From Cytophagaceae bacterium (GTDB taxonomy: Bacteria > Bacteroidota > Bacteroidia > Cytophagales > UBA9547), in contig JAIYAU010000018.1 of NCBI GenBank assembly GCA_027488865.1, positions 66,635-130,634 of the forward strand: a stretch of DNA of 64,000 nt, written 5' to 3'. Numbering within the stretch: position 1 is the first letter of the stretch; each line of letters starts with the position of its first letter. Below are positions 1-64,000 of this stretch, in pieces. Position numbers and translations under genes: made by a program. Under the pieces are notes generated by a model. It worked only from the letters and a program-made list of their open reading frames with translations. It had not been told where the DNA came from and searched no databases.

Positions 1-285
1 GTCATCTTTGGTGATCGAGTTTCTTTGGATCCAGGTAATAAGAATAGCAGTAAACAAACCTGCCAAAACAGCACCACCAAAAATGGCCAAAGGATTGTGA
101 CCAAAAAATAAAAATCCCGCTACAACACCAGGTAGTATAGCATGAGAAAGGGCATCGCCAATCAAGGCCATTCTCCGAAGGGTAACAAAACAACCCAAGA
201 TTCCACAAGTGATACCTACTATAATAGAGGCAATCAATGCGCGTATGGCGTACTCATGTTGAAATATGGCTAAAAAATCGTCCAT
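1..285 (-). CDS. metal ABC transporter permease, ABC-3 (ZnuB/MntB) family, partial
   Basis: N-terminal 95 codons of an inner-membrane permease; the rest lies beyond the left edge. Reading leftward from an ATG at 285, the protein begins MDDFLAIF and soon shows the family hallmark GCFVTLRRMALIGDALSHA, followed by LPGVVAGF. ABC-3 permeases move Zn, Mn or Fe across the inner membrane. The start lies 24 nt after the stop of the binding-protein/ATPase fusion, so the two are surely one operon and this is its channel subunit. The metal cannot be decided from the sequence. A different-frame ORF over the same bases is a shadow. Confidence 0.9.
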   Translation of the reverse strand, partial: MDDFLAIFQHEYAIRALIASIIVGITCGILGCFVTLRRMALIGDALSHAILPGVVAGFLFFGHNPLAIFGGAVLAGLFTAILITWIQRNSITKDD

Positions 286-309
286 TTAAAGGTGTTTATT
301 TTATTATTG

Positions 310-2067
310 TTAGTCCAAAAATTTATCAACTTCTTGTAATATAGTAAGACGCCCTCCATAGGTCGCAGCTATATTCACATTGGTAAAGGTAGATTCCGTT
401 TCTCCAGCAGCAATCAATCGTTGGTTAATCATAATAACCGCGTCAAAATAGTCTTTCACCTTAGAGAGATCATGATGAATAATTAAAACGGTTTTTTTCT
501 CTTTCACCAAATTTTTAATCAAGGTTACAATCTTTTCTTCAGTATTTACATCAACGCCTACAAAAGGCTCATCAAACATTAAAATCTCGGCTTCTTCACA
601 TAAAGCTCTGGCAATGAAAACACGCTGCTGTTGTCCTCCAGATAAATCACTTATTTGTCTATCTTTAAACTCCAGCATACCTACCTTTTCTAATGCATCA
701 TATGCGATTTCTTCATCACTGAGCGTGTAGGTTTCAAATTGCTTTTTATGTGGTAGACGGCCAGTAATCACAATATCAATTACTGTAGCCGGAAAAGACC
801 AGTCAATATCTTCCTTTTGAGGAATGTAGGCGATTTTATCCCTTACCTCTTCAATAGGTCGTTGGTTAATGGTAATTTCTCCACTATCAGGTTTTACTAG
901 CCCTAATATGGATTTAAACAAGGTACTTTTGCCAGCACCATTTGGCCCTAACAAACCATATAATTTACCAGATTCTAGCGATAAGTTGATGTTAGAAAGT
1001 ACTGTTTTGCGATCATAAGAAGTAGATACATCATGAAGTTCAATGGTGTATTGACTCCAATTAAGTTTAACCTTTTTACCTTTTCTTATGTAAATTGATA
1101 GAATCATAAATCCAATTAGGAACAAAATACCAACCACCAAAAACATTGGAAGAAAAGAAATAGTATTGTTTACATTTGTAAACTCTGTATTTAATGCGGT
1201 CACAATTGTATTTGTGTTTTGCGTAAGCATATCTATATAAGTTGCTGCGCCGCTAAGTTCATCGCCTAAAGAATCTGAAAATAAACTTCCCCCGATAACT
1301 ACGCCATTATCTTGTGCTATTTGATTGATCAACTTAGGGTTGATGGTAGACTCAACAAAAATAGCGGGAATATTATAATCACGTATTATCTTGATTAACC
1401 TATTCATGTCTTCTATTTGCACTTCGGCATCAGTAGATGTACCAAGTGCTGCTTCCACTTTTAACTTATATCGTTTGCCATAATATTTAAATGCATCATG
1501 TGAGGTAATTAGTACCCGTTTTTTAGGAGGAATTTTGTTAAATTGTGTTTGGATGTACTTGTCAAGTATTAAAAGCTTTTTTTCAAATATTTTAAAATTT
1601 TCTTCATAACTTATAGCATGAGTAGGATCAAGATTGGAAAGTGCTTTGGCAATATTCTTTGCATAAATGATCCCATTAATTGGATCCATCCAAGCATGAG
1701 GGTCGGGAGAAGAATGGAAATTTACACTTAGAATAGGAGGGATGCCTTGTGTAACTTCAATTATAGGTCTACTTCCTCCAGCATTAACAATTAGTTCATC
1801 TAGCCAGCCTTCAAGGTGCAAACCATTCTTTAAAACCAAATTTGATTTTACCACCTTTTCGGCATCGGCACTATTGGGTTCATAAATATGTGGGTCGCCA
1901 CCAACAGGCATCAAACAAATTACATCTACTTTATCTCCAGCTATATTTTTGGTAATGTCATATATGATGGTGGTTGAGGTAAGTACAATGAGCTTGTTAG
2001 GTTTGGCGAATAGACTTGTAAAACCTAAAAGCCACAACGTGATGTATACAATTAATTTATGCCTCAT
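310..2067 (-). CDS. metal ABC transporter substrate-binding protein fused to ATP-binding subunit
   Basis: A 585-residue two-part protein. Residues 1-21 are a signal peptide. Residues about 25-290 are a TroA/ZnuA-type metal-binding domain with likely ligands H60 (GGDPHIYEP), H124 (PDPHAWMDP), H190 (TSHDAF) and an acidic residue near D265. A hydrophobic segment at about 304-326 ends in basic RKGKKVK. Residues about 340-585 are a complete ABC ATPase: Walker A GPNGAGKST (374-382), Q-loop Q417, signature LSGGQQQR (475-482), Walker B ILMFDEP (to 501) and H-loop near 532. The topology fits: binding domain outside, one helix, ATPase inside. These are normally two separate proteins. A His as third ligand resembles TroA/ZnuA more than PsaA-type Mn proteins, but metal choice is inference. 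It lies 3 nt after the regulator gene and 24 nt before the permease. Confidence 0.9.
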   Translation of the reverse strand: MRHKLIVYITLWLLGFTSLFAKPNKLIVLTSTTIIYDITKNIAGDKVDVICLMPVGGDPHIYEPNSADAEKVVKSNLVLKNGLHLEGWLDELIVNAGGSRPIIEVTQGIPPILSVNFHSSPDPHAWMDPINGIIYAKNIAKALSNLDPTHAISYEENFKIFEKKLLILDKYIQTQFNKIPPKKRVLITSHDAFKYYGKRYKLKVEAALGTSTDAEVQIEDMNRLIKIIRDYNIPAIFVESTINPKLINQIAQDNGVVIGGSLFSDSLGDELSGAATYIDMLTQNTNTIVTALNTEFTNVNNTISFLPMFLVVGILFLIGFMILSIYIRKGKKVKLNWSQYTIELHDVSTSYDRKTVLSNINLSLESGKLYGLLGPNGAGKSTLFKSILGLVKPDSGEITINQRPIEEVRDKIAYIPQKEDIDWSFPATVIDIVITGRLPHKKQFETYTLSDEEIAYDALEKVGMLEFKDRQISDLSGGQQQRVFIARALCEEAEILMFDEPFVGVDVNTEEKIVTLIKNLVKEKKTVLIIHHDLSKVKDYFDAVIMINQRLIAAGETESTFTNVNIAATYGGRLTILQEVDKFLD

Positions 2068-2070
2068 AAT

Positions 2071-2733
2071 CTACCTTGTTACAAAAATATTCTTCGAAAC
2101 CTCCTTCGATATTGAAATGGTTTTTATGTTGTCTATTTCAATTTCTAAAGAATTATCAAAAGAGACTTTATCAATTACTTTAATTTTAACACCAATCTTC
2201 AAACCCACTTTGTCACAATATTGAAGAAATGCTACACCTGCTTCTTTTACATTGGACAAAAAACCAATATCATTAATGGTCAGATCACAGAGTCCAATTT
2301 GTGGTTTTTCACGCAAGAGCCCGTCCGCTCCTGGAATAGGGTCGCCATGTGGATCATATTTTGGAAATCCTAAGAAATGGTCTAATCTTTCAATTAATAA
2401 GTTAGATTGAATATGTTCTAGTTCTTCAGCTACATCATGCACTTCATCCCAATTGAATTTTAACTTTTCTACTAGGAAGACTTCCCACAGTCGATGTTTT
2501 CTTACTATTTTTAAAGCACATGATTTACCTTGGTCTGTTATTTCTACCCCATAGTATTTTACATAATTGATCATTTCCTTCTGAGAAAGTTTTTTCAACA
2601 TATCACTCACAGACGCTGGTTTGGTGTTGAGCATTTCAGCAATCTCATTGGTAGTAATACATTCTTTGCCTAAATAGGAAAGATGATAAATAGCCTTTAA
2701 ATAATTTTCTTCTGTGTAGCTTAAGGAAATCAT
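2071..2733 (-). CDS. DtxR/MntR-family metal-dependent transcriptional regulator
   Basis: A 220-residue DtxR-family protein. Residues about 5-65 are a winged helix (TEENYLKAIYHL start, recognition region TKPASVSDMLKKLSQKEM). The dimerisation and metal-binding domain contains HDVAEELEHIQS and the family segment FPKYDPHGDPIP. Residues about 150-220 are an SH3-like FeoA domain. Such proteins sense Mn or Fe and repress uptake genes when the metal is plentiful. It is the first gene of the operon, 3 nt before the transporter fusion, so autoregulation is likely. Whether it senses Mn, Fe or Zn is not shown by the sequence. Confidence 0.9.
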   Translation of the reverse strand: MISLSYTEENYLKAIYHLSYLGKECITTNEIAEMLNTKPASVSDMLKKLSQKEMINYVKYYGVEITDQGKSCALKIVRKHRLWEVFLVEKLKFNWDEVHDVAEELEHIQSNLLIERLDHFLGFPKYDPHGDPIPGADGLLREKPQIGLCDLTINDIGFLSNVKEAGVAFLQYCDKVGLKIGVKIKVIDKVSFDNSLEIEIDNIKTISISKEVSKNIFVTR

Positions 2734-2734
2734 T

Positions 2735-2774
2735 TCGATTATGAATCGAGGTGCAAATTAAGTTAATATTTGCA
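2735..2774. promoter_or_regulatory. nested inverted repeats upstream of the metal regulator
   Basis: Two symmetrical elements lie just upstream of the regulator start at 2733. The first is a 15-bp palindrome with 6-bp arms TCGATT/AATCGA at 2735-2749. The second is an inverted repeat with 7-bp arms TGCAAAT/ATTTGCA at 2752-2758 and 2768-2774. Their position between promoter and start codon fits operators for the DtxR-family protein encoded next to them. This is inferred from location only. Confidence 0.4.
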
Positions 2775-2831
2775 AGGTAATAAAAAATTTAGACAATCCT
2801 AAAAATATTTTTTGATAGCATCTAACATGCT

Positions 2832-3968
2832 TTATTTAAGTATGTTAGATACTATATTTTGAACTAATTCAGAATCGAAATAAATGGAATTATTGGAAAA
2901 AGTCTTTTTATAAAACTTAGTTTCAATTAAGTTATGGTACAGTTCGTTACAATTTATTTTATCAAAATCTATGCAAATTCCAGCATTATATTCTTCCATA
3001 AGCTGACTCCAATTATCATTTATAGAGGTTAATATAATGGTTTTCAAGGCAATACATTCATAGAACTTAGTAGGAATTCTGTTTAGCGTACTTAAATTAT
3101 GTTGGTAAGGAGCAAGAACCACATCCGCCTGATGAATTTTTAGTAGTATCTCTTCATGAGGTACTAAGGTATCACCACCTATTAAAGTAATACATGAACT
3201 TAAATCAACTTCCTTCTTAATGTTTATAAGTAATTGATTTGAAGCACAATATCCTATTATAATTAAACTAACGTTTGTGTGTATTTGTTGTAGTTTTTTG
3301 GTAAATTGGATTGCTTCTAAGATACCATAACTCTCATGTATAGTTCCGGTATATAACAGTTTTAATTCTTTAGTAGGACTTATGTTATGTTTTTGGGGTA
3401 GTTCTTTAATTAATTTATTAAACTTGACTTTGTTTTCCACTACGGTGTAGTTTTTTTTTATGAAAGGCAGTTCATTTTTATAACATTTTTCTGCCAAAAT
3501 AAAGTGTGAAATAGCAGGAGCAAAGATGATTTCTTTCATTCTCACATAAAATGCCACAGCATGCCTTATAATTGGACTAAACGTATTGGTATATAGTATG
3601 TTAGCAAAATAGTTTTCCTGGATATCGTAAATTATTTTAGTGCCAAATAAAATTTTGTAGATAAACGTAACTATCAGTAATTCATGGGTACAAACTATTA
3701 CTACTTTAGGTTTTAGTTTAAGTAAAAGTTTTATGTATTTAAAAGGAGCAAATATTCTTGATATGTCCAATCTTCTAAAGTTAAAAATGGGATAAAAATG
3801 AATATTAGGGTAAATTTTTTTTTCGTTAATATTTTGCCCAATAATATGAATGTTGTAATGTTGCAATGAACTTAGTGACATGCCTAGTTTTTCAAACATC
3901 CGTGTGTCGTTAATGGGTTTGAGTACAGAGGCAATTACAATATTTATGAGGGTAAGTTGGTGTTTCAT
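2832..3968 (-). CDS. glycosyltransferase, GT4-like
   Basis: A 378-residue protein of GT-B fold. The C-terminal half has the recognisable donor-binding region: LLYTGTIHESYGILEAI, then IIIGY, ADVVLAPYQHN and IPTKFYECIALKTIILTS, matching the EX7E-type region of family 4 transferases. The N-terminal half is the less conserved acceptor domain with VVIVCTHELL. It probably transfers a sugar in surface polysaccharide or glycoconjugate synthesis at the cytoplasmic face of the inner membrane. It stands alone, divergent from dapD and 98 nt from the metal operon. Donor and acceptor cannot be read from the sequence. Confidence 0.8.
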   Translation of the reverse strand: MKHQLTLINIVIASVLKPINDTRMFEKLGMSLSSLQHYNIHIIGQNINEKKIYPNIHFYPIFNFRRLDISRIFAPFKYIKLLLKLKPKVVIVCTHELLIVTFIYKILFGTKIIYDIQENYFANILYTNTFSPIIRHAVAFYVRMKEIIFAPAISHFILAEKCYKNELPFIKKNYTVVENKVKFNKLIKELPQKHNISPTKELKLLYTGTIHESYGILEAIQFTKKLQQIHTNVSLIIIGYCASNQLLINIKKEVDLSSCITLIGGDTLVPHEEILLKIHQADVVLAPYQHNLSTLNRIPTKFYECIALKTIILTSINDNWSQLMEEYNAGICIDFDKINCNELYHNLIETKFYKKTFSNNSIYFDSELVQNIVSNILK

Positions 3969-4059
3969 AAGTACAATTAAGGCAGCATAAACTAAAAATC
4001 AAAATTATTAATCAAAACTCAAATCAGTATAAGTATTTCAGTTTTAAAAATTATTATCA

Positions 4060-4875
4060 ATGGAATTAAAAGATATTATAGAAAAAGCATGGAGTGATCG
4101 TTCCTTGTTGTCAGAAAAAGAAGTAGAAGTGGCGATTAAAACAGTCATTGATGAGTTAGATAGGGGGGTTCGTAGAGTGGCAGAGCCATTGCCGAATGGA
4201 GAGTGGCAAGTAAATGAATGGATCAAAAAGGCGGTAATTTTATATTTTCCTTTAAAAAAGATGACTACCATGGAATGTGGTCCATTTGAATATTATGATA
4301 AAATGGCCCTAAAAAAGGGTTATGAGCAATTAGGCGTGAGGGTAGTTCCTCCAGCTGTGGCTCGATATGGTGCATTTATATCTAAAGGAGTAATTTTGAT
4401 GCCTTCTTATGTAAACATAGGTGCGTATGTAAATGAAGGTACGATGGTGGACACTTGGGCTACGGTTGGTAGCTGTGCTCAAATAGGCAAAAATGTACAT
4501 TTGAGTGGTGGAGTGGGTATAGGTGGTGTTTTAGAACCGGTTCAAGCCTCCCCAGTTATAGTTGAGGATGGAGCATTTATAGGATCAAGATGTATAATTG
4601 TGGAAGGCGCCCGCATTGGACAGGAAGCTGTTTTAGGATCGAACGTCGTTGTAACTGGTAGTTCTAAGGTAATAGATATAACTGGTAATGAACCAGTTGA
4701 ATACAAAGGTTATGTACCTGCGCGCTCGGTGGTGATTCCGGGTTCATATACTAAAAAATTCCCAGCTGGCGAATACCAAGTTTCTTGTGCCTTAATTATA
4801 GGACAACGCAAAGAGAGTACAGATTTAAAGACCTCCTTAAACGAAGCTTTAAGAGAAAATAATGTAGCTGTTTAA
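4060..4875 (+). CDS. dapD: 2,3,4,5-tetrahydropyridine-2,6-dicarboxylate N-succinyltransferase
   Basis: 271 residues, the usual DapD length. The enzyme adds succinyl from succinyl-CoA to tetrahydrodipicolinate in the succinylase branch of lysine and diaminopimelate synthesis. The C-terminal half is a left-handed beta helix of hexapeptide repeats (SYVNIGAYVNEGTMVDTWATV, then GVGIGGVLEP and AFIGSRCIIVEGARIG). The N-terminal part carries WIKKAVILYF and the PPAVARYGAF segment typical of the family. It is a single-gene unit, divergent from the glycosyltransferase and closed by a strong hairpin. Confidence 0.96.
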   Translation: MELKDIIEKAWSDRSLLSEKEVEVAIKTVIDELDRGVRRVAEPLPNGEWQVNEWIKKAVILYFPLKKMTTMECGPFEYYDKMALKKGYEQLGVRVVPPAVARYGAFISKGVILMPSYVNIGAYVNEGTMVDTWATVGSCAQIGKNVHLSGGVGIGGVLEPVQASPVIVEDGAFIGSRCIIVEGARIGQEAVLGSNVVVTGSSKVIDITGNEPVEYKGYVPARSVVIPGSYTKKFPAGEYQVSCALIIGQRKESTDLKTSLNEALRENNVAV

Positions 4876-4890
4876 TTTATTTTAACAGAA

Positions 4891-4926
4891 AAAGCCCTTC
4901 AAATGTGTTTTTGAGGGGCTTTGTTT
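4891..4926 (+). terminator. rho-independent terminator after dapD
   Basis: A 13-bp stem (4891-4903 with 4910-4922, one G-T pair, core AAGCCC/GGGGCTT) with a 6-nt loop, followed by a short T-rich run. It lies 15 nt past the dapD stop. It covers the TTG at 4921, which argues against using that codon as the start of lpxK. Confidence 0.8.
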
Positions 4927-4938
4927 ATTTCTAAACCT

Positions 4939-5964
4939 ATGAAAGTTCTTTATCCTTTATCATTACTATATTTTTTGGCAATAAAAATACGTAATTGGTT
5001 ATTTGATAAGGGTATATATAAAGAATATCAATTTAGTGTTAAAACCATCAATGTAGGCAATCTTACCGTAGGAGGAACGGGAAAAACTCCACATGTGGAA
5101 TATTTAATTCGTCTTCTCAATCCTTCCAAGAAAATAGCAACTTTAAGCAGAGGATATGGACGTAAAACTAAAGGATTTTTAGAGGCCACTGAAACAAGTA
5201 CAGCTGAAGAGATTGGGGATGAGCCTTTACAATTTTACAAGAAATTTCATAATAAAGTTAACGTTACAGTAGGAGAGGAGAGACTTTTTGCAATTCCAAA
5301 AATATTGGATTTACATCCACATATTAATGTAATACTTTTGGACGATGCGTATCAACATAGATTTGTAAAACCCCATATCAATATACTACTTACAGATTAT
5401 AATCTGTTATTTTACAATGATTTAATGTTGCCAGCTGGAAGACTGCGAGAAGATGCAGCTGGTGCAAGCCGTGCCAACATAATTGTGGTCTCTAAATGCC
5501 CCAGCCAGTTAGCAGATACAACTACAAACCAAATAACAGAAAAGATAAAAAAATACAATCCAAAGGCTCCTGTTTTCTTTAGCAGTATACGATATTTATC
5601 GCCAGTTTCTTTGTTTGATAATTTTAAAGAAATTAATAAAGATGTGATTGTACTTACTGGAATTGCAAAGGCAAATCTAATGCTAGAATTTATCAGGAAG
5701 TCACACAACGTGCTCCACCATTTGGAATTTAACGATCATCATGCCTATACAAAAGAGGATATGCAACAACTCATAAAGGTTTTTAACAATTATCCTCCCA
5801 AAACAACAAGCATTATCACCACTGAGAAGGATATGGTGAAGTTAACAGATGTCGCATTAAGAGAATTCATTGAAAATCTTCCTATTTATTATCTGCCCAT
5901 TGAAATATACTTTTTAAAAGATGAGCAAAGATTTAATGAACTTATAATTAATGGTTTAAATTAA
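4939..5964 (+). CDS. lpxK: tetraacyldisaccharide 4'-kinase
   Basis: 341 residues from the ATG at 4939. A longer frame opens at TTG 4921, but that codon lies inside the dapD terminator. LpxK phosphorylates the 4' position of the lipid A disaccharide at the inner membrane. The P-loop reads GNLTVGGTGKTPHVEYL, followed by LSRGYGRKTKG, GDEPLQFYKK and LDDAYQHRFV (the family's DDGFQH-like motif), then PAGRLREDAAGASRA. The N-terminus has a hydrophobic anchor (PLSLLYFLAIKIRNWLF). The HAD phosphatase gene follows after 14 nt, so they are probably cotranscribed. Confidence 0.96.
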   Translation: MKVLYPLSLLYFLAIKIRNWLFDKGIYKEYQFSVKTINVGNLTVGGTGKTPHVEYLIRLLNPSKKIATLSRGYGRKTKGFLEATETSTAEEIGDEPLQFYKKFHNKVNVTVGEERLFAIPKILDLHPHINVILLDDAYQHRFVKPHINILLTDYNLLFYNDLMLPAGRLREDAAGASRANIIVVSKCPSQLADTTTNQITEKIKKYNPKAPVFFSSIRYLSPVSLFDNFKEINKDVIVLTGIAKANLMLEFIRKSHNVLHHLEFNDHHAYTKEDMQQLIKVFNNYPPKTTSIITTEKDMVKLTDVALREFIENLPIYYLPIEIYFLKDEQRFNELIINGLN

Positions 5965-5978
5965 AATTAAAAGATATA

Positions 5979-6782
5979 ATGAAGTATAAAATGGTAGTAT
6001 TGGATATGGATGATACCTTATTAAATGATGATCATCAAATATCCGTCAGAAACAAAAAAGCAATACTTAAAGCTCAACAGAAGGGAGTTTATGTAGTATT
6101 GGCCAGTGGGAGACCCACACCAGCTATGATTCTCTATGCACAAGAGTTGGAATTAGATATAAATGATTCATATCTCTTGTCTTATAATGGTGCACAAATA
6201 CTTCAAGTGAGATCTCAAAAGGTGATTTTTGAACAAAATCTAGATCTAAACGATGTCTATCAACTAACTGACTATTGCAAACAGTACCATGTTGATATTA
6301 TTACCTACCTTGATCATAAAATAATTTCAGAAAAAACATCACCATATATAGAAATTGAAAAATCAATCACAGGAATGGACTTGTTGATTGTTCCAGATTT
6401 TAAAGAATTTGTTAGACAATCAGTTACTAAGTGTTTATTGCTTTCAGAACCTAGCCATTTAGCTAGCGTAACACCTACTTTACAATCATTAATGCCACAT
6501 CTAAATATTACAACCTCCAAGCCATTTTTTCTTGAAGTTACCCAAAAAGGAATAGATAAGGCTGCAAGCTTGGCAAAACTAGGATTTGAACTGAACATTA
6601 AACCTGAGGAAATGATTGCCGTCGGAAATGCCAGCAATGATCTTTCCATGATCCAATTTGCTGGCCTTGGTATTTGGGTGGATAATGTGCAACCCGACCT
6701 TAGAGATAAAGCCCAAGTTATAGTTTCTTCAAATAATGACGATGGTGTAGCCGAGGCAATTGAAAAATATATTCTTGATTAA
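5979..6782 (+). CDS. HAD-superfamily phosphatase, Cof type
   Basis: A 267-residue Cof/YidA-like HAD hydrolase. Motif I is VLDMDDTLLND with the nucleophile Asp, motif II is VLASGRPTP, the Lys of motif III is in KGIDKAASLAKLG, and motif IV is VGNASNDLSMIQFAG. It has a C2-type cap between motifs II and III. Members dephosphorylate sugar phosphates, flavin mononucleotide or pyridoxal phosphate with broad specificity, so the substrate is not predicted. It follows lpxK by 14 nt; a functional link is not obvious. Confidence 0.9.
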   Translation: MKYKMVVLDMDDTLLNDDHQISVRNKKAILKAQQKGVYVVLASGRPTPAMILYAQELELDINDSYLLSYNGAQILQVRSQKVIFEQNLDLNDVYQLTDYCKQYHVDIITYLDHKIISEKTSPYIEIEKSITGMDLLIVPDFKEFVRQSVTKCLLLSEPSHLASVTPTLQSLMPHLNITTSKPFFLEVTQKGIDKAASLAKLGFELNIKPEEMIAVGNASNDLSMIQFAGLGIWVDNVQPDLRDKAQVIVSSNNDDGVAEAIEKYILD

Positions 6783-6837
6783 TTGACCAGTAAAATTCAG
6801 ATTTTTAGTTTAAAAATTACCTGATATTTTTATTTTA

Positions 6838-6845
6838 TATTTTTG
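6838..6845 (+). promoter_or_regulatory. candidate -7 promoter box for the porV-porU operon
   Basis: TATTTTTG matches the Bacteroidota -7 consensus TAnnTTTG. It lies in the gap between the HAD gene and the porV-like gene, about 120 nt before the chosen ATG. No clear -33 TTG at the usual spacing was seen. Confidence 0.35.
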
Positions 6846-6966
6846 TAATAATTTTATATTAAATTGCGTTATTTGGTTACTAAAAACGTTTTAACAGTAT
6901 CAAAGAGAGTTAAAACAAAACTAAAAGTTGCGGTTAATTTTAAATTATTGGTCAATTATCAAAGGC

Positions 6967-8106
6967 ATGGTGTTTAATTTAAAATACATCGTTTGCTTTA
7001 TTTTATTGTTTTTGTGTTCTGCTCAAATACTTTTGAGTCAAAATGTGAATACCTCAAAATATAGCAATGAATTTTTGAATTTAGGAATTGGCGCTAGGGC
7101 CATAGGAATGGGAAACACCCAAGTTGCAGTGGTAGGTGATGTAACATCGGGATATTGGAATCCAGCAGGATTAGCTTATTTGTCCAATAAATATGATATC
7201 GCAGCAATGCACAATGAGTATTTTGCTGGTATTGCAAAATTTGACTATTTAGGGTTTGCTACTAAACTTGACACCGGGACCGTACTCGCATTTTCTTATG
7301 TTAGATACGGCATAGATAATATTCCGGACACTAGATTTTTGTTTGATAGTGATGGCAACACCAACAACAACATTTACGGCCCAGTTGACTATTCTAAAAT
7401 CCGTTATTTCTCTGCCACAGACAACGCTTTTCTTTTGTCATTTGCTAAAAAAAGCAAACTAATAAAAGGTCTTAGTACAGGCGGCAATTTTAAAATAATT
7501 TATAGGAATGTGGGTCAGTTTGCGAATGCTTGGGGGTTTGGCTTGGATGCAGGTATGCAATACAAAATAAACAATTTGCAGATAGGATGTGTTCTGAGAG
7601 ATGCCACCAGTACTTATAATTTTTGGACTGTCAATTCCTCTTTATTACAATCGGCTTATGCAACTTTCAACACCATAGATTCTACCAAAACCAACACCAT
7701 ACCCGAAAATTCCATCGAGCTAACCTTGCCAAGATTAATTTTGGGAGCGGCAAGGTACGTTAAATTAAACAAAAATGATCAAGTAGGCGTTCTTGCTTCA
7801 GTTGACCTAGATTTTACTTTTGATGGTAAACGAAATGTATTATTTAAATCTAATTTGACCTCTATAGACCCCCGTGCAGGTATTGAACTCAACTATAAAA
7901 GACTAGCATTTCTAAGAATGGGTATTAACAACATTCAAGAAGTTAAAAACTTTGATGGTAGCAAACAGAGAACATTTCAACCAAATTTTGGTGTAGGTGT
8001 TAAACTAAAATCCTTATTAATCGATTATGCATTAGTCAATCCAACACAATCCACTGGACTGGTTTCTCACGTATTTTCTTTAAGATTATCGTTAGAAAAG
8101 TTTTAG
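6967..8106 (+). CDS. porV: PorV-like outer membrane protein of the type IX secretion system
   Basis: 379 residues from the ATG at 6967; the frame opens upstream at TTG 6928, but the ATG gives a clean signal peptide (NLKYIVCFILLFLCSAQILLSQ). The body is a FadL-like beta barrel. The family-typical start is FLNLGIGARAIGMGNTQVAV followed by SGYWNPAGLAYL. PorV is an outer membrane shuttle that carries type IX cargo from the translocon to the sortase PorU. The gene lies 15 nt before the PorU-like gene, the known partner, which supports the call strongly. It could belong to a PorV paralogue class (PorV2-like) rather than the canonical protein; sequence alone does not settle this. Confidence 0.88.
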   Translation: MVFNLKYIVCFILLFLCSAQILLSQNVNTSKYSNEFLNLGIGARAIGMGNTQVAVVGDVTSGYWNPAGLAYLSNKYDIAAMHNEYFAGIAKFDYLGFATKLDTGTVLAFSYVRYGIDNIPDTRFLFDSDGNTNNNIYGPVDYSKIRYFSATDNAFLLSFAKKSKLIKGLSTGGNFKIIYRNVGQFANAWGFGLDAGMQYKINNLQIGCVLRDATSTYNFWTVNSSLLQSAYATFNTIDSTKTNTIPENSIELTLPRLILGAARYVKLNKNDQVGVLASVDLDFTFDGKRNVLFKSNLTSIDPRAGIELNYKRLAFLRMGINNIQEVKNFDGSKQRTFQPNFGVGVKLKSLLIDYALVNPTQSTGLVSHVFSLRLSLEKF

Positions 8107-8121
8107 GAACATTTTAAATTT

Positions 8122-11100
8122 ATGAGATATTCGGTTATCCTTTTATTGTTCGTTTATTCATCCCTGTTTTGTCAAGATTTTGGCAATGAATGGATTAGTT
8201 ATGAACAAAAATATTTTAAAACTAAAGTGGCACAAGATGGTATTTACAGGATTTCACAACAGAAACTTGTAGCACTTGGGGCTTCTTTAAATGACTTTAC
8301 ACCAAGCAAGTTACAGATGTATTGGAGAGGTACACAGATTGCTATAACAGTAGTAGATAACAACCTTAATGACCTACTCGATCCAAGCGACTATATCGAA
8401 TTTTACGGGCTTAAAAACAATGGAGATTTAGATACGCTACTATATGATGAGGTCGCAATGCAGTGTAATCCGTATTTGAATCTTTATTCCGACTCAACTA
8501 CATATTTTTTAACATCTTCAATTAAAGGACCTTGGAAAAGGATAGATCAAATTCCGTTTGAAAACGTTGGGACAAAAATAGAATATCATCTTGAAAATTA
8601 TCATCGAGACTTTACAAATTCCTACTATGAAGGAATGCGTTTTTTTACCTCAGAAGGCACTTATTTATCAAACTACGGCTACTCAGAGGGATTTGGATCT
8701 GAAGAAGGCATAAATTTTGAATTCAACATACCATTAAATAATTTTTTTCTAAAAACTGGATTAAATACTTCAATTAAAGTAGGCTATATGCCTGTTAATC
8801 AAGGACGCACTAGAGGAGTAACTTTAAAGGCAGGAGCAAGCAAATTATTATCAAGCTTGGTAGCTCAGGTAAACACAGAAGGTGAAAAAAATGGCACAAT
8901 TAAAGCTTCCTTCCCTTTTACAAATTCCTCAAGCAATTCTTTGGCAGTAAACATAGATTTTTTAAAGGTAGCTAATGAAACCTCTAATATCAAAGCAATA
9001 CTAAACTATTTGGACATTAATTATCCCCAGTCGTTAAATTACTCAGGACAAAGATTAAAAAGGTTTGTAGTTCCTATCACTGCTTCCACCTTAAAAGCGA
9101 ATATGGAAATAAAAAATTTATCTAATGCTGCCAATCTCGAAATTTTAGATATTTCAAGTTATGCCAACATTAAGTCTTATCAATATCAATTTTCAACAAC
9201 CAATATCATTTGTTCATTTACACCCATTTCTGATACTTCAATCATCTCGGTGCTCAATCGTGATAGTATCTTTGAGGCAAACTTACAGCCAGTTAACTTT
9301 AGAAAATTCATCACTACTGATAGCCTGTTTGTTATAATATCCCATCCATCACTTTCAAAACCTGTTGGGAATATTGCCAATCCAGTGGTGGAATATGCCA
9401 AATTTAGAAATTCCCTGGTTGGTGGGCAATATGATACCTTGGTAGCAAATGTAATAGACTTATTCGATCAGTTTAGTTATGGGCTAGCTTCGCCATTAAG
9501 TATAAGGAGGTTTTGTGAATTTTTAAGTAAAGACAATGTGCTTCCCAAGTATTTATTTATTATAGGTAAAGGTTATGATTTGACTAGTGAACTTAGGTTT
9601 AAGCAAGTAAATTATGTCAATTTGATACCCGCCTTTGGCAATCCTGGAAGTGATTATTTGTTTTCAACGGGATTGGGAGGTTTTTCAAAATACGTACAAG
9701 CAATACCAACTGGTAGAATTAGTGCTAAAACACCTGAAGAGGTGGTAAACTATTTGGAGAAAATTAAAAGCCACGAAACAACTTCATTCTTTTTGCCTTG
9801 GCGTAAAAACGTTGCACATTTAAGTGGCGGAAAAACTCAAGATGAGGGTTTAGGATTTAAAAATTTTATCAATGAGCTTACTTCAAAAGCGCAATCCAAT
9901 TATTTTGGAGCCAATGTTTCTTCTTATTCCAAAACCACTGGTGACGTAATTCAGGTTTTTAACCTTTCCAAAGAACTTAATGAAGGTTTAAGTTTAATTA
10001 CATTTTTTGGACACTCTAGTTCTAACGGCGGAGATATTGATATCGGTTTGGTTACCGACCCAACGCTCGGGTATAAAAATGAGGATAAGTATCCTATCAT
10101 TATTTTAAATGGTTGCAAATCTGGCAACATGTTTACAACAGAAGAGTCTTTTGGAGAAAATTGGATTTCTGCAAGTAAAAAAGGTGCTATTGGATTTGTA
10201 GGCCATATCAATTTTGGATTTGTTAGTACCCTTCAAAACTACAATCGAATATTGTATACAAGGTGGTTTAATGATAGCCTCAATTTGAACAAATCAATTG
10301 GTAAAGTATTACAAATAGTAAATAAAGAATATACTAATAATTCAAGTAACCTCAATCCTTATGATATTGGGCAAGCCACCCAAATGGCACTACAAGGCGA
10401 CCCAGCGGTTAAGCTTTTTCCCAATCCTAAACCGGATTTTGTACTTTCAGCAGGAAGTATTTTTGTAAAAACCTTTAATAATGAAGAGTTTACAGCATTA
10501 GTAGATTCTTTCCAAATCGGTATTCCAATAACCAATTTAGGAATATCAATAAACAACAAAATACCAATTTATATTACAAGAAGGTTACCAAATGGCACCC
10601 AACAATTGTATCCCATTAGACTATTCGATTCACCCAAAATAAACGATACGGCTTATTATACCATTACTTCAAACGACTTTAACGGAGCAGGAAGCAACAC
10701 TTTCGAAATAACCCTTGATCCTGATAACACCTTGGACGAATATACCAAAACTAATAATAAAATCACTTTTCCCGTTTTTATTCCTCAAAGTGGTATAAAA
10801 TGTTTGTTTCCAAGGGAATTTAGTATTTTGGATACAAATGTTATAAATCTGGTTGCCCAAAGTTCCAATTTGATTCGGTCAGCTACAGACTATTATTTTG
10901 AAATAGACACCAGCTACGAGTTTAATAGTCCTTTATTGAGATCAAATACAATATCTGCTACCTCTATGCCTATTTGGGAAAACATTAATTTGATGTATAA
11001 TTTAACGAAAGGAGATAGTACTGTTTTTTATTGGCGAGTAAGATACAGCCAACTTAGCAATGACGCAGATACCATTTATGCCAATAGCTCCTTTGTTTAC

Positions 11101-13110
11101 ATACCAAATAGTCCTGAAGGGTGGAGCCAAAGTGAATTTCCACAATTTTACAAGAACACTAACTCTCCTCAAATCAATACCAACAAAAATGGAAAAACGT
11201 TTGATTTTAAAAGTTTAACACAAAATATTGAGGTTGTAGCTGGTCCGGGAGCACAAAGTATACTTAAACTTAACGGACAATTTATCTATAAAAATACTTC
11301 GCCAGAACTTGGTGCTTATAGTTCAAATGGTATACTTTGTGTTGCCTTTGATCAAAATACACTTAATCCTTATTTAATTCAATTTGATCGCCCTTATAAC
11401 TGTACAGGTTGTGGTAACTCATTTATTGTTAACCGCTATTTCTTTTTTGATCTACCACAAGACCCAGTATTTACAATGTTTAATAATTATCTAAACGATG
11501 TAAAATTTGGTGACTATCTCCTTTTGGTGACGTACAACAAAGCGGATTTTGAAAAATGGGAGCAAAGTTCCAAAGATTTATTTAAACAACTATTTTCTCC
11601 CACCAAGTTTAGTTCTCTTACTAATAAATCTGCTTATATATTTCTTGGAAGAAAAGGCCTTTCTCCCATTTTTGAAGATTTTAACAGCGATTTTAATACC
11701 CCTATTAGTTTTAAGGATGATGTCGCTGCAAGTGTCCCATTTGGTACTATTACTTCCACCCTTATTGGTCCTGCACATGGATGGGGAAGTTTGTTCAGAA
11801 AAGTAGAGGTAGATAACCCCAAAACGGATATATGGGGAATTGACGTAATTGGCGTTGATAATAATTTACAAGAAACAACTTTGTTACAAAACATCAATAG
11901 TGATGCTGTATCTTTAAATTCAATCGATTCCAAACAATATCCATTTTTAAAATTAAAAGCATTGCTTAAAGACAGTGCGAACCTAACTCCGCCTCAACTT
12001 AACAGATGGCAAGTGGTGTATTCTACTGATATTCCGGAGGGAAGTCTTATGCTCGACGATAACGATGGCAAATATTCTAAAGTAACTCAACTTCAAGAGG
12101 GACAATCATATACGGTTGAATATTTATTCAAAAATATTAGCAATAAATCGTTTAAGACACCATTTATTGTAGAATACACACTTAATAATAGCACTACTGG
12201 TAAATCTAAAGTTTTTTATGATACTCTAAATACAATATTAGGCGCCCAACAAGAAATTAGGTTAACAAAAACATTCGATACTAAAACTTGGCAAGGAGAA
12301 AACACTTGCCAAATCAATGTTAACCCTAAATCACAGCAAGAACAATATTACGAAAATAACATTTGGTCTACTAATTTTAAAGTAATAAAGGATAACAGAA
12401 ACCCAGTGCTGGAAGTCACATTTGATGGCCAGCGGATTATGAATGGAGATATTGTTTCTGCCAGCCCGATGATTGTGGTAAGCATTAATGATGAGAACAA
12501 ATATATTTACAAGCAAGATACCTCAGGAATTAATCTTTTGTTTAAAAAACAATGTACAGATTGTAGTTTTAAGCAAATCAGTTTATCAGATAATAATGTT
12601 AGGTACTTTCCAGCTTCTTCTAATAACAAATTTAGAGTGGAATATAACCCTCAAAAACTAGAAGATGGTATATATACACTTTGTGTACAAGGTACTGATG
12701 CTTCTAATAATAGTAGCGGTGTAAATCCATATTGTATTGATTTTAGAGTAATTAATGCTACCAGTATAAGCCATTTTTATCCATACCCTAATCCTTTTAG
12801 CAATTTTACTAGATTTGTTTTTACCGTTACTGGCGAAAACGTTCCTGATGAAATTAAAATTCAAATAATGACCGTAACTGGTAAAGTAGTAAGAGAAATA
12901 TTACAATCGGAAATTGGACCAATTAAAATAGGAACAAACATAACCCAATATGCATGGGATGGTAAAGATGAGTTTGGTGATAAGTTAGCAAATGGTGTTT
13001 ATCTTTACAAGGTTTCGGCCAATATAAGTGGAAAATCTTTTGACCATTTAGATGTGGGAGCCGAAAAGGCCTTTAAAGAAGGATTTGGTAAAGTCGTTAT
13101 TTTAAGATAA
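8122..13110 (+). CDS. porU: gingipain-family (C25) type IX secretion sortase, long PorU-like form
   Basis: A 1662-residue secreted protein with signal peptide (SVILLLFVYSSLFCQ). The C25 peptidase domain lies in the first half: catalytic His about 631 in TFFGHSSSNGG and Cys about 665 in ILNGCKSGNM. Before it are beta-rich prodomain-like regions, and after it come long beta-sandwich stretches. Residues about 1550-1662 form a FlgD-type Ig-like/C-terminal sorting-like domain (YPYPNPFSNFTRF, then YAWDGKDEFGDKLANGVYLYKV). PorU cleaves the cargo sorting domain at the cell surface and attaches the cargo to lipopolysaccharide. Classical PorU is nearer 1100-1300 residues, so this is the long class, sometimes named PorU2. 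It pairs with the PorV-like gene 15 nt upstream. Confidence 0.88.
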   Translation: MRYSVILLLFVYSSLFCQDFGNEWISYEQKYFKTKVAQDGIYRISQQKLVALGASLNDFTPSKLQMYWRGTQIAITVVDNNLNDLLDPSDYIEFYGLKNNGDLDTLLYDEVAMQCNPYLNLYSDSTTYFLTSSIKGPWKRIDQIPFENVGTKIEYHLENYHRDFTNSYYEGMRFFTSEGTYLSNYGYSEGFGSEEGINFEFNIPLNNFFLKTGLNTSIKVGYMPVNQGRTRGVTLKAGASKLLSSLVAQVNTEGEKNGTIKASFPFTNSSSNSLAVNIDFLKVANETSNIKAILNYLDINYPQSLNYSGQRLKRFVVPITASTLKANMEIKNLSNAANLEILDISSYANIKSYQYQFSTTNIICSFTPISDTSIISVLNRDSIFEANLQPVNFRKFITTDSLFVIISHPSLSKPVGNIANPVVEYAKFRNSLVGGQYDTLVANVIDLFDQFSYGLASPLSIRRFCEFLSKDNVLPKYLFIIGKGYDLTSELRFKQVNYVNLIPAFGNPGSDYLFSTGLGGFSKYVQAIPTGRISAKTPEEVVNYLEKIKSHETTSFFLPWRKNVAHLSGGKTQDEGLGFKNFINELTSKAQSNYFGANVSSYSKTTGDVIQVFNLSKELNEGLSLITFFGHSSSNGGDIDIGLVTDPTLGYKNEDKYPIIILNGCKSGNMFTTEESFGENWISASKKGAIGFVGHINFGFVSTLQNYNRILYTRWFNDSLNLNKSIGKVLQIVNKEYTNNSSNLNPYDIGQATQMALQGDPAVKLFPNPKPDFVLSAGSIFVKTFNNEEFTALVDSFQIGIPITNLGISINNKIPIYITRRLPNGTQQLYPIRLFDSPKINDTAYYTITSNDFNGAGSNTFEITLDPDNTLDEYTKTNNKITFPVFIPQSGIKCLFPREFSILDTNVINLVAQSSNLIRSATDYYFEIDTSYEFNSPLLRSNTISATSMPIWENINLMYNLTKGDSTVFYWRVRYSQLSNDADTIYANSSFVYIPNSPEGWSQSEFPQFYKNTNSPQINTNKNGKTFDFKSLTQNIEVVAGPGAQSILKLNGQFIYKNTSPELGAYSSNGILCVAFDQNTLNPYLIQFDRPYNCTGCGNSFIVNRYFFFDLPQDPVFTMFNNYLNDVKFGDYLLLVTYNKADFEKWEQSSKDLFKQLFSPTKFSSLTNKSAYIFLGRKGLSPIFEDFNSDFNTPISFKDDVAASVPFGTITSTLIGPAHGWGSLFRKVEVDNPKTDIWGIDVIGVDNNLQETTLLQNINSDAVSLNSIDSKQYPFLKLKALLKDSANLTPPQLNRWQVVYSTDIPEGSLMLDDNDGKYSKVTQLQEGQSYTVEYLFKNISNKSFKTPFIVEYTLNNSTTGKSKVFYDTLNTILGAQQEIRLTKTFDTKTWQGENTCQINVNPKSQQEQYYENNIWSTNFKVIKDNRNPVLEVTFDGQRIMNGDIVSASPMIVVSINDENKYIYKQDTSGINLLFKKQCTDCSFKQISLSDNNVRYFPASSNNKFRVEYNPQKLEDGIYTLCVQGTDASNNSSGVNPYCIDFRVINATSISHFYPYPNPFSNFTRFVFTVTGENVPDEIKIQIMTVTGKVVREILQSEIGPIKIGTNITQYAWDGKDEFGDKLANGVYLYKVSANISGKSFDHLDVGAEKAFKEGFGKVVILR

Positions 13111-13143
13111 TTGACTGAGATATTATTTTTAAATTTTTTATAA

Positions 13144-13866
13144 TTGCAAAAACGAAAAGATACCCTTTATTTAATTTTAGCGTCAGTATTTTTGTGCAAT
13201 GCGCTATTAGCTGAGATTATTGGAGTTAAAATTTTTTCTGGAGAAAAGTTAATTGGTCTACCTAACGGTATTTTGCCTTTTAGCATTACCTACACAGCTG
13301 GAGTAATTATTTGGCCAGTAGTGTTTGTAACTTCCGACATTATCAATGAGTATTACGGTCAAAAAGGAGTAAGAAAAATTAGCTACCTTACTTCCATTCT
13401 AATTTGTTATTCATTTATAGGAATATATTCTGCTACTTTACTGCCTCCTGCCGATTTTTGGTTGGATGTTAACAAAGGCAAGGACGGCCTTTTTGATATT
13501 AATTTTGCATTTTCGAGTATCTTTAGGCAGGGGCTGGGAATTATAATAGGTTCTATTACAGCCTTTTTAATTGGTCAATTACTTGATGCCTATATTTTTC
13601 ATAAACTCAAAACAATTACACAAAATAAGAAATTATGGCTTCGGGCAACAGGTTCTACAGTCATCTCCCAATTGGTGGATAGTTTTGTAGTTTTGTATAT
13701 AGCCTTTTATGTTTTTGGAAATTGGTCAATAGAACAAATCGTACAAGTGGCTCTTAACAATTATATTTATAAGTTTGTGGTGGCCATTGCACTTACGCCT
13801 GTGATTTATCTAGCTCACAAGTTGATAGATAAATACCTCTTCCAAGACCTAAAAGCAAGCAACTAG
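13144..13866 (+). CDS. queuosine precursor transporter (YhhQ/VUT family)
   Basis: A 240-residue membrane protein, about six helices, of the family that imports queuosine precursors such as preQ0/preQ1. Recognisable segments are NALLAEIIGVKIF, TYTAGVIIWPVVFVTSDIINEYYGQKGVRK and GSTVISQLVDSFVVLYIAFYVFG, including the family motif SDIINEYYG. The start is TTG at 13144; no in-frame ATG lies near the N-terminus. It follows the PorU-like gene by 33 nt and precedes miaB, another gene concerned with tRNA anticodon-loop modification. Confidence 0.9.
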   Translation: MQKRKDTLYLILASVFLCNALLAEIIGVKIFSGEKLIGLPNGILPFSITYTAGVIIWPVVFVTSDIINEYYGQKGVRKISYLTSILICYSFIGIYSATLLPPADFWLDVNKGKDGLFDINFAFSSIFRQGLGIIIGSITAFLIGQLLDAYIFHKLKTITQNKKLWLRATGSTVISQLVDSFVVLYIAFYVFGNWSIEQIVQVALNNYIYKFVVAIALTPVIYLAHKLIDKYLFQDLKASN

Positions 13867-13927
13867 GCCAAATAGTTAAATACACCTAATTTTAATAAAA
13901 GCGTATGACATTTTGGCATATAGTTTG

Positions 13928-13935
13928 TATCTTTG
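13928..13935 (+). promoter_or_regulatory. -7 promoter box for miaB
   Basis: TATCTTTG is a perfect TAnnTTTG box 22 nt before the ATG at 13958. Its presence argues that the upstream TTG at 13913 is not the miaB start. The overlapping sequence TGGCATATAGTTTGTA (13914-13929) also resembles a sigma-54 -24/-12 element with two mismatches. Confidence 0.55.
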
Positions 13936-13957
13936 TTCTCTGAATTTTGTTTTAACA

Positions 13958-15379
13958 ATGAATCTGATTTCTGATATTAATATTATTTCTCAAGATACCT
14001 CACCGGCACAGGCAGATAATGTGCGCACCACTGGTGATTCTAATACAGGTAAAAAACGAAAACTATACATAGAAAGTTATGGATGTCAAATGAATTTTGC
14101 TGACAGCGAAATTGTTAGTTCGGTTATGTTTGACGCTGGCTATGATACCACTTCCAACATTGACGAGGCAGATGTGGTATTTTTGAATACTTGTTCCATA
14201 CGTGATAATGCAGAACAAAAAGTTCGTCATAGACTATTTCACATCAACAACGCCAAAAATAGACGGCCAGAAATGGTAGTTGGAGTACTAGGATGCATGG
14301 CCGAACGATTAAAATCCAAGTTTTTGGATGAAGAAAAAATGGTAGATTTAGTAGTTGGTCCAGATTCCTACCGTACGTTGCCAGCACTTTTAAATGAAGT
14401 AGATGAAGGGCAAAAGGCAGTGAATGTTTTTCTTTCTCGAGAAGAAACATACGCTGACATCACGCCAATTAGATTAAATAACAATGGCGTAACAGCCTTT
14501 ATTTCAATCATGCGCGGTTGCGATAATATGTGTTCTTTTTGTGTAGTTCCTTACACAAGGGGGAGAGAAAGAAGTAGAGACCTTCCCTCAATTTTAAACG
14601 AAGCTAGTGAGCTTATTAATCAAGGTTTTAAGGAAGTTACACTCCTTGGCCAAAATGTAGATTCTTACAAATGGGAAAATGAACACGGAAATGTAATAAA
14701 CTTTGCGTTGCTTTTAGAACAAGTGGCACTATTAAGTCCGCTTTTAAGAGTTAGATTTTCTACTTCACATCCCAAAGATATCACTGATGATGTTTTGTAC
14801 ACCATGGCCAGGTATGAAAACATTTGTAACAACATTCATTTGCCCGCACAAAGCGGAAGTTCAAGTGTATTAAAAAGAATGAACCGTACTTATGATAGAG
14901 AGTGGTATCTTGAAAGAGTTCAGGCAATTCGTAGAATAATTGGCCCAGATTGCGGAATTTCTACAGATATCATAGCTGGTTTTTGCGGAGAAACCGAGGA
15001 AGAACACCAAGATACACTTTCCTTAATGCACCAAGTGAAGTACGATTATGGTTATTTGTTTGCTTATTCTGAACGACCTAATACCCCAGCAGCCAAAAAA
15101 TACATCGATGATGTGCCAGAAGATGTTAAAAATCGTCGACTTACTGAAATTATTACAATTCAACGTCAAAGTTCGCATGAAAGTAATTTGAGGGATATCG
15201 GAAAAACTTATGAGATTCTAGTAGAAGGATATTCCAAAAAATCTGAAGATTTTTTGCAAGGGCGTACTAGCAATAACAAGGTTGTTGTATTTCCTAAAAA
15301 ACACTATCAAAAAGGTGATTACTTGGAAGTTAAAGTGCTAGATTGTACTTCGGCAACCTTACTAGGCGAATCTATATAG
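13958..15379 (+). CDS. miaB: tRNA-2-methylthio-N6-dimethylallyladenosine synthase
   Basis: 473 residues from the ATG at 13958. MiaB is a radical-SAM methylthiotransferase that converts i6A37 to ms2i6A37 in tRNAs reading UNN codons. The N-terminal UPF0004 domain has the three auxiliary-cluster cysteines in [16 protein letters not shown] and GCMAERLK. The radical-SAM CxxxCxxC motif is [17 protein letters not shown], and later segments are LPAQSGSS and [18 protein letters not shown]-terminal TRAM domain ([18 protein letters not shown]) completes the family. The frame opens at TTG 13913, but that overlaps the promoter. It leads the cluster with the sigma-54 activator, lptE-like and secG. Confidence 0.96.
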
Positions 15380-15435
15380 TAACCACTGAAAATTAGTTGT
15401 ATTTTGAAAAGTTTCAAAAAACAAATTACAAAATA

Positions 15436-16719
15436 ATGGATATCAACGAAATACAATCTGCAAAACAGAGGTTTGGAATTATCGGCAACTCTCCTTTACT
15501 TAACCACGCCATTCATGTGGCAATACAAGTTGCATCTACAGAAATGACGGTGTTAATAACCGGAGAAAGTGGCACAGGTAAGGAATCTTTTTCTAAAATT
15601 ATACATCAATTAAGTGCTCGCAAACATGGTCAGTTTATAGCAATTAATTGTGGGGCTATACCAGAAGGCACCATAGATTCTGAACTTTTTGGGCACGAAA
15701 AGGGCTCATTTACAGGTGCTAATGATTCAAGAAAGGGTTATTTTGAAGTCACAGATGGCGGTTCTATTTTTTTGGATGAAATAGGCGAAATGCCTTTAGG
15801 CACACAAGCAAGGTTGTTGCGTGTTTTAGAAAACGGTGAATTTATCAAAGTAGGTTCTTCAAAGGTATTAAAAACCAATGTTCGTGTAATTGCCGCTACT
15901 AATGTTAACCTCATAGATGCAGTAGAAAAAGGGCGTTTTAGGGAAGATCTATATTATCGCCTCAATACTGTACCTATCTTTGTGCCTCCTTTAAGAGAAC
16001 GAGGACCTGACATTGAACTTCTCTTTAGAAAATTTGCCACCGATTTTTCTGAAAAAAACAGGGTAAAACCAATCAAGCTTGCAGATGATGCGAAAGAGTT
16101 GTTATATAAATATCGATTTCCTGGTAATATAAGACAGCTTAAAAACTTGGTAGAACAGGTATCTTTATTAGAAATTGAAAGGGAAGTGGACAAAGAACAT
16201 TTTGCTCCATACATACCTAAAGAAAAAAATCAATCGCTTGCAATTTTTAAAGATGTAAATGCCGATCCTAATTTTACTGAAAGAGAACTACTTTATAAGG
16301 TTCTCTTCGATATGAAAAACGATGTAATGGAACTTAAAAAATTAGTTTTTAATTTTTTACAACATGACAAATATGGTACCCAAATCATAAACGAAAATGC
16401 CAACTTGTTTAGCGGTGTCCCAAATGAACAGTTTAATAGCCAGACATTTTATAATAACGACTTTAACCAAAACTTTAACACAAAACCAATTTTATTAGAA
16501 CAAGCCACAGCCAACAATGCCGTCACCATCAATAAAATTGAAGATATCTCGCATGAAACAGAAGAGGATACGTTGTCAATTGAACACAAGGAAAAAGAAT
16601 TGATAGTGCGTGCCCTCAAAAAAAATAATAACAAACGTAAATATGCAGCGCAAGATTTAGGAATTTCTGAGCGCACCCTTTATCGGAAAATTAAAGAATA
16701 TGATTTAGAAAATAATTAA
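15436..16719 (+). CDS. sigma-54-dependent transcriptional activator without sensory domain
   Basis: 427 residues from the ATG at 15436. The central AAA+ domain starts almost at the N-terminus: Walker A GESGTGKE (43-50), sigma-54 contact loop GSFTGA (90-95, the GAFTGA motif with Ala to Ser) and Walker B IFLDEIGEMP. A Fis-type helix-turn-helix ends the protein (KYAAQDLGISERTLYRKIKEYDL). Only about 15 residues precede the AAA+ domain, so there is no receiver, PAS or GAF domain. A low-complexity Asn-rich linker (about 300-370) joins the two parts. It opens the ATPase-driven sigma-54 promoter complex. It lies between miaB and the LptE-like gene, 19 nt from the latter. Confidence 0.93.
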   Translation: MDINEIQSAKQRFGIIGNSPLLNHAIHVAIQVASTEMTVLITGESGTGKESFSKIIHQLSARKHGQFIAINCGAIPEGTIDSELFGHEKGSFTGANDSRKGYFEVTDGGSIFLDEIGEMPLGTQARLLRVLENGEFIKVGSSKVLKTNVRVIAATNVNLIDAVEKGRFREDLYYRLNTVPIFVPPLRERGPDIELLFRKFATDFSEKNRVKPIKLADDAKELLYKYRFPGNIRQLKNLVEQVSLLEIEREVDKEHFAPYIPKEKNQSLAIFKDVNADPNFTERELLYKVLFDMKNDVMELKKLVFNFLQHDKYGTQIINENANLFSGVPNEQFNSQTFYNNDFNQNFNTKPILLEQATANNAVTINKIEDISHETEEDTLSIEHKEKELIVRALKKNNNKRKYAAQDLGISERTLYRKIKEYDLENN

Positions 16720-16738
16720 CACATAGAGTTATTGATTT

Positions 16739-17239
16739 ATGAACTACATTTTTAAAATAATTACCTTTTTAACAATTACACTTTTATTATCAGGTTGTTA
16801 TTCATTTAGAGGTACAAATTTACCACCAGAAGTTAAAACAATATCTGTGGATGTTTTTTCTGATGAAGCTGGGGGGCCAGCTAGATTAAGCAACTTTTTT
16901 ACAGAAAAAGTAAAAAATTACTATCAACAGAATTCAAGGTTGAGCTTGGTCAAAAACAACGGAGATTTACGGGTGGATGGCAAAATTACCAGTTATACAC
17001 TTACACCAGAAGCGCAATCAGGTAACAATACTGCTGCATTAAATAGACTTACTATAACGGTAGTGGTTAATTTCGAAAATATGAAGGACGAACAAGCAAA
17101 TTTTCAAAATCAAATTTTTTCTCAATTTGATCTTTTTGAGCAAACAAAAACGCTTTCACAAGTAGAAGATGAGTTAATCGAAAAAATATCTGATAGGATT
17201 ATTTTGGATCTTTTTAATAAAACCGTTGCTTCTTGGTAG
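16739..17239 (+). CDS. lptE: LptE-like lipoprotein (LPS assembly)
   Basis: A 166-residue lipoprotein with signal peptide and lipobox LLLSGCYS (Cys 20). The fold resembles LptE: short beta strands around a helix (PARLSNFFTEKVKNYYQQ, then GDLRVDGKITSYTLTPEA). LptE is the outer membrane plug of LptD that inserts lipopolysaccharide. The Bacteroidota form is divergent; the call rests on size, lipobox, the SFRGTNLPPEVKTISV start typical of the family, and the position between the sigma-54 activator and secG. The symbol is probable rather than proven. Confidence 0.75.
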   Translation: MNYIFKIITFLTITLLLSGCYSFRGTNLPPEVKTISVDVFSDEAGGPARLSNFFTEKVKNYYQQNSRLSLVKNNGDLRVDGKITSYTLTPEAQSGNNTAALNRLTITVVVNFENMKDEQANFQNQIFSQFDLFEQTKTLSQVEDELIEKISDRIILDLFNKTVASW

Positions 17240-17368
17240 TTTTTTATTTACCTTAGATTTCACCTATTGTTTTGTTTTAAGCTTATGATCACATTTATTG
17301 TTTTTAGCAACTTAAGATAAAAAGGTGCGTAAAATATCAAACCTTTACTTTTAAATTAACTATTAAAT

Positions 17369-18526
17369 TTGGACAAGTTCAGATTTTTGGAATTGGTAAA
17401 AAACTCGGAGTCGTGTAGTGCTGAAGATGAAACCTCCTTAGTTCACATTGCTGAGACTTTTCCTTATTGCCAGTCTGCATATGTTATTTTGGCCAAATCG
17501 TCTCATGATAAAGGTGGTATGCATGCTGATACCCACCTACATGCGGCGGCAATAAGAATTCCTCAAAGGGAGCATTTACGTAAGCTGTTGCAAGCTGAAA
17601 ATACGCTTAGAAATCTCGCCTATATTAGTGCTGAAAAAAAAAACACTGAAAAGTACCAAAAATCTAATTTAAACACTTCGGTAATGGATTCTATTGATAA
17701 AAAAAACAACTCATTACTTGAAGAACTAGAGGCAAATCTTAGAAATTTGCAACTGCTCAAAAAAAATGCAAATTTTTTCGATAATTTTAAAATAGAGAAG
17801 GAGGTTTTTGCGGATGAAGTTACCCCAAACTTAAAATTGGTTATGGAGGAGGTAAAAACAGATATTGAATTACAAATAGAACAACCAACTACTTTAGTTC
17901 TATCTGATAATAATCCTAATACCCAACCAGAAGTTATTATTGAGTCACTAGAAAATTTTAGCCTAGAAATAATTAATTCAGAGACCAATGAAATACCCAT
18001 TTTAGAAGAAAAAATTGTGGTCATTGATCAAATTGAACTTGAAAATAAACCACAAGAATTAATAAATGAGCATGTTATAGAAGGGGGTAATGCAGAAATA
18101 GATTTGTTTTTATTTCAAAATAAATCTAATTTGGTAGTAGATGACTTTAACAATTTAAGGGTTGAAGATACTGAAATTTCAAATTCACCTACCGATGAAA
18201 ATCCGATTGATCTTTTACTTTCTTATATAGATTATTTGGATAAAAAACGAAATGGAGAGGAGTTTGACTATATAGATAAATTTATTCAAAATGAGCCAAT
18301 TTTGGCTAAATTTAACCCAAACGAACTTCCTGAAACTCCATTACTAGATTTAGCAAGCAACAGTTCAGCCATTTCAGACGATATTGCATCTGAAAATTTG
18401 GCTGTTATTTTTTTAAAACAGCGCAAAAAGGAGAAAGCTTTAGAAATTTATAAAATATTAAGTTTGAAAAATCCAGAAAAAAGTGCTTATTTCGCATCCA
18501 AAATTTCGGAAATAGAAAACTCATAA
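17369..18526 (+). CDS. acidic hypothetical protein with C-terminal TPR-like helices
   Basis: 385 residues from TTG at 17369; no ATG lies before codon 51, and the frame starts plausibly MDKFRFLEL. The N-terminal 75 residues (FPYCQSAYVILAKS, HLHAAAIRIPQREHLRKLL) look folded. The middle (about 80-280) is long, acidic and rich in Asn, Glu and Leu, probably flexible. The last 50 residues form a TPR-like helical pair (SENLAVIFLKQRKKEKALEI, then ILSLKNPEKSAYFASKI). No signal peptide, so probably cytoplasmic. Its stop lies 2 nt before secG, which implies coupled expression. Function unknown; a role near the Sec translocon is only suggested by position. Confidence 0.8.
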   Translation: MDKFRFLELVKNSESCSAEDETSLVHIAETFPYCQSAYVILAKSSHDKGGMHADTHLHAAAIRIPQREHLRKLLQAENTLRNLAYISAEKKNTEKYQKSNLNTSVMDSIDKKNNSLLEELEANLRNLQLLKKNANFFDNFKIEKEVFADEVTPNLKLVMEEVKTDIELQIEQPTTLVLSDNNPNTQPEVIIESLENFSLEIINSETNEIPILEEKIVVIDQIELENKPQELINEHVIEGGNAEIDLFLFQNKSNLVVDDFNNLRVEDTEISNSPTDENPIDLLLSYIDYLDKKRNGEEFDYIDKFIQNEPILAKFNPNELPETPLLDLASNSSAISDDIASENLAVIFLKQRKKEKALEIYKILSLKNPEKSAYFASKISEIENS

Positions 18527-18528
18527 AA

Positions 18529-18876
18529 ATGTATTTAGCAGCAATTATTGTAATTTTAATTATATCAGCACTTTTAGTGCTTACTATCTTAATGCAGAAC
18601 TCTAAAGGTGGTGGTGTAAATCAAGCTATGGGAGGTGCATCCACTCAACTAATGGGAGTACAGAAAACTGGTGATATTTTAGAAAAATTAACTTGGGGCT
18701 TTGCCATTTCAATTTTAGCCCTTTGTTTATCCACTTCATTTTTGATTGATAAAGGCGATGGTCAAAATACTTTAGAAACTGAAACTATACGTCGTGCTAA
18801 CGAGGAGACCGTGCAAACACCACAACAGGCGCCAGCACAACAAACTCCTGCTCAGCCGGAAACCCCAGCAAAATAG
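18529..18876 (+). CDS. secG: protein translocase subunit SecG
   Basis: 115 residues with two transmembrane helices (AAIIVILIISALLVLTILMQ and LTWGFAISILALCLSTSFLI) joined by the conserved SecG loop MQNSKGGGVNQAMGG. It is the small subunit of the SecYEG channel in the inner membrane. The tail (about 85-115) is rich in Pro, Gln, Ala and Thr, a common cytoplasmic extension in this phylum. Last gene of the cluster, 2 nt after the TPR-like gene, followed by a strong terminator. Confidence 0.95.
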   Translation: MYLAAIIVILIISALLVLTILMQNSKGGGVNQAMGGASTQLMGVQKTGDILEKLTWGFAISILALCLSTSFLIDKGDGQNTLETETIRRANEETVQTPQQAPAQQTPAQPETPAK

Positions 18877-18899
18877 TTGGTAATGAACCACATAATGAA

Positions 18900-18933
18900 A
18901 GGCATTTGAGACAAAACTCAAATGCTTTTTTAT
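18900..18933 (+). terminator. rho-independent terminator after secG
   Basis: An 11-bp stem (18900-18910 AGGCATTTGAG with 18917-18927) and a 6-nt loop, running into six Ts. It ends the porV-to-secG plus-strand block and separates it from the MFS gene. Confidence 0.85.
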
Positions 18934-18949
18934 TTAATCACATTTTCAA

Positions 18950-20227
18950 TTGTTAGAACAAGCCAAATCTTCCAAACATGATCCTTATGTTGCCATTAAA
19001 ATGGTACAGTTTAGGAAATTTGTATTAGGAAAACTATTTTTTACAGTAGCACTTCAAATACAGGCAGTTATAGTATCATGGCAAATATTTGAACTTACCA
19101 AGAATCCACTTTCACTTGGTTTAATTGGCCTAGCAGAAGCTGTTCCTTTTATCTCAATTGCCTTATTTGCAGGGCATGTGGTAGATAATGGGGATAGAAA
19201 AAAAATTTTATTAAATGCTTTATGGGTATTACTTATCTGCTCTTTTTTTTTGTTGGCTTTAGCCATTAACCTAGGTTTGCTAAGCTTACAATTAATAACA
19301 GGCTGTTTATATTTTGTCATATTTGTGAGTGGGGTGGCTCGCGGATTTTTAGGACCAGCTCAGTTTGCAATTATGTCTCAAACAGTGGAAGATAAGAGCC
19401 ATTTTGGTAATGCAGTTTCTTGGAACAGCACCATTTGGCAAACAAGTCAAGTTATTGGCCCTGCTTTAGGCGGATTGATATTTGCTTTTTTTGGCAAACA
19501 TGTTGGCCAACATGGTTATATAGCTGCTTATTCGTTTGATGTGATTTTTATGGCAACATCCATAATTCTTTTTAGTGGTATCAAACTCATTCCAATTGTT
19601 AAAACACAAATTAATAAACTAAGCATTTTTGAAAGTCTTAGGGAAGGTTTACAGTTTGTTTTGAAAAAACAGGAGATTTTAGCAGCATTAAGTTTAGATA
19701 TGTTTGCGGTGTTGTTTGGAGGTGCCATTGCTTTATTGCCAATATACTGTAAAGATATTTTACATGTGGGAGCAGAAGGCCTAGGGATGCTGCGTGCAGC
19801 ACCTGCAATAGGTTCTATTATAATCATGTTATTAATTGCTTATAAACCTATCAAAAAAGGTGCGGGTAAAATTATGTTGTATTGTGTGGCAGGTTTTGGA
19901 TTAAGTATTCTGTTTTTTGGTATTTCTCAATTATTTTGGGTGTCGTTTTTGTTTCTTGCTATTAGCGGTATGTTTGATGCAGTAAGTGTGGTAATTAGGC
20001 AAACACTTATTCAAACTCTTACTCCAGAGGATATGAAAGGCCGTGTGTCCTCTGTTAATAGTGTTTTTGTTGGTTCTTCTAATGAGATTGGATCATTTGA
20101 ATCAGGTTTGGCAGCATCCATTCTTGGTACTGTAAACTCTGTAATATTTGGAAGTTGCATGACATTTGTGGTGGTGCTGGTGACTTCAATCAAAGCAAAT
20201 AAACTCAAACAACTGGACTTGCCATAA
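18950..20227 (+). CDS. MFS transporter (EntS-like exporter)
   Basis: 425 residues with 12 predicted helices. The first block (QIFELTKNPLSLGLIGLAEA, then FAGHVVDNGDRKKILL) carries the MFS loop 2-3 motif. The central region includes GFLGPAQFAIMSQ, NSTIWQTSQVIGPALGGLIF and LGMLRAAPAIGS, as in the EntS/MdfA-like group used for efflux. The start is TTG 18950; the N-terminal DPYVAIKMVQFRKF is conserved in relatives, which favours this start over the internal ATG at 19001. Substrate unknown. Transcribed alone after the secG terminator. Confidence 0.87.
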   Translation: MLEQAKSSKHDPYVAIKMVQFRKFVLGKLFFTVALQIQAVIVSWQIFELTKNPLSLGLIGLAEAVPFISIALFAGHVVDNGDRKKILLNALWVLLICSFFLLALAINLGLLSLQLITGCLYFVIFVSGVARGFLGPAQFAIMSQTVEDKSHFGNAVSWNSTIWQTSQVIGPALGGLIFAFFGKHVGQHGYIAAYSFDVIFMATSIILFSGIKLIPIVKTQINKLSIFESLREGLQFVLKKQEILAALSLDMFAVLFGGAIALLPIYCKDILHVGAEGLGMLRAAPAIGSIIIMLLIAYKPIKKGAGKIMLYCVAGFGLSILFFGISQLFWVSFLFLAISGMFDAVSVVIRQTLIQTLTPEDMKGRVSSVNSVFVGSSNEIGSFESGLAASILGTVNSVIFGSCMTFVVVLVTSIKANKLKQLDLP

Positions 20228-20519
20228 GGCTGGAACTAAACTGAGTATAAAAAGCCTTTGAATTATGATTATCCAGTCTTAAACTTCATCCAACTAACTA
20301 AAAATAAGGATTCATAGTTAAATTTTTGAAGAAATTGTCCTTGTCTAATGATTTATATCAAATCTAATAAATTGATTTTACTTGACATTGCTAAATATTT
20401 TTAAGGTAATTTCGAAAATTACCATTAATTATTTCCTCAAATCAAGATTTTTGCTTAACATTCCTACTTAAATCCTATTCCAATTTTTAACACAATAAAT
20501 CCTAAATTTTGAAGTAATC
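20228..20519. other. 292-bp intergenic region before the glucosidase
   Basis: No gene recognised. It contains an inverted repeat with perfect 8-bp arms GGTAATTT/AAATTACC at 20405-20423 (3-nt loop), about 95 nt upstream of the glucosidase start, which may be an operator. No convincing terminator for the MFS gene was found. Confidence 0.4.
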
Positions 20520-23147
20520 ATGGCAGGAGCAGAAAAAAAACGAATTCTTGAAACCAAAGATAACAATGGTTGGAAACATTGGGGGCCTTATCTTACTGAG
20601 CGCCAATGGGGTACTGTAAGAGAAGATTATAGTCCTGATGGATCTGCTTGGGAATTTTGTACGCATGATATGGCACGAAGCAAAGCCTACCGTTGGGGTG
20701 AAGAAGGCTTGATGGGCATTAGTGATAGCAAACAGATCTTATGTTTTTCCGTAGCATTATGGAATCAAAAAGACCCAATTATAAAGGAAAGAGTATATGG
20801 TCTAACAGGTAATGAGGGTAACCATGGCGAAGATCCAAAAGATTATTATTACTATGTAGATAGCACTCCTACACATAGTTACATGAAGGCTTTGTACAAG
20901 TATCCTCAAAATGAGTTTCCTTATTCTTTATTGATAAATGAAAATAGAAAACGTAACCGAGACCAACCAGAATATGAACTTATAGATACAGGAGTGTTAA
21001 ATGATAATAAATACTTTGATGTTTTTACCGAATATGCTAAAGGAGATGCCGAAGATATTTTAATAAAAATTACAATTGCCAATCGTGGAGCTGAGGAGGC
21101 TACTCTTAATGTATTACCAACTATTTGGTTTAGAAATTCATGGTCTTGGGGTTATGATGAAACAAAGCCAAGTTTGGAAGCAGAAGGTAAAAACCAAATA
21201 AATATCAAACACCAAAAGCTTGGTATTTATCACATGTATTGTGATGGAAATCCGGAGCTTTTATTTTGTGATAACGATACTAATTACAAGAAACTTTATA
21301 ACGCTCCTAATTCATCTGCTTATTGTAAAGATGGCATAAATAATTATTTGGTAAATGGTGATAAAGATGCAGTTAACCCTGCTAAAAAAGGTACAAAAGC
21401 TGCTGTTAATTATCTGGTTACTGTAAAAGGAGGCAAGTCAGTAGAGCTGGTCTTAAGGTTGACGAATCATGAAATGGAGAGTCCTTTTGCAGAATTTAAA
21501 AAGATCTTCACAAAAAGAATTAAAGAAGCTGATGAGTTTTATGAGGAGTTGCAGGTAAATCTTCCCAATGATGATCAAAAACTGGTACAACGTCAAGCCT
21601 ACGCTGGAATGTTGTGGACCAAACAGTTTTTTAACTTTAATGTAAACCAATGGCTTAAGGGAGATCCTGGACAGGTGGCTCCTCCTGCAAATAGAAAATT
21701 TGGAAGAAATAGTCATTGGGAGCATTTAAATGCTGAAAATATTTTATCCATGCCGGACAAATGGGAATATCCATGGTTTGCTGCTTGGGATACTGCTTTT
21801 CATACCATTCCATTATGTAGACTTGATCCTTGGTTTGCAAAAAGGCAACTAGAAATATTACTTCGCGAATACTACATGCACCCTAATGGTCAAATTCCTG
21901 CATATGAGTGGAATTTTGGTGATGTTAATCCACCAGTGCATGGTTGGGCAACTTGGAGAGTCTATGAAATTGACAAGGAGGCGAACGGAGGAGTAGGGGA
22001 TACTGATTTTCTGGAAAAAATATTCCATAAATTACTACTAAACTTTACGTGGTGGGTAAATCAAAAGGACTCTGGTGGAAATAACATTTTTGAAGGTGGA
22101 TTTTTAGGTTTGGATAACATTGGTGTATTTGATAGAAGTAGGCCTTTGCCTACGGGAGGCACTATTGAGCAAGCAGATGGCACCAGCTGGATGGCCATGT
22201 ATGCATTAAACATGCTTAGGATAGCCGTTGAGTTATCACTTACCAAACCAGTTTACCAAGACATGGCTTCTAAATTTTTCGAACACTTTTTACAAATAGC
22301 GGGTGCATTAAATGCGCTGGGTGGTGAGGGAGTAAATCTTTGGGACGATCAAGACGACTTCTTCTACGATATGCTTCATTTGCCAAACGGCCCTAGTATT
22401 CCTTTGAGGGTGAGGTCGATGGTAGGCTTAATACCGTTGTATGCCGTAGAAACCCTTGACCCTGAAACACTTGATAAGCTTCCTATTTTCAAAAGAAGGG
22501 TGGAATTTGTACTTAAAAGCAGACCAGATTTAGCTAGTTTAGTTTCAAGATGGCATGAGCCAGGCAAAGGCGAAACGAGACTTTTATCTTTAGTAAGAGG
22601 TTATCGAATGTCCAAAATCCTTAAAAGAATGCTAGATGAAAGTGAGTTTTTGTCAGAGTACGGTATAAGAGCTTTATCACGTTTTCACCTCGAACATCCA
22701 TACGAGTTTAACGTGCACGGCGAGTTATTTAGTGTAAAATATACACCAGCGGAGTCAAATACCTCGTTATTTGGAGGAAACTCCAACTGGAGAGGCCCAA
22801 TATGGATGCCTGTGAACTACTTGATAATAGAATCGTTAATCAAGTTTTATCATTATTATGGTGATGAATTTAAAGTAGAATATCCAACAGGCTCTGGGCA
22901 ATTAAAAAATATTAAGGAAATAGCAATGCTGCTTAGCCAGCGATTAATGAAAATATTCTTGAAAAATGAAAATGGTGAAAGACCGGTTAATGGCAGTTAT
23001 GAGAAATTTCAAAAGGACCCTTATTTTAAAGATTTGGTACTATTTTATGAATATTTCCATGGTGATAACGGATCGGGCATTGGTGCACCACATCAAACTG
23101 GTTGGACAGGCGTAATAGCCGATCTCATTCATGATTTTCATGATTAA
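20520..23147 (+). CDS. GH63-type glucosidase (MGH1-like domain)
   Basis: 875 residues, no signal peptide, so probably cytoplasmic. The protein matches the bacterial GH63/MGH1-like glucosidase group: start WKHWGPYLTERQWGTVREDY, then WEFCTHDMARSKAYRWGEEG, the (alpha/alpha)6-barrel segments WEYPWFAAWDTAFHTIPL and QIPAYEWNFGDVNPPVHGWA, and the late motif NWRGPIWMPVNYLIIESL. GH63 enzymes invert alpha-glucosidic linkages; bacterial members act on small glucosides such as glucosylglycerate or trehalose-like sugars, but this substrate is not known. It is a lone gene with its own terminator. Confidence 0.88.
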   Translation: MAGAEKKRILETKDNNGWKHWGPYLTERQWGTVREDYSPDGSAWEFCTHDMARSKAYRWGEEGLMGISDSKQILCFSVALWNQKDPIIKERVYGLTGNEGNHGEDPKDYYYYVDSTPTHSYMKALYKYPQNEFPYSLLINENRKRNRDQPEYELIDTGVLNDNKYFDVFTEYAKGDAEDILIKITIANRGAEEATLNVLPTIWFRNSWSWGYDETKPSLEAEGKNQINIKHQKLGIYHMYCDGNPELLFCDNDTNYKKLYNAPNSSAYCKDGINNYLVNGDKDAVNPAKKGTKAAVNYLVTVKGGKSVELVLRLTNHEMESPFAEFKKIFTKRIKEADEFYEELQVNLPNDDQKLVQRQAYAGMLWTKQFFNFNVNQWLKGDPGQVAPPANRKFGRNSHWEHLNAENILSMPDKWEYPWFAAWDTAFHTIPLCRLDPWFAKRQLEILLREYYMHPNGQIPAYEWNFGDVNPPVHGWATWRVYEIDKEANGGVGDTDFLEKIFHKLLLNFTWWVNQKDSGGNNIFEGGFLGLDNIGVFDRSRPLPTGGTIEQADGTSWMAMYALNMLRIAVELSLTKPVYQDMASKFFEHFLQIAGALNALGGEGVNLWDDQDDFFYDMLHLPNGPSIPLRVRSMVGLIPLYAVETLDPETLDKLPIFKRRVEFVLKSRPDLASLVSRWHEPGKGETRLLSLVRGYRMSKILKRMLDESEFLSEYGIRALSRFHLEHPYEFNVHGELFSVKYTPAESNTSLFGGNSNWRGPIWMPVNYLIIESLIKFYHYYGDEFKVEYPTGSGQLKNIKEIAMLLSQRLMKIFLKNENGERPVNGSYEKFQKDPYFKDLVLFYEYFHGDNGSGIGAPHQTGWTGVIADLIHDFHD

Positions 23148-23157
23148 ATTTTATATT

Positions 23158-23196
23158 AAAGAGGTTGCCAAGTTTTAGCAGCCTCTTTATTTTTTA
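23158..23196 (+). terminator. rho-independent terminator after the glucosidase
   Basis: An 11-bp stem AAAGAGGTTGC (23158-23168) pairing with 23178-23188 (one G-T pair), followed by a T-rich tract. It sits 10 nt past the stop codon. Confidence 0.8.
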
Positions 23197-23318
23197 TTTG
23201 GTACGTTATTAGTACCACGTATTTGAATTGTTAGTAAAAATTCTTGTCTAAGTAGTTTTTAGTTAGAAAACTTAGACCATTCAAAAGACATCCAAACTTT
23301 AATAATCCTTAACCAAAA

Positions 23319-24518
23319 CTAATCGGTAGAGTTCGCACTTTTACTTGCCACCAAGGCTTGTTCCACATCAGCTATGAGATCGTCAATGTGTTCAAGTCCT
23401 GTAGAAATTCTGATCAAACCAGGTAATATTCCAACTTGTTTACGATCATCATCAGTTAGTTTGGAGTGCGTCGTCGATGCAGGATGGGTTACAATGGTGC
23501 GAGTATCACCAAGATTAGCTGAATGCGACATTAACTTCACTGAGTTTAAAAATGTTCTTCCTCTGTCGATGCCTCCTTTTACAACAAAAGTTACCAACGC
23601 GCCACCTTGTTTCATTTGTTTTTTTGCCACAGCATACTGCGGGTGAGAAGGAAGAAATGGGTACTTAACAAGTTCTATATCAGGGTGTTTTTCAAGATAT
23701 TTTGCTAGTGTGAATGCATTCTCACAATGTCGATCCATTCTTACTGCTAAGGTTTCTAAACTTTTGGATAACATCCATGCACTCATTGGAGAAAGTGAAG
23801 GTCCTGTATGTCGAGCAAAAAATCGAACCTCTTTTATAATTTCTTTACTAGCCAAAATGGCACCGGCTATTACCCTTCCTTGGCCATCGATAAATTTAGT
23901 GGCAGAATGAGTTACAATATGTGCGCCCCATTTAAGAGGCTGTTGTAAATAAGGCGAAGCAAAACAATTATCTACATTTAGTAACACTTTATGTTTATTA
24001 GCTAACTTGCCAAGCCATTCTAAATCAATTATATCTAAAGCTGGATTGGATGGAGTTTCAATAAAAATCATTTTTGTGTTTGGCTGAATCAATCCTTCCC
24101 AAGTATCGGGTTTGTCTATATCAGCATAACTGTAAGTAATACCCCAACGAGGTAAAAGTTGACTTATGATTTGATGAGTAGAGCCAAATACTGACCTAGA
24201 GGCGAGAATATGATCCCCAGCCTTTAAGAAAGAGGCCATGCTCGTAAACATTGCCGACATGCCAGAAGCGGTAGCAATGCCATCTTCAGCACCTTCAAGG
24301 GCACATAGTTTTGCAATAAACTCATTGTTATTAGGATTTGAAAAGCGTGTGTAAATATTGCCACCAATTTCATCTGCAAATAAAGCCCTGGCTTGTTCAG
24401 CATCTTCAAAAGTGAAACTTGAAGTAAGGTAAATAGGAGTCGTGTGCTCTCTATTCTTAGTTTTTTCTTCTCGCAGTCTTATTGCAATCGTTTCAAAATT
24501 TGTTGAATCTGTAGACAT
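23319..24518 (-). CDS. metZ: O-succinylhomoserine sulfhydrylase-type trans-sulfuration enzyme
   Basis: A 399-residue PLP enzyme of the Cys/Met metabolism family. Recognisable parts are TTPIYLTSSFTFEDAEQA, ARYTRFSNP-like IYTRFSNPNNNEF, the glycine-rich cofactor loop TASGMSAMFTSMAS, VDNCFASPYLQQPL and the PLP lysine in THSATKFIDGQGR. The C-terminal HPASTTHSKLTDDDR and RISTGLEHIDDLIAD are typical. Such enzymes make homocysteine directly from an activated homoserine and sulfide. MetZ is the best fit; O-acetylhomoserine sulfhydrylase and cystathionine gamma-synthase are close alternatives. The promoter sits inside a large inverted repeat, so the gene is probably tightly regulated. Confidence 0.85.
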   Translation of the reverse strand: MSTDSTNFETIAIRLREEKTKNREHTTPIYLTSSFTFEDAEQARALFADEIGGNIYTRFSNPNNNEFIAKLCALEGAEDGIATASGMSAMFTSMASFLKAGDHILASRSVFGSTHQIISQLLPRWGITYSYADIDKPDTWEGLIQPNTKMIFIETPSNPALDIIDLEWLGKLANKHKVLLNVDNCFASPYLQQPLKWGAHIVTHSATKFIDGQGRVIAGAILASKEIIKEVRFFARHTGPSLSPMSAWMLSKSLETLAVRMDRHCENAFTLAKYLEKHPDIELVKYPFLPSHPQYAVAKKQMKQGGALVTFVVKGGIDRGRTFLNSVKLMSHSANLGDTRTIVTHPASTTHSKLTDDDRKQVGILPGLIRISTGLEHIDDLIADVEQALVASKSANSTD

Positions 24519-24524
24519 GTGTAA

Positions 24525-24573
24525 AATATTATTCTGAATATTGATACAAATATACGATATTCAGAATAATATT
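24525..24573 (-). promoter_or_regulatory. promoter flanked by a perfect 17-bp inverted repeat (putative operator) for metZ
   Basis: Perfect 17-bp arms at 24525-24541 and 24557-24573, separated by 15 bp. Each arm contains the near-palindrome TATTCTGAATA (or its complement). The 15-bp spacer holds TATATTTG (24547-24554 on the minus strand), a perfect TAnnTTTG promoter box directed at the sulfhydrylase gene. A further half-site ATTCTG lies at 24571-24576. The promoter is thus bracketed by two identical sites. The regulator is unknown. Confidence 0.7.
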
Positions 24574-24595
24574 CTGTTTTATTATATTATTTATT

Positions 24596-25765
24596 TTACC
24601 AAGTTGGAAATTTCTCATTTATACTGCTAGTGTTAGTAATGTTAACACTAGTAAAACTGTTTACATTATTCACGTATAAATCATAATAATTGTTATTATT
24701 ATTGTAATTTGAGTATACAAACTTATTTCCAATAGGATTAAATGCTGCTCCTGCAAAAGTACTATTAAGATTGATGATTTGTTTTGTGTTATTATTTATA
24801 TCATAAAGTACTAATTCATAGAAGTAATAATAACTGTAATTAGTGTAGTATGTTTTATGGAATAATATATGAGAACCTGTTGCATTTATTTCCACGTAGT
24901 CATAATCTCCATAAGGGTTAGTCGTGTTATAATTAACTCTTAAACTATCAATTACTTTTGATATACCTTTACTACTTCGATAATATACTTTGCTATGCGT
25001 CGAATTTTTTGCTACGAAAACAGCCTCATTCTTGGCATTATTTATAAAATGAATTTTATTCAATATTTCTCCTGATTTTAGGGAAACATTATAACTAAAG
25101 TTGGTTGAATCAGAAAATCTGAAATACCTAAAATTTGTCCCTTGATTTAGAATAACCGATTGGCCATCAGCAGAAAAGTTGGAAACATCATAGTAATATT
25201 GCGAAGTATATAAATATTTTGCTTTCGAGGAACCAAAATAGGATAAATAAGGATAATAATAATCATTATAAATAAAGCAGTTACCATTATTATTAATTTT
25301 AAAATTTTCTAGGTATGCGTCATCTTCACTATCACGATGAACCACTCCAGATTCATTAATAATACCTAATTTACTACCTCGTGATTGATACAAAATTTGA
25401 TTTTTATAATTGGTAGTATTGTTAAACAAACTGATTGTAATAGTATCTTGAACGACACCATAAGCTACCAACCACAATTCAAATGAGTAGGATTTATCCA
25501 CAAAATTTTGAATTATTAACTGTTTACTTCCTAAATACAGAGTCTTAATTTTGGATGTATCACCTTTATTAATAATAATAGTGTTATCATCTTTATTGTT
25601 AAATTCAAGATTAATGGTGTCGATTTTACTATAAGTGGAGTTAATGCTAATTAAATTTCCACCTTTAAATTGCATCACACGAAGACCAGGTTCTATCTTT
25701 TTACAAGAGACTATTACAAGTGATAAACAGCCAACTAAAAATAAATTTTGAAGAATTGCTTTCAT
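24596..25765 (-). CDS. Tyr/Asn-rich lipoprotein with beta-propeller-like repeats
   Basis: A 389-residue lipoprotein: signal peptide with lipobox LVIVSCKK (Cys 21), then a beta-rich protein with weak repeats of the form seen in TolB/PD40-like propellers (ISKVIDSL, GSHILFHKTYY, VLYDINNNTKQI, GNKFVYSNYNNN). It is strikingly rich in Tyr and Asn, with short runs of each. It is likely anchored to the outer membrane. No family is recognised with confidence. It is transcribed divergently from the M48 peptidase and ends 77 nt before the sulfhydrylase start, within reach of that promoter region. Confidence 0.8.
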   Translation of the reverse strand: MKAILQNLFLVGCLSLVIVSCKKIEPGLRVMQFKGGNLISINSTYSKIDTINLEFNNKDDNTIIINKGDTSKIKTLYLGSKQLIIQNFVDKSYSFELWLVAYGVVQDTITISLFNNTTNYKNQILYQSRGSKLGIINESGVVHRDSEDDAYLENFKINNNGNCFIYNDYYYPYLSYFGSSKAKYLYTSQYYYDVSNFSADGQSVILNQGTNFRYFRFSDSTNFSYNVSLKSGEILNKIHFINNAKNEAVFVAKNSTHSKVYYRSSKGISKVIDSLRVNYNTTNPYGDYDYVEINATGSHILFHKTYYTNYSYYYFYELVLYDINNNTKQIINLNSTFAGAAFNPIGNKFVYSNYNNNNNYYDLYVNNVNSFTSVNITNTSSINEKFPTW

Positions 25766-25781
25766 TTTAAGGTTGTATTAA

Positions 25782-25789
25782 TATTTTTG
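25782..25789 (+). promoter_or_regulatory. -7 promoter box for the M48 peptidase gene
   Basis: TATTTTTG matches TAnnTTTG and lies 32 nt before the ATG at 25822, in the 56-nt gap between divergent genes. Confidence 0.45.
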
Positions 25790-25821
25790 CAAAAATCATT
25801 ATTATAAAATTAAATTGCATT

Positions 25822-28059
25822 ATGCCCAGCCTAAAATTTACAATTATTTTTTTTGTCTTTCTAAAGTTTGTTGTTTTAGGGCAGGATTTTAATGATTATA
25901 AAATAATAGAATCTAGTGGGGAGATTCCCAAAGATTTTACAATGTTTTCTTCCGAAACTTTCGACTTGGAAAAGTCAAATATTTCAAAGGAAGACGCAAG
26001 ATTTGAAAGAAAATCAAAGAAGAAGTTTTATCTAACAACCAGTTTTGAAATTCACGATTGGTTATATAGTGGAAAAATTATATTTAATGATCCATTTTCT
26101 AGTTATGCAAGTAAAATTCTAGATGTTATTTTGCAAAATAACAAAGAATTAAGATCTAAGCTTAGAGTTTACACCATCAAAGATCCAAATGTAAATGCTT
26201 TCGCCACTAACAACGGAATCATTTTGGTAAATGAAGGTATGATATCCCAACTGGAAAATGAGGCTCAACTGGCTTTTATTTTGTGCCATGAAATTGCCCA
26301 TTTTGTAAAAAAACATGTGATTAATGAATACGTTGAGCAGCAAAAAATTATTAAAAACAAGTCCATTTATAAGTACAAGGGGAATATTGAAAAAAGATTT
26401 GCCATAAATCGGTATTCTAAAGAAACAGAAACTGAAGCAGATCTTGAAGGTCTTGAGTTGTACCTTAAATCTCCATATAGTATTGAGGAGTTAGATGGAG
26501 CCTTTGATTTAATGAAATATGCCTATTTACCATTTGATGATATCCCTTTTGAAAAGTCATTTTTCGAAACTAGTACTTTTAAACTCCCACAGCGTTTATT
26601 TTTAGACACTTTAAATGAAATTTCACATGAGGATGAGGAAGATGATGTTAAAAGTACTCATCCAAGTACAAAAACAAGAAGAGATAAAATTGCATTTCAG
26701 CTAAAAGGCAAATCTAATAATAGCAAAAAGGTGTTTATTGCAACTACCAAAGAGGAATTTAATAAAATTAGAAAAATGTCGCGATATGAGGTGGTTAATC
26801 TATATTTAGATAATAATCAACCAGTTGAGGCAATTTATAATGCTTATATGTTGCTGAAAGATAATCCTAAAAGCAAGTACCTAAAAAAACAAATAGTTAA
26901 ATCGTTGTACCTGATTAGTAAGTACAAAAATGCTAATAATGAGAACCAAGTAGTTAATTATGAGTCTACCATGGAAGGCAATCAGCAACAAATACATTAC
27001 TTTCTAGAGAAAATAGCGAGTAATGAAATGAATGCCCTTGCTGTAAAACAATTGTGGCGTTTATCTAAAGAGTATCCTAACGATAAGGAATTAGACTCAC
27101 TTAAATTTGATTTATTAAAAAATTTGGTTGAACAACATTATTCAAGCATCACTGCATTTAAAAGTAAATTAGAAGATGAGAATGTTAAAGAATCAACAGA
27201 GGATGAAGATAACAAAAGGGAGGGCAAGTACAAAAAACTTAAAGAGAAGAAACAAAAGGTCGAAGAACAAACTGAAACAGCTAATTTTGAATATGTTTTT
27301 GTAGATGAAATGCAAAATCCTGATTTTGTAAATGCCTATAATCAATTTACTAAGGACAAATTTACCAAGGAGAACGTACAACTTACCGAAAGAGAAAAAA
27401 TGAAAATTGTAAAAAAAGAAATTAGGCAGCGAAAACGAATCAATAGAAAGGGTCATTCTTTTGGTATTGACAAGCTGGTTGTTTCTAATCCATTGTATAT
27501 AAAATTAGATGAACGTAGAGAGCAAAAAAGAAAATATTTAGCATCAGAAGAAGCTGAGCTAAAGTTTATTGACAATCTAAAGTTAAATGCTAATCTAGCT
27601 AAAATCGATATTGAGGTCTTGGATGACCTCGACTCTAAATCATATACCTCAGAAAAGTTTAATGATTATTGTTATCTTAATAACTGGCTCGATCAATCTG
27701 TAGGTCATATTGATCAAGACGTAAATGTGGTTAATTTAAATAAGGAAAAAACAGATGCTTTGATAAGAAAATATGGAACAAAATATTTTTGTCAAATGGG
27801 TGTTATTAATCTCAGAGAGGATAAGGATATTACACCATTAGATATATGTTTAGTTGTGGTACCATATACTGCTCCTTTTGTACTTGCTAAGGTATTAATG
27901 CCTGAATATGAAACATATTTTTATTACCTACTTTTTGATTTGGAATCTGGCAAAATGATAAATAAAAAGATATTATCAATGAATCAAAATGATTCGAAAG
28001 ATCAAATTAATTCACTATTATTCGATACTTTTTACCAATTTAAAAGAAAACCTAGATAA
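25822..28059 (+). CDS. M48-family metallopeptidase with TPR-like and unknown C-terminal regions
   Basis: A 745-residue exported protein with signal peptide (FTIIFFVFLKFVVLGQ). The M48 domain lies at about 75-215: NAFATNNGIILVNEGMIS, zinc motif LCHEIAHFVKKHV (HEXXH) and third ligand in ETEADLEGLELY. A helical region with a TPR-like pair follows (VVNLYLDNNQPVEAIYNAYM). Then comes a Lys/Glu-rich charged stretch (about 450-475) and a C-terminal domain (about 560-745) that I do not recognise. Bacterial relatives such as BepA and LoiP work in envelope quality control in the periplasm. The beta-barrel gene begins 4 nt after its stop, which suggests a functional pair. Confidence 0.87.
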   Translation: MPSLKFTIIFFVFLKFVVLGQDFNDYKIIESSGEIPKDFTMFSSETFDLEKSNISKEDARFERKSKKKFYLTTSFEIHDWLYSGKIIFNDPFSSYASKILDVILQNNKELRSKLRVYTIKDPNVNAFATNNGIILVNEGMISQLENEAQLAFILCHEIAHFVKKHVINEYVEQQKIIKNKSIYKYKGNIEKRFAINRYSKETETEADLEGLELYLKSPYSIEELDGAFDLMKYAYLPFDDIPFEKSFFETSTFKLPQRLFLDTLNEISHEDEEDDVKSTHPSTKTRRDKIAFQLKGKSNNSKKVFIATTKEEFNKIRKMSRYEVVNLYLDNNQPVEAIYNAYMLLKDNPKSKYLKKQIVKSLYLISKYKNANNENQVVNYESTMEGNQQQIHYFLEKIASNEMNALAVKQLWRLSKEYPNDKELDSLKFDLLKNLVEQHYSSITAFKSKLEDENVKESTEDEDNKREGKYKKLKEKKQKVEEQTETANFEYVFVDEMQNPDFVNAYNQFTKDKFTKENVQLTEREKMKIVKKEIRQRKRINRKGHSFGIDKLVVSNPLYIKLDERREQKRKYLASEEAELKFIDNLKLNANLAKIDIEVLDDLDSKSYTSEKFNDYCYLNNWLDQSVGHIDQDVNVVNLNKEKTDALIRKYGTKYFCQMGVINLREDKDITPLDICLVVVPYTAPFVLAKVLMPEYETYFYYLLFDLESGKMINKKILSMNQNDSKDQINSLLFDTFYQFKRKPR

Positions 28060-28063
28060 TATT

Positions 28064-28723
28064 ATGCGAATAGTAGCAATAATCATTTTTTTTGGAAGTT
28101 ATGTAGTAGCACAACCTGGATATCAGGGTAAAAAATTGGCCGTTGGCTACTCAAGTGCGGTTGGTATTAATTTTACTACTAATACATATCAAAACGAAAA
28201 TTCTGGGTTTAGTTTGATGGTTAAACATGTTGGTAGTGTGGAGTATACTGTTACTCGACATACTAGTTTAGGATTTTCTGTTGGCTATCAAAGGTTAGGT
28301 TCTGAAAATATTTCAATTTTAGAGAATATTTATTCTAAACCTGTTTATGCAAAAATCAGAAATATTCAACCATCTCTATATGTGAAGTTTTTTTCAAAAA
28401 AGAATGGGAATTTAAGCCCTTTTGGACTTTACTATAAGTTGATGGTTTCTCAAAACTACTATAAGGCATTGGACAGTGTAAATGATAAAGTTTTAGCGCA
28501 ACTCAACGATAATTACGGTCTCACCTTTGGGATAGGTAAAACTAGAATTATTAAAAATGCGATTATTGTTGATTATTCCTTAGATTTTGCTGTAAATTTA
28601 GGCACTGATAGCGAACTAAGTGAAGAGGGTTCGGAAATCATGAGTGCTATCAATTATTCTTTAGGTGTAAATAATATAATTTTATTTAAGGTAGGGCTAG
28701 GTTGGTTACCACCTATTAGATAA
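28064..28723 (+). CDS. small outer membrane beta-barrel-like protein
   Basis: 219 residues from the ATG at 28064 (the open frame extends upstream into the peptidase gene, but this ATG gives a signal peptide, RIVAIIIFFGSYVVAQ). The rest is made of alternating hydrophobic strands such as KLAVGYSSAVGINF, SLGFSVGYQRLGS, IQPSLYVKFFS and YGLTFGIGKTRI, ending in IILFKVGLGWLPPIR, as expected of an 8- to 10-stranded barrel. No specific family. It is translationally close (4 nt) to the M48 peptidase and may be its substrate or partner; this is inference. Confidence 0.75.
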   Translation: MRIVAIIIFFGSYVVAQPGYQGKKLAVGYSSAVGINFTTNTYQNENSGFSLMVKHVGSVEYTVTRHTSLGFSVGYQRLGSENISILENIYSKPVYAKIRNIQPSLYVKFFSKKNGNLSPFGLYYKLMVSQNYYKALDSVNDKVLAQLNDNYGLTFGIGKTRIIKNAIIVDYSLDFAVNLGTDSELSEEGSEIMSAINYSLGVNNIILFKVGLGWLPPIR

Positions 28724-28817
28724 TCCAAAGTCTCAACACTATTTTTGTGACAGATATCAATGACTAAAACAAAAAGCTAATTTTAATTTGCTTTTAAAAA
28801 AATATTAGCCAATTTGC

Positions 28818-28850
28818 TTGTATTTAAAGGAGATTGGTAATTTATTTTTG
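28818..28850 (+). promoter_or_regulatory. promoter for the esterase gene
   Basis: TTG (28818-28820), 22-nt spacer and TATTTTTG (28843-28850), which fits the Bacteroidota pattern TTG-N17-23-TAnnTTTG. The esterase start follows 47 nt downstream. Confidence 0.55.
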
Positions 28851-28897
28851 TAATCAAATCTAGCTTATCATTTTTAGCTAATGGAAACGCCATTTTA

Positions 28898-29626
28898 ATG
28901 AATAGAGAATATCAAAAATGGAGAAGTAGATACCTTAACAGGGATATGGAATTGCTTGTGTTTGGCGACAGAGGCAAGAGGGTTTTATTTTTTCCTACTA
29001 GAAAGGCGAGGTTCTACGATTACGAAAATTGGGGGGTTATTGAGGCTGTAAAATACAAAATTGAAGCAGGCGAATATCAAATTATTTGTGTTGATAGTAT
29101 AGACGCTGAAAGCTTTTATAACCTTAGAATAGCACCTAAAGATCGAATATTGAGGCATTTAGAATATGAAAAATATATACTACATGAAGTATTGCCTTTT
29201 ACTGAAAAGAAAAATCCCAAAAGTGATTTAATTGTAGCAGGGTGTAGCTTGGGTGCATATCATGCAGTTAACCTAAGCTTGCGTCACCCTCATTTAATGC
29301 AAAGTGTGGTTGGAATGAGTGGACGATATGACCTTACTCAAGGTATGCGTACATTTAAAGATCTTTTTCAAGGTTATGTAGATGAAAATGTTTATTTAAA
29401 CACGCCAAATAGATTTATTACTCACTTAGAAGATGCCACTTATCTCGACAAAATAAAGCAATTGGATATAACAATAGCAATTGGTAGAGAAGATGCATTT
29501 TTACAGGATAATCAATTTTTGAGTAAAATTCTGTCTGAAAAACAAATCAAGCATAATCTGTATATTTGGAATGGCGAAGCACATAATCCTGTAGATTGGA
29601 AAAGGATGGCTCAATTATATTTTTAA
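28898..29626 (+). CDS. alpha/beta hydrolase, esterase D (PHB depolymerase)-like
   Basis: A 242-residue cytoplasmic alpha/beta hydrolase. The nucleophile elbow is VAGCSLGAYHAVNLSLRHP (GxSxG with Ser), the acid is probably in AIGREDAFLQDN, and the catalytic His in WNGEAHNPVDWKRM. The start MNREYQKWRSRYLNRDMELLVFG is typical of a Bacteroidota esterase group of unknown substrate. It has its own promoter and shares a bidirectional terminator with the convergent efp gene. Confidence 0.85.
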   Translation: MNREYQKWRSRYLNRDMELLVFGDRGKRVLFFPTRKARFYDYENWGVIEAVKYKIEAGEYQIICVDSIDAESFYNLRIAPKDRILRHLEYEKYILHEVLPFTEKKNPKSDLIVAGCSLGAYHAVNLSLRHPHLMQSVVGMSGRYDLTQGMRTFKDLFQGYVDENVYLNTPNRFITHLEDATYLDKIKQLDITIAIGREDAFLQDNQFLSKILSEKQIKHNLYIWNGEAHNPVDWKRMAQLYF

Positions 29627-29628
29627 AA

Positions 29629-29652
29629 AAAAAGGGTCTTATGACCCTTTTA
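29629..29652. terminator. bidirectional terminator between the esterase gene and efp
   Basis: A perfect 9-bp stem AAAAGGGTC/GACCCTTTT with a 4-nt loop (29630-29651), A-rich on one side and T-rich on the other. It can serve both convergent genes. Confidence 0.75.
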
Positions 29653-29657
29653 AATGG

Positions 29658-30218
29658 TTATTTTACACGCTCCAGATATTCTCCAGTAACAGCATTTACC
29701 TTTATTTTTTCTCCTTGATTAACAAATAAAGGAACGTTTATCACCGCACCTGTTTCTAATGTGGCAGGTTTCATAGCTTTTGTAGCTGTATCTCCTTTTA
29801 CACCTGGTTCAGTATATGTTACTTCCATTTCTACCGTGTTAGGTCCCTCAGCAGCAATAGGGGTTTCACCATCAAAAGAAATTTTAACTTTTACACCTTC
29901 TTTTATAAATAATGCGCTATCCCCAAAAAGCACCTCGTCTATGTTTATTTGGTCAAAAGTTTCGTTGTCCATCACAACAAAAGTTTCTCCATCTTTGTAA
30001 AGGACATTGTACTCTTTTACATCTACTCGAACAAAGTCCAAACCTTCTCCTGCTCTAAAGCGATTTTCGATGGTTTTACCATTTCGTACGTTTTTCATTT
30101 TTACTTGATAAAACGCCCTTAAGTTGCCTGGGGTGCGATGTTCGTATTCTGTTACTTGAACAAGCTCGTTATTGTATCTAATAAAACAGCCTTTGAATAA
30201 GTCTCCGGTATCTGCCAT
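29658..30218 (-). CDS. efp: translation elongation factor P
   Basis: 186 residues, normal EF-P length, with KOW-like domain I and two OB domains (SFDGETPIAAEGPNTVEMEV is the domain II/III signature area). EF-P rescues ribosomes stalled at polyproline. The domain I loop that enters the peptidyl-transferase centre reads EHRTPGNLRAF. The residue aligned with the modified Lys34 of E. coli EF-P is Asn32, with Arg34 two residues on, so neither the EpmA-lysine nor the EarP-arginine position is standard. A good promoter lies upstream on the minus strand. Confidence 0.95.
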   Translation of the reverse strand: MADTGDLFKGCFIRYNNELVQVTEYEHRTPGNLRAFYQVKMKNVRNGKTIENRFRAGEGLDFVRVDVKEYNVLYKDGETFVVMDNETFDQINIDEVLFGDSALFIKEGVKVKISFDGETPIAAEGPNTVEMEVTYTEPGVKGDTATKAMKPATLETGAVINVPLFVNQGEKIKVNAVTGEYLERVK

Positions 30219-30244
30219 GTCTATAATTGTTTTAATTTTCGTAG

Positions 30245-30273
30245 CAAAATTACTATTTCTATTGACAACTCAA
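30245..30273 (-). promoter_or_regulatory. promoter for efp
   Basis: On the minus strand: TTG (30273-30271), 18-nt spacer and TAATTTTG (30252-30245), matching TTG-N17-23-TAnnTTTG, 26 nt before the efp start. Confidence 0.6.
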
Positions 30274-30432
30274 AACAATTATGCAGGAGCTAACTTTAAA
30301 AAGCATTAAGATTGCCAAGCTACTTTTTACTCCTATTTTATTTAAAAAATCTTATGTACTCGAAAACTAGGCAAATTTTAATTTAAATAATTACATTTTT
30401 TTGTTAACAATATTTTTCTCACCTCAATTGAG

Positions 30433-30440
30433 TAATTTTG
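30433..30440 (+). promoter_or_regulatory. -7 promoter box for ruvB
   Basis: TAATTTTG matches TAnnTTTG and lies 20 nt before the ruvB ATG. No clear -33 element at normal spacing. Confidence 0.45.
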
Positions 30441-30460
30441 TGTTTATAATAATATAAGAA

Positions 30461-31486
30461 ATGCGTGAAGATTACCTAAAGGGTGACAAAGATGATTTAG
30501 CTCCTTCCGATAAGGAATTAGATAAGGCACTTCGGCCAATCAGTTTTGATGATTTTGCAGGTCAGGACAAAGTGGTAGAAAATTTAAAAGTTTTTGTATA
30601 TGCTGCCAAGCAAAGAGGAGAGGCCTTAGATCACGTTCTTTTGCATGGTCCTCCGGGTTTGGGCAAAACAACCCTTTCTAGCATAATAGCCAACGAATTA
30701 GGTTCAAGCATTAAAATTACCTCTGGACCAGTGCTTGATAAACCAAGTGATTTGGCTGGGCTATTAACCAATCTAGATACCCACGACGTTTTGTTTATTG
30801 ATGAAATTCATAGGCTTAATCCAGTGGTAGAAGAGTATTTGTATTCAGCAATGGAGGATTATAGAATTGATATCATGTTAGATTCAGGGCCCAATGCGAG
30901 AACAGTACAAATTGGACTAAATCCTTTTACTTTGATAGGTGCTACTACTCGGGCTGGTCTGCTTACTTCTCCTTTGCGAGCTAGATTTGGAATTAATGCA
31001 AGATTGGAATATTATGATGCTAAGTTACTTACTACCATCGTTACACGGTCGGCGGACATTTTAGGATCACCCATATTAGAAGAGGCTGCATTTGAAATAG
31101 CCCGTAGAAGCAGAGGGACACCAAGAATTGCAAACAATTTATTACGAAGAACTAGAGATTTTGCGCAAATAAAGGGGAATGGAATTATTACCGTGGAAAT
31201 TGCCAAAATGGCTTTAACAGCCTTGGATGTAGATCAAAATGGGCTGGATGAAATGGACAACAGAATTTTATTGACTATCATTGATAAATTTAAAGGTGGT
31301 CCTGTAGGTTTATCTACTATTGCCACTGCAGTAGGAGATGAGGCAGAGACTATTGAAGAGGTATATGAGCCTTTTTTAATTCAGGAAGGTTATCTCAAGC
31401 GGACTTCTAGGGGAAGGGAAGCAACTGAATTGGCTTATAAACATTTGAAAATGTTGCCACCTGCTAAAACTGGTTCTTTATTTTGA
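30461..31486 (+). CDS. ruvB: Holliday junction branch migration ATPase RuvB
   Basis: 341 residues, the usual RuvB length. With RuvA and RuvC it drives branch migration of Holliday junctions in recombination and repair. Walker A is [13 protein letters not shown], Walker B is [12 protein letters not shown], sensor I is LIGATTRAG and the arginine-finger region is SPLRARFG. The winged-helix DNA-binding domain closes the protein ([21 protein letters not shown]). Transcribed alone, with no ruvA or ruvC nearby. Confidence 0.98.
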
Positions 31487-31680
31487 ATGCGTAGATAAAT
31501 AACCAAGCCACTCCCAGATTAAAAATATTTTTTAAAAAATAACTGAGTTGTTCAAACTATTTTGTTGGATTTTGTAATTGTCTTGAATAAGATAGGTTTT
31601 TATGATATTTTTGATTTTTGAAATACTTGGTACTTTTATGCTAAGTCGATAAACTTGGTCTTTATTACAACTTATTTATC

Positions 31681-32514
31681 ATGAACAAGATTTTTGGAGG
31701 CCTAAGTGAACTACAGCAAAGGATAATAGCTGGTTCATTTGGTGCAATTGTAGTTATAAATGCCATCAGATGGAGTGAATGGAGTTATTTTGTACTTTTT
31801 TTTCTTATTTGTTTGTTTGCACAGCAAGAGTTTTATAAATTATTAATTGCTGATAAAAAACGTCCAAACGATATCTTTGGCACTGTGATTGGTTTGGTGA
31901 TTTACACATTGGTTTTTTTTATAGAAAAAAAATTCCTTACGCCCAAATATTACATGGCACTTTTGCCATTATGTGCCTTTGTATTTATTTACGAACTTTA
32001 TTACAGTAAAAAGAAGCCGTTTAATAACGTGGCCTACACTTTTTTGGGGATATTGTATGTTGCCATGCCATTTTCCATGTTAGTTTCTGCTGGATTTATA
32101 AGTGGAGAATATAGCTGGCAAATTATGATGGGAATTCTTTTACTGTTATGGGGTAGTGACACAGGGGCGTATTTTGCTGGTAAAAATTTTGGCAAAACAA
32201 AGTTGTTTCCAAGAGTATCTCCTGGCAAAACATGGGAAGGAACCTTTGGTGGTGCGGCCCTTTCACTTACAACTGCGTATGTGGTTTCTATTTTTTTTAC
32301 TGATCTTCCTATGTGGAAATGGCTAATTTTATCAATTATAATAGTGGTTGCAGGAAGTTATGGCGATTTAATAGAATCGTCATTTAAACGTAGCCTAGAA
32401 ATAAAGGACTCAGGAAGTGCTATCCCTGGTCATGGAGGCTTTTTAGACAGATTTGATGGTTTGTTGTTGTCCGCACCGTTTGTTGTCACTTTCTTGGAGT
32501 TGTTTAACTTTTAA
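31681..32514 (+). CDS. cdsA: phosphatidate cytidylyltransferase
   Basis: 277 residues with about eight membrane helices. CdsA makes CDP-diacylglycerol from CTP and phosphatidate in the inner membrane. The family signature is at the C-terminal side: SPGKTWEGTFGG, then GDLIESSFKRSLEIKDSGSAIPGHGGFLDRFDGLL with the metal-binding Asp. It precedes psd by 51 nt, so two successive parts of phosphatidylethanolamine synthesis are side by side. Confidence 0.95.
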   Translation: MNKIFGGLSELQQRIIAGSFGAIVVINAIRWSEWSYFVLFFLICLFAQQEFYKLLIADKKRPNDIFGTVIGLVIYTLVFFIEKKFLTPKYYMALLPLCAFVFIYELYYSKKKPFNNVAYTFLGILYVAMPFSMLVSAGFISGEYSWQIMMGILLLLWGSDTGAYFAGKNFGKTKLFPRVSPGKTWEGTFGGAALSLTTAYVVSIFFTDLPMWKWLILSIIIVVAGSYGDLIESSFKRSLEIKDSGSAIPGHGGFLDRFDGLLLSAPFVVTFLELFNF

Positions 32515-32565
32515 TCTTTTCATGGCCAAGTTAGTAAGTTTTAAATTCTTTCTTATTTTTGCAAT

Positions 32566-33219
32566 ATGTTCCATAAAGAAGGTAATCAATCTATAATTGC
32601 TGCAATTTTATCTACAGCATTTTTAAACATTTTATCATTTTTGGTATTTCCTCAAAATGGTATTTTACATATTGTGACACTAGTTTTTTCATTGATATTT
32701 TTGGGTATTATTTTACAATTTTTCAGAAATCCTAGAAGACACACTATTATCAATAATTCCCAAGTAATTGCTCCAGCGGATGGTAAAGTGGTGGTGATAG
32801 AAAATACTGACGAATTAGAATATTTCAACGGACAAAGAAAGCAGATTTCGATATTTATGTCGCCTTTTAATGTCCATGTTAATAGAAATCCAGTGTCTGG
32901 CATAGTAACCTATTTTAAATACCATCCAGGTAAATACCTAGTGGCTTGGCATCCAAAATCAAGCACAGAAAACGAAAGAACTACTTGTGTGGTTAAAAAT
33001 GAACTTGGAATAGAGGTACTGTTTAGACAAATAGCTGGTGCCTTGGCCAAACGAATTGTTTGGTATGTGGATAAAGGAGATCAAGTAGTTCAAGGTCAAG
33101 AGTTTGGTTTTATTAAATTTGGCTCAAGGGTCGATGTTTTTGTGCCTATTACAGCTAAGATTAATGTAGAAATTGGACAGAAGGTAAGAGGAGGAGAAAC
33201 GGTAATAGCAACTTTTTAA
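32566..33219 (+). CDS. psd: phosphatidylserine decarboxylase proenzyme
   Basis: 217 residues, the short (type II) Psd form. It is made as a proenzyme and cut to give a pyruvoyl group that decarboxylates phosphatidylserine to phosphatidylethanolamine. The cleavage site is in IKFGSRVDVF, between Gly186 and Ser187. Other conserved parts are IAPADGKVVVIE and SIFMSPFNVHVNRNPV. An N-terminal hydrophobic region (about 10-50) anchors it in the inner membrane. Lies between cdsA and ugd at about 50-nt spacings, probably one operon. Confidence 0.95.
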   Translation: MFHKEGNQSIIAAILSTAFLNILSFLVFPQNGILHIVTLVFSLIFLGIILQFFRNPRRHTIINNSQVIAPADGKVVVIENTDELEYFNGQRKQISIFMSPFNVHVNRNPVSGIVTYFKYHPGKYLVAWHPKSSTENERTTCVVKNELGIEVLFRQIAGALAKRIVWYVDKGDQVVQGQEFGFIKFGSRVDVFVPITAKINVEIGQKVRGGETVIATF

Positions 33220-33267
33220 TTAAATAAAAACCTGAATTTTCAACTAAAAAATTATTAAAACTAAAGT

Positions 33268-34590
33268 ATGAAAGTAGTAATTGTAGGAACGGGATACGTA
33301 GGCTTAGTAACAGGCACATGTTTGGCAGAAGTAGGTATTGAAGTAACATGTGTAGACATTGATACTAAGAAAATCGAAAATCTTAAAAATGGGATTTTAC
33401 CCATTTACGAACCGGGCCTTGAAGAAATGGTAATTCGTAACTTTAAAAGTCATAAGTTATCATTCTCTACCAACTTAGCTGAAAGTATTCAAGGTGCCTC
33501 TGCAGCTTTTATTGCTGTAGGTACGCCTCCTGATGAAGATGGAAGTGCTGATCTTAAATATGTACTTGGTGTAGCATCAGAAATAGGTAAAAGCATGAGT
33601 GATTATCTTGTGGTAATTACAAAAAGCACTGTGCCAGTGGGTACCGCCAAAAAAGTGAGGGAGGCTTTGGAAAAATCACTTGCTGATAGAAATATAAATA
33701 TTTCATTTGATGTAGCCTCTAATCCTGAATTCTTAAAAGAAGGTGCTGCTGTAGAAGACTTTTTGAAACCCGACCGTATTGTAATTGGTGTAGAATCCGA
33801 GAAGGCGCAAGAGACTATGAATAAAATATATAAACCATTTTTATTAAATGGTCATCCTATAATTTTCATGGATATTGCATCCGCAGAAATGACCAAATAT
33901 GCGGCAAATTCAATGCTGGCTACGAAAATTAGTTTTATGAATGACATTGCCAATCTTTGTGAAATAATGGGTGCAGATGTAAACATGGTTCGTAAAGGTA
34001 TCGGTAGTGATACGCGCATAGGAAATAAATTCATATATCCAGGTATTGGATATGGAGGTTCATGTTTTCCTAAAGATGTGAAAGCATTGATAAAAACGGC
34101 AAAAGATAATGGATATACCATGCAAATTTTGAATGCCGTTGAAAGTGTAAATGAAGCTCAAAAATCAGTTCTGTTCAGTAAAATTTTAAAAAGTTTTAAT
34201 GGAAACATAGCGGGTAAAACATTCGCATTGTGGGGATTATCTTTTAAACCCAAAACGGATGACATGCGCGAGGCACCATCATTGGTACTTATCGATAAAA
34301 TTCTTAATGCAGGTGGCAAAGTAAAAGGATATGACCCAGTGGCCATGCACGAAGCTGAAAGGATGGTAGGTGACAAAATTACTTTTTGTAAAGATGCTAA
34401 TGAGGCATTAATAGATGCTGATTCCTTAATAATCGCAACAGAATGGCCTGAATTTAGAGTACCTAACTTCCAAGTGATGAAAAAACTTATGCTTGGGCAT
34501 AAAATATTTGATGGAAGAAATATCTATGATCTTAAAGAGGTGGTAGAAAATGGATTTGAGTATCACTGTATTGGAATAAAAACTGCATAA
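33268..34590 (+). CDS. ugd: UDP-glucose 6-dehydrogenase
   Basis: 440 residues. It oxidises UDP-glucose to UDP-glucuronate with two NAD. The N-terminal Rossmann motif is VGTGYVGLVTGTCLAEVG, the central helix region contains NPEFLKEGAAVEDFLKPDR, and the catalytic Cys is in GYGGSCFPKDVKAL. The C-terminal nucleotide-binding domain has GLSFKPKTDDMREAPS. The next gene makes UDP-xylose from its product, so the pair forms a two-step route to UDP-xylose. Confidence 0.97.
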   Translation: MKVVIVGTGYVGLVTGTCLAEVGIEVTCVDIDTKKIENLKNGILPIYEPGLEEMVIRNFKSHKLSFSTNLAESIQGASAAFIAVGTPPDEDGSADLKYVLGVASEIGKSMSDYLVVITKSTVPVGTAKKVREALEKSLADRNINISFDVASNPEFLKEGAAVEDFLKPDRIVIGVESEKAQETMNKIYKPFLLNGHPIIFMDIASAEMTKYAANSMLATKISFMNDIANLCEIMGADVNMVRKGIGSDTRIGNKFIYPGIGYGGSCFPKDVKALIKTAKDNGYTMQILNAVESVNEAQKSVLFSKILKSFNGNIAGKTFALWGLSFKPKTDDMREAPSLVLIDKILNAGGKVKGYDPVAMHEAERMVGDKITFCKDANEALIDADSLIIATEWPEFRVPNFQVMKKLMLGHKIFDGRNIYDLKEVVENGFEYHCIGIKTA

Positions 34591-34651
34591 CATTTAAAAC
34601 AACTTAACAAAGGCTGTTATTATTATAGTTTTTGTAAAAAATTAAATAAAA

Positions 34652-35632
34652 ATGAAAGAAAGAGTATTAATAACTGGTGCCGCAGGTTTTTTAGGTTCAC
34701 ATCTTTGTGATAGATTTATAAAAGAAGGATATGCAGTAATAGCCATGGACAACCTCATTACTGGTGACATGCGTAATATCGAGCATTTGATGCCTTTGCC
34801 TCATTTTGAATTTTATCACCATGATGTTTCGAAATATATACACATCCCTGGTGAATTAAAATATATTATGCATTTTGCTTCTCCAGCAAGTCCTATAGAT
34901 TATTTAAAAATACCAATTCAGACCTTAAAAGTAAGTTCTTTAGGTACTCATAACGTGTTGGGCTTGGCTAGAGCAAAAAAAGCTAGAGTATTGGTAGCAT
35001 CTACTTCTGAAGTATATGGTGATCCTAATGTGCATCCTCAACCAGAAGAATATTGGGGAAATGTGAACACCGTAGGACCTCGTGGTTGTTACGATGAGGC
35101 TAAAAGATTTATGGAAGCTATTACAATGGCTTATAATAATGTGCATGGAGTGGAAACACGCATCGTACGCATTTTTAATACATATGGCCCCAAAATGAGA
35201 CTAAATGATGGTAGGGCATTGCCTGCATTTATTGGTCAAGCACTTAGAGGAGAAGATATTACAGTATTTGGAGATGGTTCTCAAACAAGGTCGTTTTGTT
35301 ATGTAGATGACTTAGTAGAGGGAATATATCGTTTACTAAAAAGTGATTACCATATGCCTGTTAATGTGGGTAATCCAGTGGAAATCACTATTAAAGATTT
35401 TGCAGAAGAAGTGATAAAACTTACTGGAACTACTCAAAAAATAATATACAAAGAGTTGCCTAAAGATGATCCTAAGCAACGTAGACCAGACATAACTAAG
35501 GCCAAAGAAATTTTGGGATGGGAACCAAAAGTATCAAGAGCAGAAGGGTTGAAAATTACTTTTGATTATTTTAAATCTCTTCCTCAAGAAGAAATATTTA
35601 AGGATCATAAAGAATTTGCAAATAAGAACTAA
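34652..35632 (+). CDS. uxs: UDP-glucuronate decarboxylase (UDP-xylose synthase)
   Basis: A 326-residue extended short-chain dehydrogenase. NAD motif is [15 protein letters not shown], the substrate area is [15 protein letters not shown] (the SPA signature of this family), the catalytic Ser-Tyr-Lys set is in [10 protein letters not shown] and [10 protein letters not shown], and [18 protein letters not shown] is typical. It converts UDP-glucuronate to UDP-xylose. It follows ugd by 61 nt and ends at a strong terminator. UDP-xylose would feed the glycosyltransferases nearby. Confidence 0.95.
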
Positions 35633-35649
35633 AAATAAATTTTCCAATT

Positions 35650-35687
35650 AAAAGGCCAAGTAGTTAATTCTACTTGGCCTTTTTTTA
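35650..35687 (+). terminator. rho-independent terminator after the UDP-xylose synthase gene
   Basis: A perfect 13-bp stem (AAAGGCCAAGTAG at 35651-35663 with 35670-35682) and 6-nt loop, followed by Ts. It ends the cdsA-psd-ugd-uxs unit. Confidence 0.9.
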
Positions 35688-35885
35688 TGTAATAGTTTAT
35701 CTCCTTATTTAAGTTACCTTCACTGCTGCACATTAAATTATTGAGTTTGTTAGAACAACTAGTTTGATCATATTCCATTTTATTAATTCATTCAAATAAA
35801 AAGATGGTAAAAGTCACTATTTTGACCAACAATAATCATCTTAACTGGGCGTATACTTGTTTAATTTTGGTAAAAACTAAATATT

Positions 35886-36749
35886 ATGGAAACAAATCTA
35901 TTTAAAACAATATTAGTACCGACCGATTTTTCAGAAGAAGCACAAAAGGCCATCGACTATGGCCTATTATTAGCTCAAAAGCTTCAAATAAATATTATAT
36001 TGTTGCATGCCTTTCACTTAAATATTATGATTGACATGAATGGTCAATCGTATTCCACTAGTGAAATGTCAAAGGAACTGGAGGAAATTAACGCTGAAAA
36101 ATTAGCTAGTACTTTAGCATCTTTAAAAAGGCAATATCCTCATATTCGAATTGATTCAATTCAATCCATGGGTTTATTGGTAGACGTGGTAAAAGAAATA
36201 TGCGAAAATCAACAGATTGATTTAGTTGTGATGGGAACCAAAGGTGCTTCGGGAATAGAAGAATATATACTTGGAACCAACACGGCTTTGGTGGTAGAAG
36301 GTGTTCAATGTCCTGTGTTGGTAGTACCTAGTAAAAATGTCGTAGGTGATTTCAAGAAAATATTATATGCCACTGATTTTTTATTTGAAGATATTGAAAA
36401 TATTAAACAGGTGAGTACGTTAGCTAAGGTTTTTAATGCCACTCTTCAAGTTGTGCACATTACTCAAAATACCATAGATGAAAAGTATGTGCAAAAATGG
36501 TTTATTGATATTTGTGAAGATCAATGTGACTACGATTCTTTAAGTTTTAAAAGTATTCCTAGGCAACACGATACTATGACGACCCTCAACAGTTTGATAG
36601 ATCATGACAAGATAGATTTAGTTGTGATGAATTCCAGCGGAAAAAATTTTATAAAAAGGATGTTTTCAGGAAGTCTAACCCAAAAAATGACCTATCACAC
36701 AAAAATTCCATTCTTAGCTTATCATAAAACTACCCACCTACATAAATAA
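35886..36749 (+). CDS. tandem universal stress protein (two UspA domains)
   Basis: 287 residues holding two Usp domains. The first (about 5-150) starts KTILVPTDFSEEAQKAIDYG and has the ATP-binding-type motif GTKGASGIEEYILGTNTALVV before PVLVVPSK. The second (about 158-283) starts ILYATDFLFEDIENIKQ and ends in a degenerate version, MNSSGKNFIKRMFSGSLTQKM. Such proteins accumulate under starvation or stress. The second domain's motif SSGKNFIKRMFSGS keeps the glycine-serine pattern. Single gene, cytoplasmic. Confidence 0.93.
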   Translation: METNLFKTILVPTDFSEEAQKAIDYGLLLAQKLQINIILLHAFHLNIMIDMNGQSYSTSEMSKELEEINAEKLASTLASLKRQYPHIRIDSIQSMGLLVDVVKEICENQQIDLVVMGTKGASGIEEYILGTNTALVVEGVQCPVLVVPSKNVVGDFKKILYATDFLFEDIENIKQVSTLAKVFNATLQVVHITQNTIDEKYVQKWFIDICEDQCDYDSLSFKSIPRQHDTMTTLNSLIDHDKIDLVVMNSSGKNFIKRMFSGSLTQKMTYHTKIPFLAYHKTTHLHK

Positions 36750-36803
36750 ATGTTATAATTTGGTTTATTTTGTGGTTTAATAAATCGAGACTACAAAATT
36801 TTA

Positions 36804-38120
36804 ATGAGTAACATACTATTTATTACCTATTACTGGCCACCGGCAGGAGGACCAGGTGTACAAAGAGGGGTTAAATTTGTAAAATATTTGCCAGATTTTG
36901 ATTTTAAGGCTACGGTATTGTCAGTAGATGAGGCAAAGGCCTTTTACCCAGTTTTGGATAACACATTAATAAATGATGTAGATAGTAGTACTCAAGTGTT
37001 TAAAACCACCACTTGGGAGCCTTTTGAAGCTTATTCAAAAATTAGTGGCAAAGCAGGTAATTATTCTGCGTTTGTAAATGAAAATACTCATTCCTTTAAA
37101 CAAAGGTTATTTAGATTTATTCGAGGGAATTTTTTTATTCCTGATCCTAGAATAGGATGGAATAAATCGGCCATAAAAATGGGTTTAAGTATATTAAAAT
37201 CAGGAGATTATAAAGCTATTGTTACCACAAGTCCTCCACATTCTACCCAACTTATAGGTTTGGCCCTACAGCAAAAGCTCGGAATAGCTTGGATAGCTGA
37301 TTTTCGCGATCCGTGGACGGATATATATTTTTCTAAATTGTTGTTGCAAACCAAACTAGCTAAATCTATCAATGCTTATTACGAACGAAAGGTCTTGGAG
37401 CAAGCCGATGCGGTATTGGTAGTAAGTGAACCCATTAAACACCTTTTTGCTAAAAAAAGTAATAAAATTAATCCAGATAAGATTTTTGTGGTTCCTAATG
37501 GTTTTGACGAAGCAGATTTTCAAAACAAATCTAGGGAAAGGGATTCATCACGATTTATTATTTCTTATATGGGAAATATTTCATCAGATTTTGGTATTGA
37601 CAATTTTTTAGTGGCCTTTAAAAAGCTTTGTGATACAAAACCACCTAAAAAACCTTGGTTGAGATTTATTGGCCAAGCAGGGGAGGGTATAAGGGCGCAA
37701 ACTGAAAAATTAAATTTACAAGACTACGTGGAGTTTAAAAGTCATGTTCCTCATAGCGAAGCCATAGAATATATGACCACAAGTGATGCCTTGTTAATGG
37801 CAATTGTCAAAAGTGATAACAATGCAGGATTACTTTCGGGTAAATTATTTGAATATTTAGGTGCAAAACGTCCAATAATAGCCATTGCACCTAACGAGGG
37901 TAGCGCCAAGCATATTATAGATTCATGCCAAGCCGGCCGATCTTTTGATTATGAAGAAGTAAATGAAGTTTACGATTATTTACAGGAGTTATTAATGTGG
38001 CGAGCAGACAGCTTTGAAGCAAAACAAGAACATTTAAAATACACAAGAAAAAATCTTACTGGCCAATTGGCAGATGCCCTTAACCGCGTTTTGTTGTTTA
38101 AATCAAAAAGAAAAGAATAA
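36804..38120 (+). CDS. glycosyltransferase, GT4 family
   Basis: A 438-residue GT-B enzyme. The N-terminus has the family start FITYYWPPAGGPGVQRGVKF with the glycine-rich acceptor loop, followed by TTSPPHSTQLIGL and WIADFRDPWTDIYF. The donor half carries VVPNGFDEADF, ISYMGNISSDFGIDNFLVAF and SGKLFEYLGAKRPIIAIAP (E-x7-E region). It probably builds an exopolysaccharide or LPS sugar chain. Acceptor and donor unknown. It ends 5 nt before the convergent OmpA gene. Confidence 0.9.
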   Translation: MSNILFITYYWPPAGGPGVQRGVKFVKYLPDFDFKATVLSVDEAKAFYPVLDNTLINDVDSSTQVFKTTTWEPFEAYSKISGKAGNYSAFVNENTHSFKQRLFRFIRGNFFIPDPRIGWNKSAIKMGLSILKSGDYKAIVTTSPPHSTQLIGLALQQKLGIAWIADFRDPWTDIYFSKLLLQTKLAKSINAYYERKVLEQADAVLVVSEPIKHLFAKKSNKINPDKIFVVPNGFDEADFQNKSRERDSSRFIISYMGNISSDFGIDNFLVAFKKLCDTKPPKKPWLRFIGQAGEGIRAQTEKLNLQDYVEFKSHVPHSEAIEYMTTSDALLMAIVKSDNNAGLLSGKLFEYLGAKRPIIAIAPNEGSAKHIIDSCQAGRSFDYEEVNEVYDYLQELLMWRADSFEAKQEHLKYTRKNLTGQLADALNRVLLFKSKRKE

Positions 38121-38125
38121 CTAGT

Positions 38126-40516
38126 TTATTTATTAATTACATAAAACTCAGCCTTTCTAAACTGTAAATTACCCGTTTTTTCAGTTGAAACATCAATAGC
38201 TGTTCCGGTTTCAAATCTGTTTTGTTCAAAACCTTTTGAAACAAAATATTCAACAAGCCTTTTTGACCTGTTCTCAGCTAAATTTTTTGCTTCAGTATCA
38301 GAGCTACCATGGGCATATCCAATGATTTTAATCCGCATTGTTGCATTGTTTTGTAATATCTCCATTACTGCGTGTAATTTTTTTTCGGAGTAAGGTGTGA
38401 TATGATCGTAGTTGTTTACCAAAAAATGTACCTTTTGGGTAAGTTGTTCACCTTCAGAATAGCTCGTCTTTTCTTGCGGTTCGATTTTTACTTCATTTTC
38501 TACCACCACATCTGTGTTAACGGTAGGATTTAAAAGTTCTGTATTTAAAAAATTATCTTTATTAACTTCTACTATTTCAAGTTCAGTTCGTCTATTGAGT
38601 TTTCTATTATTTTCGGTGTCATTATCAATATATGGTTGAGATTCACCATACCCAACAGCAATAATTCTGTCATCCGTAATGCCCTTAGTTTCCAGATATT
38701 CCAACACTGCTTCTGCACGTTTTTCGGATAATTTTTGGTTAAATTGTTTACTGCCAACACTATCAGTATGCCCACCAACTTCAATAATAAGTTTAGGGTG
38801 TTCTTTTAACATTTTAACAACTTTGTCTAGTTCATAAGTAGATTCTTTTTTGATTTCTGTTTTATTATAATCATAGAATACATTCCTCAAAATGAGTTTG
38901 TTACCGATTAATATGTTTTTTAAATAGATATCTTTGGAATTAAAATTATGACTTATTTCCTTTAATTTGGTTTCGTCAGGAATGTTTATATTTTCTGAAA
39001 AAAACAATTTTCCTTGTGCCTCAATATCAATACTATAGTTTTTACCATATTCAAATAGAGCTATAAATTTCCCAGTTTCTGGATTGGTCCTATATGTGCC
39101 TATTTCTTTTTGGGTTTCAAGGTCTACAATTCTCACCAGGGCATCCATGGGTCGATTATTTTGTTCAGAATCATACACATTGCCGTTTAATACATAAACC
39201 CCTGATTTAAAAATTTCACCTTTATAGGTGTAAATGTCTTTGTCTCCATAACTGTCGTTTCTAAAAGAAGAGAAATATCCAGTTTTGCCATCTGTAGCGC
39301 AGTTAAAAAATATATCGTCGTCAGCTGTTGAAATAGGGTAACCTATATTTTCTGGTTTATTAAAAAGGTTAGAATTTTTGTCAATTGTTGCCATAAAAAT
39401 ATCATAACCTCCCATGTTTTCATGACCACGAGAACTAAAAAATAACGTTCTTCCGTCAGGGTGCATGTAAGGAGCATCCTCATCTTCCGCTGTATTGATA
39501 TTAGGACCAAGATTTTTCACTTTTATCCAATTGTTAAGGTCGTCACGTTCAGCCATGTAAATATCACTACCGCCAAAGCCTCCAGGTCTATCACTTGAAA
39601 AGAAAAGTGTTTTTTTATCTGGAGATACGCATGCGCTTGATTCCCAGCTCGTAGAGTTAATGGCCTCGTTAAGTTTAACAGGTAGCGTCCAAGTATTACC
39701 TTTTAAGTAACTTACAAGGATATCACCATTGTGGCCTTCTCCATCACGATAGATGTAAAGTTCTTGTCCATCAGGAGATAGACCTATAGATGCATCATGG
39801 TAGTTGGAGTTAATACCATTTTCCATTTTTACGGGTTCGCTCCAAGGTTCGGCCTTATTTTTGCGTGAAGAATAATAAATATCCTCATAAAATTTTTCTT
39901 CTGCATCCAATAATCGGCCAGTTGAACCTTGCCTACGTGAGGTAAAAATAAGTTCCGTTTCGTCAGCAGATATAACAGGTGAATTGTCAGAATATTTACT
40001 ATTTATGATTAAACCTAAATTACTCACTACTACCTTGATACTATCTTTCACCAATTTTTTGCCAGTATTACATTGCGCGATGTATTTGGCTATTTCTTCT
40101 TTCGTGAATATTGCCTCCTTTTCTTTAGTAAATTCTGTACTCGCTTGACACTTTGTGTAGTAGGAAATGGCATCATCAAACTTATGGTTGATATGACTGG
40201 AACGCGCAAGATAAAAATCTATAAAATGAGAAGGATAATTAAGGTCTTTGGCTTTTTGAAAATAGAATAAGGATTTATTGATATATATGGTATTATATAA
40301 ACACATCCCAATTTGAAAATTATATAAAGGGTTGTTAGGAGTAATGCTATCAAGTTTAAAATATATCTTTCTTGCCTTATCGTACAATTTCTGAGAAAAG
40401 TAAGCACTTGCTTCACTTTCAAGTTTTTTAACCGAAATTTTTTCCTGTGCTAAACAAATGGACCCTTTTAATATAATAATTAGAGCTATCGGCAGTAAAA
40501 AAAAATTATCTCTCAT
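38126..40516 (-). CDS. PorE-like OmpA-family protein with a second degenerate OmpA domain
   Basis: 796 residues from the ATG at 40516; the frame extends to TTG 40549, but the ATG gives the better signal peptide (NFFLLPIALIIILKGSICLAQ). In the 807-residue numbering: TPR region about 40-165, PD40 propeller about 185-440 (blades such as ISADETELIFTS, LSPDGQELYIY, VSPDKKTLFFSSDRPGGFGG), carboxypeptidase regulatory-like domain about 452-545, OmpA peptidoglycan-binding domain 555-660 with NQKLSEKRAEAV. A further OmpA-like domain (707-805) follows, lacking parts of the peptidoglycan motif. The order TPR-propeller-CRD-OmpA is that of PorE, which links the type IX machinery to peptidoglycan. Probably periplasmic face of the outer membrane. 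Confidence 0.9.
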   Translation of the reverse strand: MRDNFFLLPIALIIILKGSICLAQEKISVKKLESEASAYFSQKLYDKARKIYFKLDSITPNNPLYNFQIGMCLYNTIYINKSLFYFQKAKDLNYPSHFIDFYLARSSHINHKFDDAISYYTKCQASTEFTKEKEAIFTKEEIAKYIAQCNTGKKLVKDSIKVVVSNLGLIINSKYSDNSPVISADETELIFTSRRQGSTGRLLDAEEKFYEDIYYSSRKNKAEPWSEPVKMENGINSNYHDASIGLSPDGQELYIYRDGEGHNGDILVSYLKGNTWTLPVKLNEAINSTSWESSACVSPDKKTLFFSSDRPGGFGGSDIYMAERDDLNNWIKVKNLGPNINTAEDEDAPYMHPDGRTLFFSSRGHENMGGYDIFMATIDKNSNLFNKPENIGYPISTADDDIFFNCATDGKTGYFSSFRNDSYGDKDIYTYKGEIFKSGVYVLNGNVYDSEQNNRPMDALVRIVDLETQKEIGTYRTNPETGKFIALFEYGKNYSIDIEAQGKLFFSENINIPDETKLKEISHNFNSKDIYLKNILIGNKLILRNVFYDYNKTEIKKESTYELDKVVKMLKEHPKLIIEVGGHTDSVGSKQFNQKLSEKRAEAVLEYLETKGITDDRIIAVGYGESQPYIDNDTENNRKLNRRTELEIVEVNKDNFLNTELLNPTVNTDVVVENEVKIEPQEKTSYSEGEQLTQKVHFLVNNYDHITPYSEKKLHAVMEILQNNATMRIKIIGYAHGSSDTEAKNLAENRSKRLVEYFVSKGFEQNRFETGTAIDVSTEKTGNLQFRKAEFYVINK

Positions 40517-40549
40517 AACAACGCTATTAATCCAACAGAAGAAATTCAA

Positions 40550-41041
40550 CTGTATTAAATACAGAAGTAGTTAGTGCAAATATAATTATTATGATTAAAA
40601 ATTGTAAATATTAATATTTTCAGTAGGATTAATTTCATTCTATCTTTAGTTTGATACAGAATTTGCTGCAAAAAGGTATATCCAATTAGTAAATGATGGA
40701 ACAAGCAAAAAATCTAATTTATTTGTAAAATTTTGACTACCACAAATCCTAAAATTTTATTCGTTTTTCAAATATTTCAAATCCCATTCTTTCTACTGCT
40801 TTAAAGAATTCAAATATTGGTTGGATCAAAGAAATTCTAATACTTGGTCAAACTTTATACATTTTATTAAGCTGCATTAAATAACTATGTTTTTAATTGG
40901 GAATTTTGGACTATATTTATTGATACTTTTTTAATCTTACTAAATTAGTATATTAGTAGTTAAAAATACATATTTAGACCTGCATTGGCCAAACAACATT
41001 ATTATCAACCACAATAAATTTTTAATAAAACTTTTTAAATC
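40550..41041. other. 492-bp intergenic region between divergent genes
   Basis: A very AT-rich gap carrying promoters for both flanking genes. I translated the longer frames on both strands and found only short peptides without gene-like features. No hairpin or riboswitch was recognised. Confidence 0.5.
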
Positions 41042-42397
41042 ATGTTGCAAATTAGTCAGCTTAGCACTTTTTTTTTACAATCCTTCTTTGAATCACCAGT
41101 ACCAACGCTGCTGGCAAATAAAAATCAATTTTTGTATGCCAATAAAATGTTTCTGTCTTTATTTTTGTATTCAGAACAGGACATACAAAACCTTGATTTT
41201 GAGCTAATTACTCCAAAAAATGTAGTTGAAATTAGTCATAAGGCGTATTTTGATAGCTATGAATTGTTTACTCATTGTATTAGTGAAAGATATTTGCTTA
41301 AAAAAGATGGATTGGTAGTGCTTACTGAATTGAGTTTTGTAAAGCATAAATTTGATAATGAAGAGGTTATAATTTTTTTTGTAAGAGACATTAGTAGTCA
41401 TAAAACAAAAAATGAAAAACTTTATGAAAACGAAAAACGATTAAAATTAGCACTTAAGGTAAGTAATCAAGCTGTATGGGATTGGAACAATCTTACAGGT
41501 GAAACTTATTATTCTGAGGACTATTTTACCATGTTAGGTTATGAACCCAATGAGTTTGAGCCTTCCTATGATAAATGGGTAGAACTTCTTCATCCTGACG
41601 ACCGAGAACTAGCCATTTTTGCACAACAAACCTATCTTGATAGTAAAGCTGAATCGTATGAAATAGAATTTAGACTTCAACGCAAGGATTTAACGTTTAT
41701 CTGGACTCACACTAGTGCGGTAATATTAACAAGAAATAGTGATGGAGTTCCTATGCGTATGATTGGTGTCGTTATGAACATTGATGATAGCAAAAAACGA
41801 GAAATCGCAGTAAAAGAACTTACCCAAAAATTAATTGAGTTTGCCTTTTATAACTCTCATGTTTTAAGAAGTCCTGTCTCAAGGGCATTAGGCGTATTAC
41901 AGCTGATGAGGTATGAAGAAAGCCCATTATACTTTGAAATGATCGAAAAATCAATAATCGAGATTGATCAAATCCTTGTAAAAATGAATAATACCTTAGT
42001 GGTTAAAACGCAAAATACAAAAGAAGAACATATTCCTTACAAAGAGATAAGCATTATTTCCACCGATAAAATTTCTCAATTTGTTTATAAACAACTTCTA
42101 GCCAAATTTAAAACGAATTTGAAAGCCACCTTTTATGATGATATTAAGCAATTTTTGTCAAAAATGAACGTCAAAAGTACGGAGGCCATCATTTTAGTTA
42201 TAGACATGCAGCTTGTTGGTTCAGAAATATGGAATCAAATTGATCAATTACTTCTAAAACCACAATTAATAGCTGTATTTCTATTAACTGATAACATTAC
42301 AGTAGAGGAGATAATAAAAGCAAGGGATTATTCGTTTATTAAAGGAATTCTGCTTAAACCATTTTCTTTTGATAAAATAAACCAACTTTTTTCATAA
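41042..42397 (+). CDS. PAS-PAS-DHp-receiver protein lacking a histidine kinase ATPase domain
   Basis: 451 residues, cytoplasmic. PAS domain 1 is about 10-118. PAS domain 2 is about 132-250, with VSNQAVWDWNNLTGETYYS and a PAC-like end (IGVVMNIDDSKKRE). A DHp-like helix pair at about 258-320 keeps the H-box His273 in FYNSHVLRSPVSRALGVL. At about 333-451 follows a receiver-like domain with phospho-acceptor candidate Asp388 (ILVIDMQLVG) and conserved Lys439 (ILLKPF). The usual HATPase domain between H-box and receiver is missing: only some 12 residues separate them. It could be a phosphotransfer or sensory adaptor rather than a kinase. No partner kinase is adjacent. Confidence 0.85.
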   Translation: MLQISQLSTFFLQSFFESPVPTLLANKNQFLYANKMFLSLFLYSEQDIQNLDFELITPKNVVEISHKAYFDSYELFTHCISERYLLKKDGLVVLTELSFVKHKFDNEEVIIFFVRDISSHKTKNEKLYENEKRLKLALKVSNQAVWDWNNLTGETYYSEDYFTMLGYEPNEFEPSYDKWVELLHPDDRELAIFAQQTYLDSKAESYEIEFRLQRKDLTFIWTHTSAVILTRNSDGVPMRMIGVVMNIDDSKKREIAVKELTQKLIEFAFYNSHVLRSPVSRALGVLQLMRYEESPLYFEMIEKSIIEIDQILVKMNNTLVVKTQNTKEEHIPYKEISIISTDKISQFVYKQLLAKFKTNLKATFYDDIKQFLSKMNVKSTEAIILVIDMQLVGSEIWNQIDQLLLKPQLIAVFLLTDNITVEEIIKARDYSFIKGILLKPFSFDKINQLFS

Positions 42398-42708
42398 TTT
42401 TTGATTATACATTATTGTAAATTAGATAACCATATTAAAAATCAACTTTTATTTAATCTAATTAGGAGGACTTAGACATTTTTAGTTTCAGTTTGCGTAG
42501 TACCTGTAGATATTTCACAAACCACCATTTTAGATTACATTTTTTGTCATTATTTAAGTAATTTTGTCTTCTAGAGACTCATACAATAGATTGCACTTAA
42601 ACTTGAATCAAGGTTTAAGCTAATTAATAAATTAATGTTTGGAACTCTTCTTATTGATAATGTTGTATTTAACGCAAATGAGCACAACATATTGAACTTA
42701 TATATACA
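42398..42708. other. 311-bp intergenic region upstream of thiG
   Basis: No gene, no thiS-like frame and no recognisable TPP riboswitch. A weak hairpin formed by CTTAAACTTG and CAAGGTTTAAG (one bulge) lies about 42597-42620. Confidence 0.4.
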
Positions 42709-43479
42709 ATGCAAGATTTAAAAATAGCAGATAAAATATTTACCTCAAGGTTATTTACAGGCACTGGCAAATTTCTTTCGTCATTGTTGATGGAAGAGGC
42801 ATTATTGATTTCGGGCTCACAATTAGTTACCGTAGCACTTAAAAGAGTAGATTTAAAAGATGAAGACGATGATATTTTAACTCATTTAACTCATCCACAG
42901 TTTAATCTTCTACCGAACACCTCTGGAGTTAGATCAGCCAAGGAGGCGATATTTGCGGCTCAATTAGCTAGAGAGGCGTTAGAAACAAACTGGCTTAAGT
43001 TAGAGATTCACCCTGATCCTAAATATCTTATGCCAGACCCTATCGAGACACTCAAGGCTTCAGAAGAACTTGTAAAGCTTGGCTTTGTTGTATTACCATA
43101 TATCCATGCCGACCCAGTATTGTGTAAGCGTCTCGAAGAAGTAGGGGTGGCTGCTGTTATGCCATTAGGCTCACCCATAGGAAGCAACAAAGGCCTTAAA
43201 ACAAAAGACTTTTTAGAAATTATTATTGAACAAAGTAAAGTACCAGTGGTAGTAGATGCAGGCATAGGCGCACCTTCCGATGCGGCTTTGGCCTTAGAAC
43301 TTGGCGCTGATGCTGTATTGGTAAATACCGCCATAGCCGTTTCTGAAAATCCTGTTGTTATGGCAGAAGCCTTTAAACTAGCAGTGCAGGCAGGTAGAAT
43401 GGCTTATGAAGCTAAACTAGCAAAGACTTATAATTTAGCTTCGGCAAGCAGTCCCTTAACTGCTTTTCTTGAGGATTAA
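42709..43479 (+). CDS. thiG: thiazole synthase
   Basis: 256 residues, standard ThiG length. It assembles the thiazole phosphate ring of thiamine from deoxyxylulose phosphate, ThiS-thiocarboxylate and dehydroglycine, as a TIM barrel. Recognisable segments are [12 protein letters not shown], the Schiff-base lysine region [68 protein letters not shown]. The usual thiS, thiC and thiE neighbours are absent here; only thiH follows, after 122 nt. Confidence 0.96.
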
Positions 43480-43516
43480 GGTTAAAAATATTGGTGTTGT
43501 TAACTTATTAAAGTTG

Positions 43517-43530
43517 AGAGAATATTCTCT
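43517..43530. promoter_or_regulatory. 14-bp perfect palindrome between thiG and thiH
   Basis: AGAGAATATTCTCT is fully self-complementary and lies 37 nt past the thiG stop and 71 nt before the thiH start. It could be a protein-binding site, or an RNA processing or pausing signal between the two genes. Function inferred only from symmetry and position. Confidence 0.3.
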
Positions 43531-43601
43531 TAAAAGACAACAAATTATTAAGTATAGAAAGAGGGGCAAGGGTTGAAGAAAATATTAGAACAAGAATAAT
43601 T

Positions 43602-44744
43602 ATGTCATTTAATCAAATCTTTCAAGAATATAATTGGCAAGAAGTAAAAGAAAGCATTTATGCTAAGAATGAAAAAGATGTATTGGCAGCTATTCATAAA
43701 TCTGGCAAAAGAAGTTTAGACGATTTTAAGGCACTCTTGTCACCAGCGGCAATGCCATTTTTAGAACAAATGGCCGTGTTAAGTCAGCAGCTTACCTTGC
43801 AGCGTTTTGGTAAAACCATGCAGATGTTTGTGCCACTGTACTTAAGTAACGAATGTAAAAATATATGCACCTACTGTGGTTTTAGTTTGGATAACCCCAT
43901 CCCTAGAACAACACTAACTGATGACCAAATATTAAAAGAGGTTGCGGTAATAAAAGACATGGGTTATGACCACGTGCTTATTGTCACAGGGGAGGATAAT
44001 AAACATGTAGGGGTCGATTACCTCGAAAACGCAATCAAAATTCTAAGACCACATTTTTCTCATATCTCCATGGAGGTTCAGCCTTTAGAGCAAGAGGAGT
44101 ATGAAAGATTGATTAAAATTGGTTTAAATACGGTATTGGTCTATCAAGAGACTTACCATGAAGAAAATTACAAATTACATCATCCTAAAGGTAAAAAATC
44201 TAATTTCGAATACCGCTTGCTCACACCTGATCGATTAGGAAAGTCAGAAATTTTTAAAATTGGATTGGGCGTGCTGATAGGTCTTGAAGACTGGCGTACC
44301 GATTCGTTTTTTAATGCTTTACACCTTAATTATCTTGAAAAAACTTATTGGCAAACTAAATTTTCTGTTTCATTTCCAAGATTGAGGCCGTATTTAGACA
44401 AGGCTGGAAATCTTGTAAAACCAATGGTAGAAATGAGCGATCGTGAATTAGTGCAACTTATTTGTGCTTATAGAATATTTGATCAAGAATTAGAATTATC
44501 CTTATCTACTAGAGAAAGCCCAAAGTTTAGAGATCATGTTATAAAATTAGGAATCACAGCTTTATCGGCTGGGTCCAAAACCAACCCTGGAGGTTATGCC
44601 ACTGCTCAGGAATCATTAGAGCAATTTGAAATTCACGATGATCGAACGCCTGCCGAAATAGCTAAAATGCTCCAAACGCAAGGTTACGAACCAGTTTGGA
44701 AAGATTGGTCTGCTATTTTTGACGGTATTGAGCATCAATTTTAA
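43602..44744 (+). CDS. thiH: 2-iminoacetate synthase (tyrosine lyase)
   Basis: A 380-residue radical-SAM enzyme. ThiH cleaves tyrosine to dehydroglycine for ThiG and releases p-cresol. The radical-SAM motif is NECKNICTYCGFSLDNP (CxxxCxxC). Other family parts are LIVTGEDNKHVGVDYL, MEVQPLEQEEYERL, VYQETYHEENYKLHHP and SAGSKTNPGGYA at the C-terminus. It follows thiG. An anaerobic or microaerobic mode of thiazole synthesis is implied, since aerobes often use ThiO instead. Confidence 0.96.
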   Translation: MSFNQIFQEYNWQEVKESIYAKNEKDVLAAIHKSGKRSLDDFKALLSPAAMPFLEQMAVLSQQLTLQRFGKTMQMFVPLYLSNECKNICTYCGFSLDNPIPRTTLTDDQILKEVAVIKDMGYDHVLIVTGEDNKHVGVDYLENAIKILRPHFSHISMEVQPLEQEEYERLIKIGLNTVLVYQETYHEENYKLHHPKGKKSNFEYRLLTPDRLGKSEIFKIGLGVLIGLEDWRTDSFFNALHLNYLEKTYWQTKFSVSFPRLRPYLDKAGNLVKPMVEMSDRELVQLICAYRIFDQELELSLSTRESPKFRDHVIKLGITALSAGSKTNPGGYATAQESLEQFEIHDDRTPAEIAKMLQTQGYEPVWKDWSAIFDGIEHQF

Positions 44745-44811
44745 ATAAACTTTGATATACTAAAACTGCGCAATAAAAAAGTAATATTAAGTAAAAAAAG
44801 GTAAGTTTGCT

Positions 44812-44850
44812 AAGAGGTAGGTCTTTAAAATTTACCCCTCTAATTTTTTT
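44812..44850 (+). terminator. probable terminator after thiH
   Basis: An imperfect stem pairing AGAGGTA (44813-44819) with TACCCCTCT (44833-44841, one bulge), followed by seven Ts. It lies about 70 nt past the thiH stop. Confidence 0.5.
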
Positions 44851-44883
44851 AGTATATTTATTAACTTACAAAAAACTTTATAA

Positions 44884-45032
44884 TGCATAAATGTTTTGTT
44901 TATAGTGCATAAGGTTTCTCTTTATAGTGCATAAATAACTTGTTTATGCAGTAAAAACAGTTTGTTTATGCTGCATAAAGTTTTTACTTTTCAATGCACA
45001 AATATTTTACTTTCCAATGCATAAATATTATC
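44884..45032. repeat. degenerate tandem repeat, 22-23 bp period, seven units
   Basis: Units begin with TGCATAAA or close variants at 44884, 44906, 44928, 44950 (most diverged), 44972, 44995 and 45018, giving spacings of 22, 22, 22, 22, 23 and 23 bp. Most units carry a T-rich second half with TTTAT or TTTTAC. The unit at 44929-44949 forms a perfect hairpin, GCATAAA/TTTATGC. The array sits in the 392-bp gap between thiH and the FkbM methyltransferase gene, about 100 nt before the latter's start. No spacers of constant unique sequence, so not CRISPR. Confidence 0.75.
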
Positions 45033-45136
45033 AGTTAATTAAAAGTATTGGTAATACATTTATTTCTTTCGTGCTGAAACTAATGTAATTTAACTATTTT
45101 GCAAAAAGTTTGTGAGTTATTACACCAACTACTGAA

Positions 45137-46024
45137 ATGAGCTATTTTATGAAGACACTTATCAAAATAATTTACAATTTCATTCCATTCAAAAGAGAAT
45201 TTTACTCCTTTTTGAAAATTATATGGAAACCCAATCAATCTTTATATCAACATTTTCATTTTAAAGGTGTATTCAAGGTAGACGTTGGTAAATCGAAAAA
45301 CTTTTTAATAAAACATCATGGGTATGAGATTGAAAATGAAATATTTTGGGCAGGATTGAAAAATGGTTGGGAAAAGGAATCTATCAAATTATGGATAAAG
45401 CTGTGTGAAACGTCTCAAGTTGTTTTTGATATTGGCGCAAATACTGGTGTATATTCATTAGTTGCTAAGGCGGTTAACCCTAATATTAATGTATATGCTT
45501 TTGAGCCAGTTTCAAGAGTTTTTGCTAAACTAAAGGAAAACATTACCCTTAATAAATTTGATATAGTTCCAATAGAAAAGGCTGTGTCAAATACTGATGG
45601 AACAGCAATTATTTATGACACCGATTCTGAGCATATCTTATCTGTTACAGTTAATAAAAATTTATCTTCACCAGAAACTAAAGTTATAGAAACCCAAATT
45701 AGTACTGTGAGTTTAAACTCATTCATAAGCCAAAATAATATTAAGAAGGTGGATTTAATAAAAATTGATGTAGAAACACACGAGCCAGAAGTCTTAGAAG
45801 GTTTTTCAGATTATTTAATTCATTTTAAGCCCACCTTATTAATTGAGATATTAAACAATGAAGTAGGAGAAAAAGTAAATAAAATACTACAAGGGTTGGA
45901 TTATTTATACTTTAATATTGACGAGAAAGGGGGAATTCGTCAAATGGATAAAATCACAAAAAGCGACTTTTATAACTATTTGGTTTGTAATTACGACATT
46001 GCTGTTAAATTAGGATTGGCATAA
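45137..46024 (+). CDS. FkbM-family SAM-dependent methyltransferase
   Basis: 295 residues. The SAM-binding motif I is VVFDIGANTGVYSLVAKAV, with the acidic motif II in VYAFEPVSRVFAKLKENI, and the FkbM C-terminal signature is VDLIKIDVETHEPEVLEGF followed by PTLLIEIL. Such enzymes O-methylate sugars of surface polysaccharides or natural products. The start is ATG 45137; M5 at 45149 is possible. Upstream is the tandem repeat array, downstream a gene remnant, so the gene may lie on a transferred segment. Confidence 0.88.
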   Translation: MSYFMKTLIKIIYNFIPFKREFYSFLKIIWKPNQSLYQHFHFKGVFKVDVGKSKNFLIKHHGYEIENEIFWAGLKNGWEKESIKLWIKLCETSQVVFDIGANTGVYSLVAKAVNPNINVYAFEPVSRVFAKLKENITLNKFDIVPIEKAVSNTDGTAIIYDTDSEHILSVTVNKNLSSPETKVIETQISTVSLNSFISQNNIKKVDLIKIDVETHEPEVLEGFSDYLIHFKPTLLIEILNNEVGEKVNKILQGLDYLYFNIDEKGGIRQMDKITKSDFYNYLVCNYDIAVKLGLA

Positions 46025-46255
46025 GGACATCCGCCTTTTTTTGAAGCAACGGAGGTGATATATGAAGCCATTGACAAACGTATAAACGAATTGGTAGATA
46101 AAACAACCTACAACTGTAAGTATGTACTTCTAGTAGGGGCTATTCTAATTAACAGTGATACTGATATGGGTTCTTTTACACAAGTTAGACGCTTTGACGT
46201 AATTGAACTATCTACAAATACAAGACAAAACCATCTAAGCTATTTAACACCATAA
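46025..46255 (+). pseudogene. C-terminal remnant of an unknown gene
   Basis: Directly after the methyltransferase stop, an open frame reads GHPPFFEATEVIYEAIDKR and goes on with CKYVLLVGAILINSDTDMG and FTQVRRFDVIEL before a stop at 46255. The amino-acid pattern looks like real protein, yet there is no credible start codon: the GTG at 46055 lies inside the coding-like stretch. The most likely reading is the tail of a gene whose front was lost. I do not recognise the family. It is also possible that it is a short gene starting at GTG 46055, which is preceded by GGAGG. Confidence 0.45.
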
Positions 46256-46283
46256 CATAAGCCAGTAGCTAGTAACTTTTAAC

Positions 46284-46325
46284 AAAGGGTTTTCTAATAC
46301 AAACTATTAAGACAAAACCTTTATT
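46284..46325. terminator. possible terminator between the remnant and hemE
   Basis: A stem pairing AAAGGGTTTT (46284-46293) with AAAACCTTT (46314-46322), one bulged base and a 20-nt loop, lying between two convergent units. Weak. Confidence 0.3.
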
Positions 46326-46349
46326 ACATTTATTGAAAACCTATCCTGT

Positions 46350-47414
46350 TTACGCGGAAATGATTAGATTATTTTTAGCTACAAGATTAGCACTGTATTC
46401 TTTTACATTTTCAATAAAATATTTTACTTTTTCCTTGTCTGTTTCTGGATATACGCCGTGCCCAAGGTTAGCGATGTATCGTTGTGTTCCAAATTGATCA
46501 ATCATAGTTTTAACCAATCGTTTTATTTCCTCATTAGGGGCGAATAGGGCACAGGGGTCTAAATTTCCTTGAAGTGTTTTATTCCCTCCTAGTTTTCTTG
46601 CTTCGAGTGGCTCCATGTTCCAGTCAATACCAATCACATTGCAGTTAAGTAATGCGGTTTCTTCAATGGCATGATGTGCCCCTTTGCCAAAAACAGTAAC
46701 GGGAGCAAGTGGTTGTAAAGCATTACATATTTGTGCAATATACTGTTGTGAAAATTCTCTATGAAGCGCTGGCGATAAAATGCCTGCCCAAGAATCGAAA
46801 ATTTGAATGAGGTCTGCTCCTGATGCAACTTGGGCTTTAAGATAAGTAATTGTAGCTGAGGTTATTTTTTGTAGCAACAAATGAGAAAGTTCAGGTTTTT
46901 GATATAACCAAGCACGAGCTTTGGTGAAGGTTTTTGAACCACTTCCTTCCGTCATATATGCAAAAATCGTCCATGGGGCACCAGCAAATCCAATTAATGG
47001 CACACGATTATTTAAGGCTTTTTTGGTTATTTTAATGGCGTCTAATACGTATGTCAACGATGTTTCTATTTCAATAGATAACGCATGAATATCGTCCTCG
47101 TTTTCAATAGTTTTAGGAAAATAAGGGCCCTTTTTTTCTTCCATTTGATAGTCACAACCCATGGCTTCAGGTACTACAAGAATGTCAGAAAAAATAATAG
47201 CTGCATCTACACCTAAAATATCAACAGGCTGAATAGTAACCTCCGCTGCAGCCTCAGGATTTTTTACAAAAGATTTAAATCCATCAAATTTAGATCTTAC
47301 GGCACGATATTCCGGCAATATTCTTCCAGCTTGACGCATTAACCATACGGGAGTGCGATTGGTAGGTAGACCAAGTGCTGCTTTTAGCAACAAATCATTT
47401 TTAAGGGTGGACAT
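46350..47414 (-). CDS. hemE: uroporphyrinogen decarboxylase
   Basis: 354 residues, typical HemE. It removes four acetate carboxyls from uroporphyrinogen III to give coproporphyrinogen III in haem synthesis. Family signatures are [21 protein letters not shown] near the N-terminus, [19 protein letters not shown], and [20 protein letters not shown] with the catalytic region around the Asp of FSDILVVP. It lies 2 nt after a lipoprotein gene, an unusual operon partner, and no other haem genes are near. Confidence 0.97.
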
Positions 47415-47416
47415 GA

Positions 47417-48007
47417 TTACTTTGGAAATAAAACGATAGGGGAGGTTTCAACTGTATCACTAATATTTAGTTTACGGTCTAATAACCTGATTTTGAATTT
47501 TAAGGTGTCATTGGCTAACGTTAGCGCAGGACTTGTTGAGCTTGTCGTGGCTTGGCTAAAGTCCATATCGTAATCGATGAATCCTTCAATGGCCGTTTGA
47601 TTTTTAAGCGATGATTCTGAGACAATAGGAACGATACCGTCAAAATCATAAAAATTATATGTGGGGTCGGTGGTAATGAATTTTAAATATTTATAAACCC
47701 CTTTCTTTAAAATATAAATATCAACCCAATAGTTTTTATTATAAGGGTTGTATTTAAAGGTTCGTGGTTTTGAAGTACCTATACTGTCTCCTAAGCGATA
47801 AATAAGATCAGTCTCATCAGTATTGAGGCCGATATCTCCATTCCCATCTTTAAAATTTATTTTAATGGTTACTATATTAGTAGCATTGTTTAGAGATATT
47901 TGGTTAAACGATATTTCTGGGATAGCGGGATATTCTGGTGGTTTAAGGCAGCCTCCGAAAAAGAAAGTTGCAATAAAGCTTATTGATATTAATAGTAGGT
48001 ATCTCAT
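47417..48007 (-). CDS. hypothetical lipoprotein
   Basis: 196 residues: signal peptide ([17 protein letters not shown]) with lipobox FGGC, Cys 20, followed by [12 protein letters not shown]. The body is beta-rich with the motif [17 protein letters not shown], an acidic loop common in lipoproteins of this phylum and possibly a calcium-binding site. It ends [13 protein letters not shown]. No known function. It is the first gene ahead of hemE (2 nt gap), with a TAATTTTG promoter box just upstream. Confidence 0.8.
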
Positions 48008-48015
48008 TTGTAATA

Positions 48016-48023
48016 CAAAATTA
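48016..48023 (-). promoter_or_regulatory. -7 promoter box for the lipoprotein-hemE operon
   Basis: CAAAATTA on the plus strand reads TAATTTTG on the minus strand, a TAnnTTTG match only 8 nt before the lipoprotein ATG at 48007. The short leader leaves little room for a ribosome-binding site. Confidence 0.4.
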
Positions 48024-48064
48024 GCAATCTTTCATAGACTAACGTATTTTTACATTTAAATAAT

Positions 48065-49048
48065 ATGAGCTTTTACGAAAAATTTCTTTCAACATTGCAT
48101 TTACCCTCAGCGGCAAATTTTGAAGAGCAGGCGCTGGCGTTATTCTACTATCAATATCAAAACAACCAGGTTTATAAACAATTTGTTGATATAATTGGTA
48201 AAGATCCGCAAAATGTGACCTATCATACTATTCCTTTTTTACCAATAGAATTTTTTAAAACGCATGAAATAAAAACACAATTTTGGCAAGAAGAATGTAT
48301 TTTTGAAAGTAGCGGTACCACAGGAATGACGCCAAGTTTACATTATGTTAAATCCCTAAATCATTATCTAAACAATGCCCAAGTTATTTTTGAACAAGTT
48401 TATGGCTCGGTTAGCGAATGTACGTTTTTAGCCCTTTTACCGTCCTATTTAGAAAGGGGAAATTCCTCGTTGGTGGCAATGGTAGATTATTTTATAAAAC
48501 TATCTAAATCAAATCATTCTGGTTTTTTTCATCATGACCATCTACGTTTGTATGATACCATAAAATCTTGCCTTAATAATCACGAAAAAGTTGTGTTGAT
48601 AGGGGTGACCTATGCGTTGTTAGATTTTGCTGAATTATATTCTGTTGATCTTAAGGATGGTATAGTAATTGAAACAGGTGGAATGAAAGGTAGAAAAAAG
48701 GAGTTAGTAAGAGAACAAGTGCATGAAAAATTGAAGGATTGTTTTAACACTACTATTCAATCAGAATATGGCATGACCGAGTTGATGTCCCAAGCATATG
48801 CCACCAAAGAAGGTATTTATCAGCCACCTCCTTGGCTGAGAGCTATCACACGAGATGTAAACGACCCTTTTTGTATCTACAACTCTGGGAAACGGGGAGC
48901 CATTAATATTATTGACTTAGCCAATATCGATACCTGTGCTTTTATAGCTACCCAAGATTTAGGAATTGTAAATGAGGATTATTCTTTTGAGATTTTAGGC
49001 AGATTTGATAACTCAGACTTGAGGGGATGTAGCCTATTAACCATTTAG
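48065..49048 (+). CDS. LuxE-like acyl-protein synthetase
   Basis: 327 residues of the adenylate-forming LuxE family. The AMP-binding motif is FESSGTTGMTPSLHYV, the middle has VVLIGVTYALLDFAELY, and a late family segment is ETGGMKGRKKELVREQVHEKL followed by SEYGMTELMSQAYATKEGIY. LuxE activates fatty acids for luciferase, but in Bacteroidota these homologues occur without luciferase and probably activate acyl groups for a surface or lipid pathway. Divergent from the lipoprotein-hemE unit. Confidence 0.87.
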   Translation: MSFYEKFLSTLHLPSAANFEEQALALFYYQYQNNQVYKQFVDIIGKDPQNVTYHTIPFLPIEFFKTHEIKTQFWQEECIFESSGTTGMTPSLHYVKSLNHYLNNAQVIFEQVYGSVSECTFLALLPSYLERGNSSLVAMVDYFIKLSKSNHSGFFHHDHLRLYDTIKSCLNNHEKVVLIGVTYALLDFAELYSVDLKDGIVIETGGMKGRKKELVREQVHEKLKDCFNTTIQSEYGMTELMSQAYATKEGIYQPPPWLRAITRDVNDPFCIYNSGKRGAINIIDLANIDTCAFIATQDLGIVNEDYSFEILGRFDNSDLRGCSLLTI

Positions 49049-49434
49049 ACCTTATTTTTTGCTTTTTGAGTTCTGAAACAAATTTCATAATGTCGGTTAA
49101 TAGATGGCTTTTGTAAACGTGCTTTGAATAATTGCTTGAATGGATTAATACTTAAGTTTTTCAAAAATTATTTAATAAAGCTTGTCATAATTTTTTTATT
49201 AAAATATTGAATTAATAATCAAAGGGTTATGGGTTTATGTTCAGTGATTTCTCATTATTTGATCGTTGGTACAAAAGACCACTTATAAAATTAAGTCAGG
49301 AATATGCCATAATTTAGCTTTAAAGGATAAGTAAATCCAACATACATGGTAAAAAATGCGTTATCGAGTAGTAGTGTTGATTTTTTATATTATCAAGGTT
49401 TATTATATTTATAAAATTATTAAATGCACAGTCT
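49049..49434. other. 386-bp intergenic region
   Basis: No gene recognised. The longest short frames (such as 26 codons from an ATG near 49236) have no supporting features. The region is AT-rich and must hold the promoter of the DUF4153 gene. Confidence 0.4.
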
Positions 49435-51240
49435 ATGATAAAACTACCTTCAATAAAACAATTAACTGAAGGATTTACAAAAACATGTTTAAGATTTCCT
49501 TTTGCTGTAGTTTATGCCTTCATGGGCACTTTTACTGCTATTTATCTTGTTGATTCACATAGGGATGACGATAACGTTGCGAAAATTCTTTATAAAATAA
49601 TATTGTCAGCAGCGTTGGGAGTTCTCTCAGCTACGGCTATTACTTTAATAACGGAGCGATTAAAAAAAGGAACACAGGGCTATATAGTTGCAAGCATCTT
49701 TAAGGTAATAACTCCAATAGCTTATTACTTTAGCCTTCCAGATGAGTTAAACACCAGGTCCACTATTAAATATATGATTATCATGTTGGCTTTGCATCTG
49801 ATTGTTTCCTACGCACCGTTTATATGGAAAGGAACTATCAATGGTTTTTGGCAATTTAATAAAAGTCTATTTATCAACTTCCTGGTGTCGATTTTGTATT
49901 CTAGTGTGTTGTACTTAGGCCTTATAGCGGCCTTAGGTACTGTAGATGAGCTATTTAATGTTAATTTAGATTATAAAATCTATCTAAAGCTTTATATTTT
50001 TATGGCTGGCATTTTTAACACAATATTCTTTTTGGCAAGTGTACCTGAGTATTTTACCGAACTTGATAACGAAACAGACTATCCCAAAGGCCTTAAGATT
50101 TTCACACAATTTGTACTACTTCCATTGGTAATTATTTACCTCATAATCTTATATGTTTATGAAGCTAAAATAATTTTTACAAATACCATGCCTGCTGGTA
50201 TAGTGTCATATTTGGTAATTGGTTTTGCAGTTTTTGGTATTTTGGCGTTGCTTTTGGTGTATCCCATACAAGAGAAAATTGGCAACCAATGGATAAAAAG
50301 ATTCTCTACTTCATTTTATATTGCACTTTTCCCTTTAATTGGATTGCTTTTCTGGGCAATTGGCTTGAGGGTAATGCAATATGGATTTACAGAAAAACGA
50401 TATTTTATTTTAGCTTTAGCTTGTTGGTTAACCTTCGTGTCGTTTTATTATCTTCTTAACAAATCCAAGAACATTAAAATTATTCCTGTGAGTCTAAGCT
50501 TATTAATGTTATTATCAATATATGGACCTTGGTCAGCTTTTGAAATATCCATGTTTAGTCAACAATCAATTCTAGTAGATTTATTAAAGAAAAATAAAAT
50601 TTATAATGGTCAAAAAATCACAAAAACGAATGTAAAAATAACTGAAAATGACGAAACCCAAATTGGACGGATAGTAGATTATTTATGCACCAATCATGGT
50701 GTGAAAAGTTTGGCGTATGTTCTTGGTAGTCAAATCGATTCTGTTGCAAATGTAAAACCTGAAAGTAGCTATGCACAAACCAATTTTGTTTTGAAAAAAT
50801 TAGGTTTAAAGTATCCAAATTACAGTTATAATCCTGATGTAAAGAAATACTTTACATACAGTGCCCCTCAAGCCAACGTAATGACTATTCCTTACCAATC
50901 AGTAATAAAATATAGTGGTAGCGACTACTTAAACGAATACCAGATAGCTTTAGATAATAAACTATACCTATTAAAAGTAGATGTTGATAAGTACACCTTT
51001 AATATCACTCAAGGTAAAGACACACTTGTGAAGCAAGATTTATCAACCCTTTTATTAAAAATCGCTAAAGAAAACAGCACCAATGTTACTAAAAATAATT
51101 ATGAAATTATTAATGAACAAAATGGTCTGAGTTATAAACTAGTATTTCAAAAGGTAAGCACGTATTACGACCTAGAACAAAATACGCTTGAAAGTAGTAA
51201 TTTTGAATTTTATTTACTTTTAAATCCTGTTAAAAAGTAA
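49435..51240 (+). CDS. DUF4153 integral membrane protein
   Basis: 601 residues. Residues about 20-380 hold some ten membrane helices (FPFAVVYAFMGTFTAIYLV, SAALGVLSATAITLITERL, then ALIVFGILALLLVYPIQE-like and CWLTFVSFYYLL). About 400-601 is a soluble beta-rich domain outside the membrane, with the conserved-looking DYLCTNHGVKSLAYVLG and PYQSVIKYSGSDYLNEYQIA. The domain family is found in Bacteroidota and Firmicutes, with no function established. Probably an inner-membrane protein with a periplasmic C-terminal domain. It precedes the PorE-like gene by 65 nt. Confidence 0.8.
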   Translation: MIKLPSIKQLTEGFTKTCLRFPFAVVYAFMGTFTAIYLVDSHRDDDNVAKILYKIILSAALGVLSATAITLITERLKKGTQGYIVASIFKVITPIAYYFSLPDELNTRSTIKYMIIMLALHLIVSYAPFIWKGTINGFWQFNKSLFINFLVSILYSSVLYLGLIAALGTVDELFNVNLDYKIYLKLYIFMAGIFNTIFFLASVPEYFTELDNETDYPKGLKIFTQFVLLPLVIIYLIILYVYEAKIIFTNTMPAGIVSYLVIGFAVFGILALLLVYPIQEKIGNQWIKRFSTSFYIALFPLIGLLFWAIGLRVMQYGFTEKRYFILALACWLTFVSFYYLLNKSKNIKIIPVSLSLLMLLSIYGPWSAFEISMFSQQSILVDLLKKNKIYNGQKITKTNVKITENDETQIGRIVDYLCTNHGVKSLAYVLGSQIDSVANVKPESSYAQTNFVLKKLGLKYPNYSYNPDVKKYFTYSAPQANVMTIPYQSVIKYSGSDYLNEYQIALDNKLYLLKVDVDKYTFNITQGKDTLVKQDLSTLLLKIAKENSTNVTKNNYEIINEQNGLSYKLVFQKVSTYYDLEQNTLESSNFEFYLLLNPVKK

Positions 51241-51305
51241 TATCTGAATTAGATTAAGTATGATTTAAAGTGATATTGAAATATCACACTATTAACCCCA
51301 ATTAA

Positions 51306-53234
51306 ATGAAGCACAAAGTAACATTAATCTTATTATTGGTAATACCTATAACTACGCTACTTTCGCAACCAAAGAATCAAGCTCAGTACAGCACAAAAAA
51401 CAAAAAGGCTATTTTGTACTTTACTGAAGCCCAAACATTTATGGTAAGAAAACTGTATCCTGAGGCTATTGAAAATTTAACAAATGCCCTAAAAAAGGAT
51501 GATGAGTTTGTAGAAGCTTATGTACTGCTGGGTACTATATATAAAGTGACAAAAAACTATACCAAAGCAAAGCTAAACTTGCAAAAAGCTATTGATTTAC
51601 AACCTAATAACGAAAATTTAAATTCAAATTATTTCGCTTTGGGTGAATTAAATATGAGAGAGGGCAAATACCAAGAGGCAAAACCTTATTTGCAAAAATT
51701 TCTAACCTTTAAAACCTCAAAACCTCCTTATACCTATCAAGCGGAACGATTTATTAAGAACTGCGATTTTGCTGTATCAGCCATCAACAATCCGCTTGAC
51801 TTTAAACCAACCATTATGGATGCTAAAATAAATAGCTTTCATGATCAGTACTTTCCGTCGATAACGGCGGATGGCAGAACACTAATTTACACCTCAATAC
51901 GGTCTTTTTCACAAACTGATGATGAAAATTTGGTAATATCGACACTTGGAGACAACGGCTGGAGTTCCCCGTCTAGTATATCAACAAACATAAACACCAT
52001 TAATAATGAAGGCACTGCGAGCATTTCGGGTGATGGAAAAACTTTGGTATTTACCTCGTGCGGAAGAAGAGATAGTAAAGGAACTTGCGATTTATATATT
52101 TCTTATAAAAAAGGTAACGAATGGACAATTCCAGTAAATATGGGTGAACCAATTAACTCGCGTGAATGGGAATCACAACCTTCATTATCCGCAGATGGTA
52201 GGACATTGTATTTTGCATCTTCTAGAAGAAGCGGTTTCGGCAAAACCGATATATTTGTAAGCTACCTTGGGGAGCAAAACGTTTGGAGTGTCCCGAAAAA
52301 TTTAGGACCCAAAATAAATACACCAGAGGATGATGCTGCACCATTTATACACGCCAACGGCAAATCTCTATATTTCAGCTCTAATGGAAGACCTGGCATG
52401 GGTGGCTTTGATATATACCTTACTACCAAAGAAGATACTGGTTTTGTTACACCTGTAAACATGGGATATCCTTTAAACACAAGCAACGACGAACAAAGCC
52501 TAATAATATCTACAGACTACCAAAAGGGCTATTACTCGGGTGAAGTTATTACTAAGGGCAATACCTCAAATGTAATTTTTGAATTTGATGTACCGAAGGC
52601 TTTGCAAAGTACCCAAAAAACAAATATTGCCAAAGGAACAGTTTATGATGCCGTCACCAAACAAAAACTACAAGCAAGGGTAGAGCTAATTGATATTAAA
52701 ACTAATAAAATGGTTACAGTTGTAAACTCCGACAACATAAATGGAGACTACACCTTGGTACTAAATGAAGGGGCTGAATATGCACTATATTGTAGTAAAG
52801 AAGGATATTTATTTAAAAGTATGTCATTCAATTATACTGATCCACAAAAATTTGATCCCATTTCTTTAGATATATACCTCGAACCAGCTGTAGCTGGAGC
52901 ACACATTATTTTGAACAACATTTTTTTTGAAACGGGCAAATATGAACTACAAGAAAAATCAAAAACAGAACTTGACAAACTTGTTTCATTCCTAAAAAAT
53001 AATCCTCAAGTAAAAGTTGAAATTTCTGGTCACACGGATGATGTGGGAAAACATGAAGACAATATGAAGCTATCTAGCCTTAGAGCCAAAGCCGTCGCAG
53101 AATACATCATAAAATTAGGTATTAATGCAACTAGTTTAAAATACGTTGGTTACGGAGAAACTCAACCAACAAAACCCAATGATAATGAAGAAAACAGGCA
53201 GCTAAATAGAAGAATCGAATTTAAGATTCTGTAA
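51306..53234 (+). CDS. PorE-like protein (TPR, PD40 propeller, CRD, OmpA)
   Basis: A 642-residue exported protein with signal peptide (LILLLVIPITTLLSQ). Order of domains: TPR about 35-160 (AYVLLGTIYKVTKNYTKAKL), PD40 propeller about 170-430 (SITADGRTLIYTS, ISGDGKTLVFTS, LSADGRTLYFASSRRSGFG), carboxypeptidase regulatory-like about 440-530, OmpA domain about 535-642 with GHTDDVGKHEDNMKLSSLRAKAV. Length and order match PorE, the type IX secretion factor that ties the translocon to peptidoglycan. It is the closer match of the two PorE-like proteins here. Convergent with a STAS-like gene that overlaps its last 14 nt. Confidence 0.9.
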   Translation: MKHKVTLILLLVIPITTLLSQPKNQAQYSTKNKKAILYFTEAQTFMVRKLYPEAIENLTNALKKDDEFVEAYVLLGTIYKVTKNYTKAKLNLQKAIDLQPNNENLNSNYFALGELNMREGKYQEAKPYLQKFLTFKTSKPPYTYQAERFIKNCDFAVSAINNPLDFKPTIMDAKINSFHDQYFPSITADGRTLIYTSIRSFSQTDDENLVISTLGDNGWSSPSSISTNINTINNEGTASISGDGKTLVFTSCGRRDSKGTCDLYISYKKGNEWTIPVNMGEPINSREWESQPSLSADGRTLYFASSRRSGFGKTDIFVSYLGEQNVWSVPKNLGPKINTPEDDAAPFIHANGKSLYFSSNGRPGMGGFDIYLTTKEDTGFVTPVNMGYPLNTSNDEQSLIISTDYQKGYYSGEVITKGNTSNVIFEFDVPKALQSTQKTNIAKGTVYDAVTKQKLQARVELIDIKTNKMVTVVNSDNINGDYTLVLNEGAEYALYCSKEGYLFKSMSFNYTDPQKFDPISLDIYLEPAVAGAHIILNNIFFETGKYELQEKSKTELDKLVSFLKNNPQVKVEISGHTDDVGKHEDNMKLSSLRAKAVAEYIIKLGINATSLKYVGYGETQPTKPNDNEENRQLNRRIEFKIL

Positions 53235-53634
53235 ATAGTTTATCCTCCATGAGCCATTGCATGGCCAAGAGTTCACTATCAAAATAATGTGTTTTGTTGC
53301 TTGCATAAGTCATGCGTTCAATAGCTTTAAGTACCTTTTCTGCAATTAATCCATCATTACTTAAAAGAATCGCTATTCTAGTGGCATAATCGGTATTGAG
53401 TTTTTCAATTGCGTATAACTCTTGTTCTTCGGTAGAAAAGTGCTTAAACTCTCTTAAATCCACCAACACTTTGGTAGGTTCAAACTGACGAATTTGTTCA
53501 GCAAGCTTATTTATCTCTCTGGTATGTAATTCTTCACCTAGCTTTTGTGTACTCTGAAACCAGGTATTTTTTAAAAATTTTAAGTCCTTGTCGTATTGTA
53601 TTACTTGATATTTGCTAGTGTAAAATGCACGCAT
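53221..53634 (-). CDS. STAS/SpoIIAA-like protein
   Basis: 137 residues, cytoplasmic. The predicted beta-alpha pattern (YQVIQYDKDLKFLKNTW, then EPTKVLVDLREFKHFS, TRIAILLSNDGLI, HYFDSELLAMQWLMED) resembles SpoIIAA-like/STAS domain proteins seen across Bacteroidota. Function unknown; such domains bind nucleotides or lipids or act as anti-sigma partners. Its end overlaps the end of the convergent PorE-like gene by 14 nt. Confidence 0.7.
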   Translation of the reverse strand: MRAFYTSKYQVIQYDKDLKFLKNTWFQSTQKLGEELHTREINKLAEQIRQFEPTKVLVDLREFKHFSTEEQELYAIEKLNTDYATRIAILLSNDGLIAEKVLKAIERMTYASNKTHYFDSELLAMQWLMEDKLFTES

Positions 53635-53733
53635 GTTTCTTTATAAAGGTATGATCGAAAACGCATGCAATTTACCTATTAATGAACAAATTTATAGTTC
53701 AAATAGTGACCATGTAATAAAATACGCTAATTT

Positions 53734-54720
53734 TTACAATTCATTGGGAGATTTAAAATTCGTAGCCCAAAAATTAAGGTTTAATATGGTCGTTTCAAAA
53801 ATATTATTTAAAGCATTTTGAGTTAAAAATGCCTGATGTCCAGTTATCACCACATTTGGAAAAGTGAGTAACCTTGCAAATATATCATCAGTTAATAGTT
53901 CATTTGAATGATCGTAAAAAAACAAGCCTTTTTCTTTTTCATATACATCCAAACCTAATGCACCTATTTTACCAGATTTTATACCTTCAATTGCGTCGAT
54001 GGTATTTAATACACCACCTCTCGCAGTGTTGATGATCATTACCCCATTTTTCATTTTAGCAATTGAATCTTTGTTTATCAGATACTTAGTATGTTCATTA
54101 TAAGGAATTTGCAAGGTAATTATATCTGATTTACTAAATAATTCCTCCAAGCTAACATATTCCAAACCATAACTTTCCTCTACCTCTTTATTAGGCACAA
54201 GGTCAAATCCGAGTAGTTTACATCCAAAACCATATAAAATTTTAGCTACAATAGCTCCTATTCTACCCGTGCCAACAATCCCAACGGTTTTACCATTCAT
54301 GTCAAATCCTATAAGTCCATCAAGCGTATAATTATTAAGTTTAATGCGATTATTAGCCGGTATAATTTTTCTATTAAGTGTAAGCATCAAGGCAACAGAA
54401 TGTTCTGCAATTGAAAACGGGCTGTATTCAGGCACGTTTGCTACAGAAATTCCAAGCTCATGAGCCACTTTGAGGTCTATATGGTCTACCCCTACTGATC
54501 TTGTTGCCAAATGTTTAATGCCTTCTTCATGCAGCTTATACAACACAGGCGCACTACAGACATCATTTGTAAATACCACTACTGCTTCATGGTTTTTAAC
54601 AAAATTGATTGTGTCTAACGATAGTGATTCTGTATACAATGACAATTCGTGTTTACCTTGATTGGCTTGCCTTAAATTGTCTAATTCAAATTTTTTGATG
54701 TTGAAGATTGCGGTTTTCAT
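53734..54720 (-). CDS. ldhA: D-lactate dehydrogenase (D-2-hydroxyacid dehydrogenase)
   Basis: 328 residues. It reduces pyruvate to D-lactate with NADH in fermentation. The NAD motif is KTVGIVGTGRIGAIVAKIL, the Arg site is INTARGGVLNT, the active His is in TGHQAFLTQNA and the substrate-proximal RSVGVDHIDLKVA is typical. YEKEKGLFF followed by a serine-containing loop fits LdhA rather than other dehydrogenases of the family. LQIPYN replaces the more usual CPLT-like loop. Confidence 0.93.
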   Translation of the reverse strand: MKTAIFNIKKFELDNLRQANQGKHELSLYTESLSLDTINFVKNHEAVVVFTNDVCSAPVLYKLHEEGIKHLATRSVGVDHIDLKVAHELGISVANVPEYSPFSIAEHSVALMLTLNRKIIPANNRIKLNNYTLDGLIGFDMNGKTVGIVGTGRIGAIVAKILYGFGCKLLGFDLVPNKEVEESYGLEYVSLEELFSKSDIITLQIPYNEHTKYLINKDSIAKMKNGVMIINTARGGVLNTIDAIEGIKSGKIGALGLDVYEKEKGLFFYDHSNELLTDDIFARLLTFPNVVITGHQAFLTQNALNNIFETTILNLNFWATNFKSPNEL

Positions 54721-55010
54721 AAATTATAAATTTAAATGTTTATTTGCTTTGGTGAATACAAAATAGAACGAAAAATTTTGTAAGCTAGATGATAAAAGTC
54801 AACCTTGAAAATAACTTTAATTTTATATAATCGCTGGAACTTGATTATATGATTTAAATCCAATCTTTGGCTTATCTTAAATCAATAAAGTCTTAATATA
54901 TAAAAAAAACGGGCTATTAAGTTACATTAATTATTTACTTCTACAAGAGACCTTTGAGGTTTTTGATAAATGAGGTAGATTTATGGAGAAGACGATACCT
55001 TTAGCACTAA
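54721..55010. other. 290-bp intergenic region upstream of ldhA
   Basis: No gene or hairpin recognised. It must hold the ldhA promoter and the smpB 3' end. Confidence 0.4.
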
Positions 55011-55475
55011 TTATTTAAAACTTCTGTTTAATTCACGTTTTAAATCTTTCGTTTTAATATCTTCTCTTTTGTCGTATAATTTTTTACCTTTTGCTACAGC
55101 AATTTCAAGTTTTGCCAAACCTTTGTCGTTAATAAACAATCGAATGGGAATAATGGTGATGCCTTTATCAATAAGTAATTGAGAAATTTTATATATCTCT
55201 CGCTTTTTCAAAAGTAACTTTCTGTCTTTTAAAGGATCGTGATTATTGTATGTGCCTTCGTTATACTTGCTTATGTGCATATTTTTTATCCAAAGTCCGT
55301 TGTCGTTAATGTAACAAAAGCCATCATTGATGTTAACGTTTTGCATTCTAATAGACTTTATTTCAGTACCTTGCAATACAATACCTGCAGTAAAGGTTTC
55401 AATGAAAAAGAATTCGAATGATGCACTTTTATTTTTAATATTAACAGTAGAAGCAAATTTCTCTTTGGTTGACAT
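55011..55475 (-). CDS. smpB: SsrA-binding protein SmpB
   Basis: 154 residues, typical SmpB. It binds tmRNA and helps release ribosomes stalled on broken mRNAs. Signatures are NIKNKSASFEFFFIETFTAG, VLQGTEIKSIRM, DGFCYINDNGLWI, NMHISKYNEGTYNNHDP and the RNA-binding tail VAKGKKLYDKREDIKTKDLKR. The tmRNA gene is not in the window. Confidence 0.97.
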   Translation of the reverse strand: MSTKEKFASTVNIKNKSASFEFFFIETFTAGIVLQGTEIKSIRMQNVNINDGFCYINDNGLWIKNMHISKYNEGTYNNHDPLKDRKLLLKKREIYKISQLLIDKGITIIPIRLFINDKGLAKLEIAVAKGKKLYDKREDIKTKDLKRELNRSFK

Positions 55476-55565
55476 AATTAAAATAGATGGCTAAATTTGA
55501 AACAGAGCGTAGATTGCCGTAAGTTTGCAAACCAAATACAAAAATAATAAAATAAACACGAATAC

Positions 55566-56801
55566 ATGCACCCACAAATAATTCTTACAATTATACTATC
55601 AATTGTTCTGTTTGATTTCGCAGTAAGCACAATTCTAGAAATACTTAACACAAATCATCAAAACAAGCCACTTCCAGAATCTCTCCAAGATATTTACGAT
55701 AAAACGGCTTACCAAAAATCGATTGATTACCAAAAAGCACACACCAATTTCGGATTTATTCAATCTGGATTATCTACAATAATCACGCTAGCGGCTTTGT
55801 ATACAGGATTATTTGGGGTATATAATGATTATCTTAGAAGTTTTACCACACAACCTATTGTTTTGTCATTGTTGTTCTTTGGTGGTATATTTTTGTTCTC
55901 TGAGCTAATTGGGTTGCCATTTCAATACTATAATACCTTCGTAATTGAGGAAAAATTTGGTTTTAACAAAAGTACTATACAATTATTTATTGCCGACAAA
56001 CTAAAAGGCTATTTGCTCACTTTAGTCATTGGAGGTGTATTGGGCACCATTTTTTTATATCTTGTCAACTGGCTTGGAGTTAACTTTTGGTGGGTATTTT
56101 GGGCCATTGCAACTTCATTTATTTTTATAATCAATGTATTTTACACATCCCTTATTTTACCCTTATTTAACAAATTAACCCCTTTGGAAGATGGTGAACT
56201 AAAACAAAAAATACAAGAATATTGCCAAAAAGTCTCTTTTCCATTAACTAATGTTTTTGTAATTGATGGTTCTAAACGTTCCTCAAAAGCAAATGCATTT
56301 TTTTCAGGAATTGGTAAAAAGAAGAAAATTGTTTTATATGATACTTTGATTAATGAAAATACTACTGATGAATTGGTTGCAGTACTAGCTCACGAAGTTG
56401 GTCATTTTAAAAAGAAACATATTGTGGTTGGTTTTGCCATTTCCATTGTACAAACCGGTGCAATTCTGTTTATTTTATCACAATTTATATTTAATAATGG
56501 CTTGTCGTTGGCTTTAGGCGCTAGTTCTACTTACATACATATTAATTTGATAGCCTTTGGGTTACTATTTTCCCCAATATCACAATTGCTAGGTATTTGC
56601 TTTAACTTGATTTCTAGAAAAAATGAATACGAGGCAGATGATTATGCCAAAAATACATTCGGAGGCCAATACTTAATAACGGCATTAAAAAAGTTAAGCA
56701 GGAATAACCTCAGCAATTTGCTTCCTCATCCTGCTTATGTGTTTGTAAACTATTCTCACCCTCCACTTTGGCAGAGACTTAAGAATTTGGCAAAATCCTA
56801 A
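55566..56801 (+). CDS. M48 family peptidase, Ste24/CAAX protease-like
   Basis: A 411-residue integral membrane metallopeptidase, about seven helices, in the Ste24 group. The N-terminal part has LPESLQDIYDKTAYQKSIDYQKAHT, a family hallmark. Zinc motif is VLAHEVGHFKKKHI (HEXXH) and the third ligand is in NEYEADDYAKNTFG. In yeast Ste24 cleaves prenylated CAAX proteins; bacteria lack prenyl substrates, so it probably degrades faulty membrane proteins. It ends where the opposing small lipoprotein gene ends (overlapping by 3 nt). Confidence 0.93.
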   Translation: MHPQIILTIILSIVLFDFAVSTILEILNTNHQNKPLPESLQDIYDKTAYQKSIDYQKAHTNFGFIQSGLSTIITLAALYTGLFGVYNDYLRSFTTQPIVLSLLFFGGIFLFSELIGLPFQYYNTFVIEEKFGFNKSTIQLFIADKLKGYLLTLVIGGVLGTIFLYLVNWLGVNFWWVFWAIATSFIFIINVFYTSLILPLFNKLTPLEDGELKQKIQEYCQKVSFPLTNVFVIDGSKRSSKANAFFSGIGKKKKIVLYDTLINENTTDELVAVLAHEVGHFKKKHIVVGFAISIVQTGAILFILSQFIFNNGLSLALGASSTYIHINLIAFGLLFSPISQLLGICFNLISRKNEYEADDYAKNTFGGQYLITALKKLSRNNLSNLLPHPAYVFVNYSHPPLWQRLKNLAKS

Positions 56802-56947
56802 TGTTGAAAATGGAAAAAGTAGCCCGATGGAGTACGTCTAGACTTTTTATGGCTATGATGCTTACCTTGTGGTCCACTACTTGCGCAACTCATCCCTAAT
56901 ACAGAAAGTATAAGGGAAATACATATAATTTGAAATAATCTCATCAT
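56798..56947 (-). CDS. small lipoprotein, 49 residues, basic tail
   Basis: A short minus-strand gene that is easy to overlook. From the first of two ATGs at 56947 it reads MMRLFQIICISLILSVLGMSC: a signal peptide with lipobox LGMSC (Cys 21), followed by ASSGPQGKHHSHKKSRR and ending YFFHFQH. The mature peptide of about 29 residues is basic and His-rich, and may lie near the envelope as a metal- or LPS-contacting peptide. A minus-strand TACCTTTG box (56972-56979) lies 24 nt upstream, which supports expression. No homologue is recognised. Confidence 0.65.
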   Translation of the reverse strand: MMRLFQIICISLILSVLGMSCASSGPQGKHHSHKKSRRTPSGYFFHFQH

Positions 56948-57254
56948 TTTAGTGTATAGTTTATCTTTGTGCAAAGGTAGTAATAATAAAGTAAAAATTA
57001 ATTAATTAGTGTAAATTATTGAAATAATACAATTTTTGGGATTTGCTAACTAATATTAAACTGTTGAAATGAAAAAATGTATTTAACAAAACAGTAAATG
57101 AAAGTTATTATTACTTACCTATATTACACCTAATTAACAATTTTACCAAGACAATATTGTTCAAATCAACTCATTTTAATTTACCATAAACTTAAAATGT
57201 ACTTTAGACCATTCTTTAAAAATAACTAATCAATATTTAAATATTACAACTTTA
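56948..57254. other. 307-bp intergenic region between the small lipoprotein and asparaginase genes
   Basis: Contains the minus-strand -7 box at 56972-56979 for the small lipoprotein and a plus-strand TATCTTTG at 56962-56969 facing it. No gene was seen in the rest. Confidence 0.4.
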
Positions 57255-58307
57255 ATGAACGCAAATGGCCAACCTTCTGGAGTTACCCACAAAGGCAAAG
57301 TGCTTATAATTTATACTGGTGGAACATTTGGTATGGTATATGACACATCAGACAATTTATTAAAACCCTATGATTTTCAAAATATTGTTGACTATTTTCC
57401 AGAAATCAAGAAACTAAATCTTGAAATAAGATTTGTATCTTTAAGTAAAATCATTGATTCGTCAAATATTGAATTAGAAAATTGGCAAGAACTTGGAGAA
57501 ATTATAGAAAAAAATTATCACGACTATGATGGATTTATAATTATTCATGGTACCGATACCATGGCTTATAGTGCTTCTGCTCTTAGTTTTATGTTGACTA
57601 ATTTAGCCAAACCGGTGATTTTTACCGGCGCCCAATTACCAGTAAGTGAGCTCAGAAGTGACGCAAGAGATAATTTTATAACAGCACTAGAAATAGCTTC
57701 TTCTAAAACTGAGGGTACAGCTACCGTGCAAGAAGTGTGTATTTATTTCAACAATTTTTTATTGCGAGGCAACCGAGCCAAAAAGGTAGAAAGTGCTCAT
57801 TTTGATGCATTTGAATCTCCAAATTATCCACCTTTAGCTCAATCAGGGATCAATATTGACTATTTTTATAACAATTTGGTTATAAGGCCGAAAGGTGAGT
57901 TTAAGGTATTATATGGTTTTGAAGCTAGGGTGGCAGTAGTTAAGTTGTATCCTGGCATCAATGAAATTTATGTCAAACACATCCTTCAACTTCCTCATTT
58001 AAAAGGTCTTATATTGGAAACATTTGGATCGGGTAATGCCCCAAGTTTTAGTTGGTTTACTTCAATCATAAAAAATGCAATCGATAATGGTGTAGTTGTT
58101 TACAACGTATCACAATGTTATAAAGGTCATGTAAACCAAAACAGGTATGAAACTGGTAGACATTTGCTGGAAGTTGGAGTAGTAAGTGGCGACAACATAA
58201 CCACTGAAGCTGCCATCACAAAAATGATGCACCTATTGGCGAATGAATCGGATTTAATGAAAATTAAAACATTATTAGCTCAAAATATAAAGGGGGAGCT
58301 AGGGTAG
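57255..58307 (+). CDS. ansA: L-asparaginase, type I (cytoplasmic)
   Basis: 350 residues. It hydrolyses asparagine to aspartate and ammonia. The first catalytic loop is LIIYTGGTFGMVYD (Thr of TGGT), the second is IIIHGTDTMAYSASAL, and FTGAQLPVSELRSDARDN is typical. No signal peptide, so it is the low-affinity cytoplasmic form. The last 9 nt overlap the end of the convergent NtrY-like kinase gene. Confidence 0.95.
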   Translation: MNANGQPSGVTHKGKVLIIYTGGTFGMVYDTSDNLLKPYDFQNIVDYFPEIKKLNLEIRFVSLSKIIDSSNIELENWQELGEIIEKNYHDYDGFIIIHGTDTMAYSASALSFMLTNLAKPVIFTGAQLPVSELRSDARDNFITALEIASSKTEGTATVQEVCIYFNNFLLRGNRAKKVESAHFDAFESPNYPPLAQSGINIDYFYNNLVIRPKGEFKVLYGFEARVAVVKLYPGINEIYVKHILQLPHLKGLILETFGSGNAPSFSWFTSIIKNAIDNGVVVYNVSQCYKGHVNQNRYETGRHLLEVGVVSGDNITTEAAITKMMHLLANESDLMKIKTLLAQNIKGELG

Positions 58308-61300
58308 GTTAAATTCAATAATAAATTTGGTCCCCTCCCCTTTAATAGTTTCAAACCAAATCTTGCCCCCTGCATGTTCAATGCCATTTTTAGCCACAGC
58401 CAACCCTATTCCTGAACCGTAATATTTGGTACTAAAATTCGGCAAAAAAACTTTGGATTGAATTTCTTCAGGAATACCTATACCATTATCGGCCACGATT
58501 AGTGAAAGAGTAGTGTCTGTTTTGTTAAGGTATATTTGTACTAATGGTATCCTAGAATCTGGTACAGATTGTAGCGCATTTAAAATCAGGTTATTAATTA
58601 TCCTACCCATCAATTGGGCATCTCCACGTATGACATACTTTTGAAATTCATCTGCTTCAAGTTTAATTTGCACATCCTTAGAATTATTGTACAATCCAAT
58701 TGTTCTTTTTGTTACTTCAAGCAGATCATATTTTTCAAGCTTTGGATCTGGCATTTTGGCAAAACTTGAAAATGATGTTGCTATATCACTTAAATTGTTA
58801 ATTTGCTCAAGCACTGATACAATGGTCTTATCAGTAAGTTTATCAACGTTTTCATTTTTGTTTTTAAGTTGCATTTGTAAATACTGCAAACTTAGTTTCA
58901 TTGGAGTAAGTGGATTCTTAATTTCATGAGCCACTTGTTTGGCCATTTCTTTCCAAGCACTTTCCTTTTCAGATTTTGCCAACTGCTGTTTACTTTCGTT
59001 TAGCTTAAGTAACATCTTGTTATACTCGTTCACCAACATACCTATCTCATCAAATGAATTCCATATAAGTGGCTCATTTTCATAATCTAATGAAATACCT
59101 TGGAGTCTTTGTCGAAGTAATAATAAAGGATAGGTCAAAAACCTCGTTGCATAAAACGATAATAACAGAAATAATATAAAAACTATGGTGAAAATATTAA
59201 TAATGGTAGTAAAAACACTGATCAGTTTTGTTTCTAGTTCAGATTCTGTTTCAAAAAATGGTACACTTAAAACACCAAGTAATTCTCCAGTACGTGGAGA
59301 CTTAACTGCCACATAAACAGCATAGTATTTAAGTTTACCTATCATTTCATCAATAATTATATTTTTCTTTTTAAGTTCAATAATGGCAGAATAGGCATTG
59401 GGATTTATGAATTGTGATAGAAGAGCTAAATCATAAATTTTTGATTGACTAGAGATTAATAACCTACCTCTTCGATCATATAAATTAATATCACTTTCTG
59501 AATATTTGGCCAACTCAAAAAATGCGTTGGAAAGTGCGTCTTTACTAATTCTTTTTGATTTATAGGCCTCAAAATAATCCGAAATTCCTTCTGAGGACTT
59601 TTCTGCCAATGTTGAGAATTGTACTTTTAAGTCATTGCGATAAATATTGGCCATAAGCCCTAGAGTTGCTATACTTACCACAAAAAGGGGGAAAAAGAAT
59701 GCCAAATTAAGATAAATCTGAATTTTTGTTACAAAATTGAGTTTGATGCTCACCATACGGACGTAAAGCGAATAAGCTAAAACGAGCATCATGATTGAAA
59801 AAATCAAGGTTAAAAACCAAAATGAAAAATTTGAAAATGCATCATAAAATTGATATTTAGGAGATGAAATAATGATAGTTCGTTTGTTAAATGCCTTAAT
59901 TACCAAATGCTTATAATTATTGTAATCAAAATCAAATTCATTGTCTTGTGATATGGACATTTTATTGACTGTCTTGATAAAATTTTGGACGTAGTTATAC
60001 GAACCATAGCTATAATTAAGGGTGTCGTTTTCAAAAATGGCGTAACTAAAGTCGTTTTTATCAACAGATTTGGTGAATTTTTTATCTACTAACAAGGAGG
60101 GATAGACACTATTAGGAATGATCCGTTTAAGCTGAAATTCTACAATTATATAGCCTACTATTATTCCTTGTTTGTCTATTTCTATAAAATTAATGTATTT
60201 TTTGGGCTTATTTTTAGACAACTCATTCACCAATAACAAATTACGATAATCTGTTTTGTACTTTCTGTTAGAATATTTTCGTTTTATATTATGATAAATC
60301 TCGCCGTTATTAATAACCTTTTCTTGTCCGTTTTCGTCAAATAGCTTAATATTAATATCGTATTTGTCAAAATATTTACTCAAATAATACTTTCTTACTT
60401 TCTGCTCTACAAGTTCCTTTGAAGATAAAATTCCATAAAATCTACTACGGATAAGTGCATCATTTTTAATTGATTCTGACGACTCTTTCATTAAAAATTC
60501 CCCATATAAATCATTGTCAGTAAGTAACTTGCTACTAAACAAGCCTTTACTCGTTAGATCTTTTATTAGATTAACTTGATAAATTGAATACGCTGCTGCT
60601 ATCGAACAAACTATGGCACTTACTAAAAAATAAACATAAGTTTTATACTCAAATTTAGCCAGTGTTGCGGTTAGTTTAAATTTAACCAAAATCAAAATCT
60701 GAACAGCACTGCAAACCCACAATGGCCAATAAAAATCATTAAAATAATACGAAAAAATGGAGTACACCCCAGAAGTTCCAAGGATGAGGATTACATTTAT
60801 TAAGTCTGATGTTTTTCTGTGGATTTTTATGTAATGTTTCAAACACATTTGGTTGACCCAAAAAAACACCATAGAAACAAGGGCAAAAATCAACAGGCAT
60901 AAAATTTTAAATAAATCAAATTTTAAGCTTTTGGTAATATCGAGTTCCCATTGTGAATTAATATAGAGTATTTTGATTACTTCAAATACTCCTAACAGGC
61001 ATAAATGACATATCACAATAATCAAAATTGAAATCATCCATTGATAACGGATTTTAAGTTTGTTGATTATCGATGATAAGTGAAGCCATTTGTGATTATA
61101 AAAAATAATTCCAAATATTGTAGTGAGCGATATAACATGAAGAACCATATCTCCTAGAGAAGGCACGAAAATAGAATAGGCGAAATATTTGGCATTGAAC
61201 AGTTTGAGTGATTTAATTATAGTTGGATAACGAATAAGCAACAATCCAATACGAAGCAAGATTACAGATCCTATCCAAAAAATAGAGGTGTAAATTCTAC

Positions 61301-62024
61301 CATATTTATTAAGCAACCTTTTGCCTTTTTGATATGTATATACACCTATTAACATTAGCCCTACCAGTGAAATCATCAATACCAACCAAGCAATATCGTC
61401 ACTAACTCCAAACGTTTCTGGTAGCACAATTGTAAAAAGATATTCTCCATCTTGAAGATAAATGTTATTTTCATTATATTCTGACAGATAGCTAGTTACT
61501 TGAATCTGATTATTATCAAAAATCCTAGGATTAAAGCCGGAAACCAAATATTCGTTTTGAATTGGATATTTTAAAAAAAGCGGCAATAACACAAACACTT
61601 CGAAGGTGGTTTTGTCGGTTGTAACAAGTTCCTTCTTTACTAAAAACTTACCTTGTTTAATAGAAAAATATTTATGTCGATAGTTACCTGAAAGTTCCTC
61701 ATATTCAGGTATAAACTTATTATTTGACCAAAGCAATAATTTTGAATCTGAAAATACATAAAACGGAAATTCTGATTCTATGGTGCTGCTGGTAAAATTA
61801 ACATAATCAGCTTGTTGTAAATTACGACTAATTAAATCTAAATCTTTATCAACCAGTTTTAATTGGTAAAACACCCTTTCTTTAATACCAAATGACACTT
61901 CTTTGTTATCTCCAAGGTAGTTGTACAAAGAAGCAAAAAAATGTATTGCATAGGCTATCAATAATACGCCAAGTGCATACCATAAATATAAGTTATTCTT
62001 GTAAAAATTATATAATCTTACCAA
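58299..62024 (-). CDS. large NtrY-like sensor histidine kinase
   Basis: A 1241-residue membrane kinase starting at TTG 62024, with no early in-frame ATG. The N-terminal part (1-480) has one helix, an extracytoplasmic stretch and then a block of about seven helices. A second large extracytoplasmic region (about 490-735) follows, then helices near 740 and 790, another sensor loop and a helix near 955. A HAMP-like linker leads to the DHp domain with His1033 in VAHEIKNPLTPMKLS and an HATPase domain (ADNGIGIPEEIQSKVFLPNF, GSGIGLAVAKNGIEHAGG). NtrY-like kinases usually pair with an NtrC-type regulator, but none is adjacent here. It probably senses an envelope or extracellular cue. Confidence 0.92.
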   Translation of the reverse strand: MVRLYNFYKNNLYLWYALGVLLIAYAIHFFASLYNYLGDNKEVSFGIKERVFYQLKLVDKDLDLISRNLQQADYVNFTSSTIESEFPFYVFSDSKLLLWSNNKFIPEYEELSGNYRHKYFSIKQGKFLVKKELVTTDKTTFEVFVLLPLFLKYPIQNEYLVSGFNPRIFDNNQIQVTSYLSEYNENNIYLQDGEYLFTIVLPETFGVSDDIAWLVLMISLVGLMLIGVYTYQKGKRLLNKYGRIYTSIFWIGSVILLRIGLLLIRYPTIIKSLKLFNAKYFAYSIFVPSLGDMVLHVISLTTIFGIIFYNHKWLHLSSIINKLKIRYQWMISILIIVICHLCLLGVFEVIKILYINSQWELDITKSLKFDLFKILCLLIFALVSMVFFWVNQMCLKHYIKIHRKTSDLINVILILGTSGVYSIFSYYFNDFYWPLWVCSAVQILILVKFKLTATLAKFEYKTYVYFLVSAIVCSIAAAYSIYQVNLIKDLTSKGLFSSKLLTDNDLYGEFLMKESSESIKNDALIRSRFYGILSSKELVEQKVRKYYLSKYFDKYDINIKLFDENGQEKVINNGEIYHNIKRKYSNRKYKTDYRNLLLVNELSKNKPKKYINFIEIDKQGIIVGYIIVEFQLKRIIPNSVYPSLLVDKKFTKSVDKNDFSYAIFENDTLNYSYGSYNYVQNFIKTVNKMSISQDNEFDFDYNNYKHLVIKAFNKRTIIISSPKYQFYDAFSNFSFWFLTLIFSIMMLVLAYSLYVRMVSIKLNFVTKIQIYLNLAFFFPLFVVSIATLGLMANIYRNDLKVQFSTLAEKSSEGISDYFEAYKSKRISKDALSNAFFELAKYSESDINLYDRRGRLLISSQSKIYDLALLSQFINPNAYSAIIELKKKNIIIDEMIGKLKYYAVYVAVKSPRTGELLGVLSVPFFETESELETKLISVFTTIINIFTIVFILFLLLSFYATRFLTYPLLLLRQRLQGISLDYENEPLIWNSFDEIGMLVNEYNKMLLKLNESKQQLAKSEKESAWKEMAKQVAHEIKNPLTPMKLSLQYLQMQLKNKNENVDKLTDKTIVSVLEQINNLSDIATSFSSFAKMPDPKLEKYDLLEVTKRTIGLYNNSKDVQIKLEADEFQKYVIRGDAQLMGRIINNLILNALQSVPDSRIPLVQIYLNKTDTTLSLIVADNGIGIPEEIQSKVFLPNFSTKYYGSGIGLAVAKNGIEHAGGKIWFETIKGEGTKFIIEFNLP

Positions 62025-62063
62025 TTTCTTCTAGAATCAGTTTAAATACCAAATTGAAATTTT

Positions 62064-63362
62064 TTAAAATGCTGCAAACCTAATACCTGTTTTTAATCTA
62101 ATATACAAATAAATGGTTAAGTTTTTAAAAATGGTACATGCTAATATCGCATAAGCTATGCCTAAAACTCCATAATAAGGTATTAATAAATAAATTAGAA
62201 TTCCTTGCACAATAAGGTTTAAAATCGAAATAACATTTGCTTGTTTTTCATGAGATATCATTAATAAAAAAATGGTAGATGGTCCAAAAAATAGATTCAA
62301 AAGTTCAGCAATACAAAGAATAATTAATGCCTCATAACCAAATACATATTCAAATCGGATAAATATCAAAACTTCTTTACCAAAAAAGATTAAACCCAAA
62401 CCTAATGGCGCAAACAACAAAAATACAATTCTTGTACTTAATGTTATTAATTTTTGAACTTCCAATAACTTATTTGCTTGATAAAGTGTCGCAAATTTGG
62501 TTCTTATGGCTATACCTGTAATATTTATTCCAAATGCTGCTAACAAACTTAATTTTCTGCAAACGACGTAAATTCCAGTATCTGATTCAGTTAAATATTG
62601 TTTGGCTATAAATATGTCTAAGTTATTGCCAATGTTCCCAACTAGGTCATATAGAAATAAAAACATTGCGGTGACCAACCACTTTTTGGTATTAGACTCA
62701 TCAAATTGGTTATTATTTACCATTTCTCGTTTAGAAAAAAAGAACCACTCCATCATAAAAAATGTGATTACTGTAGCCAATAAAAAAATGAATAGTGCAT
62801 TTTCAAAGTTTACTGTAACAGCATTTATCCAATATATAAACAAGACAATTACGATTACCAAGGGCCGAGTAACATTAAAAATAAACTGACTTTCACTTAC
62901 AAATTCCATCGCTTGAATTAAATGTTGCCTTAGAATAGCAAATCCAACAAAAACAAAGGACAAAATGTAAATTACAAAATGCCAAAAAGGTAATTTTTCA
63001 ATATTTCTATCATGGTTTTGATAAAAAACATAATAAACGACAGGAATAGCAGCAACAACAATGATTATTGACACGAAATAGGCAAGTTTTAACAAGGCAT
63101 TAAAGCTACCCCACTTTTTTAGAGGTATAAAAATCGAACATTCGCGTAAGACCAAGGTGTCAAATCCAAATGGTAAACAGGATCCTGCCACCAGTATAAC
63201 GCTTACGAAATAAGAGTAACTTCCAAATTCGCCAGGTGTGAGGGTTTTGGCAAACAAAAAGTTACTTAATATACCCAAAAATATGGCCAATCCTTGAAAT
63301 ATAAAAAGAGATATCGTTCTTTGAGCTAGTTGATTATGTATAAGGGATAAAAAATTTTTCAA
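62064..63362 (-). CDS. polysaccharide flippase, Wzx/MATE-like (oligosaccharide flippase family)
   Basis: A 432-residue integral membrane protein with 12-14 predicted helices. The first segment LAIFLGILSNFLFAKTLTPGEFGSYSYF is the family hallmark, and AKQYLTESDTGIYVVCRKLSLLAAFG is typical of Wzx proteins. It flips undecaprenyl-linked sugar units across the inner membrane for LPS or exopolysaccharide. Starts at TTG (63362), with no nearby ATG. It lies 18 nt past the phosphatase gene, so probably cotranscribed. Confidence 0.88.
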   Translation of the reverse strand: MKNFLSLIHNQLAQRTISLFIFQGLAIFLGILSNFLFAKTLTPGEFGSYSYFVSVILVAGSCLPFGFDTLVLRECSIFIPLKKWGSFNALLKLAYFVSIIIVVAAIPVVYYVFYQNHDRNIEKLPFWHFVIYILSFVFVGFAILRQHLIQAMEFVSESQFIFNVTRPLVIVIVLFIYWINAVTVNFENALFIFLLATVITFFMMEWFFFSKREMVNNNQFDESNTKKWLVTAMFLFLYDLVGNIGNNLDIFIAKQYLTESDTGIYVVCRKLSLLAAFGINITGIAIRTKFATLYQANKLLEVQKLITLSTRIVFLLFAPLGLGLIFFGKEVLIFIRFEYVFGYEALIILCIAELLNLFFGPSTIFLLMISHEKQANVISILNLIVQGILIYLLIPYYGVLGIAYAILACTIFKNLTIYLYIRLKTGIRFAAF

Positions 63363-63380
63363 AATCTGAATACTGATATT

Positions 63381-64000
63381 CTAATCACAATTTTCTTCAA
63401 CCACTAATGTACTAGTTTTTACTTCAAGGCACAATAGATTGCCCATAAACCACTTTTGTTTTGAAAAACACCCATTATCTAGACAAATTTTATTACGTTT
63501 TTGTCTGATATTCATTTCAATAGTTGGCAACGTTGTAGGCACATGACCATGATAAATGGTACCATTAAAATCTTGAGGAACAGTAAAATTTCTTATCCAA
63601 AGCATATTTTCGAAGTCCTTAAATGGCAAACTACCGTTAAAATTAAATCCAGCATGTACAAAATAGTAGTTGCCCATCACATAATAGTAAGGCAAGTTTA
63701 ACAATAATTCTCTGTATTTGAGGCTTATTTTCAAATCCTTATCAATTAACCCATTGGATAAAAATAAAGAAATTAGGCTATTGGATCTATCGTAACCTTC
63801 ATGCACGTTTATCAGCATTTTTTCATGATTACCTAGCAGCGGCCAAACTTGAAGTCCTAGTTGCATCAACTCCAATATAGTATCTAATACGCCACAACTA
63901 TCGGCACCTTTATTGATATAATCACCTAAAAGAATTAAACAATCTTCTTGTTGAAGATTAATTTTTGAAAGTAGCTTGCGAAAGGTATTGACACAACCAT
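63381..64000 (-). CDS. metallophosphoesterase, Ser/Thr phosphatase-like, partial
   Basis: Runs off the right edge; about 206 codons are visible. Reading from the edge, the frame gives HGCVNTFRKLL, then LILLGDYINKGADSCGVLD and VWPLLGNHEKMLI. These are the GDxHG, GDYxxxG and GNHE metal-site motifs of the PP1-like calcineurin family. A later His is in VHAGFNFNGSLPF, and another in YHGHVPTTLPTIE. It dephosphorylates phosphoproteins or small phosphates. The short frame inside it starting at 63875 has no true start codon. It lies just upstream of the flippase gene. Confidence 0.9.
   Translation of the reverse strand, partial: GCVNTFRKLLSKINLQQEDCLILLGDYINKGADSCGVLDTILELMQLGLQVWPLLGNHEKMLINVHEGYDRSNSLISLFLSNGLIDKDLKISLKYRELLLNLPYYYVMGNYYFVHAGFNFNGSLPFKDFENMLWIRNFTVPQDFNGTIYHGHVPTTLPTIEMNIRQKRNKICLDNGCFSKQKWFMGNLLCLEVKTSTLVVEENCD

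Follow-up and report, generated by a model that had tools for sequence, protein, structure and literature searches.

Genes at the locus

The window (the whole stretch of DNA analysed, 64,000 nucleotides from a Cytophagaceae bacterium) carries a gene that encodes a metal-binding protein and an ABC ATPase in one chain, flanked by genes for a metal-dependent regulator and an ABC-3 permease (Table 1). The fusion gene forms a single open frame of 585 amino acids, with an ATG start and no internal stops. In Pfam searches, the ZnuA profile (PF01297) was matched over its full length (E = 3.6e-82), and ABC_tran (PF00005) covered residues 357–502 (E = 1.8e-34). The original prediction that a binding domain and an ATPase share one 585-residue polypeptide was borne out by the open frame, by these Pfam matches, and by 32 further genomes.

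Table 1. Features of the fusion locus, with positions in the window; residue numbers refer to the fusion protein.
Feature	Position	Strand	Evidence
SBP-TM-NBD fusion gene	310..2067	-	Single open frame; Pfam ZnuA and ABC_tran; conserved across 32 further genomes of the sample
Predicted N-terminal signal peptide, residues 1–22 (...LFA/KP), without lipobox cysteine	2002..2067	-	Sequence
TroA/ZnuA-type metal-binding domain, residues 28–291	1195..1986	-	Pfam; ligand columns; Foldseek
Single transmembrane helix, residues 305–329, then basic stretch	1081..1155	-	AlphaFold2 model; hydropathy and charge test
ABC ATPase domain, residues 342–571	355..1044	-	Pfam, NCBIfam, motif table, Foldseek
MntR/DtxR-type metal-dependent regulator with FeoA domain	2071..2733	-	Pfam Fe_dep_repress, Fe_dep_repr_C, FeoA
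Cognate ABC-3 permease, first 95 residues in window	1..285	-	Pfam; full gene read from whole genome
Candidate DtxR-type operator TTAGGATTGTCTAA	2789..2802	.	Consensus match alone; upstream of regulator

A lipobox-like cysteine, present in canonical relatives, was absent from the signal peptide of the fusion. The AlphaFold2 model of the protein had a mean pLDDT of 84 and comprised two well-formed domains and the helix; with a pTM of 0.50, it defines the single domains and not their mutual placement. Foldseek likewise matched single domains, namely YfeA, MtsA, PsaA, and TroA for the binding domain and, as the best solved relative of the ATPase domain, the PsaBC NBD (7kyp). None of the structure matches listed was a solved chain spanning both domains.

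The metal ligands H60, H124, H190, and D265 (His3Asp), the ligand set of TroA, were invariant in 39 of the 39 aligned rows. In the ATPase domain, Walker A (residues 374–382) and the signature (residues 475–482) were located, and Walker B and the H-loop were also present. A motif table found Walker A, Q-loop, LSGGQ, Walker B, and H-loop in every member, whether fused or split. With all its catalytic motifs kept, the ATPase of the fusion looks intact.

The window opens within a minus-strand operon. The regulator gene sits 3 bases upstream of the fusion; the permease gene starts 24 bases downstream of it and runs past the window edge. Read from the whole genome, the latter gene (L002:3430-4920, minus strand) encodes 496 amino acids, matches PF00950 (E = 1.9e-72), contains a GDALSHAILPG motif, and ends in a tail made of a DtxR-like metal-binding/dimerisation domain (Fe_dep_repr_C) and a FeoA domain. 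In this genome, the fused copy is the sole ZnuA-family domain, and a single full-length ABC-3 permease is encoded besides one weak 21-bit match elsewhere.

Occurrence of the fusion and layout of its linker

With a profile built from seven fusions, we searched 395 genomes of the class, 390 of the order, and 345 of the phylum, the last sample largely repeating that of the class. Complete fusions, each verified by domain search, were identified in 33 genomes including that of the window, belonging to nine families of the same class (f1, f3, f9, f23, f37, f70, f79, f84, and f95). This number is a lower bound, three candidates having been scored per genome, and three more fusions were cut off by contig ends. 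Named carriers include an uncultured Cytophagales bacterium (L034) and a Bacteroidia bacterium (L035). The two domains were separated by exactly one helix in all of the complete fusions (33/33), and the fused copy was the sole ZnuA-family domain of its genome (33/33).

Beyond Bacteroidota, coverage consisted of one pattern scan and a plasmid collection (72,556 records), among whose 20 best matches none was annotated as a fusion; the loci read further had separate genes. Long open frames of 572–620 amino acids at canonical ATPase matches (L074, L096, and L101–L103 checked) proved to be separate adjacent genes in one frame, and were rejected as fusions.

That an assembly or sequencing error joined two genes is practically negligible as an explanation. 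Ordinary systems do have both genes adjacent and in the same order, and a lost stop could mimic a fusion, but 33 independent genomes, at 49–61% identity or less, share this in-frame junction and its membrane helix; an assembly error is ruled out by these conserved fusions. The many fusions with the same linker helix anticipated at the outset were thus recovered, and the opposite case, in which homologues are always split and the junction is an error, fails.

The helix, initially placed at about residues 304–326, was recovered within a few residues of that position (306–324 by hydropathy, in a frame numbered one residue longer, and 305–329 in the AlphaFold2 model), and was the only hydrophobic helix between the two domains. 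The charges that follow it are solely K/R (SIYIRKGKKVK). Across 38 proteins, K/R residues amounted to 2.84 per 15 residues after the helix versus 1.42 before it (Wilcoxon, p = 1.5e-5). Because basic residues are commoner after the helix than before it, the binding domain is predicted to lie outside, in the periplasm, and the ATPase inside, in the cytoplasm, in agreement with the positive-inside orientation first proposed.

The length of the periplasmic linker, from binding domain to helix, varied among members between 8 and 70 residues. The cytoplasmic linker was near 19 residues, usually 15–28, with 52 in one member. A variable periplasmic and a steady cytoplasmic length would be as expected for a flexible tether on the outside. 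In two members (L116 and L117), low-complexity repeats (GSGAQQET and RNNDRNN) stretch the periplasmic tether to 57–70 residues.

Split relatives and evolutionary history

The five nearest relatives with separate genes (L036, L037, L112, L113, and L115) belong to Saprospiraceae (L036 and L037) and one more family. In these split forms, the binding protein ends in a C-terminal hydrophobic helix and the ATPase is encoded by a separate gene; L115 has the weakest C-terminal helix, and its ATPase lies on another contig. Such arrangements indicate that covalent joining of binding protein and ATPase is dispensable.

Fused and split forms fell into one supported group in the SBP tree (99/96) and in the permease tree (99/98), and in both trees this group stood apart from the ordinary Bacteroidota lipoprotein systems. 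In the concatenated tree, the split forms were nested inside the fused ones (98/98), and constraining the fused forms together cost 9.5 log units, with a borderline AU p of 0.0485. Because of this nesting, one fusion followed by one re-split would be the simplest reading of the history, the alternative being two fusions from a helix-anchored ancestor. A split ancestral state appears less likely, although this is borderline given the AU value and a less clear ATPase tree; the latter, taken alone, placed the split group beside canonical ones (87/86), with long branches.

The ordinary Bacteroidota TroABC-type system (for example, L010, L017, L072, and L090) has, as here, a DtxR-family regulator, a binding protein, an ATPase, and a permease with a DtxR tail. 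It differs in its separate lipoprotein SBP and ATPase, and forms a distinct clade in the SBP and permease trees. Derivation of the fusion from this system was rejected, as both trees place the fused clade nearer to Bacillota and plasmid-borne systems.

The split relatives also bear on whether the fusion is a polyprotein, that is, one chain that a protease cuts into two products, a binding protein anchored in the membrane and an ATPase on its own. These are exactly the two products that split relatives make, and in one of them (L112:4200-4340) only TAA-ATG lies, in the same frame, between the helix-anchored binding protein and the ATPase. In Chlamydia, the binding protein YtgA and the ATPase YtgB are separate proteins, and the fused pair is YtgC-YtgR, an ABC-3 permease with a C-terminal DtxR-like domain, the same layout as in the neighbouring permease here. 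Cleavage of YtgC, on which a polyprotein would be modelled, is documented, and permease-repressor fusions of this kind are reported in 11 phyla (PMC5599777). However, no conserved cleavage motif was noticed in the fusions, whose linkers differ in sequence and length, and were cutting the rule, in-frame joining over nine families would be needless. We consider a polyprotein unlikely.

Proposed function and transport cycle

The fusion is probably one half of a metal ABC importer of cluster A-I (TroA/PsaA/ZnuA), whose binding protein and ATPase would form one tethered inner-membrane protein. It shares with PsaABC, TroABCD, MntABC, and ZnuABC of this cluster the three domain families, the metal ligands of TroA, and a DtxR-family regulator, and many tro/mnt operons have the same SBP-ATPase-permease order. 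In cluster A-I importers, however, either a lipoprotein of its own or a free periplasmic protein does the binding, whereas here the binding protein is joined by a helix to the ATPase. We treat this departure as a variant feature and not as an exclusion, given that transporters with an SBP fused to the permease count as importers. In the type I ABC importers OpuA and GlnPQ, two or more binding domains per transporter are covalently tethered (PMC11065425, PMC8025302). These systems import osmolytes and amino acids and have the binding domain joined to the permease, whereas the present one would import metal, has its binding domain joined to the ATPase, and has its permease encoded by a separate gene. 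No description of an SBP-helix-ATPase fusion was found in a search of mainly open-access literature.

Every one of the 13 genomes tested had one full-length ABC-3 permease. The DALSH/DALAH motif was present in all but one permease of the fused and split set, and most permeases of the fused clade carried the DtxR-like and FeoA tail, which was absent from three (L047, L060, and L068). The Asp/His motif of the permease corresponds to Asp46/His50 of PsaB, which are metal ligands (PMC11779740). The proposed order of regulator, fusion, and permease held in the window and in many relatives but was not constant: the permease did not adjoin the fusion and lay on another contig in several cases (L041, L042, and L043; genomes G002, G004, G007, G009, G183, and G398), so that operon linkage appears unnecessary.

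The fusion could also be read not as a transporter subunit but as a metal receptor that spans the membrane and uses its ATPase for signalling. A binding domain, one helix, and a cytoplasmic domain make up a receptor-like layout, and several genomes lack linkage between the permease and the fusion. Nevertheless, the ATPase is an importer-type NBD with PsaBC as best solved relative, a single full-length matching permease is encoded in the genome, with no second ZnuA-family binding protein, and in the window, as in many relatives, the genes are arranged as in an importer operon. A receptor role thus seems very unlikely.

The solved structure of PsaBC shows a homodimer built from permease and ATPase subunits (PMC11779740), so that a fused ATPase would bring two binding domains per transporter. 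In the tethered importer that we propose, two fusions and two permease subunits would assemble, giving each transporter a pair of tethered binding domains and a pair of additional helices. The binding domains would dock on the permease in turn, probably one at a time, at a rate set by local concentration instead of diffusion. This tethered cycle is what we infer for the fusion importer. It is quite unlikely that, in addition, the linker helix relays outside docking or metal binding directly to the ATPase, beside the permease path, with a binding protein that never leaves the transporter; if true, such coupling would make for a transport cycle that has no described counterpart among ABC importers.

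The binding protein of well-studied metal importers is either free to diffuse or held by a lipid anchor, and there is debate on whether it needs to come off between cycles. In the present group, evolution has maintained its covalent link with the ATPase across nine or more families, in which it is the sole ZnuA-family binding protein. Covalent joining would fix two binding domains per transporter, and the natural variation in periplasmic linker length offers a direct way to test whether dissociation is needed. The group also records how a fusion arose and was apparently split again, and it provides a system, contained in one operon, whose two main transporter proteins are both multi-domain fusions.

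Mn(II) is the likely metal; Zn and Fe are possible alternatives. Manganese is favoured because the regulator is of MntR type, no Nramp Mn importer was found in the genome of the window, and FeoB and ZIP are present in that genome; the His3Asp ligand set also occurs in Zn-binding proteins. MntR would repress expression when metal is plentiful. The box TTAGGATTGTCTAA, the sole one of its type in the window, resembles DtxR-family operators and is a possible binding site. Similar boxes were observed upstream of about 7 of the approximately 24 regulators for which 200 upstream bases were usable, with about 0.01 expected for each (mononucleotide shuffles). Further upstream (2832–6782), a glycosyltransferase (Pfam) is followed by genes whose translations resemble DapD, LpxK, and a HAD-family hydrolase.
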